Source of the DNA: Nonlabens ulvanivorans
GTDB lineage: Bacteria; Bacteroidota; Bacteroidia; Flavobacteriales; Flavobacteriaceae
DNA: 64,000 nucleotides
Assembly: GCF_000755285.1 (NCBI RefSeq)
Contig: NZ_BBMK01000004.1
Location: 62,001-126,000, forward strand
Reading direction: 5' to 3'
In this document: positions 1-64,000 of the stretch, in pieces
How the letters are laid out: each line of letters opens with the position of its first letter
How positions within the stretch are numbered: the first letter of the stretch is position 1
Made by a program: the position numbers and the translations under genes
The notes under the pieces: generated by a model
Seen by the model: the letters and a program-made list of their open reading frames with translations, nothing else
The model's database searches: none
What the model was told of the DNA's origin: nothing

Positions 1-869
1 TTATAGGGAATAAGAAGTATGCAAAATTCTGGGCAGATTCTAAGGCATCAATTGCTATCATTAGTGAAAACATTGAGCTAGCGCCTGGTGATAATCGCGT
101 TTTAATAAAAGTAAAAAACGCAGATCTAGCCATGGCTAATATGTTAGAAGCTTTTTTACCACCTACACCTGTTTTTGAAATAGATATTCATCCTACTGCA
201 GTGGTACATGAAACAGCAACCATAGGAAAAGGTGTCCAAATAGGTGCTCATTGTTATGTAGGTAAGAACGTAACCTTAGGTGATGGAGTAGTACTTTATC
301 ATAATGTAAGCGTGTTTGATGACTCTACTATTGGACCGCAAACAGTTGCCTGGTCAGGAACGGTTATAAGAGAACGTTCTCAAATAGGCGCTCAATGTAT
401 ATTTCATAATAATGTGAGTATTGGAGCAGACGGTTTTGGATATCGCCCATCAGATGATGGTCGTGGACTTATTAAAATACCACATATAGGAAATGTTGTT
501 ATAGGTAATGGCGTTGAGATAGGTGCTAATTCTTGTGTAGATAGAGCAAAGTTTAATTCAACGATCATAGGCGACGGTTGTAAAATTGATAATCTAGTTC
601 AAATTGCACACAATTGTATACTAGGTAGATGTTGTATTATGGCTGGTCATAGTGGCCTTGCTGGGTCCGTTACCTTGGGTGATGGTGTGATTATTGGTGG
701 TAGTGCATCGATAAAAGATCATACGACCATTGAGTCTGGTGCAACGGTAGGTGCTGGTAGTGGTGTGATGAATAATGTGGCTGCTGGTAAAACAGTACTG
801 GGCTATCCAGCGACGGACTCTCGAGAGATGCTTAAGCAATGGGTTGCACTGCGCAAGCTTGCTAAATAA
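1..869 (+). CDS. lpxD: UDP-3-O-acylglucosamine N-acyltransferase (5' truncated by window edge)
   Basis: This enzyme transfers the second 3-hydroxyacyl chain from acyl-ACP to UDP-3-O-acylglucosamine in lipid A synthesis, in the cytoplasm. The frame is already open at base 3 and reads through the internal ATG at 132, so the true N-terminus lies before the window. The rest is a long run of hexapeptide repeats (pattern I-G-x-x-x-x with V/I/L at each turn) typical of the left-handed beta-helix of LpxD. The motif VQIAHNC near 600 carries the His expected to be the catalytic base. The C-terminal helix ends [13 protein letters not shown], as in the family. Identification rests on the repeat fold plus the VQIAHN motif, so I am confident. 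The next gene starts 28 bases later on the same strand. Confidence 0.93.
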
Positions 870-897
870 CGACGTATTTTAAAATAATTATTTAATC

Positions 898-1926
898 ATG
901 AATCAGTTTGTGAAGTATTTGTTGTTACTATTATTTGTAAGTGTTTCAAATGCACAAACAGATCAATTGAAAGGATTTAAAGATTACTATCCTATATCAG
1001 TAAGACCAGAAGCGTCTATAGGTTTAGGAAATAATCCTTATGAACAAATTCTTTTAGAGGCTACTCCGGTGGTATATTATGGTTTCTATAATGATATGCG
1101 CCGTTCTTTAAATCAAGATACAATTACGAGCGGTGATGCCGTTTACTTGTCTTTTCAGCCTCATTTTAGAATCTACAATGAAGAATCTAAGCCGGTTAAA
1201 ACACCAAGTTATAAAGTTCTTATAGGTTGGCAACGCATTATTAAAACTGATGATGATAATTTTTTAACGGCAGCAATAGAATCTGGTCATTTCAGTAATG
1301 GGCAGGCAGGCAGTGCTTTTAGTACTGAGTTTGACGATAATTCTGAGGAAAGTATAGCTATCTATGATAGTATTACTGATGATACTGATCTCGCTGCATT
1401 ACTTAATAGAAGCACAGGTAATTTCTCTACTAACTTAACTCGATTTAGTTTTAATTATAGATTGAATACGTTTAATGAAAACAACATCCCGCAGAAAATA
1501 CATTCTTTGACCGCGACTTATCAATTGTATCATAACAAGTTTATGGGATTAATTGATTTTGGAGGTTATAATCCGCAGGATATTGACATATATGGTAGAC
1601 ATAAGTTTGAGTTAGGTTATGAATTTACATCACATCTTAAAAAAATGCGTTTTACATTAAGTCAGCAGTTTGATTATACCATAGGTTCTCATCCATCTAG
1701 CGTTCCATACCGATCAGTTACTACCGGAATTTTATATCCATGGGATAATGATTTAGGTTTTTTCACAAAATTTTCTTTCGGTAGAGATAATTACAACTAC
1801 CGTTTTGTGGATAATTTTCCTCGATTTACAGTAGGCGTCACCTGGGATTGGTTCACACCGTTTGTGATTAAACCTAAAAAATTACAGCTGGATCCAAATC
1901 AACTTGAAAATAAAAATCAAGGCTAG
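898..1926 (+). CDS. Putative outer-membrane beta-barrel, phospholipase A-like
   Basis: The 342-residue protein begins with a clear signal peptide (hydrophobic run ending SNAQ) and then alternates aromatic and polar residues as in an outer-membrane barrel. A segment around residues 125-135 reads ESGHFSNGQ. This recalls the H-x-S-N-G active-site stretch of outer-membrane phospholipase A (PldA), in which His and Ser form the catalytic pair. Further on, LTRFSFNYRL could match the following strand with its Asn. The family assignment is an inference from this motif; a generic flavobacterial barrel protein is the alternative. It follows lpxD closely and may share its transcript. Confidence 0.5.
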   Translation: MNQFVKYLLLLLFVSVSNAQTDQLKGFKDYYPISVRPEASIGLGNNPYEQILLEATPVVYYGFYNDMRRSLNQDTITSGDAVYLSFQPHFRIYNEESKPVKTPSYKVLIGWQRIIKTDDDNFLTAAIESGHFSNGQAGSAFSTEFDDNSEESIAIYDSITDDTDLAALLNRSTGNFSTNLTRFSFNYRLNTFNENNIPQKIHSLTATYQLYHNKFMGLIDFGGYNPQDIDIYGRHKFELGYEFTSHLKKMRFTLSQQFDYTIGSHPSSVPYRSVTTGILYPWDNDLGFFTKFSFGRDNYNYRFVDNFPRFTVGVTWDWFTPFVIKPKKLQLDPNQLENKNQG

Positions 1927-1959
1927 CATATTTAACGTTCATATCCATAAAGAATAGAC

Positions 1960-1967
1960 TACTTTTG
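1960..1967 (+). promoter_or_regulatory. Bacteroidota -7 element TACTTTTG
   Basis: The octamer fits the TAnnTTTG consensus and lies 21 bases before the ATG at 1989, so it probably drives the J/KTSC gene. I see no convincing -33 TTG at the expected spacing. Confidence 0.6.
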
Positions 1968-1988
1968 CGCGCTATAAAAAAGTAGAAA

Positions 1989-2444
1989 ATGAAGCGTATT
2001 AATCAGTACAAGAAGATGTTTAGTGTTGAAAAAAACATTGACCTTAAAGAACTTAAGAAAAGTTACCGCAATCTTGTAAAAGAATGGCATCCAGATAAAT
2101 TTCAGGATGGAGATGATAAGAAGGAAGAGGCAGAGGTAATGAGCCGTCAGATAATTGATGGATACCATTTTCTAGTAAGTATTGCACCAGAAACTAAGGA
2201 AGCAAATCTAGAAGCATATACCGAAACGATTACTAACACAGGTATTGAAGACTTTGATCATAAAGGTCAGGTTCTTGAAGTAACCTTTACAGATGGATCG
2301 ACTTATGAATACTTTGGTGTTCAGAAACCAATATTCCGTAAATTGGTAAATGCAGACAATCGTTATAGATTTGGAAAGCGTAATATTTTTACAAGTTACC
2401 TATATCGTAAGTCTAAGAAAGATCAAGACCAAGATCAAGCATAA
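1989..2444 (+). CDS. J-domain plus KTSC-domain protein
   Basis: This 151-residue protein has an N-terminal J-domain-like segment. Residues 1-65 contain LKKSYRNLVKEWHPDKF, with the HPD tripeptide that stimulates DnaK-type ATPases. It is followed by a KTSC domain (about residues 80-140), recognised by the pattern LEVTFTDGSTYEYFGV and the later YRFGKRN. KTSC is a short domain found at the end of some lysyl-tRNA synthetases and in small proteins, where it probably binds RNA. A joint role in chaperoning or RNA handling is inference. A TAnnTTTG element lies just upstream, so it is probably transcribed on its own. The tail is rich in Lys, Asp and Gln. Confidence 0.8.
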   Translation: MKRINQYKKMFSVEKNIDLKELKKSYRNLVKEWHPDKFQDGDDKKEEAEVMSRQIIDGYHFLVSIAPETKEANLEAYTETITNTGIEDFDHKGQVLEVTFTDGSTYEYFGVQKPIFRKLVNADNRYRFGKRNIFTSYLYRKSKKDQDQDQA

Positions 2445-2455
2445 TTAAATCCCTG

Positions 2456-2463
2456 TATTTTTG
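2456..2463 (+). promoter_or_regulatory. Bacteroidota -7 element TATTTTTG
   Basis: It matches TAnnTTTG, 17 bases before the ATG at 2481 of the SDR gene. No -33 element is obvious. Confidence 0.45.
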
Positions 2464-2480
2464 TTTTAATAGTTAAGACC

Positions 2481-4026
2481 ATGGCAGAATCTAATTCATC
2501 TCAACAGCCGTTATCTCTAGAAGAGATACAGCAATGTATTGACATCCTTAATAGGTTAAATACTGATACAGATGAGATTTTTGAAATTCCTATGGAAAGA
2601 CGCATCGAGCTTATAAAACAAGCTGGTCTTCTTTCTAGCCTAGTCGTGATGAATATAAAAGACGTAAAAAAGACGCTGTAAAAGCTGCTAAACGTAAAAG
2701 AGCTACTAGAGATAAGCATGCTCGCAAAGAAACAGGAATACGCAGTGCTCGTGAAGCTAGCGTGTTTGTTGCACCACAAATATTACTTCAACAACAGCTT
2801 GAACAACAGGAGCCAGGTGAATTAAGTACACCTAGAAACTGTTACGTCTGTAAAACGATGTTCACAAAACTGCATCATTTTTATGATCAGATGTGCACCG
2901 ATTGTGGTGATTTTAATTACGCAAAACGTTTTCAAACTGCAGATGTTAAAGGTCAGGTTGCCTTAATTACTGGTTCTAGATTAAAAATTGGCTATCATAT
3001 ATCTTTAATGTTATTGCGTGGTGGCGCTACCGTAATTGCAACTACGCGTTTCCCAGCAGATAGTGCTTTACGTTTTTCAAAAGAACCTGATTATAATGAT
3101 TGGGCCCATAATCTCAAGATTCATGGTCTAGATTTAAGGCACATACCTAGTGTAGAAATCTTCTGTAACTTCATAGAACAACGCTATGAAAAATTAGATA
3201 TTCTTATTAATAACGCAGCACAAACAGTACGTAGGCCATCTGGATTTTATGCGCATCTAATGCCTAACGAAAATTTGTCTTACAGTGAGTTACCGCCGTA
3301 TGCTCAAGAATTACTTAAAGATCATCAAGATTGCCTTGCAGAGATTAAAGCACTTTCACCAGCAGCCTCATCAAATAAGAATATGCCAGTTACATGGCAT
3401 GGACCAGAACCAGGAATTGGTTTGAGAGCCAGTGCTCAACTTTCTCAAATACCTTATAGTTTGATAAAGCATTGAGCGCTCCAGAGGTTTTTCCTGAAGG
3501 TGAATTAGATGCAGATTTACAACAGGTAGATTTGAGAAAAACGAATAGTTGGCGCCTTAAATTGGGTGAGATTGAAACTACTGAAATGATTGAAGTACAG
3601 TTAGTGAACTCTGTAGCTCCTTTTGTACTATGCAATCGTCTTTCTGAAATTATGAAGAAAGAAAATACAGGTAAAAAGCATATCATTAATGTAAGCGCCA
3701 TGGAAGGTAAGTTTCATACATTCTTTAAAGAAGATCGTCATCCACATACTAATATGGCCAAAGCTGCCCTTAATATGTTAACACATACAGCAGCTGGCAC
3801 ACTTGCAAAAGATGGTATTTACATGAATGCTGTTGATACTGGATGGGTGACAGATGAAGATCCTGCAGAGCTTTCAAAACGCAAACAAGAATTACATGAC
3901 TTTCAACCACCATTAGATATTGTAGATGGCGCAGCACGAGTTTTAGATCCTTTATTTGACGGTATAAATACTGGAAAGCATTGGTGCGGTAAGTTCTTAA
4001 AAGATTACAGACCTATAAGCTGGTAA
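2481..4026 (+). CDS. SDR-family oxidoreductase with N-terminal Cys4 motif (two frameshifts)
   Basis: Three reading frames join into one protein of about 515 residues. An N-terminal helical, Lys/Arg-rich region leads to a CxxC...CxxC zinc-type motif (CYVCK and CTDCG). A Rossmann core follows, with [18 protein letters not shown] as nucleotide-binding loop, INNAAQ, and [12 protein letters not shown] containing the catalytic-type Lys. One base is missing near 2638: the restored reading passes through [17 protein letters not shown] into the next frame. A second is missing in the T run at 3460-3462: the restored reading gives [12 protein letters not shown]. Both sites look like homopolymer or consensus errors rather than decay, because the frames stay intact and conserved on each side. 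The substrate is unknown. Its stop overlaps the next gene's ATG. Confidence 0.8.
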
Positions 4027-4914
4027 TGGAAAAGAAACCAGCGTTAATTATTCTTTCATTTTTTGCAGTTTACGTCTTTTGGGGGTTCAACATATTTATG
4101 GAACAAGATGGCGGTTACAGAATTACCGCCTTTTATGCTAGCATCCATAAGGTTTACAACAGCTAGTGCTATTGTATTTATCATCGCAATTGCATCAGGG
4201 AAAAGTTTAAAAATCACAAAAAAGCAATTTCTGAATACTGTTTTAGCTGGATTTCTATTTCTAGCCTATGGTAATGGTGTATTTGTCTGGGCTTTAAAAT
4301 ATGTAGATAGTGGCTTTGCTTCACTGTTAGCATCATTACAACCGCTTGTTTTATTATTAATGATGCGATTTGTACAACGCAAATCTCTAAAAATCAAGTC
4401 CATCATAGGAGTTGCATTAGGTCTCTTTGGGATGTACTTATTAGTAAGTCAGAAAGGACTACAAATGCAAGAAGATAGTTGGATAGGTATTTTAATGATC
4501 ATGAGTTGTATTATAAGTTGGAGTGCCGGTAGCTTGTTCATAGCAAAGGCAGATACACCATCAAACTTTTTTATAACTACTGGATATCAAATGTTAAGTG
4601 CTGGAGTTATTCTAGCTGTAAGTAGTTGGGCTTTTGATGAAAAGTGGATAGCACCTATTGATTGGCAATTTGAAACACGCATTTCTCTTGTTTGTTTGAT
4701 ACTATTCGGTAGTATTGCGGCCTTTACAGCTTTTAACTATCTACTTAAAGTTGTGAGTACAGAAAAGGTAGCCACATCATCCTATGTTAATCCAATTATC
4801 GCTTTGTTACTGGGTTGGTATTTCCTAAATGAAACCATTACAGTTCAATCCATGATTGCGGCAGCTATAATGCTTACAGGTGTATATTTTATAAACAGCC
4901 GCAAAGTGCGTTGA
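4026..4914 (+). CDS. EamA/DMT-family inner-membrane transporter (frameshift near start)
   Basis: The ATG at 4026 overlaps the preceding stop. Read from there, the protein is about 295 residues with ten hydrophobic segments in two EamA halves, the drug/metabolite transporter fold that exports small metabolites. The first helix runs into a G5 run at 4081-4085. Removing one G gives FWGSTYLWNKMAV, the usual EamA signature, and joins the two frames exactly, so I read this as a one-base insertion. A near-identical feature, Asn-rich SYVNPIIALLLGW, marks the last third as in other family members. The substrate cannot be told from sequence. Confidence 0.85.
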
Positions 4915-4996
4915 TTTAACAATCCCTAACAGTAATTATTATAGTCTTAAGACATGTATAACTTTAAGTATAGTACATTGTAAGAAAATTAAGAAC

Positions 4997-5420
4997 ATGA
5001 AAATTACCATACTATCACTTTTAATTTTATTTATTTCAACTACCGCAAGTTGTCAAGAGAAATCTGATAAGGTGCCACAAGAAGTCATAAACGCATTTCA
5101 AACTAAATATCCCGGTGAAAATGATCCAGATTTTGAGCTTGATGATCATGGCTATTGGGAAGCACATTTTAAAAAAGATGGTGAGAAATACAGCAGATTT
5201 TCATGCTGATGGTACATGGAGAGAAACTGAAAATTCTATTAAGGACTCAGAAATTCCTAAGGCTATTCAAGAAGCGATAGAAAGAGAGTTCCCAGATAAA
5301 AAAATTACTGAGGCCGAGCACGTCATTAGTGCAACTCAAGGTGAATTCTATGATATTGAATTTGAACAGAAAGGAAAAAACATGGACGTCATGTACCGAA
5401 AAGATGGAACTAAAGTTTAA
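4997..5420 (+). CDS. PepSY-like (BLIP-fold) secreted protein (frameshift)
   Basis: The protein starts with a signal peptide whose end, TTASCQ, could be a lipobox. Two short alpha-beta repeats follow, of the kind VPQEVINAFQTKYPG...YWEAHFKKDG and IPKAIQEAIEREFPD...YDIEFEQKGKNMDV, typical of periplasmic PepSY-like proteins. The frame breaks near 5192: KDGEKY should continue as ADFHADGTWRETE in the next frame. One extra base or two missing bases explain it. The reconstructed length is about 140 residues. The function of the family is unknown; protein binding or inhibition in the periplasm is suggested by the fold. It is followed by a hairpin shared with the convergent kinase gene. Confidence 0.7.
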
Positions 5421-5438
5421 GCTTATAATCTTTAATTT

Positions 5439-5470
5439 AAAAACGTCGAAATTTTATTTCGGCGTTTTTT
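5439..5470. terminator. Bidirectional terminator hairpin
   Basis: AAAACGTCGAAA and TTTCGGCGTTTT form a stem (one G-T pair) with A and T tracts on either side. It lies between the convergent PepSY-like and histidine kinase genes. Confidence 0.75.
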
Positions 5471-6677
5471 ATACCTCTTTTTTCGGAAGAAAAATTTTAA
5501 ATTCAGTCCATTCTCCTAATTCTGAGTTTACTTCAATTTTACCATGCATATGCTCTAATAATCTGGCAACAGTAGCAAGTCCAATTCCAGTTCCTTGTTT
5601 TCCATTTCTATCTTCTTGTGTTGCTATATAAAACAATTTGAAAATTGATTGAATTCTATCTCGAGCAATACCCATTCCATTATCCCTAATAATTATCTCA
5701 TATTCTTGTGGATGACTAATCAATTGAACTTTTATAACCGTTTTTAACTTATCGCTGTATTTTACAGCATTGGTAAATAAATTGATTAGAATTTGTTGAA
5801 GTGCTATTTCATTTGTTGTTAAAGTAGTGTCAGTTTCTGGGATATATGCAACTTCTACGCTATCATCCATTACGGTCATAGAAATAACATCTTCAATTAA
5901 ATCTACATAACTTACACTGTCATAAGTGTCACTAACAAGTTCCTCACTTTGATAAAACTGCAGCATGCCGTCTATATAGCGGCTCATGCTTTTTGTGCTG
6001 TCTTTAAGGTAACCTAGATATTCTATAGATTGTGGAGATAGGTTAGTTGAGTCTTCTTTAAGTAAATCTGATATCATAAGGATATTGGACAACGGCGCTT
6101 TTAAGTCATGCGACACAATACCCGCAAAATCTTTTAACTCATCATTACGATCTTTTAATATGCGACCTAGTCTATTTAATTCAAAGGTTTTAAACCGTTC
6201 TTCAAAAAGCGACATCACCTGTTTAGCCATCGCTTTTAATGCACTAATTTGATAAGTAGTTAATACTCGTGGCTTATGATCATAAACACATAATGTCCCT
6301 AATTTATATCCATTAATATCAACTAGTGGAACACCTGCATAAAAAATAGCTTTTAATCCTTCTACTAGAGGATTGTCTTTAAAACGTATATCTTCTCTAG
6401 CATCAGGCACAATCATTATATCTTCCTCACTTACGATAGCATGGCCACAAAAAGAAATATCTCGAGGTGATTCACTTAAATCAACACCTTGTCTAGATTT
6501 TAGGAAATTCCTGTCTTTATCTACTAAAGTAATCAATGAAATAGGAGCCTCACAAATACTAGAAATGATAGAGGTGATGTTATCATAATTTTCCTCGGGC
6601 ATGGTATCTAGTAATTTATACTTTTCTACAGCAGCCTGTCTTTCAATCTCGTCTTTAGGAATTGGTGGAGCTATCAT
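5469..6677 (-). CDS. GAF-domain sensor histidine kinase
   Basis: I choose the ATG at 6677 (MIAPPIPKDEIERQ), because the 13 residues upstream look like untranslated AT-rich sequence; this gives 402 residues. Residues 20-160 form a GAF domain of the type found in cyanobacterial and flavobacterial kinases (CEAPISLITLVD, ISFCGHAI). There are no membrane segments, so it is cytoplasmic. The HisKA dimerisation helix has SHDLKAPLSNIL with phospho-acceptor His190. The ATPase domain shows the N box (NLFTNAVKYS), G1 (RDNGMGIA) and G2 (GTGIGLA). No response regulator lies next to it, so its partner and signal are unknown. Confidence 0.9.
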   Translation of the reverse strand: MIAPPIPKDEIERQAAVEKYKLLDTMPEENYDNITSIISSICEAPISLITLVDKDRNFLKSRQGVDLSESPRDISFCGHAIVSEEDIMIVPDAREDIRFKDNPLVEGLKAIFYAGVPLVDINGYKLGTLCVYDHKPRVLTTYQISALKAMAKQVMSLFEERFKTFELNRLGRILKDRNDELKDFAGIVSHDLKAPLSNILMISDLLKEDSTNLSPQSIEYLGYLKDSTKSMSRYIDGMLQFYQSEELVSDTYDSVSYVDLIEDVISMTVMDDSVEVAYIPETDTTLTTNEIALQQILINLFTNAVKYSDKLKTVIKVQLISHPQEYEIIIRDNGMGIARDRIQSIFKLFYIATQEDRNGKQGTGIGLATVARLLEHMHGKIEVNSELGEWTEFKIFLPKKEV

Positions 6678-6751
6678 TTTTATCAAATTATTAATGCAAA
6701 TTAAGAGTATTATCATTTATATGAACTCTAAAATTGTTTTTATTATTAATC

Positions 6752-7001
6752 ATGTAATTCAACCGACGTATATTAAGTTTATCCCAATTTTTAATGATAA
6801 CAGTTCTATAAAAATATTGATCTGATTTACTTATGGCAAGCTGTACAGATAATTATTTAATAACGTTGTATCGCCACCTATTAGTTAATATCATCGATTA
6901 GTCTTAGGGCAGTTATCATCGTTGTATTGAATATTTATGAGACCAATCCTCTAATCAGCCGGTTTTTATTAAACTGCAATATTTTATCAATTGTATCGTA
7001 T
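6752..7001 (+). pseudogene. Decayed C-terminal remnant of a DUF5916 gene
   Basis: This intergenic stretch aligns with the 3' end of the intact DUF5916 gene downstream (roughly 9300-9545). The last 67 bases match 9478-9545 with about ten mismatches and one gap, including a 17-base run AAACTGCAATATTTTAT. Translated codon by codon, the remnant keeps DQS-NQ-V-IKLQYFI but carries several in-frame stops. Upstream, NYLITLY matches SFLTALY and TGATCTG...TATGG matches the WQ strand. The first 50 bases of the remnant are only weakly similar. No 5' part of the second copy is left in the window. I take it as the relic of a tandem paralogue lost by deletion. Confidence 0.7.
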
Positions 7002-7064
7002 AAAAAGTATTTAGAGTGGTAATAATAGAAAACAGGCTATCAACTCTTCAGATAGTGTTATCTA

Positions 7065-7080
7065 CGCTTTCGCGAAAGAG
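7065..7080. repeat. TTTCGCGAAA palindrome copy
   Basis: CGCTTTCGCGAAAGAG differs from the 16-base consensus CGCTTTCGCGAAAGCG at one base. It is intergenic, before the DUF5916 gene. Confidence 0.85.
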
Positions 7081-7144
7081 TAATAATAAAACTGTAACAA
7101 TGAAGAAGAATATGGGTCTATGAAGAAATCACTAACCAAGATTT

Positions 7145-9588
7145 ATGAAACTCTCTCTTTCAATACTTTGTTTATTATTTTTTGTTCAAGCAATAGCACA
7201 AGACAAGAAAACTCTTATTATTAAACGAACATCAAATTCTCCTAAAATTGATGGAGATTTAAATGACGCTAGCTGGCGAAATGTGCAAGAGGCGACAGGA
7301 TTTACGCAATTTAGGCCTACACCTGGTGTGCGTGATTCTTTATATAACCGTACTGTTGTTAAAATGACATATGATGATAACGCAATATATGTAGCAGCTT
7401 ATTTATATGATAATCCTAGTTTAATTGCCACCCAATTTTCTAGTAGAGATAATTTTGCCTTTGCAGATTTTTTTGGACTTGTAATCAATCCAAATAATGA
7501 TGCTCAGAACGACACAGAATTTTTTGTGTTTGCCTCAGGTACGCAGGCAGATGCTGTAGCAAATCCTACAGTAGGTGAGGATTTTGGCTGGAATGCGGTA
7601 TGGGATAGCGCTGTACAAATCCAGGTAGATGGATGGTCTTTAGAAATGAAAATTCCATATCGTTGCTTAAGATTTGATAATAAAAATTTAGATACATGGG
7701 GGGGAATACAATTTCATCGTAGGTTCAAAAGAACCGAAGCGCAATATACTTGGAATGAATTAGATGTTACAAAAGGTAACATAGGACTGTATCATGGACA
7801 ATTAAAAGGTTTAAGTGAAATTGATCCGCCAGTAAGGTTAGCTTTTTATCCATTTGTATCTGGTGTAACTCAAAGTTTTGAAGGCAATACAGAAACTAAT
7901 TTTAATGCTGGAATGGATTTAAAGTATGGTATCACAGAAAACTTTACACTTGACGCTACCTTAATTCCAGACTTCAGTCAGGCAGGCTTTGACGATGTAA
8001 GTTTAAATCTAGGTCCGTTTGAGCAAACTTTTTCTGAGCAACGACAATTTTTTACAGAAGGGCTGGACCTTTTCAGTAAAGGAGATTTATTCTTTTCTAG
8101 ACGTGTCGGTAACGCACCAACTGGTGATGTAGATTTATCAAGTGATGAAGAGTTAATTGAATATCCACGCACGAGTAAGGTTTTGAATGCTGTCAAAGTT
8201 TCGGGAAGAACTAAAAAAGGTCTTGGTCTAGGTTTTTTTAATAGTATAACTGAAAAGACGTATGCAACGGTTGAAAATGCTATTACCGGTGATCGTAGGG
8301 AGGAATTAGTTGAGCCTTTTACAAATTACAATATCATAGTTGCTGATCAACAATTTAATAAAAATTCTAGTATAGGAATTATCAATACTAATACGACTAG
8401 AAATGGTGGTTTTAGAGATGCAAATGTTACTGCAGTACTAGCTAATATAATAAACAAGCGCAATACTTATAACTTACAAGGTCAAGTTAAAATGAGTCAT
8501 CTTAACTTAGAAGAAGGCAACAGCACTGGTTACAGCAGTTTTTTAGAGCGCAAACCATTGCTGGAAAACACAGATATAATTTTGACCATACATATATAGA
8601 CACCAAATTTGACATTAATGATTTAGGATTACAATTTAGAAACAATCGCAATGATTTTGGTGTTAATTATTCCTATCGGACTTTTGAACCTACAGGTAAA
8701 TGGAACAATATTTATGTGGGTACTTATGTAGATTACACGCGATTAGCAAATCCTAATGTGTTTACGGGTTTGCGATTAGGTGCTGAATTTTCTGGAAATA
8801 CAACTACCTTAAATAATTATGGGGGGGCTAATGTGAATTTGCAACCAGGCAAACAATATGATTATTTTGAACCACGTAAAGAAGGTGCCTATTTCATAAG
8901 AAAAAATGGTGTGAATATGAATAGCTGGTTCAATTCAAATGATAATAAGAAAATTGCTATAAGCGCATATTTTGGTATAGAGACCTTGCTAGAATCAGGA
9001 CGTGATTATGTGAATTATTGGTTTGGTTTTGGTCCACGTATAAGATTCAATGATAAATTTGTAATCTCTTATTTTATTGACAGAGAATACTATACCGGTG
9101 ATCGAGGTTATGTAACACAAATTAATGATGATGTAATTATGGGAGATCGAAAGCGTATTGAAATTGAGCACACACTTAATGCTAATTTTAATTTTAATCC
9201 ATATCACACTTTATCCTTAACACTTAGAAACTATTGGGGAACAGTTGATTATAATACAAATTTATTTACTCTACAGGACAATGGAAGGGTAAATCCATCA
9301 ATTTATACCGTTAGTAATATACCAGATAATCCTAACATTAACTTTAGTACTTGGAACTTTGATTTGAGTTATTCATGGCAGGTAGCGCCTGGTAGTTTTT
9401 TAACAGCATTATACCGCAATCAACTTTTTAATTTTGATAATGAATCACAGGCCAATTATAATCGAAGTATAGGCAACTTATTAGATCAATCTCTTAATCA
9501 GACGGTTTCTATTAAACTGCAATATTTTATTGATTACAATCGTATTCCAAATATGCTGCGAGGCAAAAATAAAAAACGAGTTATTTAA
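7145..9588 (+). CDS. DUF5916 outer-membrane protein with N-terminal CBM9-like domain (frameshift)
   Basis: Joined across one break, the protein has about 814 residues. A signal peptide (ending QAIAQ) precedes a carbohydrate-binding family 9-like domain (residues 25-210: PKIDGDLNDASW, VKMTYDDNAIYVAAYLYD). The rest is a DUF5916 beta-barrel (TLIPDFSQ...QRQFFTEG, the family's clearest motif). One T is missing in the T6 run at 8539-8544: restoring it gives FFRAQTIAGKHRYNFDHTYID and links the frames. Two G7 tracts (7698-7704 and 8821-8827) each appear to add one Gly, for example TWGGIQF where TWGIQF is usual. The probable role is in outer-membrane handling of glycans or peptides; this is inference. 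Confidence 0.85.
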
Positions 9589-9688
9589 TGAATTATTTGC
9601 TATGGTGGATACTACTGTAAAGGCTTAACCTATAGATTTTAAGTGTAATAAATAAAATATTTAATTAAACACTTTGGTTCCTGTTGCT

Positions 9689-9696
9689 TACTTTTG
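9689..9696 (+). promoter_or_regulatory. Bacteroidota -7 element TACTTTTG
   Basis: It matches TAnnTTTG and lies 20 bases before the ATG at 9717. It also overlaps the earliest in-frame TTG (9684), which argues against that upstream start. Confidence 0.6.
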
Positions 9697-9716
9697 CCAT
9701 TCGTTTGAAAAAAACA

Positions 9717-10763
9717 ATGGCGTCTTCTAAAAAAGTCAACAATTATCGCAGGAAAATCATGAAATCTCTAACTAGAAAGTTAGGGAACAGTCATGAGCCA
9801 ATGCCTGGAGATTTGAAAGACCTTGCTAATATAAAAAGAGTATTAATTGTACGCACTAATCATAGATTAGGGAACCTTGTTTTAATAACTCCATTAGTTC
9901 AAGAAGTAATCCGAACGTTTCCTAATGCAAAAATCGACTTAATTGTTCAGGGTTTTTTAGGTCCTGTTATTTTTGAAAACTATGATGCAGTTGATCATAT
10001 CATCAGACTACCTAAAAAGCCATTTAAGAATCTTAAAGATTACATTAAGGGAGCAACATCAGTTCGTAAACACAAATATGATTTTGCTATTAACGCTGTG
10101 ATAGGATCTTCTTCTGGGCGATTGTATACACAAATGGCCAGAGCTAAGTATAAAGTCTTTGGAGAAGAAGGACAAGATTTTACTCAACAGTTTGAGGATG
10201 GACATCATATCGCAAAAGAACAAGTCTATGCCTTCAGAGCCTATATGGAACGATTAGGTTTCACAGATCACAATGTGCCTGTACCAAACCTGAGTATAGA
10301 ACTTACGAAAGAAGAATCACAACGTGGACTAAAGAAATTGCGAGAAATAGCAGATGATTCAAAGAAGACCATTGCAATATTTACATTTGCCACTGGTGAT
10401 AAATGCTATCAACCAGAGTGGTGGATACCGTTTTATAAAAGATTACAATTAGAGTATCCAGATTACCACATTGTAGAAGTGTTGCCTTATGAAAACGTAT
10501 CTCAAATCAATTTCACAGCACCGTCTTATTACAGTAAAGATATAAGAGAGATTGCAGCTTTCATTTCTCATACTGATGTGTGGATAGGAGCAGACTGTGG
10601 TATCATGCATCTTGCAAGCGCATCAGGAACGCCTGTTGTAGGATTGTTTTCAAGAACAAATCGTCATGTGTACGAACCTTTTAATGGCAAAAGTTTTTCC
10701 TTATTTACGGGAGACTTATCCTATGATGAAATAATTAAAGCCGTAGATGGCGTTATTAAATAA
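9717..10763 (+). CDS. Glycosyltransferase family 9 (heptosyltransferase-like)
   Basis: GT9 enzymes add ADP-heptose or related sugars to lipopolysaccharide core on the cytoplasmic face of the inner membrane. The N-terminal Rossmann half carries the usual opening IKRVLIVRTNHRLGNLVLITPL. The C-terminal half carries the nucleotide-sugar motif DVWIGADCGIMHLASASGTPVVGLFS, shown here in part. I start at 9717 because a -7 promoter element overlaps the earlier TTG; the ATG at 9759 (AGGA six bases ahead) is an alternative that shortens the protein by 14 residues. The 348-residue length fits the family. The acceptor sugar cannot be deduced. No other LPS gene is adjacent. Confidence 0.85.
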   Translation: MASSKKVNNYRRKIMKSLTRKLGNSHEPMPGDLKDLANIKRVLIVRTNHRLGNLVLITPLVQEVIRTFPNAKIDLIVQGFLGPVIFENYDAVDHIIRLPKKPFKNLKDYIKGATSVRKHKYDFAINAVIGSSSGRLYTQMARAKYKVFGEEGQDFTQQFEDGHHIAKEQVYAFRAYMERLGFTDHNVPVPNLSIELTKEESQRGLKKLREIADDSKKTIAIFTFATGDKCYQPEWWIPFYKRLQLEYPDYHIVEVLPYENVSQINFTAPSYYSKDIREIAAFISHTDVWIGADCGIMHLASASGTPVVGLFSRTNRHVYEPFNGKSFSLFTGDLSYDEIIKAVDGVIK

Positions 10764-10781
10764 ATTTAAACTTTATATATT

Positions 10782-11297
10782 ATGGCAAGACCAAGTGCTA
10801 CATCGCTTAAAATGAGAATATTTCACCGCTATTTAGGATTTTTCCTTGCAGGAATAATGGCTATTTATGCAATTAGTGGTATTGTTTTAATTTTCCGTGA
10901 TAGTGATGTTATGAAACGCGAGGTTTCCTATACAAAAACGATTAAGGCACAACTCAATGAGAAAGCTTTAGGACAGGCCATTGGTGATAAGCGATTAAAG
11001 GTTGAAAAAGTGAATGGAGATGTATTGATCTTTAAAAATGGAGATTATAATAAAGCAACAGGTGCTGTAAATTATACAAAAATGGAGCTCCCATATGTTT
11101 TGGATAAAATGACTCACTTACACAAAGCAAAATCTAGCCAACCTTTATTCTTTTTAAATATCACATTTGGTCTTGGATTATTATTCTTTGTATTATCCAG
11201 TTTCTGGATGTTTATGCCAGGTAGTTCTATATTTAAAAAAGGAATGTATTATACAGCTGCTGGTGTAGTGTTAGCCTTGGTATTACTATTTATTTAA
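10782..11297 (+). CDS. PepSY-associated membrane protein
   Basis: This 171-residue protein has three hydrophobic segments. One lies at residues 15-37 (FHRYLGFFLAGIMAIYAISG). A pair lies near the C-terminus (FFLNITFGLGLLFFVLSSFW, then a last helix). Between them is a soluble domain of about 85 residues. The HRYLGFFL opening is typical of PepSY-TM proteins (HRWLGL-type), which are inner-membrane proteins often linked to iron or redox metabolism. It is followed after four bases by the NAPE-PLD-like hydrolase gene and probably shares its transcript. The function is unknown. Confidence 0.65.
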   Translation: MARPSATSLKMRIFHRYLGFFLAGIMAIYAISGIVLIFRDSDVMKREVSYTKTIKAQLNEKALGQAIGDKRLKVEKVNGDVLIFKNGDYNKATGAVNYTKMELPYVLDKMTHLHKAKSSQPLFFLNITFGLGLLFFVLSSFWMFMPGSSIFKKGMYYTAAGVVLALVLLFI

Positions 11298-11301
11298 AAA
11301 A

Positions 11302-12435
11302 TTGAAGGCACTTAAAAAAATACTGCGACGCATGCTTTGGACCATCCTTATCATAATTGTTTTACTTGTCGTAGTATATTTTGTATTTGTCAATTTCTAT
11401 CCAACTTTTGGAGGTGATGTGAGTAAAGATAGACAACGTTTATATCAATCTTCATCAAACTATTCTAATCATAAGTTTCAAAACATTGATTCTAGTGTAC
11501 CACCTGATTTAGGATTAAGTAAAACTTTAGGTATCGCTTATAAGTTCATAACTACTAAGGTTCCTAATGGATCACCATCACATGATCTTCAAGTACATAA
11601 AGTCAATAAAAAGCAATTAATAAAACAAGATTCTACACAGTTGATATGGTTTGGCCATTCTGCCTTTTATTTAGAAATGAATAACAAAAGCATTCTAATA
11701 GATCCTATGTTTGGTAACGTCGCAGCTCCACATCCATGGTTAGGAGCAAATCGGTTTAATAGTGAATTACCTATTGAGATTGAAGATTTACCATCTATAG
11801 ACGCTGTCATTATTTCACATGATCATTATGATCATTTAGATTATGACTCTATCATAGCCTTGAAAAATAAAGTTTCTCATTATTATGTCCCATTAGGTGT
11901 AGGAGTTCATTTAGAAGCTTGGGGAATTGAACCTACTGCTATTACAGAGTTAGACTGGTGGCAAGAAGTGACACTAGGTGAAATACAACTAGCATGTACG
12001 CCAGCACAACATTTTTCTGGTAGAAAGATAGGAGCAGAGCAAAGTACCTTATGGAGCAGTTGGGTGATACAAAATGGTTCTGAAAAACTTTTCTTCAGTG
12101 GTGATAGTGGATATAGTGATCATTTTAAAGCGATAGGGAATCAATATGGTCCATTTGACCTAGCATTAATGGAATGCGGGCAATATAACGAGTTGTGGTC
12201 AGATATACACATGATGCCTGAAGAAACAGCTCAAGCAGGTAAAGACCTTAACGCTCGTGCTATAATGCCTATTCACTGGGCTGGATTTAAACTAGCATTG
12301 CATGATTGGCGAGATCCAGTGAATCGTGTCACAGTTGCTGGTAAAGCGCTAAACCTACCTGTTATTACACCACAAATAGGCGATGTAATTCATCTTGATG
12401 ATACCACATCAGATTATGAGCAGTGGTGGAAGTAG
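11302..12435 (+). CDS. Metallo-beta-lactamase-fold hydrolase, NAPE-PLD-like, membrane anchored
   Basis: I start at the TTG at 11302, four bases after the previous stop, because it adds a basic stretch (KALKKILRR) ahead of a membrane helix (residues 11-33). An ATG at 11332 would begin inside that helix. The catalytic part has the zinc motif SHDHYDHLD (H173, H175, D177, H178) and later conserved FFSGDSGYSDH. It also has WFGHSAFYLE and LIDPMFG, which together match the NAPE-PLD/UlaG-like branch of the MBL fold. NAPE-PLD enzymes cleave N-acyl-phosphatidylethanolamine; whether this one does is inference. The anchor puts the enzyme in the periplasm or at the membrane. Confidence 0.8.
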   Translation: MKALKKILRRMLWTILIIIVLLVVVYFVFVNFYPTFGGDVSKDRQRLYQSSSNYSNHKFQNIDSSVPPDLGLSKTLGIAYKFITTKVPNGSPSHDLQVHKVNKKQLIKQDSTQLIWFGHSAFYLEMNNKSILIDPMFGNVAAPHPWLGANRFNSELPIEIEDLPSIDAVIISHDHYDHLDYDSIIALKNKVSHYYVPLGVGVHLEAWGIEPTAITELDWWQEVTLGEIQLACTPAQHFSGRKIGAEQSTLWSSWVIQNGSEKLFFSGDSGYSDHFKAIGNQYGPFDLALMECGQYNELWSDIHMMPEETAQAGKDLNARAIMPIHWAGFKLALHDWRDPVNRVTVAGKALNLPVITPQIGDVIHLDDTTSDYEQWWK

Positions 12436-12491
12436 AGATGTTATTTATGTTTAACACGATTTTTAAAAGTTAATAAATTCGTTTTTAATCT

Positions 12492-12507
12492 CGCTTTCGC
12501 GAAAGCG
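12492..12507. repeat. Perfect CGCTTTCGCGAAAGCG palindrome
   Basis: A 16-base perfect inverted repeat in the intergenic region before the helicase gene. Confidence 0.95.
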
Positions 12508-12585
12508 GAATGAACAATAACCCGACAGCTGTAATATTAAAATCACTTATTATCATTCTTAAGGCATCGCCTTACAGGAAACGAC

Positions 12586-12593
12586 TACTTTTG
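12586..12593 (+). promoter_or_regulatory. -7 element TACTTTTG immediately before an ATG
   Basis: It matches TAnnTTTG and ends four bases before the helicase ATG at 12598. If transcription starts about seven bases downstream, as usual, the mRNA would be leaderless or nearly so. Confidence 0.6.
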
Positions 12594-12597
12594 CACT

Positions 12598-13908
12598 ATG
12601 TCAACAATAATTAAGAATCAAGAACAAATACTTGCAAAATTAGGGATCACAAAACTGAATCCTATGCAAGAACAGGCGTTATTAACGATACCTGCATATC
12701 CCAATACTATATTATTATCTCCTACAGGTACTGGAAAAACTCTTGCTTTTCTATTACCGGTTATAGATTTATTAAAACCACAAATTAAAGAAGTTCAACT
12801 TCTTATCATAGTGCCATCGAGAGAACTAGCTATTCAAATTGAACAAGTGATACGCGACATGGGAACTGGTTTTAAAGCAAATGCGGTCTATGGTGGACGT
12901 CCTATATCAAAGGATAAAATAGAACTAGCCCATACACCATCTATATTAATAGGTACTCCAGGTCGTGTCCTAGATCATTTAGATCGAGAAAGTTTCTCAA
13001 TTGATGATCTTAAGACCATTGTACTCGATGAGTTTGATAAGTCTCTAGAAATCGGGTTTGAACGTGAAATGAGTGATATCATGAGCATCCTTGTCAACGT
13101 TAAAAAACGAATATTAACTAGTGCTACTCAAAACATACGTATACCAGATTTTGCTAGGGTTAAAAATCCTAAAGTAATAGATTATACTGCGACAAGCATC
13201 AAAGAGTTGGCTATTAAAAAAGTGAGCTCTCCAGATAAGGATAAATTAAAAACGCTAGTTGAACTATTACAACATATAGGAAACCAGCCAGGTATTATAT
13301 TCTGTAATTTTAAGGATACGATCAATTTTGTTAGTGAATATTTAAGTACACACGATATTGAACATGGGCTGTTCTATGGTGGTATGGAACAACAAGAACG
13401 AGAACGTGCACTTATAAAGTTTAGAAACGGTACTCACCAAATTATCATTGCAACAGATCTCGCAGCACGTGGACTAGATATTCCAGAATTAAAATATATC
13501 ATACATTATCAGTTACCATTAAAGGCAGAAGAGTTTACGCATAGAAATGGTAGAACTGCACGTATGAATGCCGCTGGAACTGCCTATGTATTGCAGTGGA
13601 ATAAAGAAACCGTACCCGAGTTTATAAAGACAGAAGAGGTTCTAGTACCACATGCCGTTAAAACTTCTTTACAAACAGATTGGGCTACCGTATTTATTTC
13701 TGGTGGTCGTAAGGATAAAATATCTAAAGGTGACATAGCAGGATTGTTCTTTAAGCAAGGTGGATTAGATAAAAATGAATTAGGAGTTATAGAGTTGAAA
13801 CAGGATTGTGCATTTGTAGCCGTACCTAAGAATAAACTTTATGAGGTAATCGAAAAGACGAATAATACGCGACTGAAAAAGAAAAAGGTGCGTATTTATG
13901 AACTTTAG
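12598..13908 (+). CDS. DEAD-box RNA helicase, DbpA-like
   Basis: This 436-residue ATP-dependent RNA helicase has all the superfamily 2 motifs. They are Q motif (LGITKLNPMQEQAL), I (PTGTGKT, residues 42-48), Ia (PSREL), GTPGR, III (SAT, 175-177), IV (IIFCNF), V (TDLAARGLD) and VI (HRNGRTAR). Motif II is DEFD (144-147), not DEAD. The C-terminus (SGGRKDKISKGDIAGLFF) resembles the RNA-binding domain of DbpA, which targets 23S rRNA during large-subunit assembly; the role here is inferred from that. The ATG must be correct since the Q motif begins at residue 14. It sits only four bases from a promoter element. Confidence 0.9.
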   Translation: MSTIIKNQEQILAKLGITKLNPMQEQALLTIPAYPNTILLSPTGTGKTLAFLLPVIDLLKPQIKEVQLLIIVPSRELAIQIEQVIRDMGTGFKANAVYGGRPISKDKIELAHTPSILIGTPGRVLDHLDRESFSIDDLKTIVLDEFDKSLEIGFEREMSDIMSILVNVKKRILTSATQNIRIPDFARVKNPKVIDYTATSIKELAIKKVSSPDKDKLKTLVELLQHIGNQPGIIFCNFKDTINFVSEYLSTHDIEHGLFYGGMEQQERERALIKFRNGTHQIIIATDLAARGLDIPELKYIIHYQLPLKAEEFTHRNGRTARMNAAGTAYVLQWNKETVPEFIKTEEVLVPHAVKTSLQTDWATVFISGGRKDKISKGDIAGLFFKQGGLDKNELGVIELKQDCAFVAVPKNKLYEVIEKTNNTRLKKKKVRIYEL

Positions 13909-14038
13909 TTAATCTAATTGCCTGAAAAAGAGCAGCTTTTAATTGATATTAATCAATTTTACATGCTTGAAAGGCTTGTTAATCCTCAATAAATGAAGAT
14001 ATATCAATAAATAAAGCCGAATAGCAATTTAATGGCTC

Positions 14039-14046
14039 TATCTTTG
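14039..14046 (+). promoter_or_regulatory. -7 element TATCTTTG of the first csp gene
   Basis: It matches TAnnTTTG, 32 bases before the ATG at 14079. The second csp copy has a degenerate equivalent, GAGCTTTG, at 14421-14428. Confidence 0.55.
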
Positions 14047-14078
14047 CAACTTATATTATATAATTTAATTACATTAAG

Positions 14079-14270
14079 ATGAGTAAAGGAACAGTAAAAT
14101 TTTTCAACGAGACTAAAGGATTTGGTTTTATCACTGAAGAAGGAGTAGACAAAGATCATTTTGTACACATTTCAGGATTAATCGATGAGATCCGTGAAGG
14201 TGACGAAGTTGAATTTGACCTTAAAGAAGGTAACAAAGGATTAAATGCAGTGAACGTAAAAGTTCTATAA
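14079..14270 (+). CDS. cspA: Cold-shock protein, copy 1
   Basis: A 63-residue single cold-shock domain that binds single-stranded RNA or DNA. The RNP1 motif (KGFGFI) and RNP2 motif (DHFVHIS) are intact. It differs from the copy 386 bases downstream at one residue only (Glu versus Asp at position 11). The untranslated leaders are also alike (TTTAATTACATTA just before both ATGs), so promoter, leader, gene and terminator were duplicated together. Such proteins melt RNA structure at low temperature, but constitutive roles are common. A strong hairpin terminator ends this unit. Confidence 0.93.
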   Translation: MSKGTVKFFNETKGFGFITEEGVDKDHFVHISGLIDEIREGDEVEFDLKEGNKGLNAVNVKVL

Positions 14271-14295
14271 GACATATATTCAAAGTTTAAGAGAA

Positions 14296-14321
14296 AGCCC
14301 ATCCTAGTGATGGGCTTTTTT
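14296..14321 (+). terminator. Rho-independent terminator after csp copy 1
   Basis: AGCCCATC and GATGGGCT form an 8-bp stem with a five-base loop, followed by a T run. Confidence 0.9.
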
Positions 14322-14464
14322 ATGAGCCATAGTTTTGTGAATTAAGCATTAATCATTCTATAGGTAGATTCATTTAATCCTAATTTTGAAATAAAGTAGG
14401 GTATATTAAAAAGGTGGCACGAGCTTTGCTTATGATATAGTATTATAAATTTAATTACATTACA

Positions 14465-14656
14465 ATGAGTAAAGGAACAGTAAAATTTTTCAACGACACC
14501 AAAGGATTTGGATTCATCACTGAAGAAGGAGTAGACAAAGATCACTTCGTACACATTTCAGGATTAATCGATGAGATTCGTGAAGGTGACGAGGTAGAAT
14601 TTGATCTTAAAGAAGGAAACAAAGGATTAAATGCCGTGAACGTAAAAGTTCTATAA
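14465..14656 (+). CDS. cspA: Cold-shock protein, copy 2
   Basis: This is the tandem copy of the preceding gene: 63 residues with RNP1 KGFGFI and RNP2 DHFVHIS, and one conservative difference (Asp11). Third-position differences between the copies are scattered, so the duplication is not brand new; selection or gene conversion keeps the proteins alike. Its promoter-side sequence reads GAGCTTTG where copy 1 has TATCTTTG, so the two may be expressed at different levels. Its terminator has the same stem as that of copy 1. Confidence 0.93.
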   Translation: MSKGTVKFFNDTKGFGFITEEGVDKDHFVHISGLIDEIREGDEVEFDLKEGNKGLNAVNVKVL

Positions 14657-14680
14657 GACATATATTTTAAGTTTTAGAAA

Positions 14681-14708
14681 AAGCCCATCCATAGTGATGG
14701 GCTTTTTT
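14681..14708 (+). terminator. Rho-independent terminator after csp copy 2
   Basis: AAGCCCATC and GATGGGCTT form a 9-bp stem followed by T's. It shares its stem with the copy 1 terminator. Confidence 0.9.
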
Positions 14709-14831
14709 ATGTTTTATATTTTTTTACTGTAAAATATTAGGCATTGAAAGCTTGAGATAAGTTTAACAGCACATCACAATACATGTGATTAATAATATTG
14801 AAATTTGTCTTCTAACTAATAAGATATAATT

Positions 14832-15662
14832 ATGAAGAAAATCCTGCTTTTATGTATGGTAGCTATAGCGATTGCTAGCTGTAAGAATCCTAAAGATGAA
14901 GTCAAGGTCGTTGAAGAAGTTTCTATAGTAAAAGATGTCGTTGAAGTAGATGAAATTAATGAGTTTACTGCGGCTATTGAAATGGCACATAAAAAAGATG
15001 CTTTCTTAGATAAGGACGCAGTACAATATGATTTTAGTGTAGCATTTGGTGGTAATACAATTTTTGAAGGTGTCATCACGCAAGAAACGGATGGATCAAT
15101 GATTCATATGATGAAAAAAGATGGTAGTATCATTGTTTTTGATGGAGATAAAGTATTTGCTAGTAATGAAGCTGATCTTACCAATCCAATGACTAGATTT
15201 CACATTTTCACGTGGCCTTACTTCTTTTCTATGCCATATAAATTAAATGATGCCGGTACGATTTGGGAAGATGAAAAAGCCATGACATGGGGGGGCGATA
15301 CAGCTTTTCCAACAGCTAGATTATCTTTTGAAAATGGAGTAGGTGATACCTCTGAAGATTGGTATGAAGTTTATAAAAATCCTGAAACTAATGTTCTTGC
15401 AGGAGTTGCTTATATCGTGAGTTATGGTAAAGGAGTTGAAGCTGCAGAAAAAGAACCACATGCTGCAAAATATAACGAGTTAACTATGGTTGATGATGTG
15501 CCTTTTGCTACTAATTGGTCTTTTCATAATTGGAATCCAGAAGATGGGTATACAAACCAAATTGGTCTTGCTACTATAAAAAATATCCAATTTGTTAATA
15601 AAGAAGATTCTTTCTATGCACAACCAGATGGTGCTGGTGAGGTTGCAATGCCAGGTGAGTAA
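14832..15662 (+). CDS. Lipoprotein, DUF6503-like
   Basis: A 276-residue protein with a lipoprotein signal peptide whose lipobox reads IASC, so it is anchored in a membrane through Cys. An acidic Val/Glu/Asp-rich linker follows. The mature domain is beta-rich, with VQYDFSVAFGGNTIFEGVIT and KDGSIIVFDGDKVFAS, the pattern of LolA-like or outer-membrane-lipoprotein-sorting folds in Bacteroidota. I recall DUF6503 proteins of this kind but cannot confirm it. The G7 tract at 15289-15295 (TWGGDTAFP) may add one Gly. It has its own terminator and no functional neighbours. Confidence 0.6.
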   Translation: MKKILLLCMVAIAIASCKNPKDEVKVVEEVSIVKDVVEVDEINEFTAAIEMAHKKDAFLDKDAVQYDFSVAFGGNTIFEGVITQETDGSMIHMMKKDGSIIVFDGDKVFASNEADLTNPMTRFHIFTWPYFFSMPYKLNDAGTIWEDEKAMTWGGDTAFPTARLSFENGVGDTSEDWYEVYKNPETNVLAGVAYIVSYGKGVEAAEKEPHAAKYNELTMVDDVPFATNWSFHNWNPEDGYTNQIGLATIKNIQFVNKEDSFYAQPDGAGEVAMPGE

Positions 15663-15676
15663 TAATTTACCTGTAT

Positions 15677-15707
15677 AAAAAAAGCCTGTCTTGTGACAGC
15701 TTTTTTT
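15677..15707. terminator. Bidirectional terminator
   Basis: AAAAAAAGC-TGTC pairs with GACAGCTTTTTTT (one bulged C) between convergent genes. Confidence 0.8.
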
Positions 15708-15718
15708 ATATCTTAATT

Positions 15719-16024
15719 TTAAGCTTGTAAAGATATAGTAGCATTACAAGCTCCACATGTCATAGCTTTCCCTACTGTAAGATCCTTAGTTTTAAAGCTA
15801 ATTATCGTGCCGCAGTCAGGACATGGAATTGTTGTTTCATTAGCTTTTTTACTTTTAGTAAACAGTTTTAATTCATTAAGCTTTTGAGCATCTACATCTG
15901 TAGGCTCATCAATTCCTAGAATAGTGCTGCATTTTGAACAAATAAATGTTTTACCTTTTAAATATAGTTCTGTGTCTACCGCTATGGGTGTTTCACATTT
16001 TTTGCATGGTATATCATTAGTCAT
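15719..16024 (-). CDS. Small double zinc-ribbon protein
   Basis: The 101-residue protein has four CxxC pairs: CKKC and CSKC in the first half, CPDC and CGAC in the second. That is two tandem zinc ribbons joined by a short linker. There is no signal peptide, so it is cytoplasmic. Such proteins usually bind nucleic acid or act as adaptors, but nothing here shows the target. A TAGTTTTG promoter element lies just upstream on the minus strand. Confidence 0.75.
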   Translation of the reverse strand: MTNDIPCKKCETPIAVDTELYLKGKTFICSKCSTILGIDEPTDVDAQKLNELKLFTKSKKANETTIPCPDCGTIISFKTKDLTVGKAMTCGACNATISLQA

Positions 16025-16045
16025 CTTAACTAGCTTTTATGGATG

Positions 16046-16053
16046 CAAAACTA
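16046..16053 (-). promoter_or_regulatory. -7 element TAGTTTTG (minus strand)
   Basis: It matches TAnnTTTG and lies 21 bases upstream of the zinc-ribbon start at 16024. Confidence 0.5.
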
Positions 16054-16132
16054 TTCTTTAAACTGATCATATGCTATGAAGCAGACAATTATAAATCAGT
16101 TTTATATAAATTAGTAGTCTTTAAAACCATAT

Positions 16133-16477
16133 TTGATTATCGCTTACCAATACCTATTCGTCTGTTCTGCAAATAAAGACCGTTCAAAAACTGCCGAAGA
16201 CTTTTTTAGTTCTCAATATCCACAAATGTTCTTTGAATCTGCAGGCACAAATGATGTGACTTGTCAAAAGTTAGGGACCAACCATATCACAATAGATATG
16301 TTAGAAAAAGCTTATCGAGTTTATGTTATGGAAACAAAACATCAGACAGCTATTCAAAAGAAATTTGGAAATCAATTTTTTAACAAGATTATAGTCCTTC
16401 AAATTCCTGATCTCTACAAGTATGGATCGATAGAATTAATAAATATTCTAAAAAAAAGAGTTTGTTTTGATTCTTAG
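16133..16477 (+). CDS. Low-molecular-weight phosphatase-like protein
   Basis: A 114-residue protein whose N-terminus reads LFVCSANKDRSKTAEDFF. It contains the C-x5-R-S phosphate-binding loop (CSANKDRS) of low-molecular-weight tyrosine phosphatases. It lacks the length of a classical enzyme (about 150) and I do not see the usual C-terminal DPY motif; the end has IPDLYKYGS. So it belongs to the short, less characterised branch. No ATG is available, so I start at TTG 16133; a sequence error at the start is possible. The substrate is unknown. Confidence 0.65.
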   Translation: MIIAYQYLFVCSANKDRSKTAEDFFSSQYPQMFFESAGTNDVTCQKLGTNHITIDMLEKAYRVYVMETKHQTAIQKKFGNQFFNKIIVLQIPDLYKYGSIELINILKKRVCFDS

Positions 16478-16547
16478 ATTGATTTTAACATAAATTCATA
16501 CATGTTCCTTTAAATTTAATCAAAATATAAAGAGAGTATTTAAACCT

Positions 16548-16561
16548 GCTTTCGCGAAAGC
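16548..16561. repeat. GCTTTCGCGAAAGC palindrome copy
   Basis: A 14-base perfect inner core of the 16-base consensus, placed 14 bases before the DoxX-like gene. Confidence 0.9.
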
Positions 16562-16575
16562 ATAATAAAAAAAAC

Positions 16576-16938
16576 ATGGAATATTTTATCATAGCACTTA
16601 AGGCCGTAGTAGCAATTAGTTTACTGAATGTGTGGTTATTACAATTTAATAAAGCGACGAAATGGCGCGGTGGTAATGCTCAAAATATGATTGAAGAATT
16701 TAGAGCTTATGGTCTGCCAGTATGGATGTGTTATGCCGTTGGTTTTTTTAAAGTAACCCTATCCTTACTCTTGATAGCTTCTATATGGTATCCTAGTTTA
16801 GAAAATATCGCTGCAATAGGTCTTGCTTTATTGTTATCTGGTTCTATATCAATGCATATTAGGATTAAAGACCCAATGTTTAAATCTATTCCTGCAGCTA
16901 TATTTCTAGCAATGTGTTTAGTAATTGCGATTATATAA
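16576..16938 (+). CDS. DoxX-like membrane protein
   Basis: A 120-residue protein with four hydrophobic segments (residues 5-25, 50-70, 75-95, 100-120), the topology of DoxX-like small inner-membrane proteins. The motif EEFRAYGLPVWMCYAVGFFKV corresponds to the conserved loop before helix two (given here in part). Members are linked with thiosulfate or quinone metabolism, but most have no known role. The gene converges on a second DoxX-like gene with only three bases between their stops. Confidence 0.65.
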   Translation: MEYFIIALKAVVAISLLNVWLLQFNKATKWRGGNAQNMIEEFRAYGLPVWMCYAVGFFKVTLSLLLIASIWYPSLENIAAIGLALLLSGSISMHIRIKDPMFKSIPAAIFLAMCLVIAII

Positions 16939-16941
16939 AGA

Positions 16942-17289
16942 TTAAAGCATCAGAAAAAAGCGGTAAGTTAAATAAGCATTTAATAAGCCAAATAATAAAG
17001 CTGGTGCAGATAGCACAAAACTGTCTTTAATTTTTAATCGTACTCCAAAGCCTAAAAACATTAGTAAGGATAAGCCTAGAGCACCCATAAATCCAAGTAT
17101 CGATATGGTATAAAGCCCTAGTATGATACTTGAACCACCTAATATTTGAAGTATACCCGTCAAATTGCGATATTGTGGAATACCAAATCGCTCAAACTCC
17201 AATGCCATGCGATTAGATAGTAAACAACTGAAACCATAGAAAAGGAAACAGGCTCCAGAAAATAAGGCTATTACTGTAAAGGAAGTCAT
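16942..17289 (-). CDS. DoxX-like membrane protein
   Basis: A 115-residue four-helix membrane protein. The loop FERFGIPQYRNLTGILQILGG after helix one (given partially) is the same element as in the gene it converges on, so both belong to the DoxX-like group. They are diverged paralogues in opposite orientation rather than a recent duplication. No function can be deduced. Confidence 0.65.
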   Translation of the reverse strand: MTSFTVIALFSGACFLFYGFSCLLSNRMALEFERFGIPQYRNLTGILQILGGSSIILGLYTISILGFMGALGLSLLMFLGFGVRLKIKDSFVLSAPALLFGLLNAYLTYRFFLML

Positions 17290-17390
17290 ATATAGTTAAT
17301 GAGTTAGTAATTTACTCTTATTGAACTTATATCACAAGGATTTACAGAAAGATTAGGATAGATTTTAAAGTCTTAATTCTTACTTTTGTT

Positions 17391-17398
17391 TCTTACTA
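17391..17398 (+). promoter_or_regulatory. -7 element TACTTTTG
   Basis: It matches TAnnTTTG, 33 bases before the ATG at 17432. It supports choosing that ATG over the in-frame TTG at 17411. Confidence 0.55.
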
Positions 17399-17431
17399 AT
17401 TGATTTACAGTTGATTTATTCAAATTATTTT

Positions 17432-18775
17432 ATGCGCTTCCTTAATTCATTAATATTATTTTTTTCTACTACGGTTGCTATTTCACAAGTAGGTATCGGT
17501 ACAGATACGCCAGAATCTAGTCTTGATATTAGAGCACAAAACCACTTAGGTGTAGTAAGTGCACAAGATGGTGTTCTTGTACCCAAAGTGATTGATTTAT
17601 CTACAGCAGGATCTATTAATGGTCAACTTATTTTTCTAAATGTCAATTGGATAGATGACAATGGCACGGTAAGTAATACTGCAGACGACATTACATATAT
17701 TGCAGGTTTCTATTATTGGAACACTGTCAGCTCTTTATGGACTCCAATAGGAGTGGATACGACTATTGAGCCGTGGTATGTTGCAAACACAACAAGTCCA
17801 GCAGCATCTAATACTGATAATATATACACATCAGGTCAGGTAGGGATTGGAACCAATAATCCTTTAGGAGCTTTACATATAACGACTACTAATTCTCGTG
17901 ATGTGTTGATGTTTAGGTTTATTGATTCTCCTGGTGATGATTTGGACATTGATTTATTTAGATCTCGTGGTACACTGGGGGGGTCTCCATCTTTACTTTT
18001 AGATAATACACGTCTAGGTGGCTTGAGAGGTCAATCTTTAACTGTTCCCTCAAGTTATACCTTTAGACCAACCGCAGAGATATATTTTCAAACAGAAGGA
18101 GTTAGTAGCTCCACATCAAGTGCAGGAGAAATAAACTTTGCAACCACACCAGTAGGTGCTACATCTGTTATAGATAGAATGACTATTAAGGCAAATGGTG
18201 CTGTTGGAATAAATACTCAAGATCCTCAAGAAACCTTACACATCGATGGCTCAGTCAGAATTGAAGATGGAAATGAGGCAGCAGGAAAGGTTTTGACATC
18301 TGATGCTAATGGAACAGGAACTTGGGAATATCCATCGATTGATAATGTGATAGGTACTCTAGGAGCTGGCGTTAATATCCCATATACAACTACAGGTTAT
18401 TTACAAACTGGATCCACTATTACTATACCACCAGGTAAGTTTGTAATAAATGTTAGCATGTTAATCTCTGATGGTAATCGATCAAATGACAATAGTAATT
18501 TCTGGCTGCGCACTACTTTTGCAGACAGTAATACTGCTACAACACCATCTGTCGATATTTTAGGGAGCGGTTTATTAATTAGCGGTAATCATGACTCTAA
18601 TGCTGTGTACTCTATCTTAGCCGGTGTAATTATAATCAATAATACTTCTAGCTCTGATAAAACTTATTATTACATAGCAGGTGCATGTGAAGTATATAAT
18701 TCTACAGATACTCTTTCTAATTTTGGAGGAACAGCATGGTCAGAAAATAATATTATAGCTTATAGAATTGACTAA
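17432..18775 (+). CDS. Secreted protein with tail-fibre-like VGIGT repeats
   Basis: The 447-residue protein has a signal peptide ending AISQ. It then repeats the motif V-G-I-G-T-x-x-P (QVGIGTDTPESSLDI, QVGIGTNNPLGALHI, AVGINTQDPQETLHI), as in many large secreted flavobacterial proteins that resemble tail-fibre shafts. The C-terminal 140 residues form a separate beta-rich domain, perhaps binding. There is no obvious T9SS sorting domain. The G7 tract at 17977-17983 gives TLGGSPSL where one Gly is likely native. A surface or adhesive role is inferred from composition only. Confidence 0.55.
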   Translation: MRFLNSLILFFSTTVAISQVGIGTDTPESSLDIRAQNHLGVVSAQDGVLVPKVIDLSTAGSINGQLIFLNVNWIDDNGTVSNTADDITYIAGFYYWNTVSSLWTPIGVDTTIEPWYVANTTSPAASNTDNIYTSGQVGIGTNNPLGALHITTTNSRDVLMFRFIDSPGDDLDIDLFRSRGTLGGSPSLLLDNTRLGGLRGQSLTVPSSYTFRPTAEIYFQTEGVSSSTSSAGEINFATTPVGATSVIDRMTIKANGAVGINTQDPQETLHIDGSVRIEDGNEAAGKVLTSDANGTGTWEYPSIDNVIGTLGAGVNIPYTTTGYLQTGSTITIPPGKFVINVSMLISDGNRSNDNSNFWLRTTFADSNTATTPSVDILGSGLLISGNHDSNAVYSILAGVIIINNTSSSDKTYYYIAGACEVYNSTDTLSNFGGTAWSENNIIAYRID

Positions 18776-18822
18776 TCAACATAATTTATCCTGTAGTAAA
18801 AGTAAAAGTCATAAAAAAAAGA

Positions 18823-18850
18823 TTCCTAAGTTTAATACTTAGGAACCTTT
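18823..18850. terminator. Bidirectional terminator
   Basis: TTCCTAAG and CTTAGGAA form an 8-bp stem with a seven-base loop, flanked by A and T runs, downstream of the VGIGT gene and ahead of the convergent desaturase. Confidence 0.8.
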
Positions 18851-18934
18851 TTCAGACCATTGAGTTTCGTTCTTACAAACGAAAAATAGAGGATACGTTT
18901 TAGCTCCAGAAATGGAGTGGCTTATGCATTTCTG

Positions 18935-19663
18935 CTAAGCTCGTTTTAATTTAATAATACCGATAGCATTCAAGACCTTTATGACTAGGTAAGTCATATC
19001 AATTTCATACCATTTCACACCAAAGTTTGCTCTACTAGCATATTTATGATGATTATTATGATAACCTTCTCCCATCATTAAAAAATCAAATCGGAATAGG
19101 TTCTTACTTGTGTTTTTCATTTTAAAATTTACATAACCATATATATGACCAAACCAGTTGATGATCACACCATGTACAGGTGCCATTAAAAAAGTCAATG
19201 GTAATAGTAACCATTGCCACCAAGCGGTTGCAAATAAAGCAAAGAATAGTACATAACCAGTAATCCATAAAAGTCTAGAGAATCTAGAACTAGCAAACTG
19301 ATCAAAGCCTTTCCACTGTGGAACGTCTTTAGTAAAACGTTGGTCGACCTCAATACGTTGCTTATTGATATCTTGATATATGGTTTTGGTCTTCCACATC
19401 ATGGCAAATAAGTTAGCATCGTGTGATGGAGAATGAGGATCTTTTTCAGTGTCTGTATAGGCATGGTGCATGCGGTGCATGATCCCATATCCATAAGCGC
19501 TTAAATAACTAGCGCCTTGAAATATCCAAGTAAGGATAAAAGTAATGCGCTCCATCGTCTTAGACATCGTAAAGACTTGATGTGCAGCATATCGATGCAG
19601 GAAAAACGATTGAAAAAACAAACCGCCATACCACAGCACCAAAACAAAAATTATAATAGTCAT
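18935..19663 (-). CDS. Acyl-CoA/fatty-acid desaturase (membrane)
   Basis: A 242-residue integral-membrane di-iron enzyme that introduces a double bond into acyl chains. The three histidine boxes are present: HRYAAH (H-x4-H), HRMHH (H-x2-HH) and HNNHH (H-x2-HH). Hydrophobic pairs surround them as in stearoyl-CoA-type delta-9 desaturases. It is shorter than typical enzymes (about 260-300) but has all boxes. A consensus promoter (TTG-N20-TACCTTTG) precedes it. The Crp/Fnr gene lies upstream on the same strand, 55 bases before the start, and could regulate it; this is inference. Confidence 0.88.
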   Translation of the reverse strand: MTIIIFVLVLWYGGLFFQSFFLHRYAAHQVFTMSKTMERITFILTWIFQGASYLSAYGYGIMHRMHHAYTDTEKDPHSPSHDANLFAMMWKTKTIYQDINKQRIEVDQRFTKDVPQWKGFDQFASSRFSRLLWITGYVLFFALFATAWWQWLLLPLTFLMAPVHGVIINWFGHIYGYVNFKMKNTSKNLFRFDFLMMGEGYHNNHHKYASRANFGVKWYEIDMTYLVIKVLNAIGIIKLKRA

Positions 19664-19673
19664 GTTTTTTTTA

Positions 19674-19681
19674 CAAAGGTA
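19674..19681 (-). promoter_or_regulatory. Bacteroidota promoter: TACCTTTG with TTG 20 bases upstream (minus strand)
   Basis: On the minus strand, TTG at 19702-19704, a 20-base spacer and TACCTTTG form the best match in the window to TTG-N17-23-TAnnTTTG. It drives the desaturase. Confidence 0.75.
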
Positions 19682-19718
19682 AATTCAGGCACCTAGCCAA
19701 ACAATGAACCTAAATCAA

Positions 19719-20291
19719 TTAAATGCGCTTTCTAATCCTACTTAAAGCTTGTGGGGGGGTAACACCTATGTAAGAACTGATATACTTTAATGGTATATCT
19801 TTTAAAAGCTCTGGACGCTCCTTAAAAAGCTTGATATAGCGTTCCTCTGCGGTAAGATTAAGAAGATTTTGTTCTCTCTTTGATTTGATTAAAAATAGAC
19901 GCTCTGCAGTTAACCGACCTATAAGATTACCTATTTGTGTGGTTTGATAAACGGCCTGTAAATCTGCATAGGTAATGCTTAAAATTGTGGTGTCTGTTAA
20001 TGCCTGTAATTGATATGCCGACGGAGATTGTGTTAAGAAAGAGTCATAAGCACTTATAAATTGATCTTTAAAACTAAAGCCAAATGTGATTTCTTTCTCT
20101 GTATCTTCTTTAGGGATATATAAACGTACCACACCAGACTCTATAAATGAGATATGATTCTCTATCTGATTAATTTTTAGAAAAATCTCTTTTTTGGCAA
20201 CAAAACGGCGCTGTAATTTTGACATAAAAAACTCCCAATCTTCATTAGAAATGGACGCAATTTGTTCGAGATATGCTTTGATTTGTTTCAC
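19719..20291 (-). CDS. Crp/Fnr-family transcriptional regulator
   Basis: A 190-residue protein. The N-terminal two-thirds form a cyclic-nucleotide-binding-type beta barrel (FIESGVVRLYIPKEDTEKEI), and the C-terminus is a helix-turn-helix whose recognition helix reads SYIGVTPPQALSRIRKRI. Most relatives have a single Pro here (VTPQALSR); the second comes from the C7 tract read on this strand (19753-19759). No Fe-S cysteines of the FNR type are seen, so it is not an oxygen sensor of that class. The target is unknown; the desaturase next door is a candidate. Confidence 0.8.
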   Translation of the reverse strand: MKQIKAYLEQIASISNEDWEFFMSKLQRRFVAKKEIFLKINQIENHISFIESGVVRLYIPKEDTEKEITFGFSFKDQFISAYDSFLTQSPSAYQLQALTDTTILSITYADLQAVYQTTQIGNLIGRLTAERLFLIKSKREQNLLNLTAEERYIKLFKERPELLKDIPLKYISSYIGVTPPQALSRIRKRI

Positions 20292-20416
20292 TTAGGGTAA
20301 GTACTTTTATAGAATTCGAAGATAGTAATTCATTAGATTTCTAATCTATGACGATTATCATTTACTCTTATATAATTATAGATAATAAAATGTTGTGTTT
20401 TAATTTCTTCCATTAA

Positions 20417-20444
20417 AAAAGCTCTCATAAAACAGAGAGCTTTT
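20417..20444 (-). terminator. Terminator of the 20467 gene (minus strand)
   Basis: AAAAGCTCTC and GAGAGCTTTT form a 10-bp stem; on the minus strand it ends in a run of T's. Confidence 0.8.
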
Positions 20445-20466
20445 GACAATGTTATTTTAATGATGA

Positions 20467-20847
20467 TTATCTTGCTGCATCATCAAGTTCTAGGTTATTC
20501 TTACGGTCAGAACCTTGACTATGCAATTTGTTTTCTTCATCATTGAGACCATTAGGACCATTATTTTCTTGTGCACTGGTGCGTCCTGGAATATCTAAAT
20601 CTTTTCCTGTAAAGTCTACCTTTTCTTCTCTATTGATTAACTGTTGGTCCGATTGATTATCGTTGTGTAAGTTTGCATTATCATTGCGCAACGTTTGTAA
20701 GTCTTCCTTAGTTACTTCTGGATTATACGGTAAATTCTCTTTGTTATTTAATTCTTCAGTCTTCATAATAAGATCTTTTTTCTTAAAGATAAAGAACCTG
20801 TAGAAGAACCAAGTCCCAATTAACAATACCACAACAATGATTAACAA
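20467..20847 (-). CDS. Short membrane-anchored hydrophilic protein
   Basis: A 126-residue protein with one hydrophobic helix at the very start (LIIVVVLLIGTWFFYRFFIF). A Lys-rich stop-transfer stretch and a long polar tail rich in Asn, Asp, Glu and Gln follow; the tail is probably disordered. The only start I can use is a TTG directly before the helix; a missed base upstream may hide an ATG. No family is recognised. A strong hairpin ends the transcript. Confidence 0.5.
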   Translation of the reverse strand: MLIIVVVLLIGTWFFYRFFIFKKKDLIMKTEELNNKENLPYNPEVTKEDLQTLRNDNANLHNDNQSDQQLINREEKVDFTGKDLDIPGRTSAQENNGPNGLNDEENKLHSQGSDRKNNLELDDAAR

Positions 20848-20955
20848 TAGATTGTAATTTCTATATCACTTCTGTTAATGTAGTTAAGAAAACTCAGCAA
20901 TTTATCTATAATGTCAAATAAAAGCTCTGTGTAATGCTGTGTGATAATTGAAATA

Positions 20956-20970
20956 CGCTTTCGCGAAAGC
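20956..20970. repeat. CGCTTTCGCGAAAGC palindrome copy
   Basis: A 15-base match to the 16-base consensus (the last G is A), in the intergenic region just after the MscS stop. Confidence 0.9.
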
Positions 20971-20986
20971 AAAACTCACATATCCT

Positions 20987-22237
20987 CTAGGATTTAATAT
21001 CCTTAAAACTTGAATTACTAGGATATTCAAAAATCTCAAGGTTGAAGTAAGGTACAGCGGCAATCGTATGATCAAAGATGTCTGCCATGATGTATTCATA
21101 ATTTTTCCATCTTTTATCACTACTGAAGGCATAGATTTCTATAGGAATTCCGTGAGCAGTAGGAGCGAGCTGTCGTACCATAATCATCATGTCTTTATTT
21201 ACACCACTGTGCTGTTCAATATAGGTTTCAAGATACTTTCTAAAAACACCGATGTTAGTCAGATTGCGGCCATTTAACAAGATGTCTTTATTGATATTTT
21301 GCTCATTATTATAGCTGTCTATATCTGATTGTCGAGTCTCTAGATAGCTCGATATTAAGCCGATGTTTTTTAATTTATCTACTTCATCTTTAGTTAAATA
21401 ACTAACGCTATCTAATTTAATATTTAAGGCTCTTTTGATACGTCTACCTTCAGACACTTCCATACCACGCCAGTTTTTAAAAGAGTCTGATATTAAGGCA
21501 TAGGTAGGTATCGTGGTAATGGTTTTATCAAAGTTTTGAACCTTTACAGTAGATAAGTTAATTTCTATCACGTCACCATCTGCTCCATATTTTTCAAAGG
21601 TGATCCAATCGCCTATACGTACCATATCGTTAATAGAAACCTGTATACTGGCCACAAATCCCAAAATAGTATCTCTAAAGACTAAAATAATTATAGCAGA
21701 CGCTGCACCTAATGTCGTAAAGAATTTGATAAATTCAATACTGGTGATAATGGCAAACGCAGACAACAATCCCAATACCCAAGCAAAGATCATAAAGACC
21801 TGTATATAGCTATCTATGGGCTTATCTCTTAATCGAGGTAAGGTTTTAAAATAATCCTTAAGTGCGTTTAATAAACTGCGTACAATCCATAATGTCAATA
21901 TGATAGCAAAAACCTTAAAGCCTTTTTCTACCATATTTTCAAAATAAGGAAAATCTTGAAAAACAATAGGAATAAACTCAAGTCCAAAAATAAGCGGAAT
22001 GATGTGCGCAATGTTTTGAGGTACTTTATTAGAGACTAAAAAATTGTCAAAATTAGTCTTGGTCTTTACCGTAAACTGTGTAAACAGTTTTATGAAAATC
22101 TTTTTAATGATATAATCCACTAAAAAGGCAATGACCAGTAATGCGACAAGTAGAATGATCATATTCAAATACTTAGCATAAACCGCAGACATACCTGTCT
22201 CTACTAGATAATCATATATAAAGTGTTTCATACTCAT
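20987..22237 (-). CDS. Mechanosensitive ion channel, MscS family
   Basis: A 416-residue channel protein. It has four to five hydrophobic segments in the first 200 residues. The pore-lining helix is Gly/Ala-rich (FFTTLGAASAIIILVFRDTILGF, shown partly) and is followed by the MscS beta domain, NDMVRIGDWITFEKYGADGDVIEINLSTV (partly). The C-terminal alpha/beta domain is larger than in E. coli MscS (286 residues), as in many flavobacterial members. It opens under membrane tension to release solutes on hypo-osmotic shock. The palindrome copy at 20956 lies right behind its stop. Confidence 0.88.
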   Translation of the reverse strand: MSMKHFIYDYLVETGMSAVYAKYLNMIILLVALLVIAFLVDYIIKKIFIKLFTQFTVKTKTNFDNFLVSNKVPQNIAHIIPLIFGLEFIPIVFQDFPYFENMVEKGFKVFAIILTLWIVRSLLNALKDYFKTLPRLRDKPIDSYIQVFMIFAWVLGLLSAFAIITSIEFIKFFTTLGAASAIIILVFRDTILGFVASIQVSINDMVRIGDWITFEKYGADGDVIEINLSTVKVQNFDKTITTIPTYALISDSFKNWRGMEVSEGRRIKRALNIKLDSVSYLTKDEVDKLKNIGLISSYLETRQSDIDSYNNEQNINKDILLNGRNLTNIGVFRKYLETYIEQHSGVNKDMMIMVRQLAPTAHGIPIEIYAFSSDKRWKNYEYIMADIFDHTIAAVPYFNLEIFEYPSNSSFKDIKS

Positions 22238-22421
22238 AGTTGTACCGTTTTAATTTTGTACTGTGTATCAATGATTTGATCAAGCTAACAGGCTGTAAAA
22301 TTAACCATCATTAGATCAATTAAAGTCTGTTTAACAATCTTTATGAAATCTAGTAGAATGTTGAATCTTCAAGCGCTCAATTAGTCTAGAAAAAGGGTAG
22401 GAGCTTATGGTTAGAAAACTT

Positions 22422-22457
22422 AAAAGCCCAACAATCATCGATAATTGTTGGGCTTTT
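22422..22457 (-). terminator. Strong hairpin terminator downstream of DUF4494 gene
   Basis: AAAAGCCCAACAAT and ATTGTTGGGCTTTT form a 14-bp stem with an eight-base loop. Confidence 0.9.
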
Positions 22458-22475
22458 ATATAACTGTAAGTAATA

Positions 22476-23042
22476 CTATTCCTCTTCGTCTGCTGTAGCG
22501 AGAACATCTGCCATTTCTAGATCTTCATCCATGGCGTGGTTTGCTGGTACAGAATCTTTAAGAGCGACAAATGCTTTTAAACGTTCCATATCTTCATCTT
22601 CACCTGTAAAGTATGGAAATACATCCATAATAGGTGATTCAGTAATGGCAGGTATGGTATATTCTCCCATGGTATCCTTCATGGTACTCACGGTATTATC
22701 ATAAGCCTCTTTTACATCGTTTGCCTGTACTAATAGATACAGATTGGTCTTGCGTTCTTTACCACTTTCTTCATCAAATGCGATTAGGGAAACACGTGAT
22801 TTAAACCATCGATCTGTATTCTCAAACGGATGGATTTCGGCAAAATTTGCCACCTTTATATTAGTGATTTTAATCTCCTCACTTTCTGGCAAATAAGCTG
22901 CCATTTCTTGAGTAATTCTACTTTCTGCTTCTGTATAGGAAATCGCATCTACTAGAAACGGTTCTGTTTTAATTTTTTGTGTGCCTGACGCTTCATCAAA
23001 TTTTCTATATTTCACTTTACATTCGTACCAGGTTGCGCTCAT
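22476..23042 (-). CDS. DUF4494 family protein
   Basis: The 188-residue cytoplasmic protein opens with WYECKVKYRKFDEASGTQK and repeats the same idea later as WFKSRVSLIAFDEESGKER. That is two related alpha/beta halves, typical of DUF4494, a conserved Bacteroidota family of unknown function. An acidic tail ends the protein (EEE before the stop). A TATATTTG promoter element lies 20 bases upstream. The gene ends at a 14-bp hairpin and is probably monocistronic. Confidence 0.85.
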   Translation of the reverse strand: MSATWYECKVKYRKFDEASGTQKIKTEPFLVDAISYTEAESRITQEMAAYLPESEEIKITNIKVANFAEIHPFENTDRWFKSRVSLIAFDEESGKERKTNLYLLVQANDVKEAYDNTVSTMKDTMGEYTIPAITESPIMDVFPYFTGEDEDMERLKAFVALKDSVPANHAMDEDLEMADVLATADEEE

Positions 23043-23062
23043 CTTTTTTGTTTTTAGGGTGT

Positions 23063-23070
23063 CAAATATA
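23063..23070 (-). promoter_or_regulatory. -7 element TATATTTG (minus strand)
   Basis: It matches TAnnTTTG, 20 bases before the DUF4494 ATG, with TTTG 16 bases further up. Confidence 0.6.
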
Positions 23071-23198
23071 CCCTAGCACAACAACTCAAATCTTCAAAAA
23101 ACCGAATAGATATTCACAATTTGAAGTGGTCGTTTTTAGGTAGTTTAATCCTAGTGGTTAGGTGATTTATTTTCTAAAAATATTGGATGACAATGATC

Positions 23199-23214
23199 TC
23201 GCTTATGCGAAAAG
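23199..23214. repeat. Degenerate TTTCGCGAAA palindrome copy
   Basis: TCGCTTATGCGAAAAG keeps 12 of 16 consensus positions in the same flank pattern. It may be a decaying copy. Confidence 0.45.
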
Positions 23215-23224
23215 GGAATTGAAA

Positions 23225-23256
23225 AGAGCTTTGGAATTATACATTAACCAAGCTCT
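23225..23256 (-). terminator. Possible terminator overlapping the end of the thioredoxin-fold gene
   Basis: AGAGCTTTGG and CCAAGCTCT form a stem that includes the stop codon region; on the minus strand it ends in TTTTC. Confidence 0.5.
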
Positions 23257-23671
23257 CTACGCATAAACAAACGGTTTTTGGCATTATCTTGAGAACCGAA
23301 GATAGAACGGTAAAGCTCACCGGTTGCAGTGATGAGCAGCCATTGCGGTGTTCCTTCTGCTTTAAACTGGTCATATACCTGATGATGCTGGTCGATGTAA
23401 ATAGGAAATGGGATCTCACCACTGGTAAAAATACTTTTGATGTTCTCTTTTGTGCCTTCGCGATTTGTAAAGTCACTGTGTATCGCTGCGACTTTAATAT
23501 CGGGATATTGTAATTGGAATTCATAGGCGAGTGGTATGGCACGACCAGTACAGCTAGACAGTCATTATTATAAATTAGTAATAGTTGCACTTTACCAGAA
23601 TGCTTTTGTATCAAGTCTACATTCTTTAAATCGAGATCTTTAACGACTATGGATGCGATAGGTGAATTCAT
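23244..23671 (-). CDS. Thioredoxin-fold protein with CxxC motif (frameshift)
   Basis: After adding one base near 23551-23557 the protein has 142 residues. LLLIYNNDCLSCTGRAIPLA carries a CLSC active-site pair after a beta strand, as in thioredoxin or AhpC/TSA-like redoxins. The second half (YPDIKVAAIHSDF, GTPQWLLITATGEL with the cis-Pro-type TP) completes the fold. Without the correction the frame ends in unrelated sequence, so a sequencing error is likely. The role is probably disulfide reduction in the cytoplasm, since no signal peptide is present. The candidate structured RNA lies between this gene and the ThiE-like gene. Confidence 0.75.
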
Positions 23672-23724
23672 ATTTGTGATTTAAAATGTTGTTTTTGTGT
23701 TTGTTTTAATCACTTATCTGTTAT

Positions 23725-23801
23725 GCGTTAAGGATTGTAACGGCATCCTTTTGCGATGGAGCAAAAGATATAGTGAAAAGCCTGACCCGATAGGGAAACG
23801 C
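23725..23801. ncRNA. Candidate structured RNA (multi-stem)
   Basis: The intergenic sequence folds as a closed multiloop. Outer stem GCGTT/AACGC (23725-23729, 23797-23801) encloses hairpin AGGAT/ATCCT (23731-23735, 23745-23749), hairpin TTTGC/GCAAA (23750-23754, 23761-23765) and hairpin CCC/GGG around GATA (23786-23795). The stems are the same on either strand, so I cannot assign direction. Loop sequences such as AACGGC and GAAAAGCCTGA look conserved to me from other flavobacterial intergenic regions. It could belong to the Rfam flavo-1 class; I cannot verify this. Confidence 0.55.
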
Positions 23802-23826
23802 CCTAATGAATGCTCATCAAATCGAT

Positions 23827-24462
23827 TTATTTAAAACTATGACGCATCTCGCCAGTTGATGAGGCACCTAATAGTTCATTAAAGGTCTTAATACTATTGA
23901 AATCATTATCTATAGCTAGTGATACAGCAAGTCCTGAGATGCCTGTTTTTAATAGACTATCTACATCATCTGTAGTGATATCGCCATAAGCGAGGACCGG
24001 CGTTTCTGTATCAAGCGACTCCATAAGAATCTTGTATGCTGTAAGGTCTAATGGTTTTACAGAATCAATTGTTGTCGTTTTAAATGGTCCTAAAGCGATA
24101 TAGTCAACGTCATTACTCAGTAAATCCTCACAGTCTTGCAGGTGATGTGCTGCAGCACCTATGGATTGCCAGCTATATAGTTGCTCGCGCACGTGAGTAG
24201 GGCTGGAGTCAGTAGGTAAGAGGTAGACGCCATCTAACTTAAGTTCAATTGCAATTTTATAATAGGACCTGATGACTAATCGGGTCTGAAAGTGAGTGGT
24301 AATTTTAAGAACATCTGTTGCTAGTGCAAGACGTTCATTTTCTAGAATGTGCTCGAGATCTAACTGCACTAATTCGGCTCCAGAGCTACAAGCTTTTTGA
24401 ATATGATCTAGGTGAGTGGTTGCTGTTGTAGCTTGTGATAGGTAATGTAGCTTAGGAATCAT
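23827..24462 (-). CDS. thiE: Thiamine phosphate synthase-like (ThiE/TenI) protein
   Basis: A 211-residue TIM-barrel protein. The pattern of strands fits ThiE/TenI: AELVQLDLEH, LVIRSYYKIAIELKLDGVYLLPTD, SIGAAAHHL, VDYIALGPFKTT and PVLAYGDITTDDVDSLLKTGISGLAV. ThiE joins the thiazole and pyrimidine moieties of thiamine. The residues H-L in AAAHHLQD and GPFKTTT match the substrate loops loosely, so this could be the TenI or an uncharacterised branch. No other thiamine gene and no TPP riboswitch are seen nearby, which weakens the ThiE assignment. Confidence 0.6.
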   Translation of the reverse strand: MIPKLHYLSQATTATTHLDHIQKACSSGAELVQLDLEHILENERLALATDVLKITTHFQTRLVIRSYYKIAIELKLDGVYLLPTDSSPTHVREQLYSWQSIGAAAHHLQDCEDLLSNDVDYIALGPFKTTTIDSVKPLDLTAYKILMESLDTETPVLAYGDITTDDVDSLLKTGISGLAVSLAIDNDFNSIKTFNELLGASSTGEMRHSFK

Positions 24463-24556
24463 TGCGGTGCGACTTTGATAATGTTGAATAAATCATTTAA
24501 GGAATGATATTGTGATGTGACGATAGTTTTAAAATATCACATCAAGCATTGTTTAT

Positions 24557-25171
24557 CTATGATTTATTTTTAAAAAGAATTTTTATTTCTTTAAGTAAAC
24601 GTTCTTTAATTTGATCTAAAGATTTAACGTTAGACGCTGTAACTGTTGTTGTTGCTATCGGTTTATCTTCTTTGGTTTTTTCAATATCATATACGGCAGC
24701 TTCTATAATATAGGTGGTAACTTCTTCAGTATCGTATTCAATGTTTTTCTGGTCTGGACCATCAATATTTAATGGTTGTAAACTATTCATGTAATTGTGT
24801 AAAGACTTTGTGGCAACCGTGTCGATAGAGACAGATTTTTGAGAGGCAAAAAGTATCTTACTGATATTTTTCTCTTGGCAATCTTTAATAAATGTATTAA
24901 TCTCTTGCTGTGTTCTAACTTCCTTATAGGTAACGTCTGGAAAGACCTCATGCATTTTATAGCTAGTGATACCTTTTTGTGTGAGCATATCTGCTGTATC
25001 ATTCTCAAAATCTTTTTGAAGATCTTGGTCTTCAGTATTTGCATAAATCAACATGATGTCAATACTTTCATTTTTAAAATCGTCAGACATCCATTGTGAT
25101 GCTGTAATGTTTGAAGAAGAACAACTTATAGATAATATGATAATGGTTACGAGAAGCGTAATTTTTTTCAT
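24557..25171 (-). CDS. Hypothetical lipoprotein
   Basis: A 204-residue protein with a lipoprotein signal (LSISCSSS). The mature domain, strand-helix alternation with IDIMLIYANTEDQDLQKDFE and KILFASQKSVSID, looks like a small alpha/beta fold similar to Bacteroidota lipoproteins that may respond to envelope stress. I do not recognise a family. It faces the accessory island across about 400 bases without genes. Confidence 0.5.
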   Translation of the reverse strand: MKKITLLVTIIILSISCSSSNITASQWMSDDFKNESIDIMLIYANTEDQDLQKDFENDTADMLTQKGITSYKMHEVFPDVTYKEVRTQQEINTFIKDCQEKNISKILFASQKSVSIDTVATKSLHNYMNSLQPLNIDGPDQKNIEYDTEEVTTYIIEAAVYDIEKTKEDKPIATTTVTASNVKSLDQIKERLLKEIKILFKNKS

Positions 25172-25573
25172 GGAGTCGGTTTTTATGCAAGTTACTTAAT
25201 TTGATAAAACCACTGTAGAACTACTTGTAAATATTGAGCTTGTTTTAATTTACTCATTTAAAAATTTACAAGCTTAAGTAAAAAACATGAAATTTCTCAT
25301 TGAGGTTGGATCTCTGGCTATTTTAGACCGTTATCGGTAATACTTTCATTATAACTGCACAAGCCGTGGATTATGATGTAATTAAAAATAAGCTTTAATT
25401 GTTCTATAATGTACCGCGTTATGTAACTTGAGTTTTGGTTAAAAGCGAAAGTTGTCACTACAGTTTCTTTAAAAATTTATTCTCAAAAGTTTCTTCTGCG
25501 ATGTTAATGGAACACTCTTTTTACGAAGTGACGATAGGAGAGAAGTGGCAATGTGTGTGGAATGGGTTTTAAA
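25172..25573. other. Gene-free left flank of the accessory island (402 bases)
   Basis: No open frame, repeat, promoter element or tRNA was recognised. I also found no direct repeat shared with the right flank (31315-31715), so no attachment site is evident. Confidence 0.4.
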
Positions 25574-27433
25574 CTAATTAATGTTATTTATCAAAAGTAA
25601 AGTTTCCTTTTTATAATTTGTGGCCAACTCATGAGCTATCCAATTAATTATTCTTTCTATATTATCACTCATAGGCTTATCTGTTGTGTTTTCAAGTTTT
25701 TCTTTCCAAATGTTTAATGATTGTATTAACTTTAGTACAACTGTGTTTTTAGACATTTGTACATCTTCTATTACTTGCTTAAATGTACTAAAATGTAAGC
25801 CCCCCCAAAAAATATAGATATCTTCATCTTTATTTCCGTTAGTTTCTTTAATCGATTTGGTAAATGCGTCGAGTATAGTAGAATTAAATAAATTCTCATA
25901 AAAAACTTCTGCTGATTTTACTGCTATGTTGTTATCAATATTCCATAGTGTTCCTATGTATCCTCTTGCACCTACAGCAATAAAAGAATTTGCTATGTCT
26001 GACCAAGACCAACAAGTATTATTAAAAATCAAAGGAGAATGTGATGCTGCTAAATGATGAAACATTGCCTGATAATTAAAATCAGAACATTTAATTGCAC
26101 ACGAATTTGATATGTTTTTTTTTGGTTTTCTTTCTTGCTTATCAATATTCCACATAGAATTCAGCATATCTGTATACACATATTGAGGGAATTTAACAGC
26201 TTTTAATTCTTTACTTCTCCAAACATAACCATCGAATTTTTTCCAAATATTTTTCGAGGTTACGGGAATTTTTTCTTCTAATTTTGATGGAGCGAAGCTA
26301 ACAACTTCATCATACTCTACAATATGTTCATCTCCATTACTATCAATAAATTTATGCTTAACACTATAACCATCAACTTCACCACCATGACTACATATAT
26401 GCAATAAATTAAAAGGGTATTCTCTTACGTGGTAATTTATATTATGAGATGTTGCATTTTCACCAACTAACTCTTTTACATAATAACTCTTTTTTGTGAG
26501 TTCATCAATTATAAAATTTGTTTCTTCATCTTTAAACTCTAATGGAGAAAAAACTATTGCAGAATATGGAGCTTGAAAAGCCTCAAAATACAAATTATTA
26601 AAAATGAAAAAATCTGGATTTAAATGAAGATGCACATGTGAGAATGGGATAATATTTTTTAGAATAAGTGAATAAGGAGCACCTTCAGTAAAAAAAGTAG
26701 CAAAATCATAATACTCAAACTCTATAGTTTCAATGTTTGGGTAAACAAAAGAACTCAAATCGTAAAAGGATTTTTGATTTCCATTTTTCCATTCATCGAT
26801 AAGAGTTGAAATTTTTCGCTTATCAATTTTTAAAGGATTCGTTAAAAAAATATTAGCGTTAATTGATATCCCATAATTTATTGCAATGACAACTCCAACC
26901 TTATCAACATTCTCAATCACAACAATACCACCATTATTATTCAATTCATGAACAACATCATCAGCATTATCGTCAATATGTAAAATAGAATCACTTGACA
27001 TTGCTTCAACGAGCCCAACATAAATTTGACTTTCCTTACAGCTTAAAGTATTACTCTTTTCAACCATTGAACCCAATATAAAAGTAGCGTCACTAATGTC
27101 ATTAATTTCTATAATATAATAATCTTTTGGAAACTTCAAATAACTGCGTTGGTCTGTTGTTAATCCTATTAATAAGATATTATCACAACCTCTCAATCTT
27201 CTAATAGTATTTCCTATTTTTATGCTTAATTGACGTGCTCTACTTCTTGTTAAATGATGTTCATCAATCGCTGAAACAGATTGATTATTATCAGCTGCTG
27301 TTACAGAAGGAAACTCGAACATTGGAGTGTAAAAACCTTTCTTGTTTGCATAACTTGAAACTATTGCAGATAATATTGGTTCATCAATATTTGCTATGCA
27401 GAAGAAATCTTTATTAAATTCTGGTATTTTCAA
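25574..27433 (-). CDS. CHAT-domain cysteine protease-like protein
   Basis: A 619-residue cytoplasmic protein. Its C-terminal half is a CHAT (caspase-fold) peptidase domain: LLHICSHGGEVDG with catalytic His349, then IFNNTCWSW with catalytic Cys474, then GARGYIGTLWNID and the late WGGLHF motif. Both dyad residues are intact. The N-terminal 330 residues have no family I know. The start is a TTG; no ATG fits. A C7 tract (25800-25806) makes FWGGLHF where one Gly is likely native. The gene is AT-rich, divergent from the NTPase gene 118 bases away, and likely works with it, CHAT as effector and NTPase as sensor or switch. Confidence 0.85.
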   Translation of the reverse strand: MKIPEFNKDFFCIANIDEPILSAIVSSYANKKGFYTPMFEFPSVTAADNNQSVSAIDEHHLTRSRARQLSIKIGNTIRRLRGCDNILLIGLTTDQRSYLKFPKDYYIIEINDISDATFILGSMVEKSNTLSCKESQIYVGLVEAMSSDSILHIDDNADDVVHELNNNGGIVVIENVDKVGVVIAINYGISINANIFLTNPLKIDKRKISTLIDEWKNGNQKSFYDLSSFVYPNIETIEFEYYDFATFFTEGAPYSLILKNIIPFSHVHLHLNPDFFIFNNLYFEAFQAPYSAIVFSPLEFKDEETNFIIDELTKKSYYVKELVGENATSHNINYHVREYPFNLLHICSHGGEVDGYSVKHKFIDSNGDEHIVEYDEVVSFAPSKLEEKIPVTSKNIWKKFDGYVWRSKELKAVKFPQYVYTDMLNSMWNIDKQERKPKKNISNSCAIKCSDFNYQAMFHHLAASHSPLIFNNTCWSWSDIANSFIAVGARGYIGTLWNIDNNIAVKSAEVFYENLFNSTILDAFTKSIKETNGNKDEDIYIFWGGLHFSTFKQVIEDVQMSKNTVVLKLIQSLNIWKEKLENTTDKPMSDNIERIINWIAHELATNYKKETLLLINNIN

Positions 27434-27551
27434 TTCTATATTAGTTTTATTTATAAGAATATAAATGTATTTCTACTTTCATAAATAAGCATTAATAAAA
27501 TTAATAAGAAATCAATTAAAGTAGTATTTTAATTTAAATAATAACAATAAT
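27434..27551. promoter_or_regulatory. Divergent intergenic promoter region of the CHAT/NTPase pair
   Basis: This very AT-rich stretch of 118 bases separates the two divergent starts and must hold both promoters. I see no full TAnnTTTG element, so the pair may use another promoter type or regulator. Confidence 0.4.
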
Positions 27552-30500
27552 ATGTCTGGACGATTACAATTATTAGAACAAAAGCTTTTAGCTATAGATG
27601 GAGCTGGGTTTCAAAATCTTTGTGATACTTACTTGGTTATGAGAGAAAATGAATACTCAAGTTTGAATCGTACAGGAAGTCAATTAGGAAAGTTGAAAAC
27701 AATAATTGGTACACCAGACTCATTTATGAGAATATCTGGTAATAAATTGGCCTACATTGAATATACAACACAAGCGACAGCAATAGTAAAAAAAATAAAA
27801 GAGGATATTGACAAGTGCTTGGATGAATCTAAAACTGGTGTTGAAACAAATGAAGTCCATAAAATAATTGTATGTTTTAATAGTAGACTTAAAGTCTCTG
27901 AAGAGACTTCATTACAAAAGTATGCATCGAAAAAAAAGATAAATCTAGAATTGATAGGTATTGATACTCTTGCTTTAGATATTATGTCTAAATATTATTC
28001 ATTAGCAAGAGATTTTCTTGGAATGTCTTTAGATACTGGGCAAATTCTACCTTTTGATGTTTTTATAGGTGAGTATAACAACAAAGCCAATCAATTATCT
28101 ACACCTTTAGATAATTTGTTTTTTCATAGAAAATTGGAACTTGATAGTATTCAAGCCATATTAAATTCAAAAAATTTATTGATATTATCTGGAGCAGCAG
28201 GAGTTGGTAAAACAAAGATTGGAATAGAAGCCATTAATGTTTTAAAAACGAAAACCCTTCATATATATCTTATGTAATTGCAAAAAAAGATGTTGATATT
28301 TATGAAGATTTAAAAATTCAATTGAAAGAGGATAAAAACTATATACTTTTAATTGATGACGCTAATAGACAATTACCAAACCTATCACAGATTTTTGGTT
28401 TTTTTAGATCAAAAAGAAAAGGAAATTTAAAGTTAATTATAACTGTTAGGAATTATGCTCTATCAGATATTTATAATTTAAGTCACGATTTTGATGTTGA
28501 AACTATAGATATACCGAAGTTTTCTGATGAGGAAATAATAGACATATTAAAAAGTGATTCATTTAAAATTGTAAATAGTAAATATCAAAAAAAGATTGTT
28601 CAAATTGCAGACGGAAATGCACGTCTTGCAATTATGGGAGCTCGTTTAGCTTTAGAAAAAGAAATAGAATTTTTACTTGGAGATGTTGGAGACTTGTTCG
28701 AATCCTATTTTAAAAGCTATGCAATTGATTTTGATTTGTTTTCAAATAAAGACTTATTAAAGTCTTTGGCACTTGTTTCATTTTTCTTCACAATAGATAG
28801 AGAAAACAGAAGTTTTATAAATAAAGTACTATTAGACTTCAATTTGGATTATTATAAATTCAATGAAGCAATTGAGTTATTACACCAAAAGGAGCTTGTA
28901 GAAATTCAATATAATCATGTTCGTATTTCAGAACAAGTAATGGCAACATACTTCTTCTATATAGTTTTCATAAGAGATGGATTATTATCTTTTGAAACTC
29001 TACTATTTAATTATTTTGTAACAGACAAATATCATATTAAGGATAGTATTATACCTGCAAATAATTCGTTTGGTTATGAAAAGGTTTTATCTAAAATTAA
29101 TCCTGTAATAGATAAATATATTGTTATAAATAAAGATGATGATTCAAAATTATTAGAATTTTTAGATGTTTTTTGGTTTTATAAACCAGATGCAACATTA
29201 TCCTTCTTCTTAAATAAAGTAAACTTAATTGAAGAGCCTAAAAACCCTATATACTCTGGATCATATGAAACCAATGATTTCGTTCATAGTAGAGAACAAA
29301 CTTTAGATTATTTATCGCGGTTTTTTAGAAATTATAGCGATTCATTCATACCTTCCATTGAACTCGGATTTGAATACGTCAGGAAGCGACCTGAACATTT
29401 GCCAGAATTTGTAAGAAGAATTAGAGAAACTTTATTGTTTGATGAACCAGATGAAAAATATGCTTACAAGAGGCAATCTACGTTCATAAATTTAATGAAA
29501 GAAAAAATTAAAGAAGGCTTGCATCATTACTCTGTCGCTTTCTTTGAATTAGCTACAACTTTTTTGAAACATTCATTCCAAATTACACATGGTGGAAGAA
29601 AAAATTCAATTACATTTTATGATTATCCAATTACAGATAGTAAAGAGATAAGAGAAATTCGAAAGGATATCTGGGAAACTCTATTTTACTGTTTTAATGG
29701 AAGTAGAGGTGAAGTAGTAACTGTTATAAATGAGTATAAACTTGAATATAGAAATAGGAATCCTAAAATAATTGATTTTGACTTATCAATATTAATTCCA
29801 TTTATTTCAGAACATTTTTCATCAAAATCTTTTAATGAAACTTATGTTGTTAATGATCTTATCAATTCATTAAATCGTGAAAAAGAAATTACAGATTTGT
29901 CTTACCAAAAATTAGAGTCAAAATTCAATACACTTGAATATAGAAACTTTAGAAAAATTGACTGGAATAGATTGAGAGATAGAGATGAATATGACTATAC
30001 AGATTGGAGAAAGTATGAAGAACTCAAAACGGAAAACCTAAAGAAAAATTTTACTTTTTCTAGTAGTGTGAATTTTAATTCATTTTTTGATTCGATTGAA
30101 AATGTTCTAAAAGTTAGTAAGAATAGTAATTCACAAATTGGAAACTCAATTGATATAATTATTTCTGAAAATTTCAATAATAATAATGAAGTAGGATTCA
30201 GTTTGCTTAAGCAGTATTTAGATAAAAACTATGATATAAGAGTCTTATATAAATCCTTGTTTACCATAAATAATGCAACAAAAGAATGGTCCTTATCACT
30301 TTGGGAACTACTTAATGACTGGGAAAATGAAAATAGTATAAGTTGGAAACTAGATTCTTTAGTTAGATTACCGAAAGAACATATTGATAAGTACTATTAT
30401 AATGAAGCTTTGAATACTATAAAAAGTATTACTAAACCAAGCTATTTATATTTAGATCAATTGTCAAAATTTCTTATCATTGATAAGCTTTTTTTAAAGA

Positions 30501-31314
30501 AAGTAATTGATATTATTTCTAATAAAATCGAAAAAGAATCAATTAGAATTATCTTCTCTGACTACCCATTTACAGATAATTTAAATATTTTTAAAGGTGA
30601 TTTTGACCTGATTAAAAAATCATATTTTCAGCAATTTGAGTTTGGGAAATCAGGATCGTCTTTTGATTACCAGAAAAAAGGGTTTAAAAGTATTTATAAT
30701 AAGTATCCAAAATTTCTTTTTGACTTTTTCTCACATTTTTATACCAAATATGATGTTCATAGAGATGTAAAAAATCTTGATATATCATTTATTTGGGATA
30801 ACCCAAAAGACACTATTAATATTGAAAATATAATAAAATTATTAATTGAAAAAGAACAATATATTGGGCTTGGTGAGCATTCTGTATCGGCTTTGTTTCA
30901 TAACTTAAAAAACGATGAGCAAAAGCAAAATGCTCTTGTTTTCATTAAAAGTTATATAGCCAAAAATGCATTGGATAGTGATTCTATTCAAATTATATTT
31001 GACACTGTAAAAGAGTGTTTAATAGAACAGTATGAAGAACTACTTCATCATTTTTTAAATATAAATTCTGGTTTAGATTTCTTTAAAAAAATTGATTGGA
31101 TTGGAAATGCGGGAGTCAAATGGGAGAAGTGATTTGGGGGGGAGAACTTTATGCGAAAAAATGGGGGGGAAACCTTCTCGAAAGCGTCGATAGATTTCAT
31201 AATAAACTTGTTATTATTCCTATCAAAAGCTACATAAAGAGTAAGATACAAGAGCAATATAGAAGTGCAGAATCTGAAAGGATGAGTAAATTTATAATGC
31301 CGAATAGATTCTAA
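27552..31314 (+). CDS. PD-(D/E)XK-like nuclease domain fused to STAND/AAA-type NTPase (two frameshifts)
   Basis: Joined across two breaks, the protein has about 1254 residues. Residues 1-160 resemble a restriction-endonuclease fold: FQNLCDTYLVMR, GTPDSF with Asp56, then YIEYTTQ with Glu70. Residues 214-221 (GAAGVGKT) are Walker A, and residues 264-270 (YILLIDD) are Walker B. IITVRNY follows as a sensor-type strand with Arg. The remaining 900 residues are helix-rich without a known domain, as in sensor regions of STAND defence NTPases. One A is missing in the run at 28244-28248; one G near 31111-31113. The second repair adds 60 residues (VIWGGELYAKKW to the end MPNRF). Two G7 tracts lie in that tail. 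Confidence 0.75.
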
Positions 31315-31715
31315 ACGACCTCATAGAATTTTGGTAAAACAATAGGTGAATGAGCGTACATATTTTAAAGATCTAGCAATTCATATTATCCATATTTTCA
31401 ATGTTTAAGGCTAGCTCAAAGCAATCTTAATCAGTTCCAATGTTTTCTAAAATATAGCGATTGAGCCGTGATTGTTTCCAAAGTTTTGTGCAGCCTTGAT
31501 ACTTCGGCAAGCTCAGCACAGGTTTTTTGTTTTTTTTAATTCAAGTCACTATTTTAAAGAATTTATTATGGAGCATTAATATTCAAAATACCTAAGAATA
31601 TTTTACATAATACTACATTATAGCTATCAAATGGATCAACCGCTCATATAAACTAAACCACACATTTGTTCTATAATTTATATTATGTCAAATAGAATAT
31701 TTATAAACTGTATTA
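31315..31715. other. Gene-free right flank of the island (401 bases)
   Basis: It contains only a REP-like fragment (31496-31521). No coding frame, att-like repeat or tRNA is seen. Confidence 0.4.
31496..31521. repeat. REP-like fragment
   Basis: The core CTTCGGCAAGCTCAGCAC resembles a short extragenic repeat (CTTCGACAAGCTCAGCA) that I recall as scattered in Bacteroidota genomes. Only one copy is in the window. Confidence 0.4.
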
Positions 31716-32444
31716 CTACTCTTTTAATATAGTATCCAATTCTTTTATATGATTATTGATATCAAATTCAAACTGATATAATAAGGATAAATATCCTTGG
31801 TGTGACATAAGCTCCATTTGAGCTACACGATTTTTATAATCATTAGATTTAAAATATGAAAATTCCTCATCCGTTAGATCATATCCTAAAATCAGTTTAT
31901 AATACCAATCTTTATTATTCTTTAAATAATTTAAATTCCCCATAATCTCATCCACCATTTTATCTTCTGATATCTGAAGCATTTCTAGATTGTATTTATA
32001 ATCCGATTCTATAGATTCTAATATTTTTAATACCGGATTATCGATGGCTTTGTTATGACTTAATATTTGAAGTGTTTCATCTTGTTGATTTAAAATAAAT
32101 ACTTGAACTGTTACTAGATAAGGCAATTCTTCATGTAGCGTTTTCATCTCAGCCTGACTAAGTGTACGCTCTGTAAGTAATAAATCAAATAAATCTGACT
32201 GAAATTCTAAGGTATCAATGAACTTTCTAATGTTGGTTTGATCTTTCTTTAATTGTGACATTACTCTCAGTGCAATATCTCTTTATTGTTTAATGGCAGT
32301 TGTTTCTTGATTCCAATTATTAATCCATAAGGCAATTAATATACCTACAACTACCAGTAGGATCTCTCCTATCGCATATAGAGTGTATTTTTTTAATCCA
32401 CTCCATTGGATCTGTTCAAGGCGTTTTTTATTAAAAAGTTTCAT
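31716..32444 (-). CDS. DUF6090 family membrane protein (in-frame stop)
   Basis: Starting at the ATG at 32444, the N-terminus reads YTLYAIGEILLVVVGILIALWINNWNQE, the membrane helix diagnostic of DUF6090 (part shown). The frame then meets a TAA at 32283-32285, after AIKQ, and continues without shift as RDIALRVMSQLKKDQTN. The full product would be 242 residues. A single base change from CAA or GAA explains the stop. It may be a real nonsense mutation or a sequence error. The C-terminal region is helical with no known function. It follows the DUF4251 gene on the same strand at close spacing. Confidence 0.7.
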
Positions 32445-32462
32445 CTATTTATTGTATAAGTT

Positions 32463-33029
32463 CTACAATGGCAATTCCTTAATTTGCTCCATTACACCAG
32501 TATATCTAATATTAGAACGATGTGAACTGCTCACATTTACATTTGCATTGCGGTTTGTAAATATCTCAATGGTAATGTCAAATGATTCTGCCTGATTGCT
32601 GATTTGATATTCAACTCGTACTAAGCCTTTTTTATAATCGATATATTGTGTATAGTTGGTCGGTATGCCATTAAATTCGATTCCGGTATCTTGATTTCCA
32701 TAACCTGATGATATGCGTCGTTCTCCATAATAGGATAATTCGCCTTTTACAGATTTGTTACCTAACTCGATATAATCATCTCGATCAGATAAATCGATAC
32801 GGCTCGCACTATCGCCGTTAGGAATTAAAATACCGTTGAGAACATTATTGACCGCATTAGTCGCTAGTGGATAAGCGGTATTCATAAAGATCTGGTAATC
32901 ATCTTGATTTACTTGAACAGCAATCTGCTCGAGTTGTTGTTTTTGTTGTGCCAGTTCTGCACTATTAAGACTTGATTTACAACCTATTATTGTTAATATT
33001 ATGAGTATACCTGATGTTATATTTTTCAT
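32463..33029 (-). CDS. DUF4251 family lipoprotein
   Basis: A 188-residue protein with a lipoprotein signal (LTIIGCKSS). The DUF4251 domain is recognisable by the strand IELGNKSVKGELSYYGERR and the later IEFNGIPTNY and VRVEYQISNQAESFDITIEI. The family is common in Bacteroidota, with no known function. It lies 18 bases upstream of the DUF6090 gene and 44 bases downstream of a membrane protein gene, all on the minus strand, so the three probably form one transcript. Confidence 0.8.
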   Translation of the reverse strand: MKNITSGILIILTIIGCKSSLNSAELAQQKQQLEQIAVQVNQDDYQIFMNTAYPLATNAVNNVLNGILIPNGDSASRIDLSDRDDYIELGNKSVKGELSYYGERRISSGYGNQDTGIEFNGIPTNYTQYIDYKKGLVRVEYQISNQAESFDITIEIFTNRNANVNVSSSHRSNIRYTGVMEQIKELPL

Positions 33030-33073
33030 GTTATTTTTAAATTTATAGCTTCAATCGTCATACCAGTATTTTC

Positions 33074-34390
33074 TCAATCAATATAAAAAGGAACTTGAAA
33101 ACAGTAAGATGATCTTACCTTATTAGTAAACCTATTTCTAGTAAATGTATTGATAACATGTCTTCCTTTATCAAGAGTGTCTATTTTTATATAAACTTGA
33201 TAACCTTCTTCTTTTGTCTTGTAATGTTTATAGCGATCCCATTTCAAGTCCTTATATACTTTACCATCGATTTCAACCTCAAGCAATCTATTAAGTGCCG
33301 TATTGTCTAATCTAGCTCTTTCTTGAATGTACTGACGTCTTAAGCTATCCGATTTAGGTGGATTGTAGGTATTTAAATTTAAACTATCTTGAACATAATT
33401 TAAGTACCAATCATATTTACGATGATGCACTATAAAGACTTTCAGGTAGTTATCTTTTATATACTGACTTTGTATGCCGCCATTAAAAAAGACTTCATCT
33501 GGTGCTAGTTGATCCTCATATATTTTATAATCGATGATATAATTTTTTGATGAATTATAAGTCTCTCTATCATCAAATAGATTGACATTAAAAGTTCCCG
33601 CTTGATAAAACTCACCAATCTGATTGATAGAAATAAATAAGGCAAGCAACAAATAACCACTACCAAAAGTCAGTAATAACCAGGTCTTACCGTTAGTGCG
33701 CAGTACTAATAACTCGCGTCTATAAAAGAAAAGACCACTACCATAATAATAGATTTTATACAACAAGTCCCCCCCTATTTTAAAAAAAGTACCACGTTGA
33801 TGTTTTTTTCTAAGTAGAAAATCAAATATTCCTAGTTGAAGTAAGAGAACAAATATGGCCGACGTATAATTGAAAATCGCATTATTTATCAACCAGTAAG
33901 CACCAAATAATTCAGCCAAAATGAATTGAATAGCTAAAAGAACGATTATAGAACTAAAAACAATAAAGGTGAATATAATAGTAAGGCTAAAACTTAGGTT
34001 TGCCCATTTGTCTAGGTTTAATAATCGAGCCTTTGCGTTGGCTTGTTCTTGATGATTCTTCTTCTGATAAAAATTAAGTTTTAATTTATCATAATTGACA
34101 TCATCTGGATGCCAGTAAGATATAGCAAAATAAGCAAGCCATACTGTTCTTAAAATTAGATTAAGGCCAAATCCAATAAGTAAAACTCTAGTTAATACAT
34201 AAGTACCAAAAAACAATAGCACTTGGGCATAATCAAAATTTGAAATTGGATATTTTAAAAGAAATAAATGCTTAAAATAATCGGTGCTTGTATAAAGAGA
34301 AAAAATAATTCCTCCAGCTATCAAAAACTCTAATTGCCAGCTTACAGGAGCATAGTTTTTATGCGAGGTTTCAAGATGTTTTTTCTTCAT
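33074..34390 (-). CDS. Polytopic membrane protein, unknown family
   Basis: The 438-residue protein has about six hydrophobic segments in the first 290 residues (EFLIAGGIIFSLY, VLLFFGTYVLTRVLLIGFGL, ALSF-type stretches) and a C-terminal soluble domain of about 150 residues rich in Tyr, Asp and Arg. No motif tells its function. One C7 tract (33769-33775) gives KIGGDLLYK. It leads a minus-strand group with DUF4251 and DUF6090 genes. Confidence 0.55.
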   Translation of the reverse strand: MKKKHLETSHKNYAPVSWQLEFLIAGGIIFSLYTSTDYFKHLFLLKYPISNFDYAQVLLFFGTYVLTRVLLIGFGLNLILRTVWLAYFAISYWHPDDVNYDKLKLNFYQKKNHQEQANAKARLLNLDKWANLSFSLTIIFTFIVFSSIIVLLAIQFILAELFGAYWLINNAIFNYTSAIFVLLLQLGIFDFLLRKKHQRGTFFKIGGDLLYKIYYYGSGLFFYRRELLVLRTNGKTWLLLTFGSGYLLLALFISINQIGEFYQAGTFNVNLFDDRETYNSSKNYIIDYKIYEDQLAPDEVFFNGGIQSQYIKDNYLKVFIVHHRKYDWYLNYVQDSLNLNTYNPPKSDSLRRQYIQERARLDNTALNRLLEVEIDGKVYKDLKWDRYKHYKTKEEGYQVYIKIDTLDKGRHVINTFTRNRFTNKVRSSYCFQVPFYID

Positions 34391-34458
34391 TTAAAGGTTG
34401 GTTAATGAATGATAATTATTCTCTACAGGATGATGTTTATCCAATGTCTTATTTAGGA

Positions 34459-34474
34459 CGCTTCGCGAAAGACG
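34459..34474. repeat. Degenerate TTTCGCGAAA palindrome copy
   Basis: CGCTTCGCGAAAG lacks one T of the consensus core, and the flanks (GA...ACG) deviate. Confidence 0.5.
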
Positions 34475-34678
34475 TATATAAGATTTTCCCTATAAAAATA
34501 CAGTTTCATACTGAATTATATAGGCCATCGAACCAAATTATATAATTACAGTTTAAGAAATGACGATGAAATAAAGAGCTGGAATGCTTTTTAGCGGTTA
34601 ATTATGTATTTAGACGATTGTTAATGAACGTTTGATAACTCTAAATATCACTTACTCATAAAGGGATTAAGGACAAGT

Positions 34679-34686
34679 TACTTTTG
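34679..34686 (+). promoter_or_regulatory. -7 element TACTTTTG of the adhesin operon
   Basis: It matches TAnnTTTG, 28 bases before the ATG at 34715. It probably drives the three-gene T9SS operon. Confidence 0.6.
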
Positions 34687-34714
34687 CAAGTTGAATAATA
34701 GATGACTATTTTTT

Positions 34715-37700
34715 ATGAAAAAACATTTACTTTCTAATTGGACCAAAAGAAAATTGCTGTTTATAGCACTTCTAGGTTTACCTCTTTTAAGCATACAGGC
34801 ACAATGTCCCACGATACCTGTCTCACCACAGGTCATTTGTGATGCGTCTCAATTGACATTTAATGATTTAAATGCATTTGTAACACCAGGACCTAATGCT
34901 GTACGATGGTTTTTAAACCCTACTGGTGGTAGTCCAATACCGCAAACTCAACTAGTTCGAGAAGGAACATACTATGCTGGTGATACTACAGGAACTTGTG
35001 GTACCAGATCACCACTCGTAGTAGATTTTACAGTAAATCCTAGTGGACAAAGCCTAGATGCTATTTTTTGTTCTAATGAAATGCCTACCGTACAAAGTTA
35101 TATTGACACAGCTCTTGCGGTTAATATACCAGCTGGTGGTAGTGTTGAAGTTTATTCAGACTTTACATTAACAATGATGCTTAGTCCAACGAGTTCACTA
35201 ACCGGTAATGCAAATTATTTTATTGTATTTGTAGATGGAGCTGGATGTAAAGGACAGATTGAATCTGGTAGTACAGCTGTATTTCCATCTCCAAATGCTC
35301 CTACTCCACCTTTAACTCAAGAATTTTGTAGTGATACAAATCCTACCGTTGCCGATTTAAATCCTGGTACAACAGATAATTTTAACTGGTATAGTGATGT
35401 TGATGTTGCAAATAATCCTATTCCGCCAGCATTACTGCTTACTACTCCTTTAATAAATGGAGAAACTTATTATGTACAAGCAGATAATTTCTTTTGTGAA
35501 AGTGATGTCGTTGCGGTAACGATTCAAATTGATGACCCTGCAAATCCTGGCATAGGAGACACGATAGAATATTGTGTTGATAGTTTACCTGCCTCAGATT
35601 TTGATTTATTTCCTTTATTGACGGGTATGCCAGATACAACAGGTACTTGGACTGGACCAACTGCTATTGCAAATGGAAATCTAGGAACAATTAATATAAG
35701 TACACTGATAGCAGGTTCTTATAACTATGTTTATACCGTACCAGGACCAGGCGCCTGTCCAGATGAAAGCGCAACGATAGTCATTATCATTAATGATGTT
35801 CTTTCCTCAGGAATGGCTTCTTCGCTTGTACCACTTACTTTTTGTGCATCACAAGCTCCTACTGCTTATAATTTATTTTTATTATTAGATAATGAAGATG
35901 CTGGTGGTACATGGACACAAGGTTCTACAAGTGCTTCTCCTGTAGTTACTTCTCCTTTTGACTTTACTGGATTAATGCCAGGTACTTATGATTTTACTTA
36001 TAGTCAAAACCTAATCCCTAATCCATGTCCAGAAGAATCTACAACGGTTCAAGTTACTGTTCTTCAAGATCCCAATGCAGGAACAGCAATCGCAACTGAG
36101 TTTTGTGAGAATGATTTAGTAACGAATTCACCTTATGATTTATTTGGTTCACTAGATGGAACACAAGATAATAACCTAGGTACATGGACTGATAATGCAA
36201 ATGTAGTAGTAACTAATCCTATTGATCTTTCTGGGTTTACAGTAGCAGGAAGTCCTTATAGCTTTACGTATACAATTGACAACGGTTCTTGTACAGATAC
36301 AGAATCGATTGTTATTACTATTTTAGCAGCACCAGAGTCTGGTAATTATATAGGAACACCATTTGAGATTTGTGAAGATCAAGTAGCGGCTAACTCGCCA
36401 TATGATTTATTTAATCTTCTAGATGGAACTCAAGATACAAACGGTACATGGTACGCTGGAAATTCCTCAACAGGAACAGCTGTTACCAATCCAATAGACA
36501 TAACAACTTTAGGAAACGGAACCTTTGATTTTACGTATAATGTATCTGCAATAGGGACTTGTACTGATGTTGATGTAACGGTAACGGTTATCATTAACCC
36601 ATTACCGGATACAGGAGTTCCTACTCCACTTTCAGTATGTATCAATGATCTAGCAGCTAATTCTCCTGTTGATTTATTTAATCAACTGACAGGTCAGGAC
36701 GCAGGAGGAACATGGTCTGATGATGATGCTACTGGTGTCTTAACAGGTAGTAATGTTGATATTACCGGATTTGCTATTGGTACATATAACTTTTCTTATT
36801 CAATTACAGATATCAATGGATGTATGAATAGCTCAACGGTAGCTATTACCATTGAGCCAGCACCAGAATCTGGTAATTATGTAGGAACACCATTTGAGAT
36901 TTGTGAAGATCAAGTAGCGGCTAACTCGCCATATGATTTATTCAATCTTCTAGATGGAACTCAAGATACAAACGGTACATGGTACGCTGGAAATTCCTCA
37001 ACAGGAACAGCTGTTACCAATCCAATAGACATAACAACATTAGGAAACGGAACCTTTGATTTTACGTATAGTGTACCTGCAATAGGAACTTGTACTGATG
37101 TTGATGTAACGGTAACGGTTGTAATTTATGAGTTGGCAAACTCAGGCACAGTGACACCGTTTCTTGTTTGTGAAACTGATCTGGCAGCAAATTCTCCTTT
37201 AGACTTATTTGGTCAGTTGACAGGTGAAGATTTAGGTGGTACTTGGAATGATGATAACGCAACAGGTGCTTTAACTGCAAGCAATGTGGATTTAACAGTG
37301 CTTAACGTAGGAACTTATAACTTTAGTTACACGGTAGTCAATGGAAATTGTACCTCTACCTCTATAGTACCTGTGACTGTACAGATGGCTCCAGAAGCAG
37401 GAACAGCTACTAGTTTTGACATTTGTATTAGTGATTTAACTTCAGGACAAACTTTAGATTTATTAAATCAACTAGCTGGTAGTGATGCTGGTGGTACATG
37501 GAATGACGATGATACAACAGGAGCTTTATCAGGCTCAAATGTGGACCTCACACTTTTATCAACTGGATCTTACGACTTTACTTATACCGTTCCAAGTTTG
37601 GGCACATGTTCTAGTGACTCAGTTACCGTTACAGTCACTATCAATGACATAGCAGCTCCTACGGCTACTATGAATCAAGATTTTTGTGACGATGCTACAA

Positions 37701-39397
37701 TAGCAGATTTAGTTGCCATAGGAAATAGTGTTCAATGGTATGAGGATGCGGCATTAACGATATTATCCAACTCTACGGATGCACTTATAGATGGAGAAGA
37801 TTATTATGCGACTCAAATAGACACACTTACTAGTTGTGAGTCTTCAACTGCGGTTGCTGTTGTTGTTACTATTTTTAATACACCTAATACTGGTATTGCT
37901 GTACCATTAACCGTATGTAGTGATGTGACAACAGTAGATTTATTCTCAGCTTTGGATGGTTCACAAGATAATGGTGGTATTTGGTTAGATACTGATGGAA
38001 CTGGTGCTTTAACCGGTAATTTGTTTAATGCTTCTATGGTTGCTGATGGAAGTTATGATTTTGAATATTCAATTACTGCAAACGCTCCCTGTGTAGATAG
38101 TTCTACTGTCGTAACTATTGTTGTACAATCACCGGTAACAGCAGGTGCTAGTATGACTATAGATTTGTGTAATGATAATGGTACAATTGACTTATTTACC
38201 TTATTAGGAAGTGCTGATATAGGTGGTACTTGGACACCTATGTTAAATAGTACAACAGGTGTTTTTGATCCTTTAGTAGATAGCGCAGGTTCTTATCAAT
38301 ATACAGTGATGAATGATTGTAATACAGATTCGGCTACAATTACTGTTAATCTGACTACAGCGCCTAATGCTGGTTCAGATAGCACATTGGATATTTGTGT
38401 GATTGATGCGCCGATTGATTTATTAACGCAATTAGGTGGTACTCCTGATTCAACTGGAACATGGTTACCTATGTTAAATGGTGGTGGAAATATTTTTGAT
38501 CCGTCGGTAGATACGGCAGGTGTATATGTTTACACTGTTGCTGCTACAACACCATGTTCAACTGATGCTACATCGCAAATCGTAATACAAGTAGATGATA
38601 GTACTGCTCCAACGGTTGTAAATGCTTCTCTTGAATTTTGTGCCACTGATGATGCTATGGTTATGGATTTAGATGCTGCGGTGAATGGTTCAATGATTAC
38701 TTGGTATGATTCTGTAGATGGAACAACTCCATTATCAGATGCTGATTTATTAGTGAATGGAACCACATATTTTGCAACACAAACGAATGCAACAGGATGT
38801 GAATCAAGTATAAGAGCACAAATAACAGTCTTTGTTGGTGATGCACCTACTCCTACTCTTTCTTCAGATGGGAACTTATTTTGTATCAATGACAATCCAA
38901 CATTAGAAAACTTGATTGTTAACATTAATGAATACGATATGATTAGTTCTAATGTGGTCTGGTATGATGCTGTTGATAGTTCTACAGCACTTTCTCTATC
39001 CACTATTTTAGTTAACGGAACTACGTATTATGCAGCTCTCATTGATTCTGTTACCGGATGTGAGAGTAATGTAAGATTAGCTGTAACAACAGATTTAACG
39101 GCATGTGGTAAAGTAATCGTACCAGATGGTTTTTCACCCAATAATGATGGTGTAAATGACACTTTTGATGTCGAAAACCTCGGCTTTTTATATCCAAACT
39201 TTAAAATGGAAATTTATAACCGATATGGAAATCTAGTTTATGAAGGAACCAACAGCACTTCACGATTTAATGGTTTTGCAAATCAGAAAGCCCTTTTAAG
39301 TGATGGTGAACTACCAGTAGGAGTTTATTTCTACATTTTAAACTTTAATGACGGAAGCACTAAGCCTGAGCAAGGAAGACTTTACCTAAGCCGATAG
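34715..39397 (+). CDS. Large T9SS-exported adhesin with gliding-type C-terminal sorting domain
   Basis: The 1560-residue protein begins with a signal peptide ending SIQAQ. It consists mainly of about 85-residue beta-sandwich modules with the repeating pattern C-x-x-D-L...GGTW-x-D...G-x-Y-x-F-T-Y-T-V...C...V-T-V-T-V. Two modules, coded by 36331-36591 and 36862-37122, are nearly identical. The last 95 residues (GFSPNNDGVNDTFDVENLGF, then a strand-rich end) are the CHU_C or type B sorting domain that directs secretion by the type IX system and attachment to the cell surface. A surface adhesin role, perhaps in gliding, follows from the domain and the SprF-like neighbour. Confidence 0.9.
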   Translation: MKKHLLSNWTKRKLLFIALLGLPLLSIQAQCPTIPVSPQVICDASQLTFNDLNAFVTPGPNAVRWFLNPTGGSPIPQTQLVREGTYYAGDTTGTCGTRSPLVVDFTVNPSGQSLDAIFCSNEMPTVQSYIDTALAVNIPAGGSVEVYSDFTLTMMLSPTSSLTGNANYFIVFVDGAGCKGQIESGSTAVFPSPNAPTPPLTQEFCSDTNPTVADLNPGTTDNFNWYSDVDVANNPIPPALLLTTPLINGETYYVQADNFFCESDVVAVTIQIDDPANPGIGDTIEYCVDSLPASDFDLFPLLTGMPDTTGTWTGPTAIANGNLGTINISTLIAGSYNYVYTVPGPGACPDESATIVIIINDVLSSGMASSLVPLTFCASQAPTAYNLFLLLDNEDAGGTWTQGSTSASPVVTSPFDFTGLMPGTYDFTYSQNLIPNPCPEESTTVQVTVLQDPNAGTAIATEFCENDLVTNSPYDLFGSLDGTQDNNLGTWTDNANVVVTNPIDLSGFTVAGSPYSFTYTIDNGSCTDTESIVITILAAPESGNYIGTPFEICEDQVAANSPYDLFNLLDGTQDTNGTWYAGNSSTGTAVTNPIDITTLGNGTFDFTYNVSAIGTCTDVDVTVTVIINPLPDTGVPTPLSVCINDLAANSPVDLFNQLTGQDAGGTWSDDDATGVLTGSNVDITGFAIGTYNFSYSITDINGCMNSSTVAITIEPAPESGNYVGTPFEICEDQVAANSPYDLFNLLDGTQDTNGTWYAGNSSTGTAVTNPIDITTLGNGTFDFTYSVPAIGTCTDVDVTVTVVIYELANSGTVTPFLVCETDLAANSPLDLFGQLTGEDLGGTWNDDNATGALTASNVDLTVLNVGTYNFSYTVVNGNCTSTSIVPVTVQMAPEAGTATSFDICISDLTSGQTLDLLNQLAGSDAGGTWNDDDTTGALSGSNVDLTLLSTGSYDFTYTVPSLGTCSSDSVTVTVTINDIAAPTATMNQDFCDDATIADLVAIGNSVQWYEDAALTILSNSTDALIDGEDYYATQIDTLTSCESSTAVAVVVTIFNTPNTGIAVPLTVCSDVTTVDLFSALDGSQDNGGIWLDTDGTGALTGNLFNASMVADGSYDFEYSITANAPCVDSSTVVTIVVQSPVTAGASMTIDLCNDNGTIDLFTLLGSADIGGTWTPMLNSTTGVFDPLVDSAGSYQYTVMNDCNTDSATITVNLTTAPNAGSDSTLDICVIDAPIDLLTQLGGTPDSTGTWLPMLNGGGNIFDPSVDTAGVYVYTVAATTPCSTDATSQIVIQVDDSTAPTVVNASLEFCATDDAMVMDLDAAVNGSMITWYDSVDGTTPLSDADLLVNGTTYFATQTNATGCESSIRAQITVFVGDAPTPTLSSDGNLFCINDNPTLENLIVNINEYDMISSNVVWYDAVDSSTALSLSTILVNGTTYYAALIDSVTGCESNVRLAVTTDLTACGKVIVPDGFSPNNDGVNDTFDVENLGFLYPNFKMEIYNRYGNLVYEGTNSTSRFNGFANQKALLSDGELPVGVYFYILNFNDGSTKPEQGRLYLSR
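36331..36591 (+). repeat. Near-identical internal module, copy 1
   Basis: This 261-base stretch (87 codons) recurs 531 bases downstream with a handful of base differences. Confidence 0.85.
36862..37122 (+). repeat. Near-identical internal module, copy 2
   Basis: The second copy of the 261-base module. One module of a different sequence separates the copies, so a 531-base two-module unit probably duplicated. Confidence 0.85.
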
Positions 39398-39417
39398 TGG
39401 TTAGAAAGAAAACAAAC

Positions 39418-40368
39418 ATGAAAAACATTTATACAATATATATTTTCCTAGCAGTAGCATTATGCGCTGCGTGGAATAGTACTGCACAACAAGATCCACA
39501 GTTCACGCAGTATATGTACAATCAAAATATCATTAATCCAGCTTATGCTACTGGTAATAAGTCCGAATTAAATATTGGAGCTTTATACCGTACTCAATGG
39601 GTTGGATTAGAAGGAGCACCTAAAACGGCATCCTTATTTGTACATTATCCGGTTAGTGAACGCGTTGAATTAGGTCTTTCATTTACAAATGATGATATAG
39701 GTAATGTTGTTACTGAAAATAATATCTATGCAGATTTTGCGTACATTTTACCAGTTTCACAAGAGGCAAAGTTATCCTTAGGGATTAAAGCTGGTGTTAC
39801 ATTATTTGATGCCAACTTTAATGGATTTAATTTACAGTCTGGTGGTGTAGATACAGACGTAGCATTCAATGAAAACGTAACTCAAACCTTTCCTAATGTA
39901 GGTCTTGGTGCCTTTTACTTTACTGATAAATATTACGTCGGTTTATCTGCTCCTAATTTGTTGACAACAACTCATCTAGAGAATGAAAATGGAATCCAAT
40001 CCACAGGTGTTCAAGACATTCATTTCTTTTTAACTGGTGGTTATGTGTTTGATATCAATAAAGATTTAAAATTCAAACCAGCATTTATGGTAAAAGGTGT
40101 TAAAGGGTCTCCTCTTAGCTTAGACCTGACCGCAAATGTTTTATTCAATGAAAAATTTGAAGCTGGACTTGCCTACCGTTTTGGAGATGCTTTAAGCGGA
40201 TTAGTCAATTATAGAGTAGCACCTAACTTGAGAATTGGTTATGCTTATGATTATACCGTTAATAATTTAGGTAATTACAATACAGGTTCGCATGAAATCA
40301 TGTTACTTTTCAATGTAAAATCAAAATTCTGGAAAAGTGGTTATGACCGCTCACCTAGATTCTTTTAA
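39418..40368 (+). CDS. PorP/SprF-family T9SS membrane protein
   Basis: I start at ATG 39418, where a signal peptide begins (MKNIYTIYIFLAVAL... ending STAQQ); a GTG at 39397 would overlap the previous stop. The 316-residue protein shows the opening QDPQFTQYMYNQNIINPAYA, the fingerprint of PorP/SprF outer-membrane proteins, and barrel-like strands to the end. SprF partners a specific adhesin (SprB in Flavobacterium johnsoniae) in type IX export and surface attachment. Its place directly after the adhesin gene fits that role. Confidence 0.93.
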   Translation: MKNIYTIYIFLAVALCAAWNSTAQQDPQFTQYMYNQNIINPAYATGNKSELNIGALYRTQWVGLEGAPKTASLFVHYPVSERVELGLSFTNDDIGNVVTENNIYADFAYILPVSQEAKLSLGIKAGVTLFDANFNGFNLQSGGVDTDVAFNENVTQTFPNVGLGAFYFTDKYYVGLSAPNLLTTTHLENENGIQSTGVQDIHFFLTGGYVFDINKDLKFKPAFMVKGVKGSPLSLDLTANVLFNEKFEAGLAYRFGDALSGLVNYRVAPNLRIGYAYDYTVNNLGNYNTGSHEIMLLFNVKSKFWKSGYDRSPRFF

Positions 40369-40388
40369 AAAATATTATATCTACTATT

Positions 40389-42271
40389 ATGAGATTAATC
40401 ATAACCACTATACTGATAATTTTATGCTCTACAAGCTTTGTTGGAGCACAAAATTTAAGCTTAAAAAAGACCAATAGGCTTTTCAAAAATCAAGCTTATA
40501 AAGAAGCAATTGAAAACTATAAAAACCTCAAACAAACGGAAGAAGTTCTCAAAAAATTAGGTGATTGTTATTACTACACTGGTGATATGGCACAGGCTGC
40601 TTTCACCTACTCTTCTATTGAAGATAATAATGGACAAATAACAGATTACAATAGAATCTATCGATATGCTCAATCTCTTCTAGCTCTTAAAGATTATGAT
40701 AAAGCAGATAGTTATTTACTCTATTATCAAGGAAAAGATTGGGATACAAAAGAGTTTTTAAAAGAATTAGAGAAAAGTACACCGCATAATTTTACTGTAG
40801 CTCCTATACGTAATGAAGGATCTAACAGCGATTTTGGTATGAGTTTCTTAAACGATACTGAAGTGGTTTTTGCCTCTTCGCGCAATATGGAAAGACCTGT
40901 ATATGCATGGAATGGATTACCATATCTGGATTTGTATAAAGCCACTTTAGAAAGAGATGGAGCCCTTAAATCTATTCTATCATTCTCCAGTATCAATACA
41001 GACTTACATGAGAGCAATGCCGTATTTACTGAAAATGGTACTGTAATGTACTTCAATAGAAATAACGCTGAACGTGTTAAAATTAATGACATACCAGTTT
41101 CTAATATGAAAATCTATAAGGCAGAATTAGTAGATGGTATCTGGACCAATGTACAAGCTCTTTCCTTTAATGATGATATGTATAGCGTTCAACATCCAGC
41201 GATTAGTAAAGATGGTTCTACCTTATATTTTTCAAGTGATATGCCTGGTGGATATGGTGAATTTGACTTATATAAAGTCAGTGTCAATAGTGATGGAACA
41301 TATGGTGAACCAGTAAACTTGGGTAAAGAAATCAATACGCAACATCTTGATCAATTTCCTTATATCAGTGATATTAACACCTTGTATTATTCTACTAATG
41401 GTAAACAAGGTGTCGGTGGATTAGATATACATAGAAGTGATATGGTAAACGGCGAATTTACCACACCTATCAATTTGGGAACCACTATTAATAGTTCGAG
41501 AGATGATTTTGCATTTATCATAAATGAAAATCTTAATAAAGCATATTTCTCGTCTAACAGAACTGGTATTGATAAATTATACAGAACAACAAGAGAAGAA
41601 AATGTTCTTACTAAATATGCGGTAAAAGGTGTCGTTAAAGACAGTATTTCTAATAAATTATTGTCAGGATCATTGGTATCATTACTTGACGAACGCGAAA
41701 TTTTAATTGATGATATGATTGTAGGTGAAGACGCTACCTACTTCTTTAAATTAGAGCCTAATAGAAAATACACAATAAGAGGAACACGTAAATTATACAT
41801 ACCTCAAGATGTTCAATTTTCAACAGATAGAAATGGCCGCATAAGCCATGATATTTTCTTAACACTACTTTCTTATCAAGATGCTGAGGCTACAATTAAA
41901 CCAGATCGTAAAGGCGATGTGCAAGTAGAACTAGACCAGATATTCTTTGATTTTGATGAGGCGATTATCAAGCCTGAAGCTGCACATACTCTAGATGAGT
42001 TAGTAGATATCATGAAAAAATATCCAGCAATGTATATTGAAGTATCTGCCATACAGATGTGCGCGGACCTAGCATCTACAACCTTGAATTATCTAAAAAA
42101 CGTGCTGCATCAACGCTCGAATACTTGGTAAGCAAAGGTGTAGAAAGACGTAGACTTAGAAGTATAGGTTATGGAGAAATGCAACCTCTTAATAATTGCA
42201 TCCAAGAAGGTATTTGTACTGATAAAGAATATGAGATCAATAGACGATGTGAGTTTAAAATTGTTCAGTAA
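40389..42271 (+). CDS. OmpA-family protein with PD40 beta-propeller repeats (frameshift)
   Basis: The 627-residue reconstruction has a signal peptide (SFVGAQ), TPR-like repeats (residues 25-130: YKEAIENYKNLK, LGDCYYYTGDMAQAAFTYS), then PD40-type strands (DGSTLYFSSDMPGGYGEFDLYK), and a carboxypeptidase-like domain. It ends in a C-terminal OmpA peptidoglycan-binding domain. One C is missing at 42049-42050: the correct frame reads VSAHTDVRGPSIYNLELSKKRA, the OmpA core motif, and runs to 42271. This architecture matches T9SS/gliding accessory proteins such as PorE. It anchors the outer-membrane machinery to peptidoglycan. It is the third gene of the adhesin-SprF operon. Confidence 0.88.
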
Positions 42272-42291
42272 TCATCTCTATGGTTATTGAT

Positions 42292-42327
42292 AAAAATCCC
42301 AATTGGCCTTTGCTTATTGGGATTTTT
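42292..42327 (+). terminator. Rho-independent terminator of the T9SS operon
   Basis: AAAAATCCCAAT and ATTGGGATTTTT form a 12-bp stem with a 12-base loop. Confidence 0.85.
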
Positions 42328-42351
42328 TATACTACTAAATTTGGATTATTA

Positions 42352-42367
42352 CGCTTTCGCGAAAGCG
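42352..42367. repeat. Perfect CGCTTTCGCGAAAGCG palindrome
   Basis: A 16-base perfect copy between the convergent OmpA and T9SS-cargo genes. Confidence 0.95.
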
Positions 42368-42387
42368 GAATACCAAACACCATTCAA

Positions 42388-44255
42388 TTATCTCTTTAAA
42401 GTAACGTGTCCCGTTAGAACCTGATTGTTATAGTGTAGTTTGTACCAGTAATCACTGCTAGGTAAAGGTTGATTATCATACAATCCATCCCAACCTACTA
42501 CAAGATTGTTAATTTGCTTAAGTAGTTTTCCATGTCGATCATAAATCTCTAATCGTGCACCTGGAAAAGCATCGATATTATAAATATCCCACGTATCGTG
42601 ATAACCATCATTATTAGGTGTGAAAAATCGAGGGATTTTTATGCGATTATAAGTATAGAAAGTGACCTCACAACCAGTTCGATCTTTTACTCTTACTATG
42701 ACTTGTAATAAATTATTAATATTAAAAACAGGACTATTGTAATAGTTTAAACCATCGATACTGTATTGAAAATCACCCGTGTTTTCCGTGATAATTGTGA
42801 GTTCATCATTATTAACTTCAACACCAACTATAATAGGTATTTCAATAAATTCTACTTGAAATATGGCGGTGCTAGTGCATCCTTCTAGGTTAGTTACTTC
42901 GCATGTATAAGTACCAGCAGTGTTTACACTAATACTATCTGTAGTCTCGCCACTACTCCATCGATAAAAACCATTTGTAAACTGAGTATTTAATAATGCC
43001 ATCTCTCCAGGACATAATTGAAAGTCTTCACTATTAACCACTGGTGAAGAACGATTTACAAAATTTATGGGTACTCTAGAATCACTAATACAACCAGTAT
43101 CAATATCTTCTGTTTCAACCAGTAAGTGCCATCGACTTGCGTGGTATAGTCAATAGAATCATCATGTATAGAACTACCACCAGTCGGGCTCTCATACCAG
43201 TATGCAGTTGTACCTGGAGAAACATCTACTATTAGATCAACCAGTTCGCCATCACAAGATATATATGGATTTTGTCTAGGAACGGCTAGCGGAACTACAA
43301 CATTTCTAAATTCAAAAATTTGTGAAAAGGAATAACAACTAGAATTAGAAAGGTTTGCAAGTGCGCCAGCTATTCTAACTCTATAATAAGTAGTAGAGTT
43401 TAATGGTGGTGTTGTTAAAGAAAAACTGTTCTCACCTGATATATCTGTAAAATTACTTCCATCAGTACTTTGCTGCCATTGATATGCTGTTAAAGAAGGA
43501 GCACCGCTTTGTACGGTTGCATTAAGCTGTATGCTTTGTGCTGGATCGTTTTCACATTTTGTTACTACCGTTTCACCAGCAATCGTAGCTATGAGAACAT
43601 CATCGCCACATACATTGAAACTAATATCGTCAATCGCTAGATCATTTCCACAGCCACCAGCACCGACATTAATCATTTTAAGGATAATACCATTCTGACC
43701 AGCACTTGTGGTAAATGTTAAGCCATATTTAATCCATGTAGGTCGTTGATCTGCAAATTTAGGGTTCATGGTGCCATTTGCCAGTAAAGTGGTGTCTGTG
43801 GCATCCCATATTTCAAAACGCACTTGTATCGGTATTTCTGTAGAACCACACACATTTTGTACTCCATCGAGCACATTCATGATCCACGCACTAAATTCAT
43901 AAGGTGTGTTTTCACACAAACCGTTGATAGGCGTTCTATAAAACTGACCAGCATTAAATCCGGCATTAACAATGAGCATCTTACCATTATTATTACCCGT
44001 ATGGTCTGGAAAAGAAAACCAGCTACCTAACTGTCCAGAATCTCTAGAAATGGTGTATTCGCCATCTTGCGGTGCAGCATTTACATATTGATATGAAGTC
44101 ACTGCATTAGAAAGTGCTGGACCATTATTTGTGCCTGACCCAAAATCTTCTGTAAAAATGGCTGGTCCTAAAATTCCATCACAGAATTGTAATTGCGCTT
44201 TCGCGGAAGCGTAACACAAAAACACCAGTAAAATTAAAATAATCCTATTAATCAT
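42388..44255 (-). CDS. T9SS-exported protein with type B sorting domain (frameshift)
   Basis: The 622-residue reconstruction has a signal peptide (ASAKAQ), a jelly-roll-like domain (residues 25-210) and Ig-like modules with paired Cys. It ends in a C-terminal gliding-type sorting domain (FFTPNNDGYHDTWDIYNIDA). One base is missing near 43117: the restored frame reads YWLVETEDIDTGCISDSRV and joins both parts. The signal peptide coding sequence contains a palindrome copy (44196-44211). It is a cell-surface or secreted protein exported by T9SS. The substrate of its binding modules is unknown. It converges on the T9SS operon. Confidence 0.88.
44196..44211. repeat. TTTCGCGAAA palindrome copy inside a signal peptide
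   Basis: CGCTTTCGCGGAAGCG differs at one base from the consensus. It lies within codons for YASAKAQ of the T9SS-cargo gene. Confidence 0.85.
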
Positions 44256-44472
44256 GTTGAAAATATAAGGTAGATTTTAATATGTACTCGTATGATGTTC
44301 ATTATTTAATAATTGAGATTAGAATTTAAAGATGAATAAATCGATAACCTTATTGGTATAAATTTATGAATATGTCTATTAGACTCATAATTTCTTACTA
44401 ATAACACGTTAAAGCTTTTTAAAATGAAACAGTTTAATAAGATATAGGATGTAAATTCAATAAAAAAATAAT

Positions 44473-44778
44473 ATGCAAATCCAATTCAATTATCAGCACG
44501 TTTCTGGAAGTACAGAACTAGAAAATTTTACAACAGAAAAATTGCAAGTCATTGCAGATCGATACAGCTGGGTAACCAGAGCAGATGTCTTTTATAGAGT
44601 AGAAAATACAGAAAGTAAAGAATCTGGAATGATTGCAGAAATAAGACTAAGCGCACCAGGTCCAAGATTATTTGCAGAGGAATCACAGTCTAATTTTAAA
44701 GACGCTGTTTCTAAAGTTATCAATCAATTAAAAACGCAGTGCGAGAAACGTAAATCAGAACTTATAGACCATGCCTAA
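44473..44778 (+). CDS. hpf: Ribosome hibernation-promoting factor (HPF/RaiA family)
   Basis: A 101-residue protein with the beta-alpha-beta-beta-beta-alpha order of HPF/YfiA. It begins IQFNYQHVSGSTELENFTTE, has ADVFYRVENTES and RLFAEESQSNFKDAVSKVINQLK, and ends with basic residues. It binds the 30S subunit at the decoding site in stationary phase and blocks translation. It is the short form, without the dimerisation tail of long HPFs. It overlaps the next gene by eight bases, which suggests coupled translation. Confidence 0.88.
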   Translation: MQIQFNYQHVSGSTELENFTTEKLQVIADRYSWVTRADVFYRVENTESKESGMIAEIRLSAPGPRLFAEESQSNFKDAVSKVINQLKTQCEKRKSELIDHA

Positions 44779-45208
44779 TCAGATGTCAGTACTTAACACC
44801 AAAGAAAATTTATTAATCCTTATTTATAATTCTGAAATTAAGAATCATAAAGAAATCTTTGCATACACTAAAAGTGCAGAAAAGGATTGTCATGCTATTG
44901 ATATTAGTAAAACTAAAGTTACTGGTACCGTTTGGGCAGAAATAGCAGAAAAACTATCTATAACCGTGCATGGGTTGATTGATACAGATCATTCTGCCTT
45001 TGAGAATCGATATGGTAAAGAGAAAGAACTTAGTGCAGATGATACTATAAAGATTTTACAAAACGATCCCGAAATGCTCATCTTCCCTATTATGATTAAA
45101 GGCGAAACCGCTAAAATTATTAAGAATTATAGTGAAGTAACTCGATTTCATGATCCTGACAGTATAGGAATTGATAAAACAGAAATAGGAAAAGAAAACG
45201 ATTATTAA
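44771..45208 (+). CDS. ArsC/Spx-fold protein lacking the catalytic Cys
   Basis: A 145-residue protein that resembles arsenate reductase (ArsC) or Spx in order of elements. KEIFAYTKSAEKDCHAIDISKTKVTGTVWAEIAEKL (part) and FPIMIKGETAKIIKN match the later half, with the glutaredoxin-like cis-Pro. Where ArsC has C-x5-R in the first loop it reads YNSEIKNHK, so it is not a reductase. The ATG overlaps the hpf stop region; an alternative ATG is at 44783. A regulatory or binding role is likely. The pairing with hpf suggests function under stress or in stationary phase. Confidence 0.65.
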   Translation: MPNQMSVLNTKENLLILIYNSEIKNHKEIFAYTKSAEKDCHAIDISKTKVTGTVWAEIAEKLSITVHGLIDTDHSAFENRYGKEKELSADDTIKILQNDPEMLIFPIMIKGETAKIIKNYSEVTRFHDPDSIGIDKTEIGKENDY

Positions 45209-45225
45209 TTAATGATCACAATTTT

Positions 45226-45261
45226 AAAAAGGGCTTTGATTTAAATAATCAAAGCCTTTTT
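45226..45261 (+). terminator. Terminator after the hpf/ArsC-like pair
   Basis: AAAAAGGGCTTTGAT and ATCAAAGCCTTTTT pair with one bulged G. Confidence 0.85.
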
Positions 45262-45275
45262 ATTTGAAACTATGT

Positions 45276-45283
45276 TAACTTTG
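45276..45283 (+). promoter_or_regulatory. -7 element TAACTTTG five bases before an ATG
   Basis: It matches TAnnTTTG and ends five bases before the terC ATG at 45289, so the transcript would start at or near the ATG. Confidence 0.6.
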
Positions 45284-45288
45284 ATCTT

Positions 45289-46233
45289 ATGATAATTTGG
45301 ATAAGCTTTATAATATTTGTGACAATTCTACTCGCTTTAGATTTGTTAGTCTTTAATAAGAATGCACATGTGATATCTACTAAAGAAGCCACAAAGTACA
45401 CTATCCTTTGGGTTTCTATTGCACTGGCTTTTACAGGTGCTATTTATTTGATCTATAATGGATCTTACATTTCAAATCCTGAAGAATTGTATTCCAGTAA
45501 GGCTTCTATAAAATATATAACCGGTTATCTAATTGAACTATCACTAAGTATAGATAACATTTTTGTAATCGCCATTATATTTAAGTCGTTTGCGATAGAA
45601 CAACGATATCAACATCGTGTCTTATTTTGGGGGGGTATTGTAGGAGCTCTAATTTTTAGAGCGATTATGATATTTTTTGGTGTCGCATTGATTAGAGAAA
45701 TAGACTGGATGACTTATATATTTGGTGCTTTTCTTTTATATACAGCTTTTAAAATGCTAGTCAGTAAAGATGATGAGTTCAATCCTAAAGAATCCGTTAT
45801 CTATAAACTAGCACGTCGCTGGTTTCCTGTAACAGATCGCATTGAAGGACAAGATTTATTCATAAGAAAAATGGGGGGGAAATTAATAGCTACTCCTTTA
45901 TTTCTTGCTTTAATCGTTATTGAATTAACAGATGTATTATTTGCTTTAGATTCTATACCTGCTATACTAGCCATTACATCAGATCCATTTTTAGTTTTTT
46001 CTAGTAATATTATGGCTATCATTGGACTGCGTAGTATGTATTTCTTCTTATCTAATCTATTAGATAAATTTCAATATATCCATTATAGCCTTATCGCTAT
46101 ACTAACCTTTGTAGGTTTAAAAATGATATTAGTTCATTACATACATTTTCCAGAATGGGTATCTCTAACCTTTATCTTTATAGCTTTAATGGTAGGTGGA
46201 CTAGTATCAAAGCTCTACCCAAGTAATCCTTAA
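45289..46233 (+). CDS. TerC-family integral membrane protein
   Basis: A 314-residue protein with about nine membrane helices. It has the family hallmarks ELSLSIDNIFVIAIIF and ELTDVLFALDSIPAILAIT, whose acidic residues in the membrane may bind metal ions. TerC/Alx proteins are tied to tellurite resistance and manganese export. Two G7 tracts (45629-45635 and 45873-45879) give LFWGGIVGAL and KMGGKLIATP; family members have one Gly at each place. The start is beside a -7 element, as in a leaderless transcript. Confidence 0.9.
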   Translation: MIIWISFIIFVTILLALDLLVFNKNAHVISTKEATKYTILWVSIALAFTGAIYLIYNGSYISNPEELYSSKASIKYITGYLIELSLSIDNIFVIAIIFKSFAIEQRYQHRVLFWGGIVGALIFRAIMIFFGVALIREIDWMTYIFGAFLLYTAFKMLVSKDDEFNPKESVIYKLARRWFPVTDRIEGQDLFIRKMGGKLIATPLFLALIVIELTDVLFALDSIPAILAITSDPFLVFSSNIMAIIGLRSMYFFLSNLLDKFQYIHYSLIAILTFVGLKMILVHYIHFPEWVSLTFIFIALMVGGLVSKLYPSNP

Positions 46234-46335
46234 TCCAATAAAATAACGGATTGAGCGCATTGGTCCTTTGACATTTTAACAAAACCTTCAAAACCATAGT
46301 GTCAGATATCTGCGTATATGTAATAAAAGCGCTCG

Positions 46336-46629
46336 ATGATCACTTACACTTATAAACATACACAACAAAAACAACGCCTCGAAAAGTTATTTCAACAAGA
46401 ATTACTTCCTGTATTGCAGTCTAAAGCTGTTGTTGAAGTTCAGGTGAACTTTCAACTAGTGATTGATCAAAATGGACGTACTAAAGAAGCTGCTTCTATA
46501 TATCTAACTTACAATAATCGAATTGTGTCTTTTAGAGCTATCAAAGGTCGTTTTAAAAAATCTGCAAGTATTATAATCGACGACGTTAAAAATTATTTTA
46601 ATCAAACCGATCGATTTTTATCGATATAA
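46336..46629 (+). CDS. Small basic alpha/beta protein, unknown
   Basis: A 97-residue protein without signal peptide. It has a helix (LEKLFQQELLPVLQ), three strands (VVEVQVNFQLVID, EAASIYLTYNNR, VSFRAIKG) and a final helix (SASIIIDDVKNYFNQ). The order of elements vaguely recalls the ribosome hibernation fold found two genes upstream, but sequence identity is too weak to claim it. It is basic and may bind RNA. A 15-bp hairpin terminator follows directly. Confidence 0.45.
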   Translation: MITYTYKHTQQKQRLEKLFQQELLPVLQSKAVVEVQVNFQLVIDQNGRTKEAASIYLTYNNRIVSFRAIKGRFKKSASIIIDDVKNYFNQTDRFLSI

Positions 46630-46659
46630 AAAAGCTCCTAATTCTATTAGGAGCTTTTT
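46628..46659. terminator. Strong bidirectional terminator
   Basis: AAAAAGCTCCTAAT and ATTAGGAGCTTTTT form a 14-bp stem with a three-base loop, between convergent genes. Confidence 0.9.
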
Positions 46660-46675
46660 AATTATTAAATGTTTT

Positions 46676-47287
46676 TTATAAAGATTCTCTTTCTATAAAA
46701 TTGCCATTAAAGAGAAATTCATCTTGCTTTTTACGTTCTCTAGGAGCGCTTTCTGCGTTTCGTAAATCGTCATTTAAGTTGTCATCATTACCACCATAAT
46801 AACCAGCGGTTATTGCTGTGGCAACATGATAGTGATCAGGAAATCCAAAATCCTTTTTTGCCGCTTCAAAATCTACTCCTGCCATTTGATGAATAGCAAT
46901 TCCCATGCTATGTGCTTGAATGGCCATGTTTGCCGTAAACTGTCCTAAATCATGTAGCGCGTGATAATTGTCTTTTCCATCCGGTGTTTTAGTATTTATC
47001 ACACCTAACATTAATACAGGTGCATTAATTGCCCATGATTGATTAAACTCCACAAGATGATTCATGATGCGATCATAGGTTTCACTTCCCTTAATTCCCC
47101 AAACTACATTCCATGGCTGAAAATTATTGCTGCTCGCAGCCCATCTTCCAGCTTCAAACATTGATTGTAAGTCTGTTTGTGAAACAGGCATATCTGCAAA
47201 TACTCTTGGACTCCATCTGTCTTTTATCAAATCTACAATTGGATGATCGTTTGGAGTTTCTTTAAGAGGTGTATTTTCTTTATTCAT
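46676..47287 (-). CDS. Nitroreductase-family flavoprotein
   Basis: A 203-residue FMN-dependent oxidoreductase. The N-terminus has DRWSPRVFADMPVSQTDL, and the core has FEAGRWAASSNNFQPWNVVW, the FMN phosphate-binding region of the nitroreductase fold (part shown). MAIQAHSMGIAIHQMAG and the C-terminal RKKQDEFLF complete it. It reduces nitro groups, quinones or related substrates with NAD(P)H. It lies downstream of the biosynthetic operon on the same strand, 110 bases after the ACP gene, so it could supply a reductive step, but it may be separate. Confidence 0.85.
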   Translation of the reverse strand: MNKENTPLKETPNDHPIVDLIKDRWSPRVFADMPVSQTDLQSMFEAGRWAASSNNFQPWNVVWGIKGSETYDRIMNHLVEFNQSWAINAPVLMLGVINTKTPDGKDNYHALHDLGQFTANMAIQAHSMGIAIHQMAGVDFEAAKKDFGFPDHYHVATAITAGYYGGNDDNLNDDLRNAESAPRERKKQDEFLFNGNFIERESL

Positions 47288-47397
47288 CTTTTTTTATACA
47301 AGATAGTAGGATAGAATATAGATAAACTTATGTTTTATATAGTATTATTATAATCTTAATAGTTATTTAAGAGAATTCATCTCAATTATAATAAAAA

Positions 47398-47649
47398 TTA
47401 AGATTCTAGCTTTCTCAAAACAATATGAACTGAGTCGGATACGGTCTGCATTTCTTCCATATCTTTTTCATCTAAAGTAATGTCAAAAGCATCTTCAACA
47501 TCTAATGCGATGTCAACGAGATGAGCGCTATTAATACCCAAATCCTGCATCAAATGACTATCAGGCTGTATGTCTTTAGAATTTACATCTTGAGGTAAAT
47601 ACACCTTAACAATGTTGTGCAATCGATTTTCAATTTCTTCTTTTTTCAT
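47398..47649 (-). CDS. Acyl carrier protein
   Basis: An 83-residue protein. LMQDLGINSAHLVDIALDVEDAF contains the phosphopantetheine-attachment Ser41 in GINSAHL, a variant of the usual D-S-L. The helices are typical of ACP. It is separate from the housekeeping AcpP (which has DSLDTVE). It would carry the growing acyl chain of this cluster. Its place at the 3' end of a dense biosynthetic operon supports this. Confidence 0.88.
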   Translation of the reverse strand: MKKEEIENRLHNIVKVYLPQDVNSKDIQPDSHLMQDLGINSAHLVDIALDVEDAFDITLDEKDMEEMQTVSDSVHIVLRKLES

Positions 47650-47690
47650 TTATATAATATTTTCAAGACCTAAGTCATCATTTAATTAAT

Positions 47691-48968
47691 CTACCATTTC
47701 TTTAAAACTACAGCTGCATTGACATCTCCAAAACCAAAACTAGCCTTAATTAAAATGTCTATATCTGTTGGAACAACTTTAGTCGGTAATTTTTCTGCAG
47801 GATAAATAGCATTGATATCAGAGTGCAATTCTGTTATATTTTGATTAGGAAATATCTCTTGGTGTTTTAATTGCAATAATGTACCTACTAGTTCTATACT
47901 ACCTGCAGCTGCAAGACAATGTCCTATGGTTGATTTAAAGCTATTTAGATAAGGGAATTGATCGGTTAATTGTAATCCTGCTACCCAATTACTTACTTCA
48001 TAAGCATCCTTACCTGTAGCGGTAACATGACCATTTATGGCGTCTATATTCTTATTAGAAATACCAGATTGTATGACAGCTTGTTGAATACACTTTTGTA
48101 CCGCATCACCATTAGGCGCAGTCATACTGCCACTACCACGATGACCTCCAGAATTTAAGGAACCGCCCAAAACCTCTCCATAAATTGTAGCTCCTCGTTT
48201 TAAGGCACTATCCAAGTCTTCAAGAATCATTGCACCAGCGCCACTACCTGGTACAAAACCGGCTGCGTCAATAGAAAAAGGTCTACTAGCTTGATCAGGA
48301 TTATCATTATAACCTGTTGGCATTATGCGCATGGCATCAAATCCACCCCAAATATATGGACCAGAATCACTTGTAGAACCTACAAGCATTTGTGTAGCGT
48401 TCCCATAAGCTATGCGTTCATATCCCATTATAAAAGCCTCTGTACCTGTACAACAAGCACTAGAATTACTAGTCACTACATTTCCCGCTCCTAATTCACC
48501 AGACAGCCATGCACTTATACCGCTAGTCATCGTTTGTATAACACTTGTGCTACCCAACCTGCGCACACGACCATCATCTATTAAATGAATCGCTTCTCTG
48601 AATTTCTCACCACCACTTTGTCCTGTTCCCATTATAATTCCAAAACTGGACAACGCATTATCTTTATCTGCAATCGTTAGTCCAGCGTCGTTAAAAGCAT
48701 CTTTACCAGCAATAACGCCATAAACTAATCCGCTAGCTTTTAAACCTCTAAGTTGTAACGGTGTAAAATATTTAACTAAATGCTCATCAGTTAATTGAGG
48801 TGTACCAGATACCTGGCATCCAAAATTTAAGTCTGCTAACTGCTGGTCATATTTTAAGCCACTTTCTCCATTTTTCAAGGCTTTGTAAAAATCTGAAATA
48901 TTAATAGCATTAGGCGCTACCACGCCCATGCCTGTTATCACCACACGTTTAAGGATTTGCTTACTCAT
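47691..48968 (-). CDS. Beta-ketoacyl-ACP synthase (KAS I/II type)
   Basis: The 425-residue enzyme carries out decarboxylative condensation of malonyl-ACP with an acyl chain. It opens RVVITGMGVVAPN and has the Cys-His-His triad: SNSSACCTGTEAF (Cys172), INGHVTATGKDAYE and FKSTIGHCLAAAG. It ends with a Gly-rich loop (SFGFGDVNAAVVLKKW) of the family. The N-terminus and the ACP pairing point to a secondary pathway enzyme, not the housekeeping FabF. It is separated by 11 bases from the dehydratase gene, so it lies in the same operon. Confidence 0.9.
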   Translation of the reverse strand: MSKQILKRVVITGMGVVAPNAINISDFYKALKNGESGLKYDQQLADLNFGCQVSGTPQLTDEHLVKYFTPLQLRGLKASGLVYGVIAGKDAFNDAGLTIADKDNALSSFGIIMGTGQSGGEKFREAIHLIDDGRVRRLGSTSVIQTMTSGISAWLSGELGAGNVVTSNSSACCTGTEAFIMGYERIAYGNATQMLVGSTSDSGPYIWGGFDAMRIMPTGYNDNPDQASRPFSIDAAGFVPGSGAGAMILEDLDSALKRGATIYGEVLGGSLNSGGHRGSGSMTAPNGDAVQKCIQQAVIQSGISNKNIDAINGHVTATGKDAYEVSNWVAGLQLTDQFPYLNSFKSTIGHCLAAAGSIELVGTLLQLKHQEIFPNQNITELHSDINAIYPAEKLPTKVVPTDIDILIKASFGFGDVNAAVVLKKW

Positions 48969-48979
48969 TATTTTACAGT

Positions 48980-49423
48980 TTACTCAGACGTTATGATCAT
49001 ACCACTCACCCAACCTTCGGCGATTTTTTGTTCGTTTTCATCAATCATTTTCACCACACATTTTAATTTTCCAAATCTGAAATATTCTTTTCTAGCACTA
49101 ACAATAACTGCTGTTCCTGGTTTAACGATTGAATTAAATACTACATGACTTTCAGTAAAAACAAAATTCAAAGATTCTTTTTCATCTTTATTTAAATAAG
49201 TTCCTAGACAAGCAAGCCCTATTTGTGCCATGCATTCAATAAGAATTACTCCTGGAGTTACTGGATTATGTAAAAAATGATGCTTGTAAAAATATTCGCT
49301 TTCGCGAAAGCGGTATACACCTATCACATGGTTATCATCCATTTCTAAGATATGATCCACAAATTTGAATCCATCTCCATAGGGTAAATTAGCTATTATT
49401 TTTTCAAACGGATCTAAAAGCAA
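48980..49423 (-). CDS. 3-hydroxyacyl-ACP dehydratase (FabZ-like hotdog)
   Basis: A 147-residue hotdog protein: LPYGDGFKFVDHILEMDDNHVIGVYRF and HFLHNPVTPGVILIECMAQIGL, in which the H-x8-G-x-(M/I)-x2-E signature of FabZ lies (part shown). It removes water from 3-hydroxyacyl-ACP. A perfect copy of the 16-base palindrome (49297-49312) sits in the coding sequence at GVYRFRESEY. The gene lies between the KAS and SDR genes. It would act in the chain-building half of the cluster. Confidence 0.85.
   Translation of the reverse strand: MLLDPFEKIIANLPYGDGFKFVDHILEMDDNHVIGVYRFRESEYFYKHHFLHNPVTPGVILIECMAQIGLACLGTYLNKDEKESLNFVFTESHVVFNSIVKPGTAVIVSARKEYFRFGKLKCVVKMIDENEQKIAEGWVSGMIITSE
49297..49312. repeat. 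Perfect CGCTTTCGCGAAAGCG palindrome inside a CDS
   Basis: A 16-base perfect copy in the dehydratase gene, encoding YRFRES on the minus strand. Confidence 0.95.
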
Positions 49424-49473
49424 TATATAAAGTGTTAGTTAAGTAAGTGTTGTTTAATTTATTTAATATCAGA

Positions 49474-50255
49474 TTATTGTAATGATTCACCACCATCAAC
49501 TTTAATAACATTACCTGTAATCCATTGAGACTCTTTAAGGCTAATAAGTATACGGTATTTGCGACATCCACTGGCTGTGTAAGCCTGTGATTAGGATTAC
49601 GTTTTAGACTCATCTCTTTAAGCGCTTCATAACTGGGAATGCGCTTAAGGCTGTCTGTATCTGTGACGCCAGCTTGTATACAATTGGATGTGATTTGTGC
49701 CGGAGCAAATTCTATAGCCATACTTCTATTAATGGCCTCTAGAGTAGCCTTTGCAGCACTTACAGCAGCATAACCATTCATAGGTTTTACACTACCTTCA
49801 CTAGTAAAGCTGATTATTCTTGCTGGTGTGGCAAATAAAGACTGTGCATATAGATTAGAAACCCAACTGTAGAGACTTATTCCCATTGATTGCACCGTTT
49901 GTTGAAAATCACCACTTGATAATTTATCCTTACCTGTCATAGGTTTTAAATTACCTTTTGAAATACTGTGAAGTAAAACACTCACTTTGTTCTCTTTAAT
50001 AAAAGGTTTGATTTGAGTTAGCGCTTCCATAATTTTATCTTCACGAGCCGCATCTATATTAAGTGTCAACAGCTGATTTCCAAAGCTTCTAATCATTTGA
50101 AAATCGACTTCTACTTTTGATGCTTGGATACGAGAAGCACGATAAAGAATGATAAGATTCATTCCATGCTGGGCTAATTTTAGTGCACTTGCATAGCCTA
50201 GACCACTACTGCCACCTAGAATTATTCCATATTGACCTTCAAATTCTTTTACCAT
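49474..50255 (-). CDS. SDR reductase, FabL/FabI-like (frameshift near end)
   Basis: The reconstruction has 260 residues. It opens GIILGGSSGLGYASALKLAQ, a Rossmann loop, and its active site reads NGYAAVSAAKATLEA, a Tyr-x6-Lys spacing. That spacing is typical of enoyl-ACP reductases FabI and FabL, unlike the Tyr-x3-Lys of ketoreductases. One A is missing near 49534-49536 (T run on the given strand): the true end reads ALKESQWITGNVIKVDGGES. So the gene stops at 49474 and does not overlap the dehydratase. It could perform the enoyl-reduction step, or a ketoreduction; the former is favoured. It overlaps the PKS gene by seven bases. Confidence 0.8.
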
Positions 50256-51301
50256 TCTAATAATATGCGTTGTGCTGTAAATCCTGGTCCAAAACTAAGC
50301 ATCAATCCTCGCTCACCAGTTTTTAAATCTTGATTCATAAAACGTTCTAATACAAATAGCACGGTAGCACTACTCATATTACCATATAGTCTTAGAACCT
50401 CTTTAGTATCATTAATATCTTTACCTAGCCCTGCAAATAATTCCTCTACTGTTTGCACAATTTTTTTTCCTCCAGGATGAAATATCAAATGATCAATATC
50501 TTCAATAGTCAATCCTTGTTTCTTAAGAAATGGATGAATTATCGCAGGAAAATGACTAGCTATAGTCTCTGGAACTGCCTTATCGAGTACCATTTGCAAT
50601 CCACTATTTACTAAATCAAAACCCATCATATGCGTTGCATCAGGAAAGTGATACATCTCATGTGCCTTCATTACAGGTCCATTATCTTCCTCATGAGATG
50701 ACAATAAAACGCAAGCACAGCCATCCCCAAATATGGCCGCACTTACCATGTTAGCCATTGAATAATCTTCTAGTTGAAAAGTTGCTGTTGGTGCTTCTAT
50801 CGCAATAACAGCTGCTCTTTTACCAGGATTTGCAGTTAAAAACTGTTGAGCATAAATTAAACCAGATACACCGGCAACACAGCCCATTTCTGTAACAGGC
50901 AGTCGATAAATATCTTGCCTCATTCCCATGCTATTAATCAAAAAAGCATCTATAGAAGGAATCATAATCCCAGTACAACTTACTGATATGATATAATCCA
51001 AATCTGTCGCTTCCCAGTTTGCGTGATCTAGGGCTTTTTGAACAGCTTTTTCAGCTAGCGGTATCACTTCTCTTTTATAGATGGCGTTACGGTCTTCAAA
51101 AGATGTTTTAGTAAATACTTCTATCGGGTCCATTATGGAATATCTTTTATCCACACCAGCACCTTCAAAAATCTTAATAGTTTTACGCCTTAGTCTTTCG
51201 TCTTGGTTAGCAAGCCATGTTTCAACAAAAGGTAAAATTTCTTTAGTTTCTTTATAATACTTTGGTAGTTGCGTGGCAACTGCTTTAATTTTTACACTCA
51301 T
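50249..51301 (-). CDS. Type III polyketide synthase (chalcone/stilbene synthase family)
   Basis: A 350-residue homodimer-type enzyme that extends an acyl starter with malonyl-CoA and cyclises the product. The Cys-His-Asn triad is complete: Cys141 in TEMGCVAGVSG, His275 in LIFHPGGKK, Asn308 in LYGNMSSAT. The GFGPG loop appears as SFGPGFTAQ (336-343). The rest of the protein matches bacterial members. Starter and number of extensions cannot be read from sequence. Its start overlaps the methyltransferase gene by 17 bases and its end the reductase gene by seven. Such close packing supports one pathway. Confidence 0.92.
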   Translation of the reverse strand: MSVKIKAVATQLPKYYKETKEILPFVETWLANQDERLRRKTIKIFEGAGVDKRYSIMDPIEVFTKTSFEDRNAIYKREVIPLAEKAVQKALDHANWEATDLDYIISVSCTGIMIPSIDAFLINSMGMRQDIYRLPVTEMGCVAGVSGLIYAQQFLTANPGKRAAVIAIEAPTATFQLEDYSMANMVSAAIFGDGCACVLLSSHEEDNGPVMKAHEMYHFPDATHMMGFDLVNSGLQMVLDKAVPETIASHFPAIIHPFLKKQGLTIEDIDHLIFHPGGKKIVQTVEELFAGLGKDINDTKEVLRLYGNMSSATVLFVLERFMNQDLKTGERGLMLSFGPGFTAQRILLEW

Positions 51302-52001
51302 AGACAGGTATTAACCATATAAATCGGAATGACCACTTCCATTGTATTGAGTCATTTATAAAAGGTATTAACTGTGCATATCTTTTAAAATCAGCACGTT
51401 TAAAACCACTTGCGATAGAAATTAAGCCATCGTGTTTTGAAATCTCATTTCTTATAAAAATAAGACATACCAATTGAAATAATATAAAAGCTATTCTACT
51501 TCTATGTAAATCATTGATAATAATAGAGTGAGTCGTTATTTCTTTAAATTTCTTTAAAAAATTAACGATTTCTGAATCACTAAAATGATGCATTGTTAAG
51601 GTACTTATAAGTATATCACATTCAATATCTGATGCATTGATTTGTAATATATCGCTTTCGCGAAAGCGAATATCTTTAAACTCCGTACTTTTTAAACGTC
51701 CTTTATTGATGGAATTTGAACTAAAATCTAATCCTAAGAACTGGACTCTAGAATCTCCAATATGAGAAGAAAGATAACGTAACATCTCACCATCACCGCA
51801 ACCAGCGTCAACAATCGTTATGGTACTCTTATTTATTTTTTTAAGTTCCTTTTGAATAGCTTGCAATGTAAAATGAAAACCACCTAGCCATTTGTTAATT
51901 TTATTAATATCATCGACAGCATTCTGTAAAGTTTGCTCATCCAGATTTGGATCATCCATCCACTCTGGATCAGAGTTTCTTTTATGGTCTATATAAATCA
52001 T
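51285..52001 (-). CDS. SAM-dependent methyltransferase
   Basis: A 238-residue class I methyltransferase: motif I TIVDAGCGDGEMLRYL, an acidic end of beta-2 (FLGLDFSS), and motif IV-type DILISTLTMHHF. It would methylate the type III PKS product or an intermediate. The palindrome copy at 51653-51668 lies inside the gene between these motifs. Its ATG overlaps the TGA of the FAD oxidoreductase gene (ATGA), and its end overlaps the PKS start. C- and O-methylation cannot be separated from sequence. Confidence 0.88.
   Translation of the reverse strand: MIYIDHKRNSDPEWMDDPNLDEQTLQNAVDDINKINKWLGGFHFTLQAIQKELKKINKSTITIVDAGCGDGEMLRYLSSHIGDSRVQFLGLDFSSNSINKGRLKSTEFKDIRFRESDILQINASDIECDILISTLTMHHFSDSEIVNFLKKFKEITTHSIIINDLHRSRIAFILFQLVCLIFIRNEISKHDGLISIASGFKRADFKRYAQLIPFINDSIQWKWSFRFIWLIPVYECKN
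51653..51668. repeat. Perfect CGCTTTCGCGAAAGCG palindrome inside a CDS
   Basis: A perfect 16-base copy (18 with flanking T/A) in the methyltransferase gene. Confidence 0.95.
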
Positions 52002-53111
52002 GGCTGTATCTCTTTACCGTGTGTTTTTTAATAATAATAGGTAATAGAAATGGTAAACGCTCTAATAACCAATAAGCTATTGCTGTTAAGTTTTATGTAA
52101 TAATATCTTTTGCAACCATCTACCATAGCGCAATCTAGATGAAAATGTCTTTCTCCAGTTTGTAGAATAGTTAATTAACATTTGATCTTGTGTAATGTGA
52201 TTGTGCAAGTATTGGGTTACATAGTTAGATGCCATTTGAGCACTGTGAATGGCCATAGCCATACCATTTCCACATAAAGGATGAATTAATCCTGCGGTAT
52301 CACCTATCATCAATAACTTACCTTCAACTGGTTCTTTTTGTTCAAATGAAATCTGGGAGATACTAATAGGCTTTTCCCATACTGGTATAGCATTCTTAAA
52401 AAATTCTTTTAAAGCTCTATTTTGTGTTAATACCTTATTATTAAAAGTAGGGATGTCTTTATAATCCTTAAAGGACTTATAATTTACTAGATAGCAAAGA
52501 TTTACATTACCGTTCTCTACTTTAGACAATCCAGCATATCCACCTTTATAAGCATGTAACTCTACTAGGTCATTAGGCATATCAAACTTATAATGCATTT
52601 TTACAGCAAGCCATGGAGATTTTTTCTGAATAAAAGGTCTGGCAAATTTTTTATCAAGCAATGATCTTTTACCTGTAGCGATGATGACTTGTTTTGCAAA
52701 TAATACATGATTACTTGTTATTACTTTAAAATGATTGTCAATTAAAGTAACATCAAAAACCCGATCGAGAAGAAAATCTGCTTTTTCTCTAGCCTTATTA
52801 TATAATTCTAAATCTAGAGAATATCTAGAAATACCTATGCCTCCTAAAGGCAAGGTTGCTGTTTTAATAGATCGCGATCCACGTGTAAAACTAAAATTAT
52901 CAATTTCAACATCTGACAGATCATTTACATTGATGCCTAACGATTTTAAATATAGATTTACCTCCATACTTAAATACTCTCCACACATTTTATGACGTGG
53001 ATATGTATCTGGATCGATAACTAATACATTAAAATGTTGAGATAGTTGTATAGCGGCCGTTAGTCCGGCAAGACCACCACCAGCAATAATGACATCAAAG
53101 TTCTTCTTCAC
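51998..53111 (-). CDS. FAD-dependent oxidoreductase, geranylgeranyl reductase/UbiH-like (two frameshifts at end)
   Basis: Starts at GTG 53111. The N-terminus has the FAD motif DVIIAGGGLAGLTAAIQL and PRHKMCGEYLS, and later GDTAGLIHPLCGNGMAMAIHSA (part), as in flavoprotein monooxygenases and geranylgeranyl reductase-type enzymes. The frame stops at 52086, but adding one A at 52091-52094 and one at 52024-52029 extends it by 30 residues. The extension reads NLTAIAYWLLERLPFLLP, then IIIKKTHGKEIQP and a TGA that overlaps the methyltransferase ATG as ATGA. That overlap is strong support. The product has about 371 residues. It probably oxidises or reduces the PKS product. Confidence 0.85.
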
Positions 53112-53114
53112 CTG

Positions 53115-53122
53115 TTAAAGGT
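53115..53122 (-). promoter_or_regulatory. Near-consensus -7 element TACCTTTA (minus strand)
   Basis: It differs at the last base from TAnnTTTG and lies just before the FAD gene, so it is a candidate promoter of the whole biosynthetic operon. Confidence 0.4.
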
Positions 53123-53156
53123 AAGAACTTTCATATCATTTAAGAATTAAATCTAA

Positions 53157-53387
53157 TTAATTAGAATTAGATTTTTCTGCTTCTTTTCTCTTGTTGCGCT
53201 TATAGTTGTATTTTAATAATAAATACAATCCTAGAAGTGAAGCAAATAGACATAATAAAATTTTACCTGTGATACCTAAGGAGCCATCACTAGGACCAAA
53301 AGTTACCAAGAACACGAATAAAATAGTAAGAATCCACAACGCATAACGGAAGTTGTGTAATTCATTAAGAATACCTAATAATTTCAT
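53157..53387 (-). CDS. Small two-helix membrane protein
   Basis: The 76-residue protein has two hydrophobic segments (ALWILTILFVFLVTFG and ILLCLFASLLGLYLLLKYNY) and a basic tail. The family may be one of the many small DUFs of Flavobacteriaceae, but I do not recognise it. It lies 45 bases upstream of the FAD oxidoreductase start and could be the first gene of that operon or an independent unit. A G7 tract (53411-53417) lies in the non-coding sequence before it. Confidence 0.5.
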   Translation of the reverse strand: MKLLGILNELHNFRYALWILTILFVFLVTFGPSDGSLGITGKILLCLFASLLGLYLLLKYNYKRNKRKEAEKSNSN

Positions 53388-53450
53388 TTTTAATTTTATG
53401 TAGTTATTCAGGGGGGGAATCCAAATTTATTAATTCCTACAAATAAAATC

Positions 53451-55453
53451 TTAATAATCTAACAATTCTTTTACACAAACTTTAAGTCGACTTGTTGGTA
53501 AGTAGTTATTTTCCAATCCTTTTTCAAATGGTATAGGCGTATCTAAGCTTCCAACACGTCTCACAGGAGCATCTAAATATTCAAAACATTCTTCTCCTAT
53601 AAATCCAGCAATGTCGGCTGCTACACTACCGGTAAGGTTATCTTCAGTTAATACAATTACCTTACCCGTTTTATGAACTGATGCTATAATAGATTCTTTA
53701 TCTAGAGGTGCTAAAGTTCTTAAATCTATTAAATCTATATCATACTGCATTTCGTCGATTAATTTCTTTGCCCAGTGAACACCAGCACCATAAGTAATTA
53801 TCGTTAGCTCATTTCCTTCGTGAACTGTAGCCGCTTTCCCTAATGGCAAATTATAATATCCTTGAGGAACATCTCCATAAACACTACGATATAAAGCTTT
53901 GTGCTCAAAGAATAATACCGGATTAGGTTCTTCTATTGATGCTGTTAAAAGTCCTTTTGCGTCTGCAGGAAAAGCAGGATAAACAATCTTAAGACCTGGA
54001 ATGGTATAAAACCATGATTCATTAGATTGTGAATGGAATGGACCTGCTCCTACACCAGCACCACATGGCATTCTTATCACGATATCTGCCTTTTGATTCC
54101 ATCTATAATATGATTTTGCCAGATAATTGACGATGGGATTAAAGCCACTACTTACAAAATCTGCAAATTGCATTTCTACAATAGCTTTCATACCTGCGAT
54201 ACTTAGACCCATCGCAGCTTCTACGATTGCGCTTTCACATATTGGTGTGTTGCGCACACGATCACGGCCAAATTTTTCTACAAAGCCATCTGTAATTTTA
54301 AATACACCACCATACTCGGCAACATCTTGTCCCATGATTACTAAGTTATCATAGCGATCCATGGACTCTTCAAGGCCATCCTTTATAGCATCAACTAATC
54401 TTATGTTTGTAATATCATCGCTAGCGATTTCATTTATATGATCATGTGGCGCAAACACATCTGCTAGTTCTATTCGTGATGTTGATTGAGGTAACGCTTT
54501 CGCGAAAGCGATATCTAAACCATCATTAATTTCTTCTTTATAATGTGTACTCCACTTTTCTATGTCTTCAATAGAGATCAAATCTTGATTTAATAAATAC
54601 TGTTCAAAACGAGTTAAGGGATCACGCTGTTCCCAATAGTTCAATAGTTCATCAGGCACATATTTTGTACCACTAGCCTCTTCATGTCCTCGTCTTCTAA
54701 AGGTTTTAAACTCTATAAGAACTGGTTTAGGGTTTTCACGTATATCATTAAGTATTGAAGATATTTTTGTGTAAACTTCTACAATATTATTACCGTCAAT
54801 AATATGAGATTCCATTCCGTATCCTAGGGCACGATCTGCGAGATTTTCGCAATTGTATTGCTCACTAGTTGGGGGGGTGCTTAATCCATATCCATTATTT
54901 TCTATACAAAATAAAACGGGCAAACTCCATACACTAGCAACATTTAAGGCTTCATGGAAATCGCCTTCGCTTGTACCACCTTCACCAGTAAAAACAGCGG
55001 TTGCAAGACCTGTTTTTTTAGTTTTTGAGCTAGAGCAATACCATCTGCAACACCTAGTTGTGGTCCCAGATGAGAAATCATTCCTACTATATTATAATCT
55101 TGGGTGCCAAAATGAAAACTACGGTCTCTACCTTTAGTAAAACCTTCTTCTTTACCTTGCCACTGTGCAAACAGCTTCCATAATGGTATATCACGAGTTG
55201 TAAAAACTCCTAGATTACGGTGCATAGGTAAAATATACTCGTCGCTTTGCATAGCCATCGTTACACCTATTGCGATAGCTTCCTGTCCTATACCAGAAAA
55301 CCATTTTGAGATCCTTCCCTGACGCAGCAGTATAAGCATCTTCTCCTCTATTAATCGAGGTAATAACATTCTTTTATACAGTTCTATTAAGGTATCTGTG
55401 TCAAGATTATTTTTATATAAATCTGTAAATTTTAGTGGACTAGTTTCTGTCAT
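53451..55453 (-). CDS. 2-oxoacid dehydrogenase E1, fused alpha and beta subunits (frameshift)
   Basis: The reconstruction has 667 residues. The alpha part (residues 1-330) has the thiamine diphosphate region and GEGGTSEGDFHEALNVASVW, IENNGYGLST and FRRRGHEEASG. The beta part (residues 340-667) has DVAEYGGVFKITDGF, NTPICESAIVEAAMGLSIAG and MPCGAGVGAGPFHSQSNE. The product is a fused branched-chain or pyruvate-type E1. One A is missing in the run complementary to T7 at 55013-55019; restoring it gives LKKTGLATAVFTGEGG. The G7 tract at 54871-54877 gives STPPTSEQ where STPTSEQ is usual. A palindrome copy lies at 54495-54510 in the coding sequence. Confidence 0.9.
54495..54510. repeat. Perfect CGCTTTCGCGAAAGCG palindrome inside a CDS
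   Basis: A 16-base perfect copy within the E1 gene, in the linker region between alpha and beta parts (encoding AFAKAL). Confidence 0.95.
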
Positions 55454-55470
55454 GGTAATTTGCTGTTACC

Positions 55471-55478
55471 CAAAAGTA
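55471..55478 (-). promoter_or_regulatory. -7 element TACTTTTG (minus strand)
   Basis: It matches TAnnTTTG, 17 bases upstream of the E1 ATG at 55453. Confidence 0.6.
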
Positions 55479-55531
55479 GCATAATCAACGATTATACCTA
55501 GAAAAGCTATCAAAATGTGTTAGGCATTTAC

Positions 55532-55539
55532 TAACTTTG
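55532..55539 (+). promoter_or_regulatory. -7 element TAACTTTG
   Basis: It matches TAnnTTTG, 21 bases before the ATG at 55561, and rules out the in-frame TTG at 55537 as start. Confidence 0.6.
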
Positions 55540-55560
55540 TTATCAACACAATTTTTAATC

Positions 55561-56511
55561 ATGACTAATATTCCAAGCGTTGATCTAGCAGACTTCCTGA
55601 GTGATGACCCTAGTAGAAAACAAAAATTCATTAATGAAATAGGTAAAGCTTATGAAGATATAGGTTTTGTAGCTCTAAAGAACCACTTTCTATCTGATCA
55701 ACTAGTTGAGAATCTTTATAGTGAAGTAGAGAAGTTTTTTAAACTTCCTGTGGAAACTAAAAAAGGATATGAACGTCCAGAAATAGGTGGCCAGCGAGGT
55801 TACGTATCTTTTGGTAAAGAACATGCCAAAGGTAAAAAAGAAGGCGATTTAAAAGAATTCTGGCATTTTGGACAAGAGGTCGCGCCTGATGCTAATATTG
55901 AAGAAAACTATCCTGAAAATGTAATCGTTAAGGAATTACCTGATTTTAATAAAACAGGTATGGAAGCTTATCGTATGCTCGAAAAAACAGGAATCTACGT
56001 TTTAAGAGCTCTATCTTTACATATAGGTATAGATGAGCACTATTTTGATCATTGGGCTAGTAACGGTAATTCTATTTTGAGACCTATACATTATCCACCT
56101 ATTACTAGTGAGCCAGACAACGCCGTGCGTGCTGGTGCTCATGGAGATATTAATTTAATAACCTTATTAATGGGTGCTAGTGCTCCAGGTTTACAAGTGC
56201 AGAATCGTCAAGGCGAATGGCTAGACGCTATCGCACAAGAAGATGAACTTGTTATTAATGTAGGTGATATGTTGCAACGTCATACTAACAATAAATTGAA
56301 ATCAACAATTCATAGAGTCGTAAATCCGCCGCGTGAATTATGGCACACTAGCCGCTACTCTATTCCGTTCTTTTTACATCCTCGTAGTGATATGAAATTG
56401 GATTGTCTAGAAGAATGTGTTGATGAGAATAATCCAAAACAGCATGATGATATTACTGCTGGAGATTTCTTACATCAACGATTAGTTGAAATAGGATTAA
56501 TAAAGAAGTAA
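55561..56511 (+). CDS. 2-oxoglutarate/Fe(II)-dependent oxygenase, isopenicillin-N-synthase family
   Basis: A 316-residue soluble enzyme. The N-terminus reads IPSVDLADFLSDDP and YEDIGFVALKNHFLSDQLVE, as in IPNS-like dioxygenases. The iron site is GAHGDINLITLL (His and Asp of HxD) and STIHRVVNPP (distal His). The oxoglutarate-binding Arg is in SRYSIPFFLHP. The substrate is unknown; many flavobacterial copies are annotated only as family. Start chosen at ATG 55561 because the promoter element overlaps the earlier TTG. It is followed by the SUI1-like gene after 31 bases. Confidence 0.9.
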   Translation: MTNIPSVDLADFLSDDPSRKQKFINEIGKAYEDIGFVALKNHFLSDQLVENLYSEVEKFFKLPVETKKGYERPEIGGQRGYVSFGKEHAKGKKEGDLKEFWHFGQEVAPDANIEENYPENVIVKELPDFNKTGMEAYRMLEKTGIYVLRALSLHIGIDEHYFDHWASNGNSILRPIHYPPITSEPDNAVRAGAHGDINLITLLMGASAPGLQVQNRQGEWLDAIAQEDELVINVGDMLQRHTNNKLKSTIHRVVNPPRELWHTSRYSIPFFLHPRSDMKLDCLEECVDENNPKQHDDITAGDFLHQRLVEIGLIKK

Positions 56512-56542
56512 ACTGTTTAAATTATCAGATAAAAATAAAATT

Positions 56543-56866
56543 TTGGACTTAAGCGATCAATTAAAAAATTTATTCCCTGAACATCAATTTAAGGAAGAAG
56601 TACAACCTGAAAAAAGTAATGTGTGGTTACAAGAAGATCCTTTACAATGTAAGTTTGAAAAACGTAAAGGAAAAGTAAACACGGTTATAGCTGGTTATAC
56701 GGGTGCTACTTCGGATTTTAAAATTCTTGCTAAAGAGATTAAAACCATGCTAGGTGTTGGTGGTAGTTTTAAAAATGACGAAATCATCATTCAAGGTGAT
56801 TATCGAGATCGTATTATGGATTTCTTAAAAGAGAAAGGTTTTAAGGTCAAACGCGTCGGTGGTTAA
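56543..56866 (+). CDS. SUI1/YciH-family translation factor
   Basis: A 107-residue protein. The core KRKGKVNTVIAGYTGATSDF and AKEIKTMLGVGGSFKNDEIIIQGDYRDRI (part) is the SUI1 domain of eIF1, which bacteria carry as YciH. The C-terminus GFKVKRVGG is as in the family. It may control start-codon fidelity. I start at TTG 56543 because the family begins M-D-L; the sequence ahead has no ATG, so an error is possible. A perfect 38-base palindromic terminator follows. Confidence 0.9.
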   Translation: MDLSDQLKNLFPEHQFKEEVQPEKSNVWLQEDPLQCKFEKRKGKVNTVIAGYTGATSDFKILAKEIKTMLGVGGSFKNDEIIIQGDYRDRIMDFLKEKGFKVKRVGG

Positions 56867-56888
56867 ACCATAAAACCATATTAATAAT

Positions 56889-56926
56889 AAAAAAGCGCTC
56901 TTATTTTAAAATAAGAGCGCTTTTTT
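56889..56926. terminator. Perfect 38-base palindromic terminator
   Basis: AAAAAAGCGCTCTTATTTT is followed directly by its exact reverse complement, so the whole stem has no unpaired base other than the loop-forming centre. Confidence 0.9.
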
Positions 56927-57041
56927 ATGTGAATTATTCATTAAATACTATTCCTACAAAATATTCGTTGTGTAAATTCATAACCTGAAACTTAACTATT
57001 CAGATTATTAACCAAACTATTGAGTAACTAAATCAATCATT

Positions 57042-59951
57042 ATGAAAAAACACTATCTAAGTCTGTTAGGAATAGCAGCTTTATTAGTTGTGGCCTGCGG
57101 TGGTCCTAAATCAACTACAGCAAATAAAACCACTACTACAACCACAACAAGTACCGCTACCAGTACCACGACTAATGTAGCTTCAGCTTCAATGACTGCA
57201 GTTGGTATTGATTTAAATGCAAAAATACCGTTAGATCCTACCGTAAAAACAGGAGTGCTTTCCAATGGTCTTACCTATTATATCCAAAATAATGGTAAAC
57301 CAGAAGATAAAGTAGAATTAAGACTTGCTATAAATGCAGGTTCTATTCTTGAAGATGATGACCAGCAAGGTCTTGCTCATATGATGGAGCACATGAATTT
57401 TAATGGAACAACTAACTTCCAGAAAAATGAACTAGTAGATTACTTACAGGGAATAGGTGTCAAATTTGGAGCAGATTTAAATGCATACACCAGTTTTGAT
57501 GAGACTGTCTACATTCTTCCTATACCTAGTGATGATCCAGAAAAATTAGACAATGGCTTTACAATTCTTTCTGATTGGGCAGGTGGAGCGTTGTTAGAAA
57601 CTGACGCTATTAATGACGAACGTGGAGTAATTTTAGAAGAATCTAGAACCGGTAAAGGCGCAAATGACAGAATGAACAAAGTTACTTTTCCTGTAATCTT
57701 TGCAAATTCTAAATATGCAGAACGTTTACCAATAGGAAAAGATGATATCATTCAAAATTTTAATCCTGATGCGATCAGACGTTTCCAAAAAGACTGGTAC
57801 AGACCAGACTTAATGGCTGTTATTGCTGTTGGTGATTTAGACGTTGCAACACTTGAAGCTAAAATTAAAGAACATTTTGGCGATATTCCAGCAGCTGAAA
57901 ACCCAAGAAAACGTGAAGAATTTGGGTTACCTAATCATGAAGAAACTCTTATCGCAATAGCTCAAGATCCTGAGGCCAGTTTTGCTCAGGTAAGAATTCA
58001 ATATAAGGACTCAAAGAAGGCGGAACCTACAACAACGGTTTCAGACTTAAGAGATGATTTAGTTAATGGATTATTCTCTCAAATGATGAATAATCGTTTG
58101 CAAGAACTTACTACTAAACCTAATCCACCTTTCATATTTGGATCTTCTAGTTATGGTGGCACTGGTATTAGAGGTAAAAATTCCTATTCTTCTTTCGCAG
58201 GAACGGCACCAGATGGACAGTTAACTGCATTGAAGACATTATTAGAAGAGAATCAAAGAGTAAAGCTTTATGGTTTTCAAGCTAGTGAATTTGAGAGAGC
58301 TAAAACCAGTTATAAGTCTTTCTATGAAACATTCTATAAGGATCGAGACAAAAGAGAAAGTGGACGTATTGTAGGAGCTTATGTAAATCATTTCTTAGTA
58401 GGTGATATGGTACCAAGCGTTGAGTATAGTTATGAAATGGCTATGAAATTAATGCCTACCATTACGATAGAGGAGATTAATGCAAAAATGGCAGACTATA
58501 TTCATGATGATAATCGTAGTATTGTTTTTACGGGACCAGAAACAGAAAACAAGCCTACAGAAGCTGATATCTTAAAAATCTTGAATGATGTAGCAAATAG
58601 TAAGATCGATAATTATCAAGATACTGAGGTACGTGAAAATCTAATTGAAAAATTACCTACTGCAGGTGCTATTGCCAAAACCACAAAAAATGATAAGCTA
58701 GGTACAACAACTTACACATTAAGTAACGGCGCAACAATAACGACAAAGAAAACAGACTTTAAGAACGACGAGATTCTTATGAGTGCTTATTCTTATGGAG
58801 GAACAAGCTTATTCTCTGATGAAGAATATCTAGCTGTAAATCAAGCTATGGGTGGTGTTACTGAAGGTGGAATCGCTGGTCTTAACCAAACAGATATGGG
58901 AAAATATATGTCTGGTAAATTAGTAAGAGTAAGTCCTCGTGTAGGTTCTATAAGTGAAAACTTTAATGGTAGCTCTACTCCAGACGATTTAGAAACGATG
59001 TTTCAATTGATCCATTTATACTTTACAGACATCAATAAAGATACTGAGGCTTACAAATCATACATCGATAAGCAAAAATCATTTCTAGGTAGTTATTTAT
59101 CACGACCAGAAAGCTACTTCAGTAATGAGGTAAATAATTATAGATTTGGATCTAGTCCTCGCTACACAGGCTTCCCTACACCAGAGATGATGGATGCTGC
59201 AGACTATGATAAAGCATATCAACTATTTAAAGAACGTTTTTCAGATGCTGGAGATTTTAATTTCTATCTAGTTGGTAATATAGATGATGCACAAATTCAA
59301 AAATTTGCAAAAACCTATATTGCTAGTCTTCCTAGTTCTGGTAAAAAAGAGATGTATAAGATTAATGAATGGAGAGAAGATACTTCTAAACCACGTAAGA
59401 AAGTGGTTAAAAAAGGTCTTGAAGAGAAAAGTACTGTTCAAATCGTATGGACTGGAGAAGCAACATCATATAGTGCTAAAGAGAACATGGCATTAGATGC
59501 TCTAGGAGAAATTGCAACTATTAAAATCATCGAGACGCTACGTGAGCAAGAAGGTGGTATTTATGGTGGTGGCGCTAGAGGTTCTTTAAGCAAGATTACA
59601 TATCCACGCTATAACTTCAGCATTTCTTTTCCTTGTGGACCAGATAACGTAGATAAACTAGTTGCTGCGGCTCTTAATGAACTTGAGATGATCAAGAATG
59701 ATGGCCCTACAGATAAGGATATGAATAAAGTAAAAGAAGCCTATTTATTAGAGTATAAAGAAAATCTTGAAAGTAATAGATTCTGGTTAAACTCTTTATA
59801 CAGCGCTGACTATGAGCAAAAAGATCCAAATAAAATACTTGATTTTGAAGCATCAGTTGCTAAGTTAACTAAGGCAGATGTTCAAGCTGCTGCTATGAAG
59901 TATATCGATGAGAATTACTTACTTGCAGTACTATTACCAGAAGATAAATAG
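57042..59951 (+). CDS. M16-family zinc metalloprotease lipoprotein
   Basis: A 969-residue protein with a lipobox (VVAC, Cys19) and a Thr/Ser-rich linker (residues 25-50). Two M16 halves follow. The first has the inverted zinc motif HMMEH (H113, E116, H117) and the later acidic NDERGVILEE. The second half (residues 560-969) lacks HxxEH and is the usual inactive partner. M16 enzymes (insulinase, pitrilysin) cut peptides; here it is anchored to the periplasmic or outer face. It has its own terminator and no partner gene. Function in peptide clean-up or nutrient use is inferred. Confidence 0.9.
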   Translation: MKKHYLSLLGIAALLVVACGGPKSTTANKTTTTTTTSTATSTTTNVASASMTAVGIDLNAKIPLDPTVKTGVLSNGLTYYIQNNGKPEDKVELRLAINAGSILEDDDQQGLAHMMEHMNFNGTTNFQKNELVDYLQGIGVKFGADLNAYTSFDETVYILPIPSDDPEKLDNGFTILSDWAGGALLETDAINDERGVILEESRTGKGANDRMNKVTFPVIFANSKYAERLPIGKDDIIQNFNPDAIRRFQKDWYRPDLMAVIAVGDLDVATLEAKIKEHFGDIPAAENPRKREEFGLPNHEETLIAIAQDPEASFAQVRIQYKDSKKAEPTTTVSDLRDDLVNGLFSQMMNNRLQELTTKPNPPFIFGSSSYGGTGIRGKNSYSSFAGTAPDGQLTALKTLLEENQRVKLYGFQASEFERAKTSYKSFYETFYKDRDKRESGRIVGAYVNHFLVGDMVPSVEYSYEMAMKLMPTITIEEINAKMADYIHDDNRSIVFTGPETENKPTEADILKILNDVANSKIDNYQDTEVRENLIEKLPTAGAIAKTTKNDKLGTTTYTLSNGATITTKKTDFKNDEILMSAYSYGGTSLFSDEEYLAVNQAMGGVTEGGIAGLNQTDMGKYMSGKLVRVSPRVGSISENFNGSSTPDDLETMFQLIHLYFTDINKDTEAYKSYIDKQKSFLGSYLSRPESYFSNEVNNYRFGSSPRYTGFPTPEMMDAADYDKAYQLFKERFSDAGDFNFYLVGNIDDAQIQKFAKTYIASLPSSGKKEMYKINEWREDTSKPRKKVVKKGLEEKSTVQIVWTGEATSYSAKENMALDALGEIATIKIIETLREQEGGIYGGGARGSLSKITYPRYNFSISFPCGPDNVDKLVAAALNELEMIKNDGPTDKDMNKVKEAYLLEYKENLESNRFWLNSLYSADYEQKDPNKILDFEASVAKLTKADVQAAAMKYIDENYLLAVLLPEDK

Positions 59952-59975
59952 AAAAAAGATTTCTATAAAATTGAA

Positions 59976-60004
59976 AAGGTGCTACATAAGTAGCACCTTT
60001 TTTA
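59976..60004 (+). terminator. Terminator after the M16 gene
   Basis: GGTGCTAC and GTAGCACC form an 8-bp stem, AA-flanked, followed by T's. Confidence 0.85.
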
Positions 60005-60020
60005 TTCCCTATTCTCCACA

Positions 60021-60053
60021 AAAAACCGTCCAGATAAAATCTAGACGGTTTTT
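60021..60053 (-). terminator. Terminator of the minus-strand small membrane gene
   Basis: AAAAACCGTC and GACGGTTTTT with inner AGAT/ATCT form a two-part stem; it reads as a terminator for the convergent minus-strand gene. Confidence 0.8.
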
Positions 60054-60073
60054 ACTATATGATAATCAGGTAA

Positions 60074-60262
60074 TTATGCGTTACCTGTTTCCTGAGCGTT
60101 TTTCTTAGCTTCTCTTTTCATCTTCATTTTTTCCATTAAAGAACCTGTAATCCAGTACGGAATTACAAATGCTGTTAAGAAAATCATTAACCAGAATCCT
60201 ATGGTTAATATTCCTAAAAATGCTAAAAATCCTAAGTATTGATCAAATTCAAACATTGTCAT
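60074..60262 (-). CDS. Small one- or two-helix membrane protein
   Basis: A 62-residue protein with one long hydrophobic region (YLGFLAFLGILTIGFWLMIFL and FVIPYWIT) and a basic C-terminal tail (MEKMKMKREAKKN). The ATG at 60256 is an alternative start. No family is recognised; the length and lysine-rich tail suggest a peripheral role at the inner membrane. Confidence 0.5.
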   Translation of the reverse strand: MTMFEFDQYLGFLAFLGILTIGFWLMIFLTAFVIPYWITGSLMEKMKMKREAKKNAQETGNA

Positions 60263-60358
60263 TGTATTTGCTGCAAAGATAAAAGCTTTCCGTAAAAAAA
60301 AGAAACGATTTCTATGATTTATTAACAGGTTATTGTTAGTAAGGTGTTGATGGTATTA

Positions 60359-60374
60359 CGCTTTCGCGAAAGCG
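60359..60374. repeat. Perfect CGCTTTCGCGAAAGCG palindrome
   Basis: A 16-base perfect copy in the upstream region of fumC. Confidence 0.95.
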
Positions 60375-60405
60375 TTAAAAAAAACTACCCTAAAGCCTTC
60401 TAAAA

Positions 60406-60440
60406 TTGACTCATTAAAAGAATTACACCTATTATATTTG
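60406..60440 (+). promoter_or_regulatory. fumC promoter: TTG-N24-TATATTTG
   Basis: TTG at 60406-60408 and TATATTTG at 60433-60440, 16 bases before the ATG at 60457. Spacing is one base over the usual range. Confidence 0.6.
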
Positions 60441-60456
60441 TGCAAAATGTGAAATC

Positions 60457-61854
60457 ATGGCATATCGTATAGAAAAAGATACAATGGGACCTGTCGAAGT
60501 TCCTGCAGATAAATTATGGGGGGGCGCGCAAACACAGCGTTCTAGAGACAATTTTAAAATAGGTGCCGCTGGTAGCATGCCACTAGAAATCGTTTATGGT
60601 TTTGCTTATCTTAAGAAAGCAGCAGCCTACACCAACAACGAACTAGGTGTTCTTGCTGAAGAAAAAAGGGATCTTATCGCACAGGTTTGTGATGAAATTC
60701 TTGCTGGTAAGCATGATGATCAATTTCCTCTTGTCATATGGCAAACGGGATCTGGCACACAATCTAATATGAATGTTAATGAGGTCATTGCAAACCGTGC
60801 ACATCAAATCGCTGGCAAAACAATAGGCGAAGGCGAGAAAACAATACAACCTAATGATGATGTGAACAAATCTCAGTCCTCAAATGATACCTTCCCTACT
60901 GGAATGCACATTGCTTGTTATAAAAAGATTGTAGAAAACACCATTCCTGGAGTAGAACAATTGCGCAATACGCTGCATGCTAAAGCGGTTGCTTTTAAAG
61001 ACATCGTTAAAATAGGTCGTACTCATTTGATGGATGCTACACCTTTAACAATAGGACAAGAATTTTCTGGTTATGTGTCCCAACTAGATCATGGAATTAT
61101 TGCTCTTAAAAATACACTAGCTCATTTAAGTGAACTTGCATTAGGTGGAACAGCTGTTGGAACCGGTTTAAATACTCCTGTAGGATATGATGTAAAGGTT
61201 GCTGAGTACATCGCACAGTTTACCGGTTTACCTTTTATCACAGCTGGTAATAAATTTGAAGCTCTTGCGGCACATGATGCACTAGTAGAAACACACGGTG
61301 CATTAAAGCAAATAGCAGTATCTCTTAATAAAATTGCACACGACATAAGAATGCTGGCTAGTGGTCCACGTTCTGGAATAGGAGAATTAATTATTCCAGC
61401 AAATGAGCCTGGTAGTTCTATCATGCCAGGAAAAGTAAACCCTACACAAGCCGAAGCTATTACAATGGTTTGTGCTCGTGTTATGGGTAACGATACTACT
61501 GTAACTGTAGGTGGTATGCAAGGTCATTTTGAACTAAATGTTTTTAAACCAGTAATGGCGGCAGCAGTTCTAGAAAGCGCACAGTTAATAGGAGATTCTT
61601 GTAGAAGTTTTGAAGAGAATTGTGCTGCAGGAATAGAACCGAATCATGATAAGATTAAATCGTTATTAGACAATTCATTAATGCTTGTAACGGCTTTAAA
61701 CACGAAAATAGGATATTATAAAGCTGCGGAAATTGCCAACAAAGCACATGAAGAAGGTTCTACATTAAAAGAAGCTGCGCTTGCATTAGGCTATGTAACT
61801 TCTGAAGAATTTGATGCTTGGGTTAAACCAGAAGATATGGTCGGACATAAATAA
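60457..61854 (+). CDS. fumC: Class II fumarate hydratase
   Basis: A 465-residue enzyme that hydrates fumarate to L-malate in the TCA cycle, active as a cytoplasmic tetramer. It has the superfamily signature [26 protein letters not shown] and [17 protein letters not shown]. Close to the start it reads [11 protein letters not shown], whereas fumarases have LWGAQTQRS; the extra Gly comes from a G7 tract at 60518-60524. Apart from this the protein is complete. It is probably monocistronic, with its own promoter and hairpin. Confidence 0.95.
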
Positions 61855-61875
61855 AGTTCTCATAATCATAACATT

Positions 61876-61907
61876 AAAAAGCCACTTTTCAATAGTGGCT
61901 TTTTTTT
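61876..61907 (+). terminator. Terminator after fumC
   Basis: AAAAAGCCACT and AGTGGCTTTTTTT form an 11-bp stem with a seven-base loop. Confidence 0.85.
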
Positions 61908-62037
61908 ATAAAAGATATTTTCTTAGCTTTTATTTAAAAGAATTCTCAATAAAAAATGGGTTCTTTGTTTAACCATAAGGTGATTATAAAAAACACTGAT
62001 AAACAAATTGTTATATTAGTATCAATCAATAAATGAA

Positions 62038-62547
62038 ATGATGAAGAGATATTTTTCCATTGTATTAGTGATTCTACTTTTTAGCTGTGAAGAAAAAGTT
62101 GAAATGAGCTCTATTAATCCAGAAAACTGGAAGAAAAGAAGTGTATCCATAGAACAAAAAGACTCTTTAGAATATGGGAAATCATATCTATCTATTTACT
62201 CTCAGATTTATAGTATATCAGAAAGCCGTACACAAAATCTAACAGGAATGGTAAGTTTGAGAAATACAAGTGATCTAGACACCATTTATTTATTAAAAGC
62301 AGAGTATTATGATACACACGGTAAGTCTGTTAGAACATACTTTGACTACCCTATTTATTTAGCTCCACTAGAAACTACTGAGATAATTATTGATGAAAAA
62401 GACATATCTGGTGGTACTGGTTCTAATTTCATATTTGAATGGCAAAAGCCTCACGACTCTCCTGAACCTATATTTGAAGCAGTAATGACTTCTATTCTAG
62501 GTCAACAAGGTTTATCCTTTACGACTCAATCCAAAAGAATTAAGTAA
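62038..62547 (+). CDS. DUF3124 family lipoprotein
   Basis: A 169-residue protein with a lipoprotein signal (LFSCEE). The mature domain reads YLSIYSQIYSISESRTQNLTGMVSLRNTS, DTIYLLKAEYYDTHGKSVRTYF and PLETTEIIIDEKDISGGTGSNFIFEW (parts), which matches DUF3124. Function unknown. The next gene starts one base after its stop, so translation is coupled with marC. Confidence 0.75.
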   Translation: MMKRYFSIVLVILLFSCEEKVEMSSINPENWKKRSVSIEQKDSLEYGKSYLSIYSQIYSISESRTQNLTGMVSLRNTSDLDTIYLLKAEYYDTHGKSVRTYFDYPIYLAPLETTEIIIDEKDISGGTGSNFIFEWQKPHDSPEPIFEAVMTSILGQQGLSFTTQSKRIK

Positions 62548-62548
62548 C

Positions 62549-63153
62549 ATGGCAGAAATTTTAACCGCTATATTTTTCTTATTTGCAGTAATAGATCCTA
62601 TAGGTACTGTACCTGTTTATTTAGAAGCTACTAAAGAATTTGATAAACTTCATAAACGCAAAGTGGCCATAAGAGCGTCTGTTGTAGCATTTTTGATATT
62701 GCTATTTTTTATAGTTATAGGTCAAATCATTCTAGAAGGAATGGAAATAACGCTAGATGCTTTTCAAATATCTGGTGGTGTTATTTTATTTCTATTTGCA
62801 CTTACGATGATATTTGGTGGTGGAAAACCTGAGGATGAAAAAAGCCATATCTCTGACTATAAACATGTTACCATTTTTCCGGTTGCGATTCCATCTATTG
62901 CCTCACCAGGTGCAATTCTAGCAGTTGTACTTCTTACTGATAATCATATCTATCTATAGAGCAACAAGCGTTTACTACTCTATTGGTACTTTTAGTAATA
63001 GGTATAACGTGCGTCACTTTATTACTTGCAAATAATATTCAAAAAGCAATAGGTAGTTATGGTATTACCGTAATTAGTAAGGTTATGGGATTAATACTAG
63101 CTGCTTATGCAGTACAAAGTATATTATCTGGTATTGCAGACTATTTTAAGTAA
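62549..63153 (+). CDS. MarC-family membrane protein (frameshift)
   Basis: The reconstruction has 201 residues, the usual length for MarC. It starts EILTAIFFLFAVIDPIGTVPVYLEA, the family's signature (part shown), and has six hydrophobic helices. One T is missing near 62950-62956: the restored frame reads DNHIYSIEQQAFTTLLVL and ends GIADYFK at 63153. The role is unknown in spite of the name (it is not a drug pump). Its stop overlaps the next ATG (TAATG). Confidence 0.85.
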
Positions 63154-63461
63154 TGCAGACATTTATACATTACTTTTTACATTTTGTAGCACCATTAGGG
63201 ATAGCACTATTGTTCTTTAATAAAGATTGGAAAGCTACGTATATACTATTTCTGTTGACGATGCTAGTAGATTTAGATCATCTACTCGCCTCTCCGATTT
63301 TTCAAGCTAACCGCTGTAGTATTCATTTTCATCCGTTACATACCTATTATGCAATGATTGTTTACGTAATAATGTTATTCTTTAAAAAACCAATTCGTAT
63401 TTTAGGTATTGGATTGCTATTCCACATCTTGACTGACTATGTGGATTGTTTGATGATGTAA
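63153..63461 (+). CDS. DUF6122 family membrane protein
   Basis: The 102-residue protein has three to four hydrophobic segments and the motif VDLDHLLASPIFQANRCSIHFHPLHTYYA (part), matching DUF6122. The His and Asp residues beside membrane helices are reminiscent of metal-dependent hydrolases such as YdjM-type proteins; this is speculation. Its ATG overlaps the marC stop, so both are probably co-translated. Confidence 0.75.
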   Translation: MQTFIHYFLHFVAPLGIALLFFNKDWKATYILFLLTMLVDLDHLLASPIFQANRCSIHFHPLHTYYAMIVYVIMLFFKKPIRILGIGLLFHILTDYVDCLMM

Positions 63462-63473
63462 AAGAATTTATAA

Positions 63474-63893
63474 ATGGATTTAATAGGAAAATGGAAGGGT
63501 TACTATCAATTTGGTGAAGGTTATGCTTTGCCTCATTTTGGCGAACGAGTAGGAATCGTGGTAAGTTTGAATGGAAGTAATATTAGTTTTACTGGTATTA
63601 TGGAAGAAAATGAATCTGAGTTTGCAGTTCCTTTAAGGTCTAAGATTAAAGGTTTTTCTGAAAATGGTGTGCTCTCTTTTGTGAAAACCTATCCTAAATA
63701 TCCTAGAATAAAGGAACAAGGAAATTCAGAAATAGTTTTTGAAAATGGAATACTCGAGGTTGAACACCTAGGATTTGTTGATGAAAAATTTAATACAATG
63801 TATGGTGGCTGGTCATTAAGAGAAGAGTTTGAAATAGATGGCCATATTGAAGAAGATATACTTTATGGTACTTGGTTATTGAAAAAAATATAA
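63474..63893 (+). CDS. Hypothetical protein with beta-rich fold
   Basis: The 139-residue protein starts MDLIGKWKGYYQFGEGYALP, a strand with a Trp and aromatic residues. Several further strands follow with the pattern Y-Y-x-F-G and SFTGIMEENESEFAVP. No signal peptide, no recognised family. It sits 12 bases after the DUF6122 stop and probably belongs to the same operon. Confidence 0.5.
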   Translation: MDLIGKWKGYYQFGEGYALPHFGERVGIVVSLNGSNISFTGIMEENESEFAVPLRSKIKGFSENGVLSFVKTYPKYPRIKEQGNSEIVFENGILEVEHLGFVDEKFNTMYGGWSLREEFEIDGHIEEDILYGTWLLKKI

Positions 63894-63897
63894 CCCG

Positions 63898-64000
63898 ATG
63901 AATAATTATATATACCTAACACCTATTTACTTTAGCCTTCTGTTTTTAATAAGCTGTAAGAATCATTATAATGATATGATTCATTGGGCAGACCAGTTAG
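63898..64000 (+). CDS. Lipoprotein, 3' truncated by window edge
   Basis: The first 34 codons encode a signal peptide with a lipobox (FLISCKN) and a start of a mature domain (HYNDMIHWADQL). The ATG at 63898 lies four bases after the previous stop. Nothing more can be said within the window. Confidence 0.55.
   Translation, partial: MNNYIYLTPIYFSLLFLISCKNHYNDMIHWADQL

What the first reader, a model, noticed from the sequence alone, without database searches (positions are those of the whole stretch)
27552..31314. The NTPase gene is one 1254-residue protein split by two single-base losses
The first 241 codons end at a stop right after Walker A, but adding one A in the run at 28244-28248 joins Walker A to Walker B (YILLIDD) through SYISYVIAKKDVDIYEDL. 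Adding one G near 31111-31113 extends the C-terminus by about 60 residues to MPNRF. Automatic annotation would show three fragments and miss the Walker A/B pairing and the complete architecture.
Basis: seen in the sequence. Interest (0 to 1): 0.55.

Follow-up and report, generated by a model that had tools for sequence, protein, structure and literature searches.

The report
Intact immune gene split by sequencing errors
A large immunity-type ATPase gene looks broken into three pieces most likely because this genome assembly is full of small base-count errors; close relatives carry the same gene in one piece, so the break itself is ordinary noise.

Summary
Walker A and Walker B lie in different frames, and a third frame encodes the C-terminus. 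Homologues are continuous across both joints, the nearest being Lacinutrix sp. C3R15 (97.9% DNA identity, 1252 aa). The breaks are almost certainly consensus errors: in the same 200 kb, 44 of 169 conserved genes are broken, including the only hisS found, against 0 of 60 in a relative-to-relative control. G7 runs number 565, against 0 to 7 in each of 22 congeners. dN/dS against Lacinutrix is 0.15. No reads were available. The continuous protein is an nSTAND3 NTPase with an N-terminal alpha/beta domain and a long C-terminal region; the first-ranked structural matches are the phage-defence proteins Avs4 and Avs5. With a divergent CHAT-domain gene it forms a 6.1-kb cassette shared with two other genera. 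The split is uninteresting; the cassette is a modest lead.

The parts
27552..28277 (+). Fragment 1 of the NTPase gene (241 aa): predicted N-terminal alpha/beta domain (about residues 1-156) and Walker A
   Evidence: structure model of the Lacinutrix homologue; alignments
28191..28214 (+). Walker A, GAAGVGKT (residues 214-221)
   Evidence: sequence; G214, G217, G219, K220 invariant in 16 homologues
28239..28243 (+). First joint: T-run one base shorter than in the Lacinutrix, Gillisia and Aquaticitalea homologues
28250..31132 (+). Fragment 2 (second frame): rest of the nSTAND3 domain, a winged-helix-like segment (by inspection of the model), long C-terminal region
28340..28360 (+). Walker B, YILLIDD
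   Evidence: D269, D270 invariant in 16 homologues
31112..31117 (+). Second joint: one T fewer than in the Lacinutrix, Gillisia and Aquaticitalea homologues
31118..31314 (+). Fragment 3 (third frame): C-terminal ~65 residues ending MPNRF
   Evidence: same ending in L005, L006, L008
31136..31142 (+). G7 run where L005, L006, L007 and L008 have G4 (probable consensus artefact, adds one Gly)
31163..31169 (+). G7 run where Lacinutrix has G4 (probable consensus artefact, adds one Gly)
25574..27433 (-). Divergent neighbour: CHAT-domain protein, 619 aa, frame intact; one His and one Cys expected of the dyad (recalled) conserved
25800..25806 (-). C7 run in the CHAT gene where Lacinutrix has C4 (same artefact)
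25397..31500 (.). 6.1-kb two-gene cassette shared with Lacinutrix (95.7%) and Aquaticitalea (83.9%), alignments ending at nearly the same places
31716..32444 (-). Next gene downstream, also broken in this assembly by a stop (242 aa in G016, here 181 + 53 aa)

Best explanation
The gene is a single NTPase gene of about 1252 codons, and its two frameshifts and two in-frame GGG surpluses are errors of an error-rich consensus assembly, not biology (as far as sequence alone can show; the confidence given is for this part). The protein is an nSTAND3 STAND ATPase with an N-terminal alpha/beta domain and a long C-terminal region. Most likely mechanism (inferred, about even odds): the C-terminal region senses a phage product, ATP binding in the nSTAND3 module drives oligomerisation, and the N-terminal domain, possibly a divergent nuclease, is switched on to stop the infection, in the manner of Avs4/Avs5. 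In this lineage a divergently transcribed CHAT-type protein, probably a protease, is carried with it and may be a second effector or regulator (inferred).
For: Continuous open frames across both joints in Lacinutrix C3R15 (97.9% DNA), Aquaticitalea (85.7%) and Salegentibacter (61%), and one open frame in each of the 8 other carriers among 397 family genomes. In the same 200 kb of this genome 44 of 169 G016 genes found there carry a frame change (37) or only stops (7), while G016 genes found in G011 gave 0 of 60. Ten of the broken genes were looked up; they include PriA, ClpB and hisS, and hisS, in three pieces, has no other copy in the assembly. The shift rate of 0.29 per kb predicts 1.09 shifts in a 3.76-kb gene; two or more has P = 0.30. 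G7 runs: 565 here, 0-7 in each of 22 congeners, with G4 at 11 per 100 kb against 34 and 31. dN/dS against Lacinutrix is 0.15. nSTAND3 is matched by 16 of 16 aligned homologues. Foldseek ranks Avs4 first (E 9.1e-13) and EfAvs5 third (6.1e-9); VIA ranks EfAvs5 first (Z 15.2, rmsd 8.1, 304 residues, model 161-520).
Against: No reads were seen; a real, very recent double mutation would look the same. The homologue in Gillisia marina (L008) is also broken, though by other single-base indels. Among distant carriers one is half-length (L051, 627 aa) and one is a degraded piece with stops (G596), so real loss does occur in the family. In the reverse test 14 of 184 G000 ORFs showed a shift or stop in G016 and 1 of 66 in G011. 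Counting all aligned DNA, clean-flank single-base indels are 0.75 and 0.53 per kb for G000 against G016 and G011, and 0.35 per kb (14 in 40 kb) between G011 and G016 themselves, so over all DNA the excess is modest. The assembly is 86.9% complete, so a second hisS could be missing. For the function: no activity was tested; PADLOC matches nothing for the Lacinutrix protein at E<=1, and its commonest match among the 16 homologues is mad8 (10 of 16, best E 6.4e-7), not an Avs model. The Foldseek superpositions are loose (TM 0.35 and 0.32 by query length), and in VIA clamp loaders, Cdc6/Orc1 and NLRs are tied with EfAvs5 within 1.
Confidence: 0.93

Rival explanations
1. A real, recent pseudogene: both deletions occurred in the organism and the gene is dead.
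For: Immunity genes are often lost (general knowledge); a degraded relative (G596) and a half-length one (L051) exist, and the Gillisia copy is broken too.
Against: Breaks occur at a similar density in unrelated conserved genes, including the only hisS found. dN/dS of 0.15 shows no relaxed selection, although a very recent loss would leave no trace. The G7 runs next to the second break are part of a genome-wide pattern.
Confidence: 0.04
2. Programmed -1 frameshifting at the first joint: the window reads T TTA AAA, a slippery heptamer, with a possible hairpin 9 nt downstream, so the ribosome could make both a short and a long product.
For: The heptamer lies in frame at 28241-28247; the 83 nt from 28248 fold somewhat better than shuffles (z -2.15, 5 of 200 shuffles as good).
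Against: The four close homologues have no frame change at this place; three of them have the longer T-run. The downstream sequence is nearly the same in Lacinutrix, so the hairpin is not tied to a shift. By inspection the open overlap at the second joint (31096-31132) holds no slippery heptamer. The genome is full of other shifts.
Confidence: 0.02
3. Three genuine separate genes (a split NTPase working as a complex of fragments).
For: Each fragment is an open frame.
Against: The first cut runs through the nucleotide-binding fold between Walker A and Walker B; the homologues seen in one open frame are not split, and the Gillisia copy, though broken, has no break at these two places.
Confidence: 0.01

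Closest known systems
nSTAND3 STAND NTPases (Pfam PF20720), incl. Avs5 (AVAST type 5; SIR2-nSTAND3-repeats)
   Same: nSTAND3 passes the Pfam cut-off in the Lacinutrix homologue and is matched in 16 of 16; the model matches EfAvs5 and an AVAST5 filament. PMC12931631 (passages read) describes Avs5 with a SIR2-like effector domain, nSTAND3 (PF20720) and C-terminal repeats.
   Different: The N-terminal domain is an alpha/beta domain with invariant GTPD and near-invariant E and T; SIR2 was not matched. About 1250 aa; divergent CHAT neighbour in three lineages.
Avs4 (AVAST type 4, PDB 8dgf)
   Same: First-ranked Foldseek match of the N-terminal 520 residues (E 9.1e-13).
   Different: Loose superposition (TM 0.35 by query, rmsd 22) at 14% identity; no PADLOC match for the Lacinutrix protein at E<=1; no lysine at E+2 of the conserved glutamate.
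CHAT-domain peptidases (PF12770)
   Same: The neighbour scores 25.9 bits against a cut-off of 24; a His and a Cys in SHGG-like and N-x-C-W motifs are conserved in all six sequences seen.
   Different: Only a short stretch of the model matches (positions 214-256 of 289); no other Pfam family reaches its cut-off; the structure model failed (mean pLDDT 30).
Gene-fragmenting errors of long-read assemblies
   Same: 44 of 169 genes broken here; PMC12007338 (abstract and section list seen) reports pseudogene rates of 23.3% before and 5.6% after correction in its example long-read assemblies.
   Different: The sequencing technology of this genome is unknown to me; the G4-to-G7 signature is specific and one search brought no description of it.

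Membership tests
nSTAND3 NTPase (PF20720) | Pfam gathering score of 27.2 bits | tested here: met
   Continuous Lacinutrix homologue 35.7 bits, L003 40.8. The window's fragments alone: 16.9 bits and no hit.
nSTAND3 NTPase (PF20720) | Walker A and Walker B in one polypeptide | tested here: met
   Met in the continuous homologues; G217, G219, K220 and D269, D270 invariant in 16. In the window as printed they lie in two frames.
AVAST/Avs defence systems | Match to a PADLOC Avs model | tested here: not met
   Lacinutrix protein 0 families at E<=1; 1 of 16 homologues reaches an Avs2 model at E 2.1e-4, while 10 of 16 match mad8.
AVAST/Avs defence systems | Effector-STAND-sensor fold arrangement | tested here: inconclusive
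   Foldseek ranks Avs4 first and EfAvs5 third, but superpositions are loose, VIA rows cover mainly residues 161-520 and tie with other AAA/STAND folds; residues 521-1252 were not modelled.
AVAST/Avs defence systems | Phage protein recognition and abortive activity | not testable with these tools
   Needs experiment.
PD-(D/E)XK nucleases | alpha/beta core with D and E-x-K (recalled motif) | tested here: inconclusive
   Model order H-H-E-E-H-H-E-H-E-H-H in residues 2-156, with 35-55 below pLDDT 50; GTPD invariant, E70 in 15 of 16, but no lysine at E+2. No sequence match of note for this domain in Pfam or PDB.
CHAT peptidases (PF12770) | Pfam gathering score of 24 bits | tested here: met
   Window 25.9, Lacinutrix 24.1 bits, both just above the cut-off.
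CHAT peptidases (PF12770) | Catalytic His and Cys (recalled) | tested here: inconclusive
   H349 and C474 conserved in 3 of 3 and in the three distant relatives by inspection; no structure to place them.
Pseudogene | Relaxed selection, or disruptions beyond the local error rate | tested here: not met
   dN/dS 0.15; two shifts against 1.09 expected locally, P = 0.30. A very recent loss is not excluded.

The most novel reading that the evidence does not exclude
The 6.1-kb cassette is an undescribed two-gene immune system: an nSTAND3 sensor with its own N-terminal effector domain that on activation also switches on a divergently encoded CHAT (caspase-like) protease, a bacterial parallel to the apoptosome-caspase pair. 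It passes as a unit between flavobacterial genera, while each gene also occurs without the other elsewhere.
Probability: 0.2. Interest if true: 0.55.

Novelty: new member of a known kind. Interest (0 to 1): 0.22.

Why it matters
It shows that split genes in this genome should be checked against relatives before being called pseudogenes: about a quarter of the conserved genes compared in 200 kb are broken, and an in-frame GGG surplus recurs at G4 runs across the genome, adding false residues to proteins. It also recovers a complete nSTAND3 protein and an NTPase-CHAT pair that annotation of the fragments would miss.

Tried and rejected
Pfam, PADLOC and NCBIfam on the NTPase fragments gave only sub-threshold hits. 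Sequence profiles against the PDB gave nothing informative. AlphaFold of the CHAT protein from three close sequences failed (mean pLDDT 30) and was not used. The N-terminal domain alone has no Pfam relative of note, and VIA listed no row centred on it, which excludes nothing. Literature searches for an nSTAND/CHAT pair (12, 12, 4 and 0 papers listed) and passages of PMC8195603 brought no description of this pair; that is not proof of absence from print. One search for a known G-run consensus artefact (one paper listed) brought nothing specific. PMC9712102 was opened (abstract and section list) and is about CapRel, not relevant.

I considered that G016 itself might be the faulty reference: the 0 of 60 control against G011 argues against it. 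I considered that hisS might have a second intact copy: none was found in the assembly.

Full report
What was claimed.

What is in the sequence. ORF 27552-28277 (241 aa) carries Walker A (GAAGVGKT, 28191-28214) and stops 20 codons later. A second frame, open to a stop at 31132, continues with ENPSYISYVIAKKDVDIYEDL and holds Walker B (YILLIDD, 28340-28360). A third frame ends at 31314 in MPNRF. The window is positions 62001-126000 of contig C22 of a 3.09-Mb, 25-contig genome with 86.9% completeness. Genome G404, listed as of the same family as the window's, contains exactly the gene of Lacinutrix sp. C3R15; Lacinutrix is a Flavobacteriaceae genus, so the host is very probably of that family.

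The test. A scan of public genomes found four close loci: Lacinutrix C3R15 (L006), Aquaticitalea lipolytica (L005), Salegentibacter sp. 24 (L007) and Gillisia marina (L008). L005, L006 and L007 are continuous, with 1252 aa in L005 and L006. L008 is itself broken by other single-base indels, mostly in A-runs. DNA identity of the gene to the window is 97.9, 92.1, 85.7 and 61.3% for L006, L008, L005 and L007. In a search of 397 family genomes, 9 carry the gene including this one, and the other 8 have one open frame of 1238-1261 codons stop to stop. Among 99 relatives it is in 3, the other two continuous. Among 395 genomes of the phylum it is in 7: four with one long frame (1233-1261), one half-length (627 aa), one degraded piece with stops, and the window. 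These sets overlap: one search includes G049 and the same genomes as L005 and L006.

What exactly differs. Against L006 the window has four length differences within the gene: minus one T in the run at 28240-28243; minus one T beside 31116; and plus GGG at 31136 and at 31163.

Error or biology. I compared 200 kb of the same contig with the related genome G016 (320 kb fetched) and with G011 (80 kb fetched), using ATG ORFs of at least 100 aa matched at over 60% identity and at least 60% coverage. Of 169 G016 genes found in G000, 44 (26%) have a frame change (37) or only stops (7) there; of 60 G016 genes found in G011, none has. In the reverse direction 14 of 184 G000 ORFs show a shift or stop in G016, and 1 of 66 in G011. 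Ten of the 44 were looked up; they include PriA, ClpB and histidine--tRNA ligase above their cut-offs, and three had no family at E<=1e-30. The only hisS found in the assembly lies in three pieces, a loss that would be expected to be lethal if real. The local rate, 46 shifts in 158 kb of coding sequence, predicts 1.09 shifts in a gene of 3.76 kb; two or more has P = 0.30. The gene is thus not broken more than its surroundings. Over all aligned DNA the excess of single-base indels is smaller: 0.75 and 0.53 per kb for G000 against G016 and G011, and 0.35 per kb between G011 and G016. PMC12007338 (abstract) reports 23.3% pseudogenes before correction in its example long-read assemblies, a similar figure; the technology behind this genome is unknown to me.

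The G7 signature. In 200 kb the genome has 29 runs of exactly seven G or C, while 320 kb of G016 and 80 kb of G011 have none; runs of four are at 11 per 100 kb against 34 and 31. In the alignment to G016, 20 of these runs appear with clean flanks as insertions of exactly three bases, turning four into seven. In the whole genome there are 565, against 0 to 7 in each of 22 congeners. A/T runs show no such shift. I read this as a systematic fault of the consensus. The two surpluses in the gene, and a third at 25800 in the neighbour, are examples of it.

Not decaying. Window against L006: dS 0.069, dN 0.010, ratio 0.15; polarised codon changes are 13 synonymous and 6 replacement on the window side, 9 and 3 on the Lacinutrix side. 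A very recent loss would leave no trace here, so this excludes only an old pseudogene.

Recoding considered. The shortened run creates an in-frame T TTA AAA and a modest hairpin follows (z -2.15). The close homologues have no frame change here, and by inspection the open overlap at the second joint holds no such site, so programmed frameshifting is unlikely.

What the protein is. The continuous Lacinutrix protein passes the Pfam nSTAND3 cut-off (35.7 against 27.2 bits), and 16 of 16 aligned homologues match nSTAND3; 12 also match NB-ARC weakly. A model of residues 1-520 of the Lacinutrix protein (mean pLDDT 76, five sequences) has Avs4 as first-ranked Foldseek match (E 9.1e-13) and EfAvs5 as third (6.1e-9), with loose superposition (TM 0.35 and 0.32 by query length). 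VIA gives Z 15.2, rmsd 8.1 over 304 residues to EfAvs5, with NLRs, clamp loaders and Cdc6/Orc1 tied within 1, so this shows a STAND/AAA fold rather than a specific membership. Residues 2-156 form an alpha/beta domain (weak at 35-55) with invariant GTPD, a glutamate in 15 of 16, and invariant K81, D85, C89. That is compatible with a PD-(D/E)XK-like fold, but the usual E-x-K lysine (recalled) is absent and no sequence family matched. Residues 521-1252 were not modelled. PADLOC has no match to the Lacinutrix protein at E<=1; among the 16 homologues its commonest match is mad8 (10 of 16), with Avs2 in one.

Neighbourhood. A CHAT-domain gene lies divergently at 25574-27433 (25.9 bits against 24). 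The stretch 25397-31500 aligns end to end to Lacinutrix (95.7%) and Aquaticitalea (83.9%), while Gillisia shares only 27527-31480. In family searches of 397 genomes each (apparently the same draw) the NTPase occurs in 9 and the CHAT protein in 6, with 3 genomes in common, where the two are adjacent. CHAT relatives in G038, G396 and G175 stand beside other genes. In G011 and G016 the same flanks, with two small flanking genes in swapped order, enclose different genes between about 25.2 and 31.6 kb of the window, so the place looks like an insertion hotspot. In Aquaticitalea the cassette lies beside relatives of three of the genes that occupy this place in G016 (enoyl-CoA-hydratase-like, 320-aa, SDR-like; names by inspection).

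Verdict. The breaks are most likely assembly errors of a kind shared by a quarter of the conserved genes compared around it. The gene is a new member of the nSTAND3 STAND family, probably a phage-defence protein by analogy (inferred), and the NTPase-CHAT cassette is the only part that deserves a further look.

Noticed in passing
whole genome G000; in the window at 7698, 8821, 15289, 17977, 19753, 25800, 31136, 31163, 33769, 45629, 45873, 53411, 54871, 60518: Apparent conversion of about half of the G4/C4 runs into G7/C7 (565 in the genome, against 0-7 in each of 22 congeners), adding three bases in frame.
   Followed up: yes
window 2481-4023, 7145-8955, 23253-23671, 31719-32444, 40389-42268, 42391-44255, 48977-49423, 52024-52988, 53454-55453, 62549-63150: Other conserved genes in the window also show a frame change or stop against G016 (coordinates converted).
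   Followed up: partly
window about 25200-31600: Likely insertion hotspot: between similar flanks G011 carries a 1264-aa protein with an N-terminal SEC-C-like motif and other genes, and G016 carries metabolic-looking genes (names by inspection).
   Followed up: partly
L063 5049-12198 (G038): A relative of the CHAT protein (49%) is followed by an 849-aa HSP90/sacsin-like ATPase and a Schlafen-AlbA-like protein, next to a VirD4/TraG-like gene (names by inspection); CHAT seems to be paired with different partners.
   Followed up: partly
L055 1787-5503; L056 4998-8720: Two IMG/VR contigs encode relatives of the NTPase in frames of 1239 and 1241 aa (36% over nearly the whole length, 27% over residues 8-764), so mobile elements may carry it.
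   Followed up: no
L008 5302-9063: The Gillisia marina homologue is broken by other single-base indels, mostly in A-runs, perhaps another draft-quality problem.
   Followed up: partly
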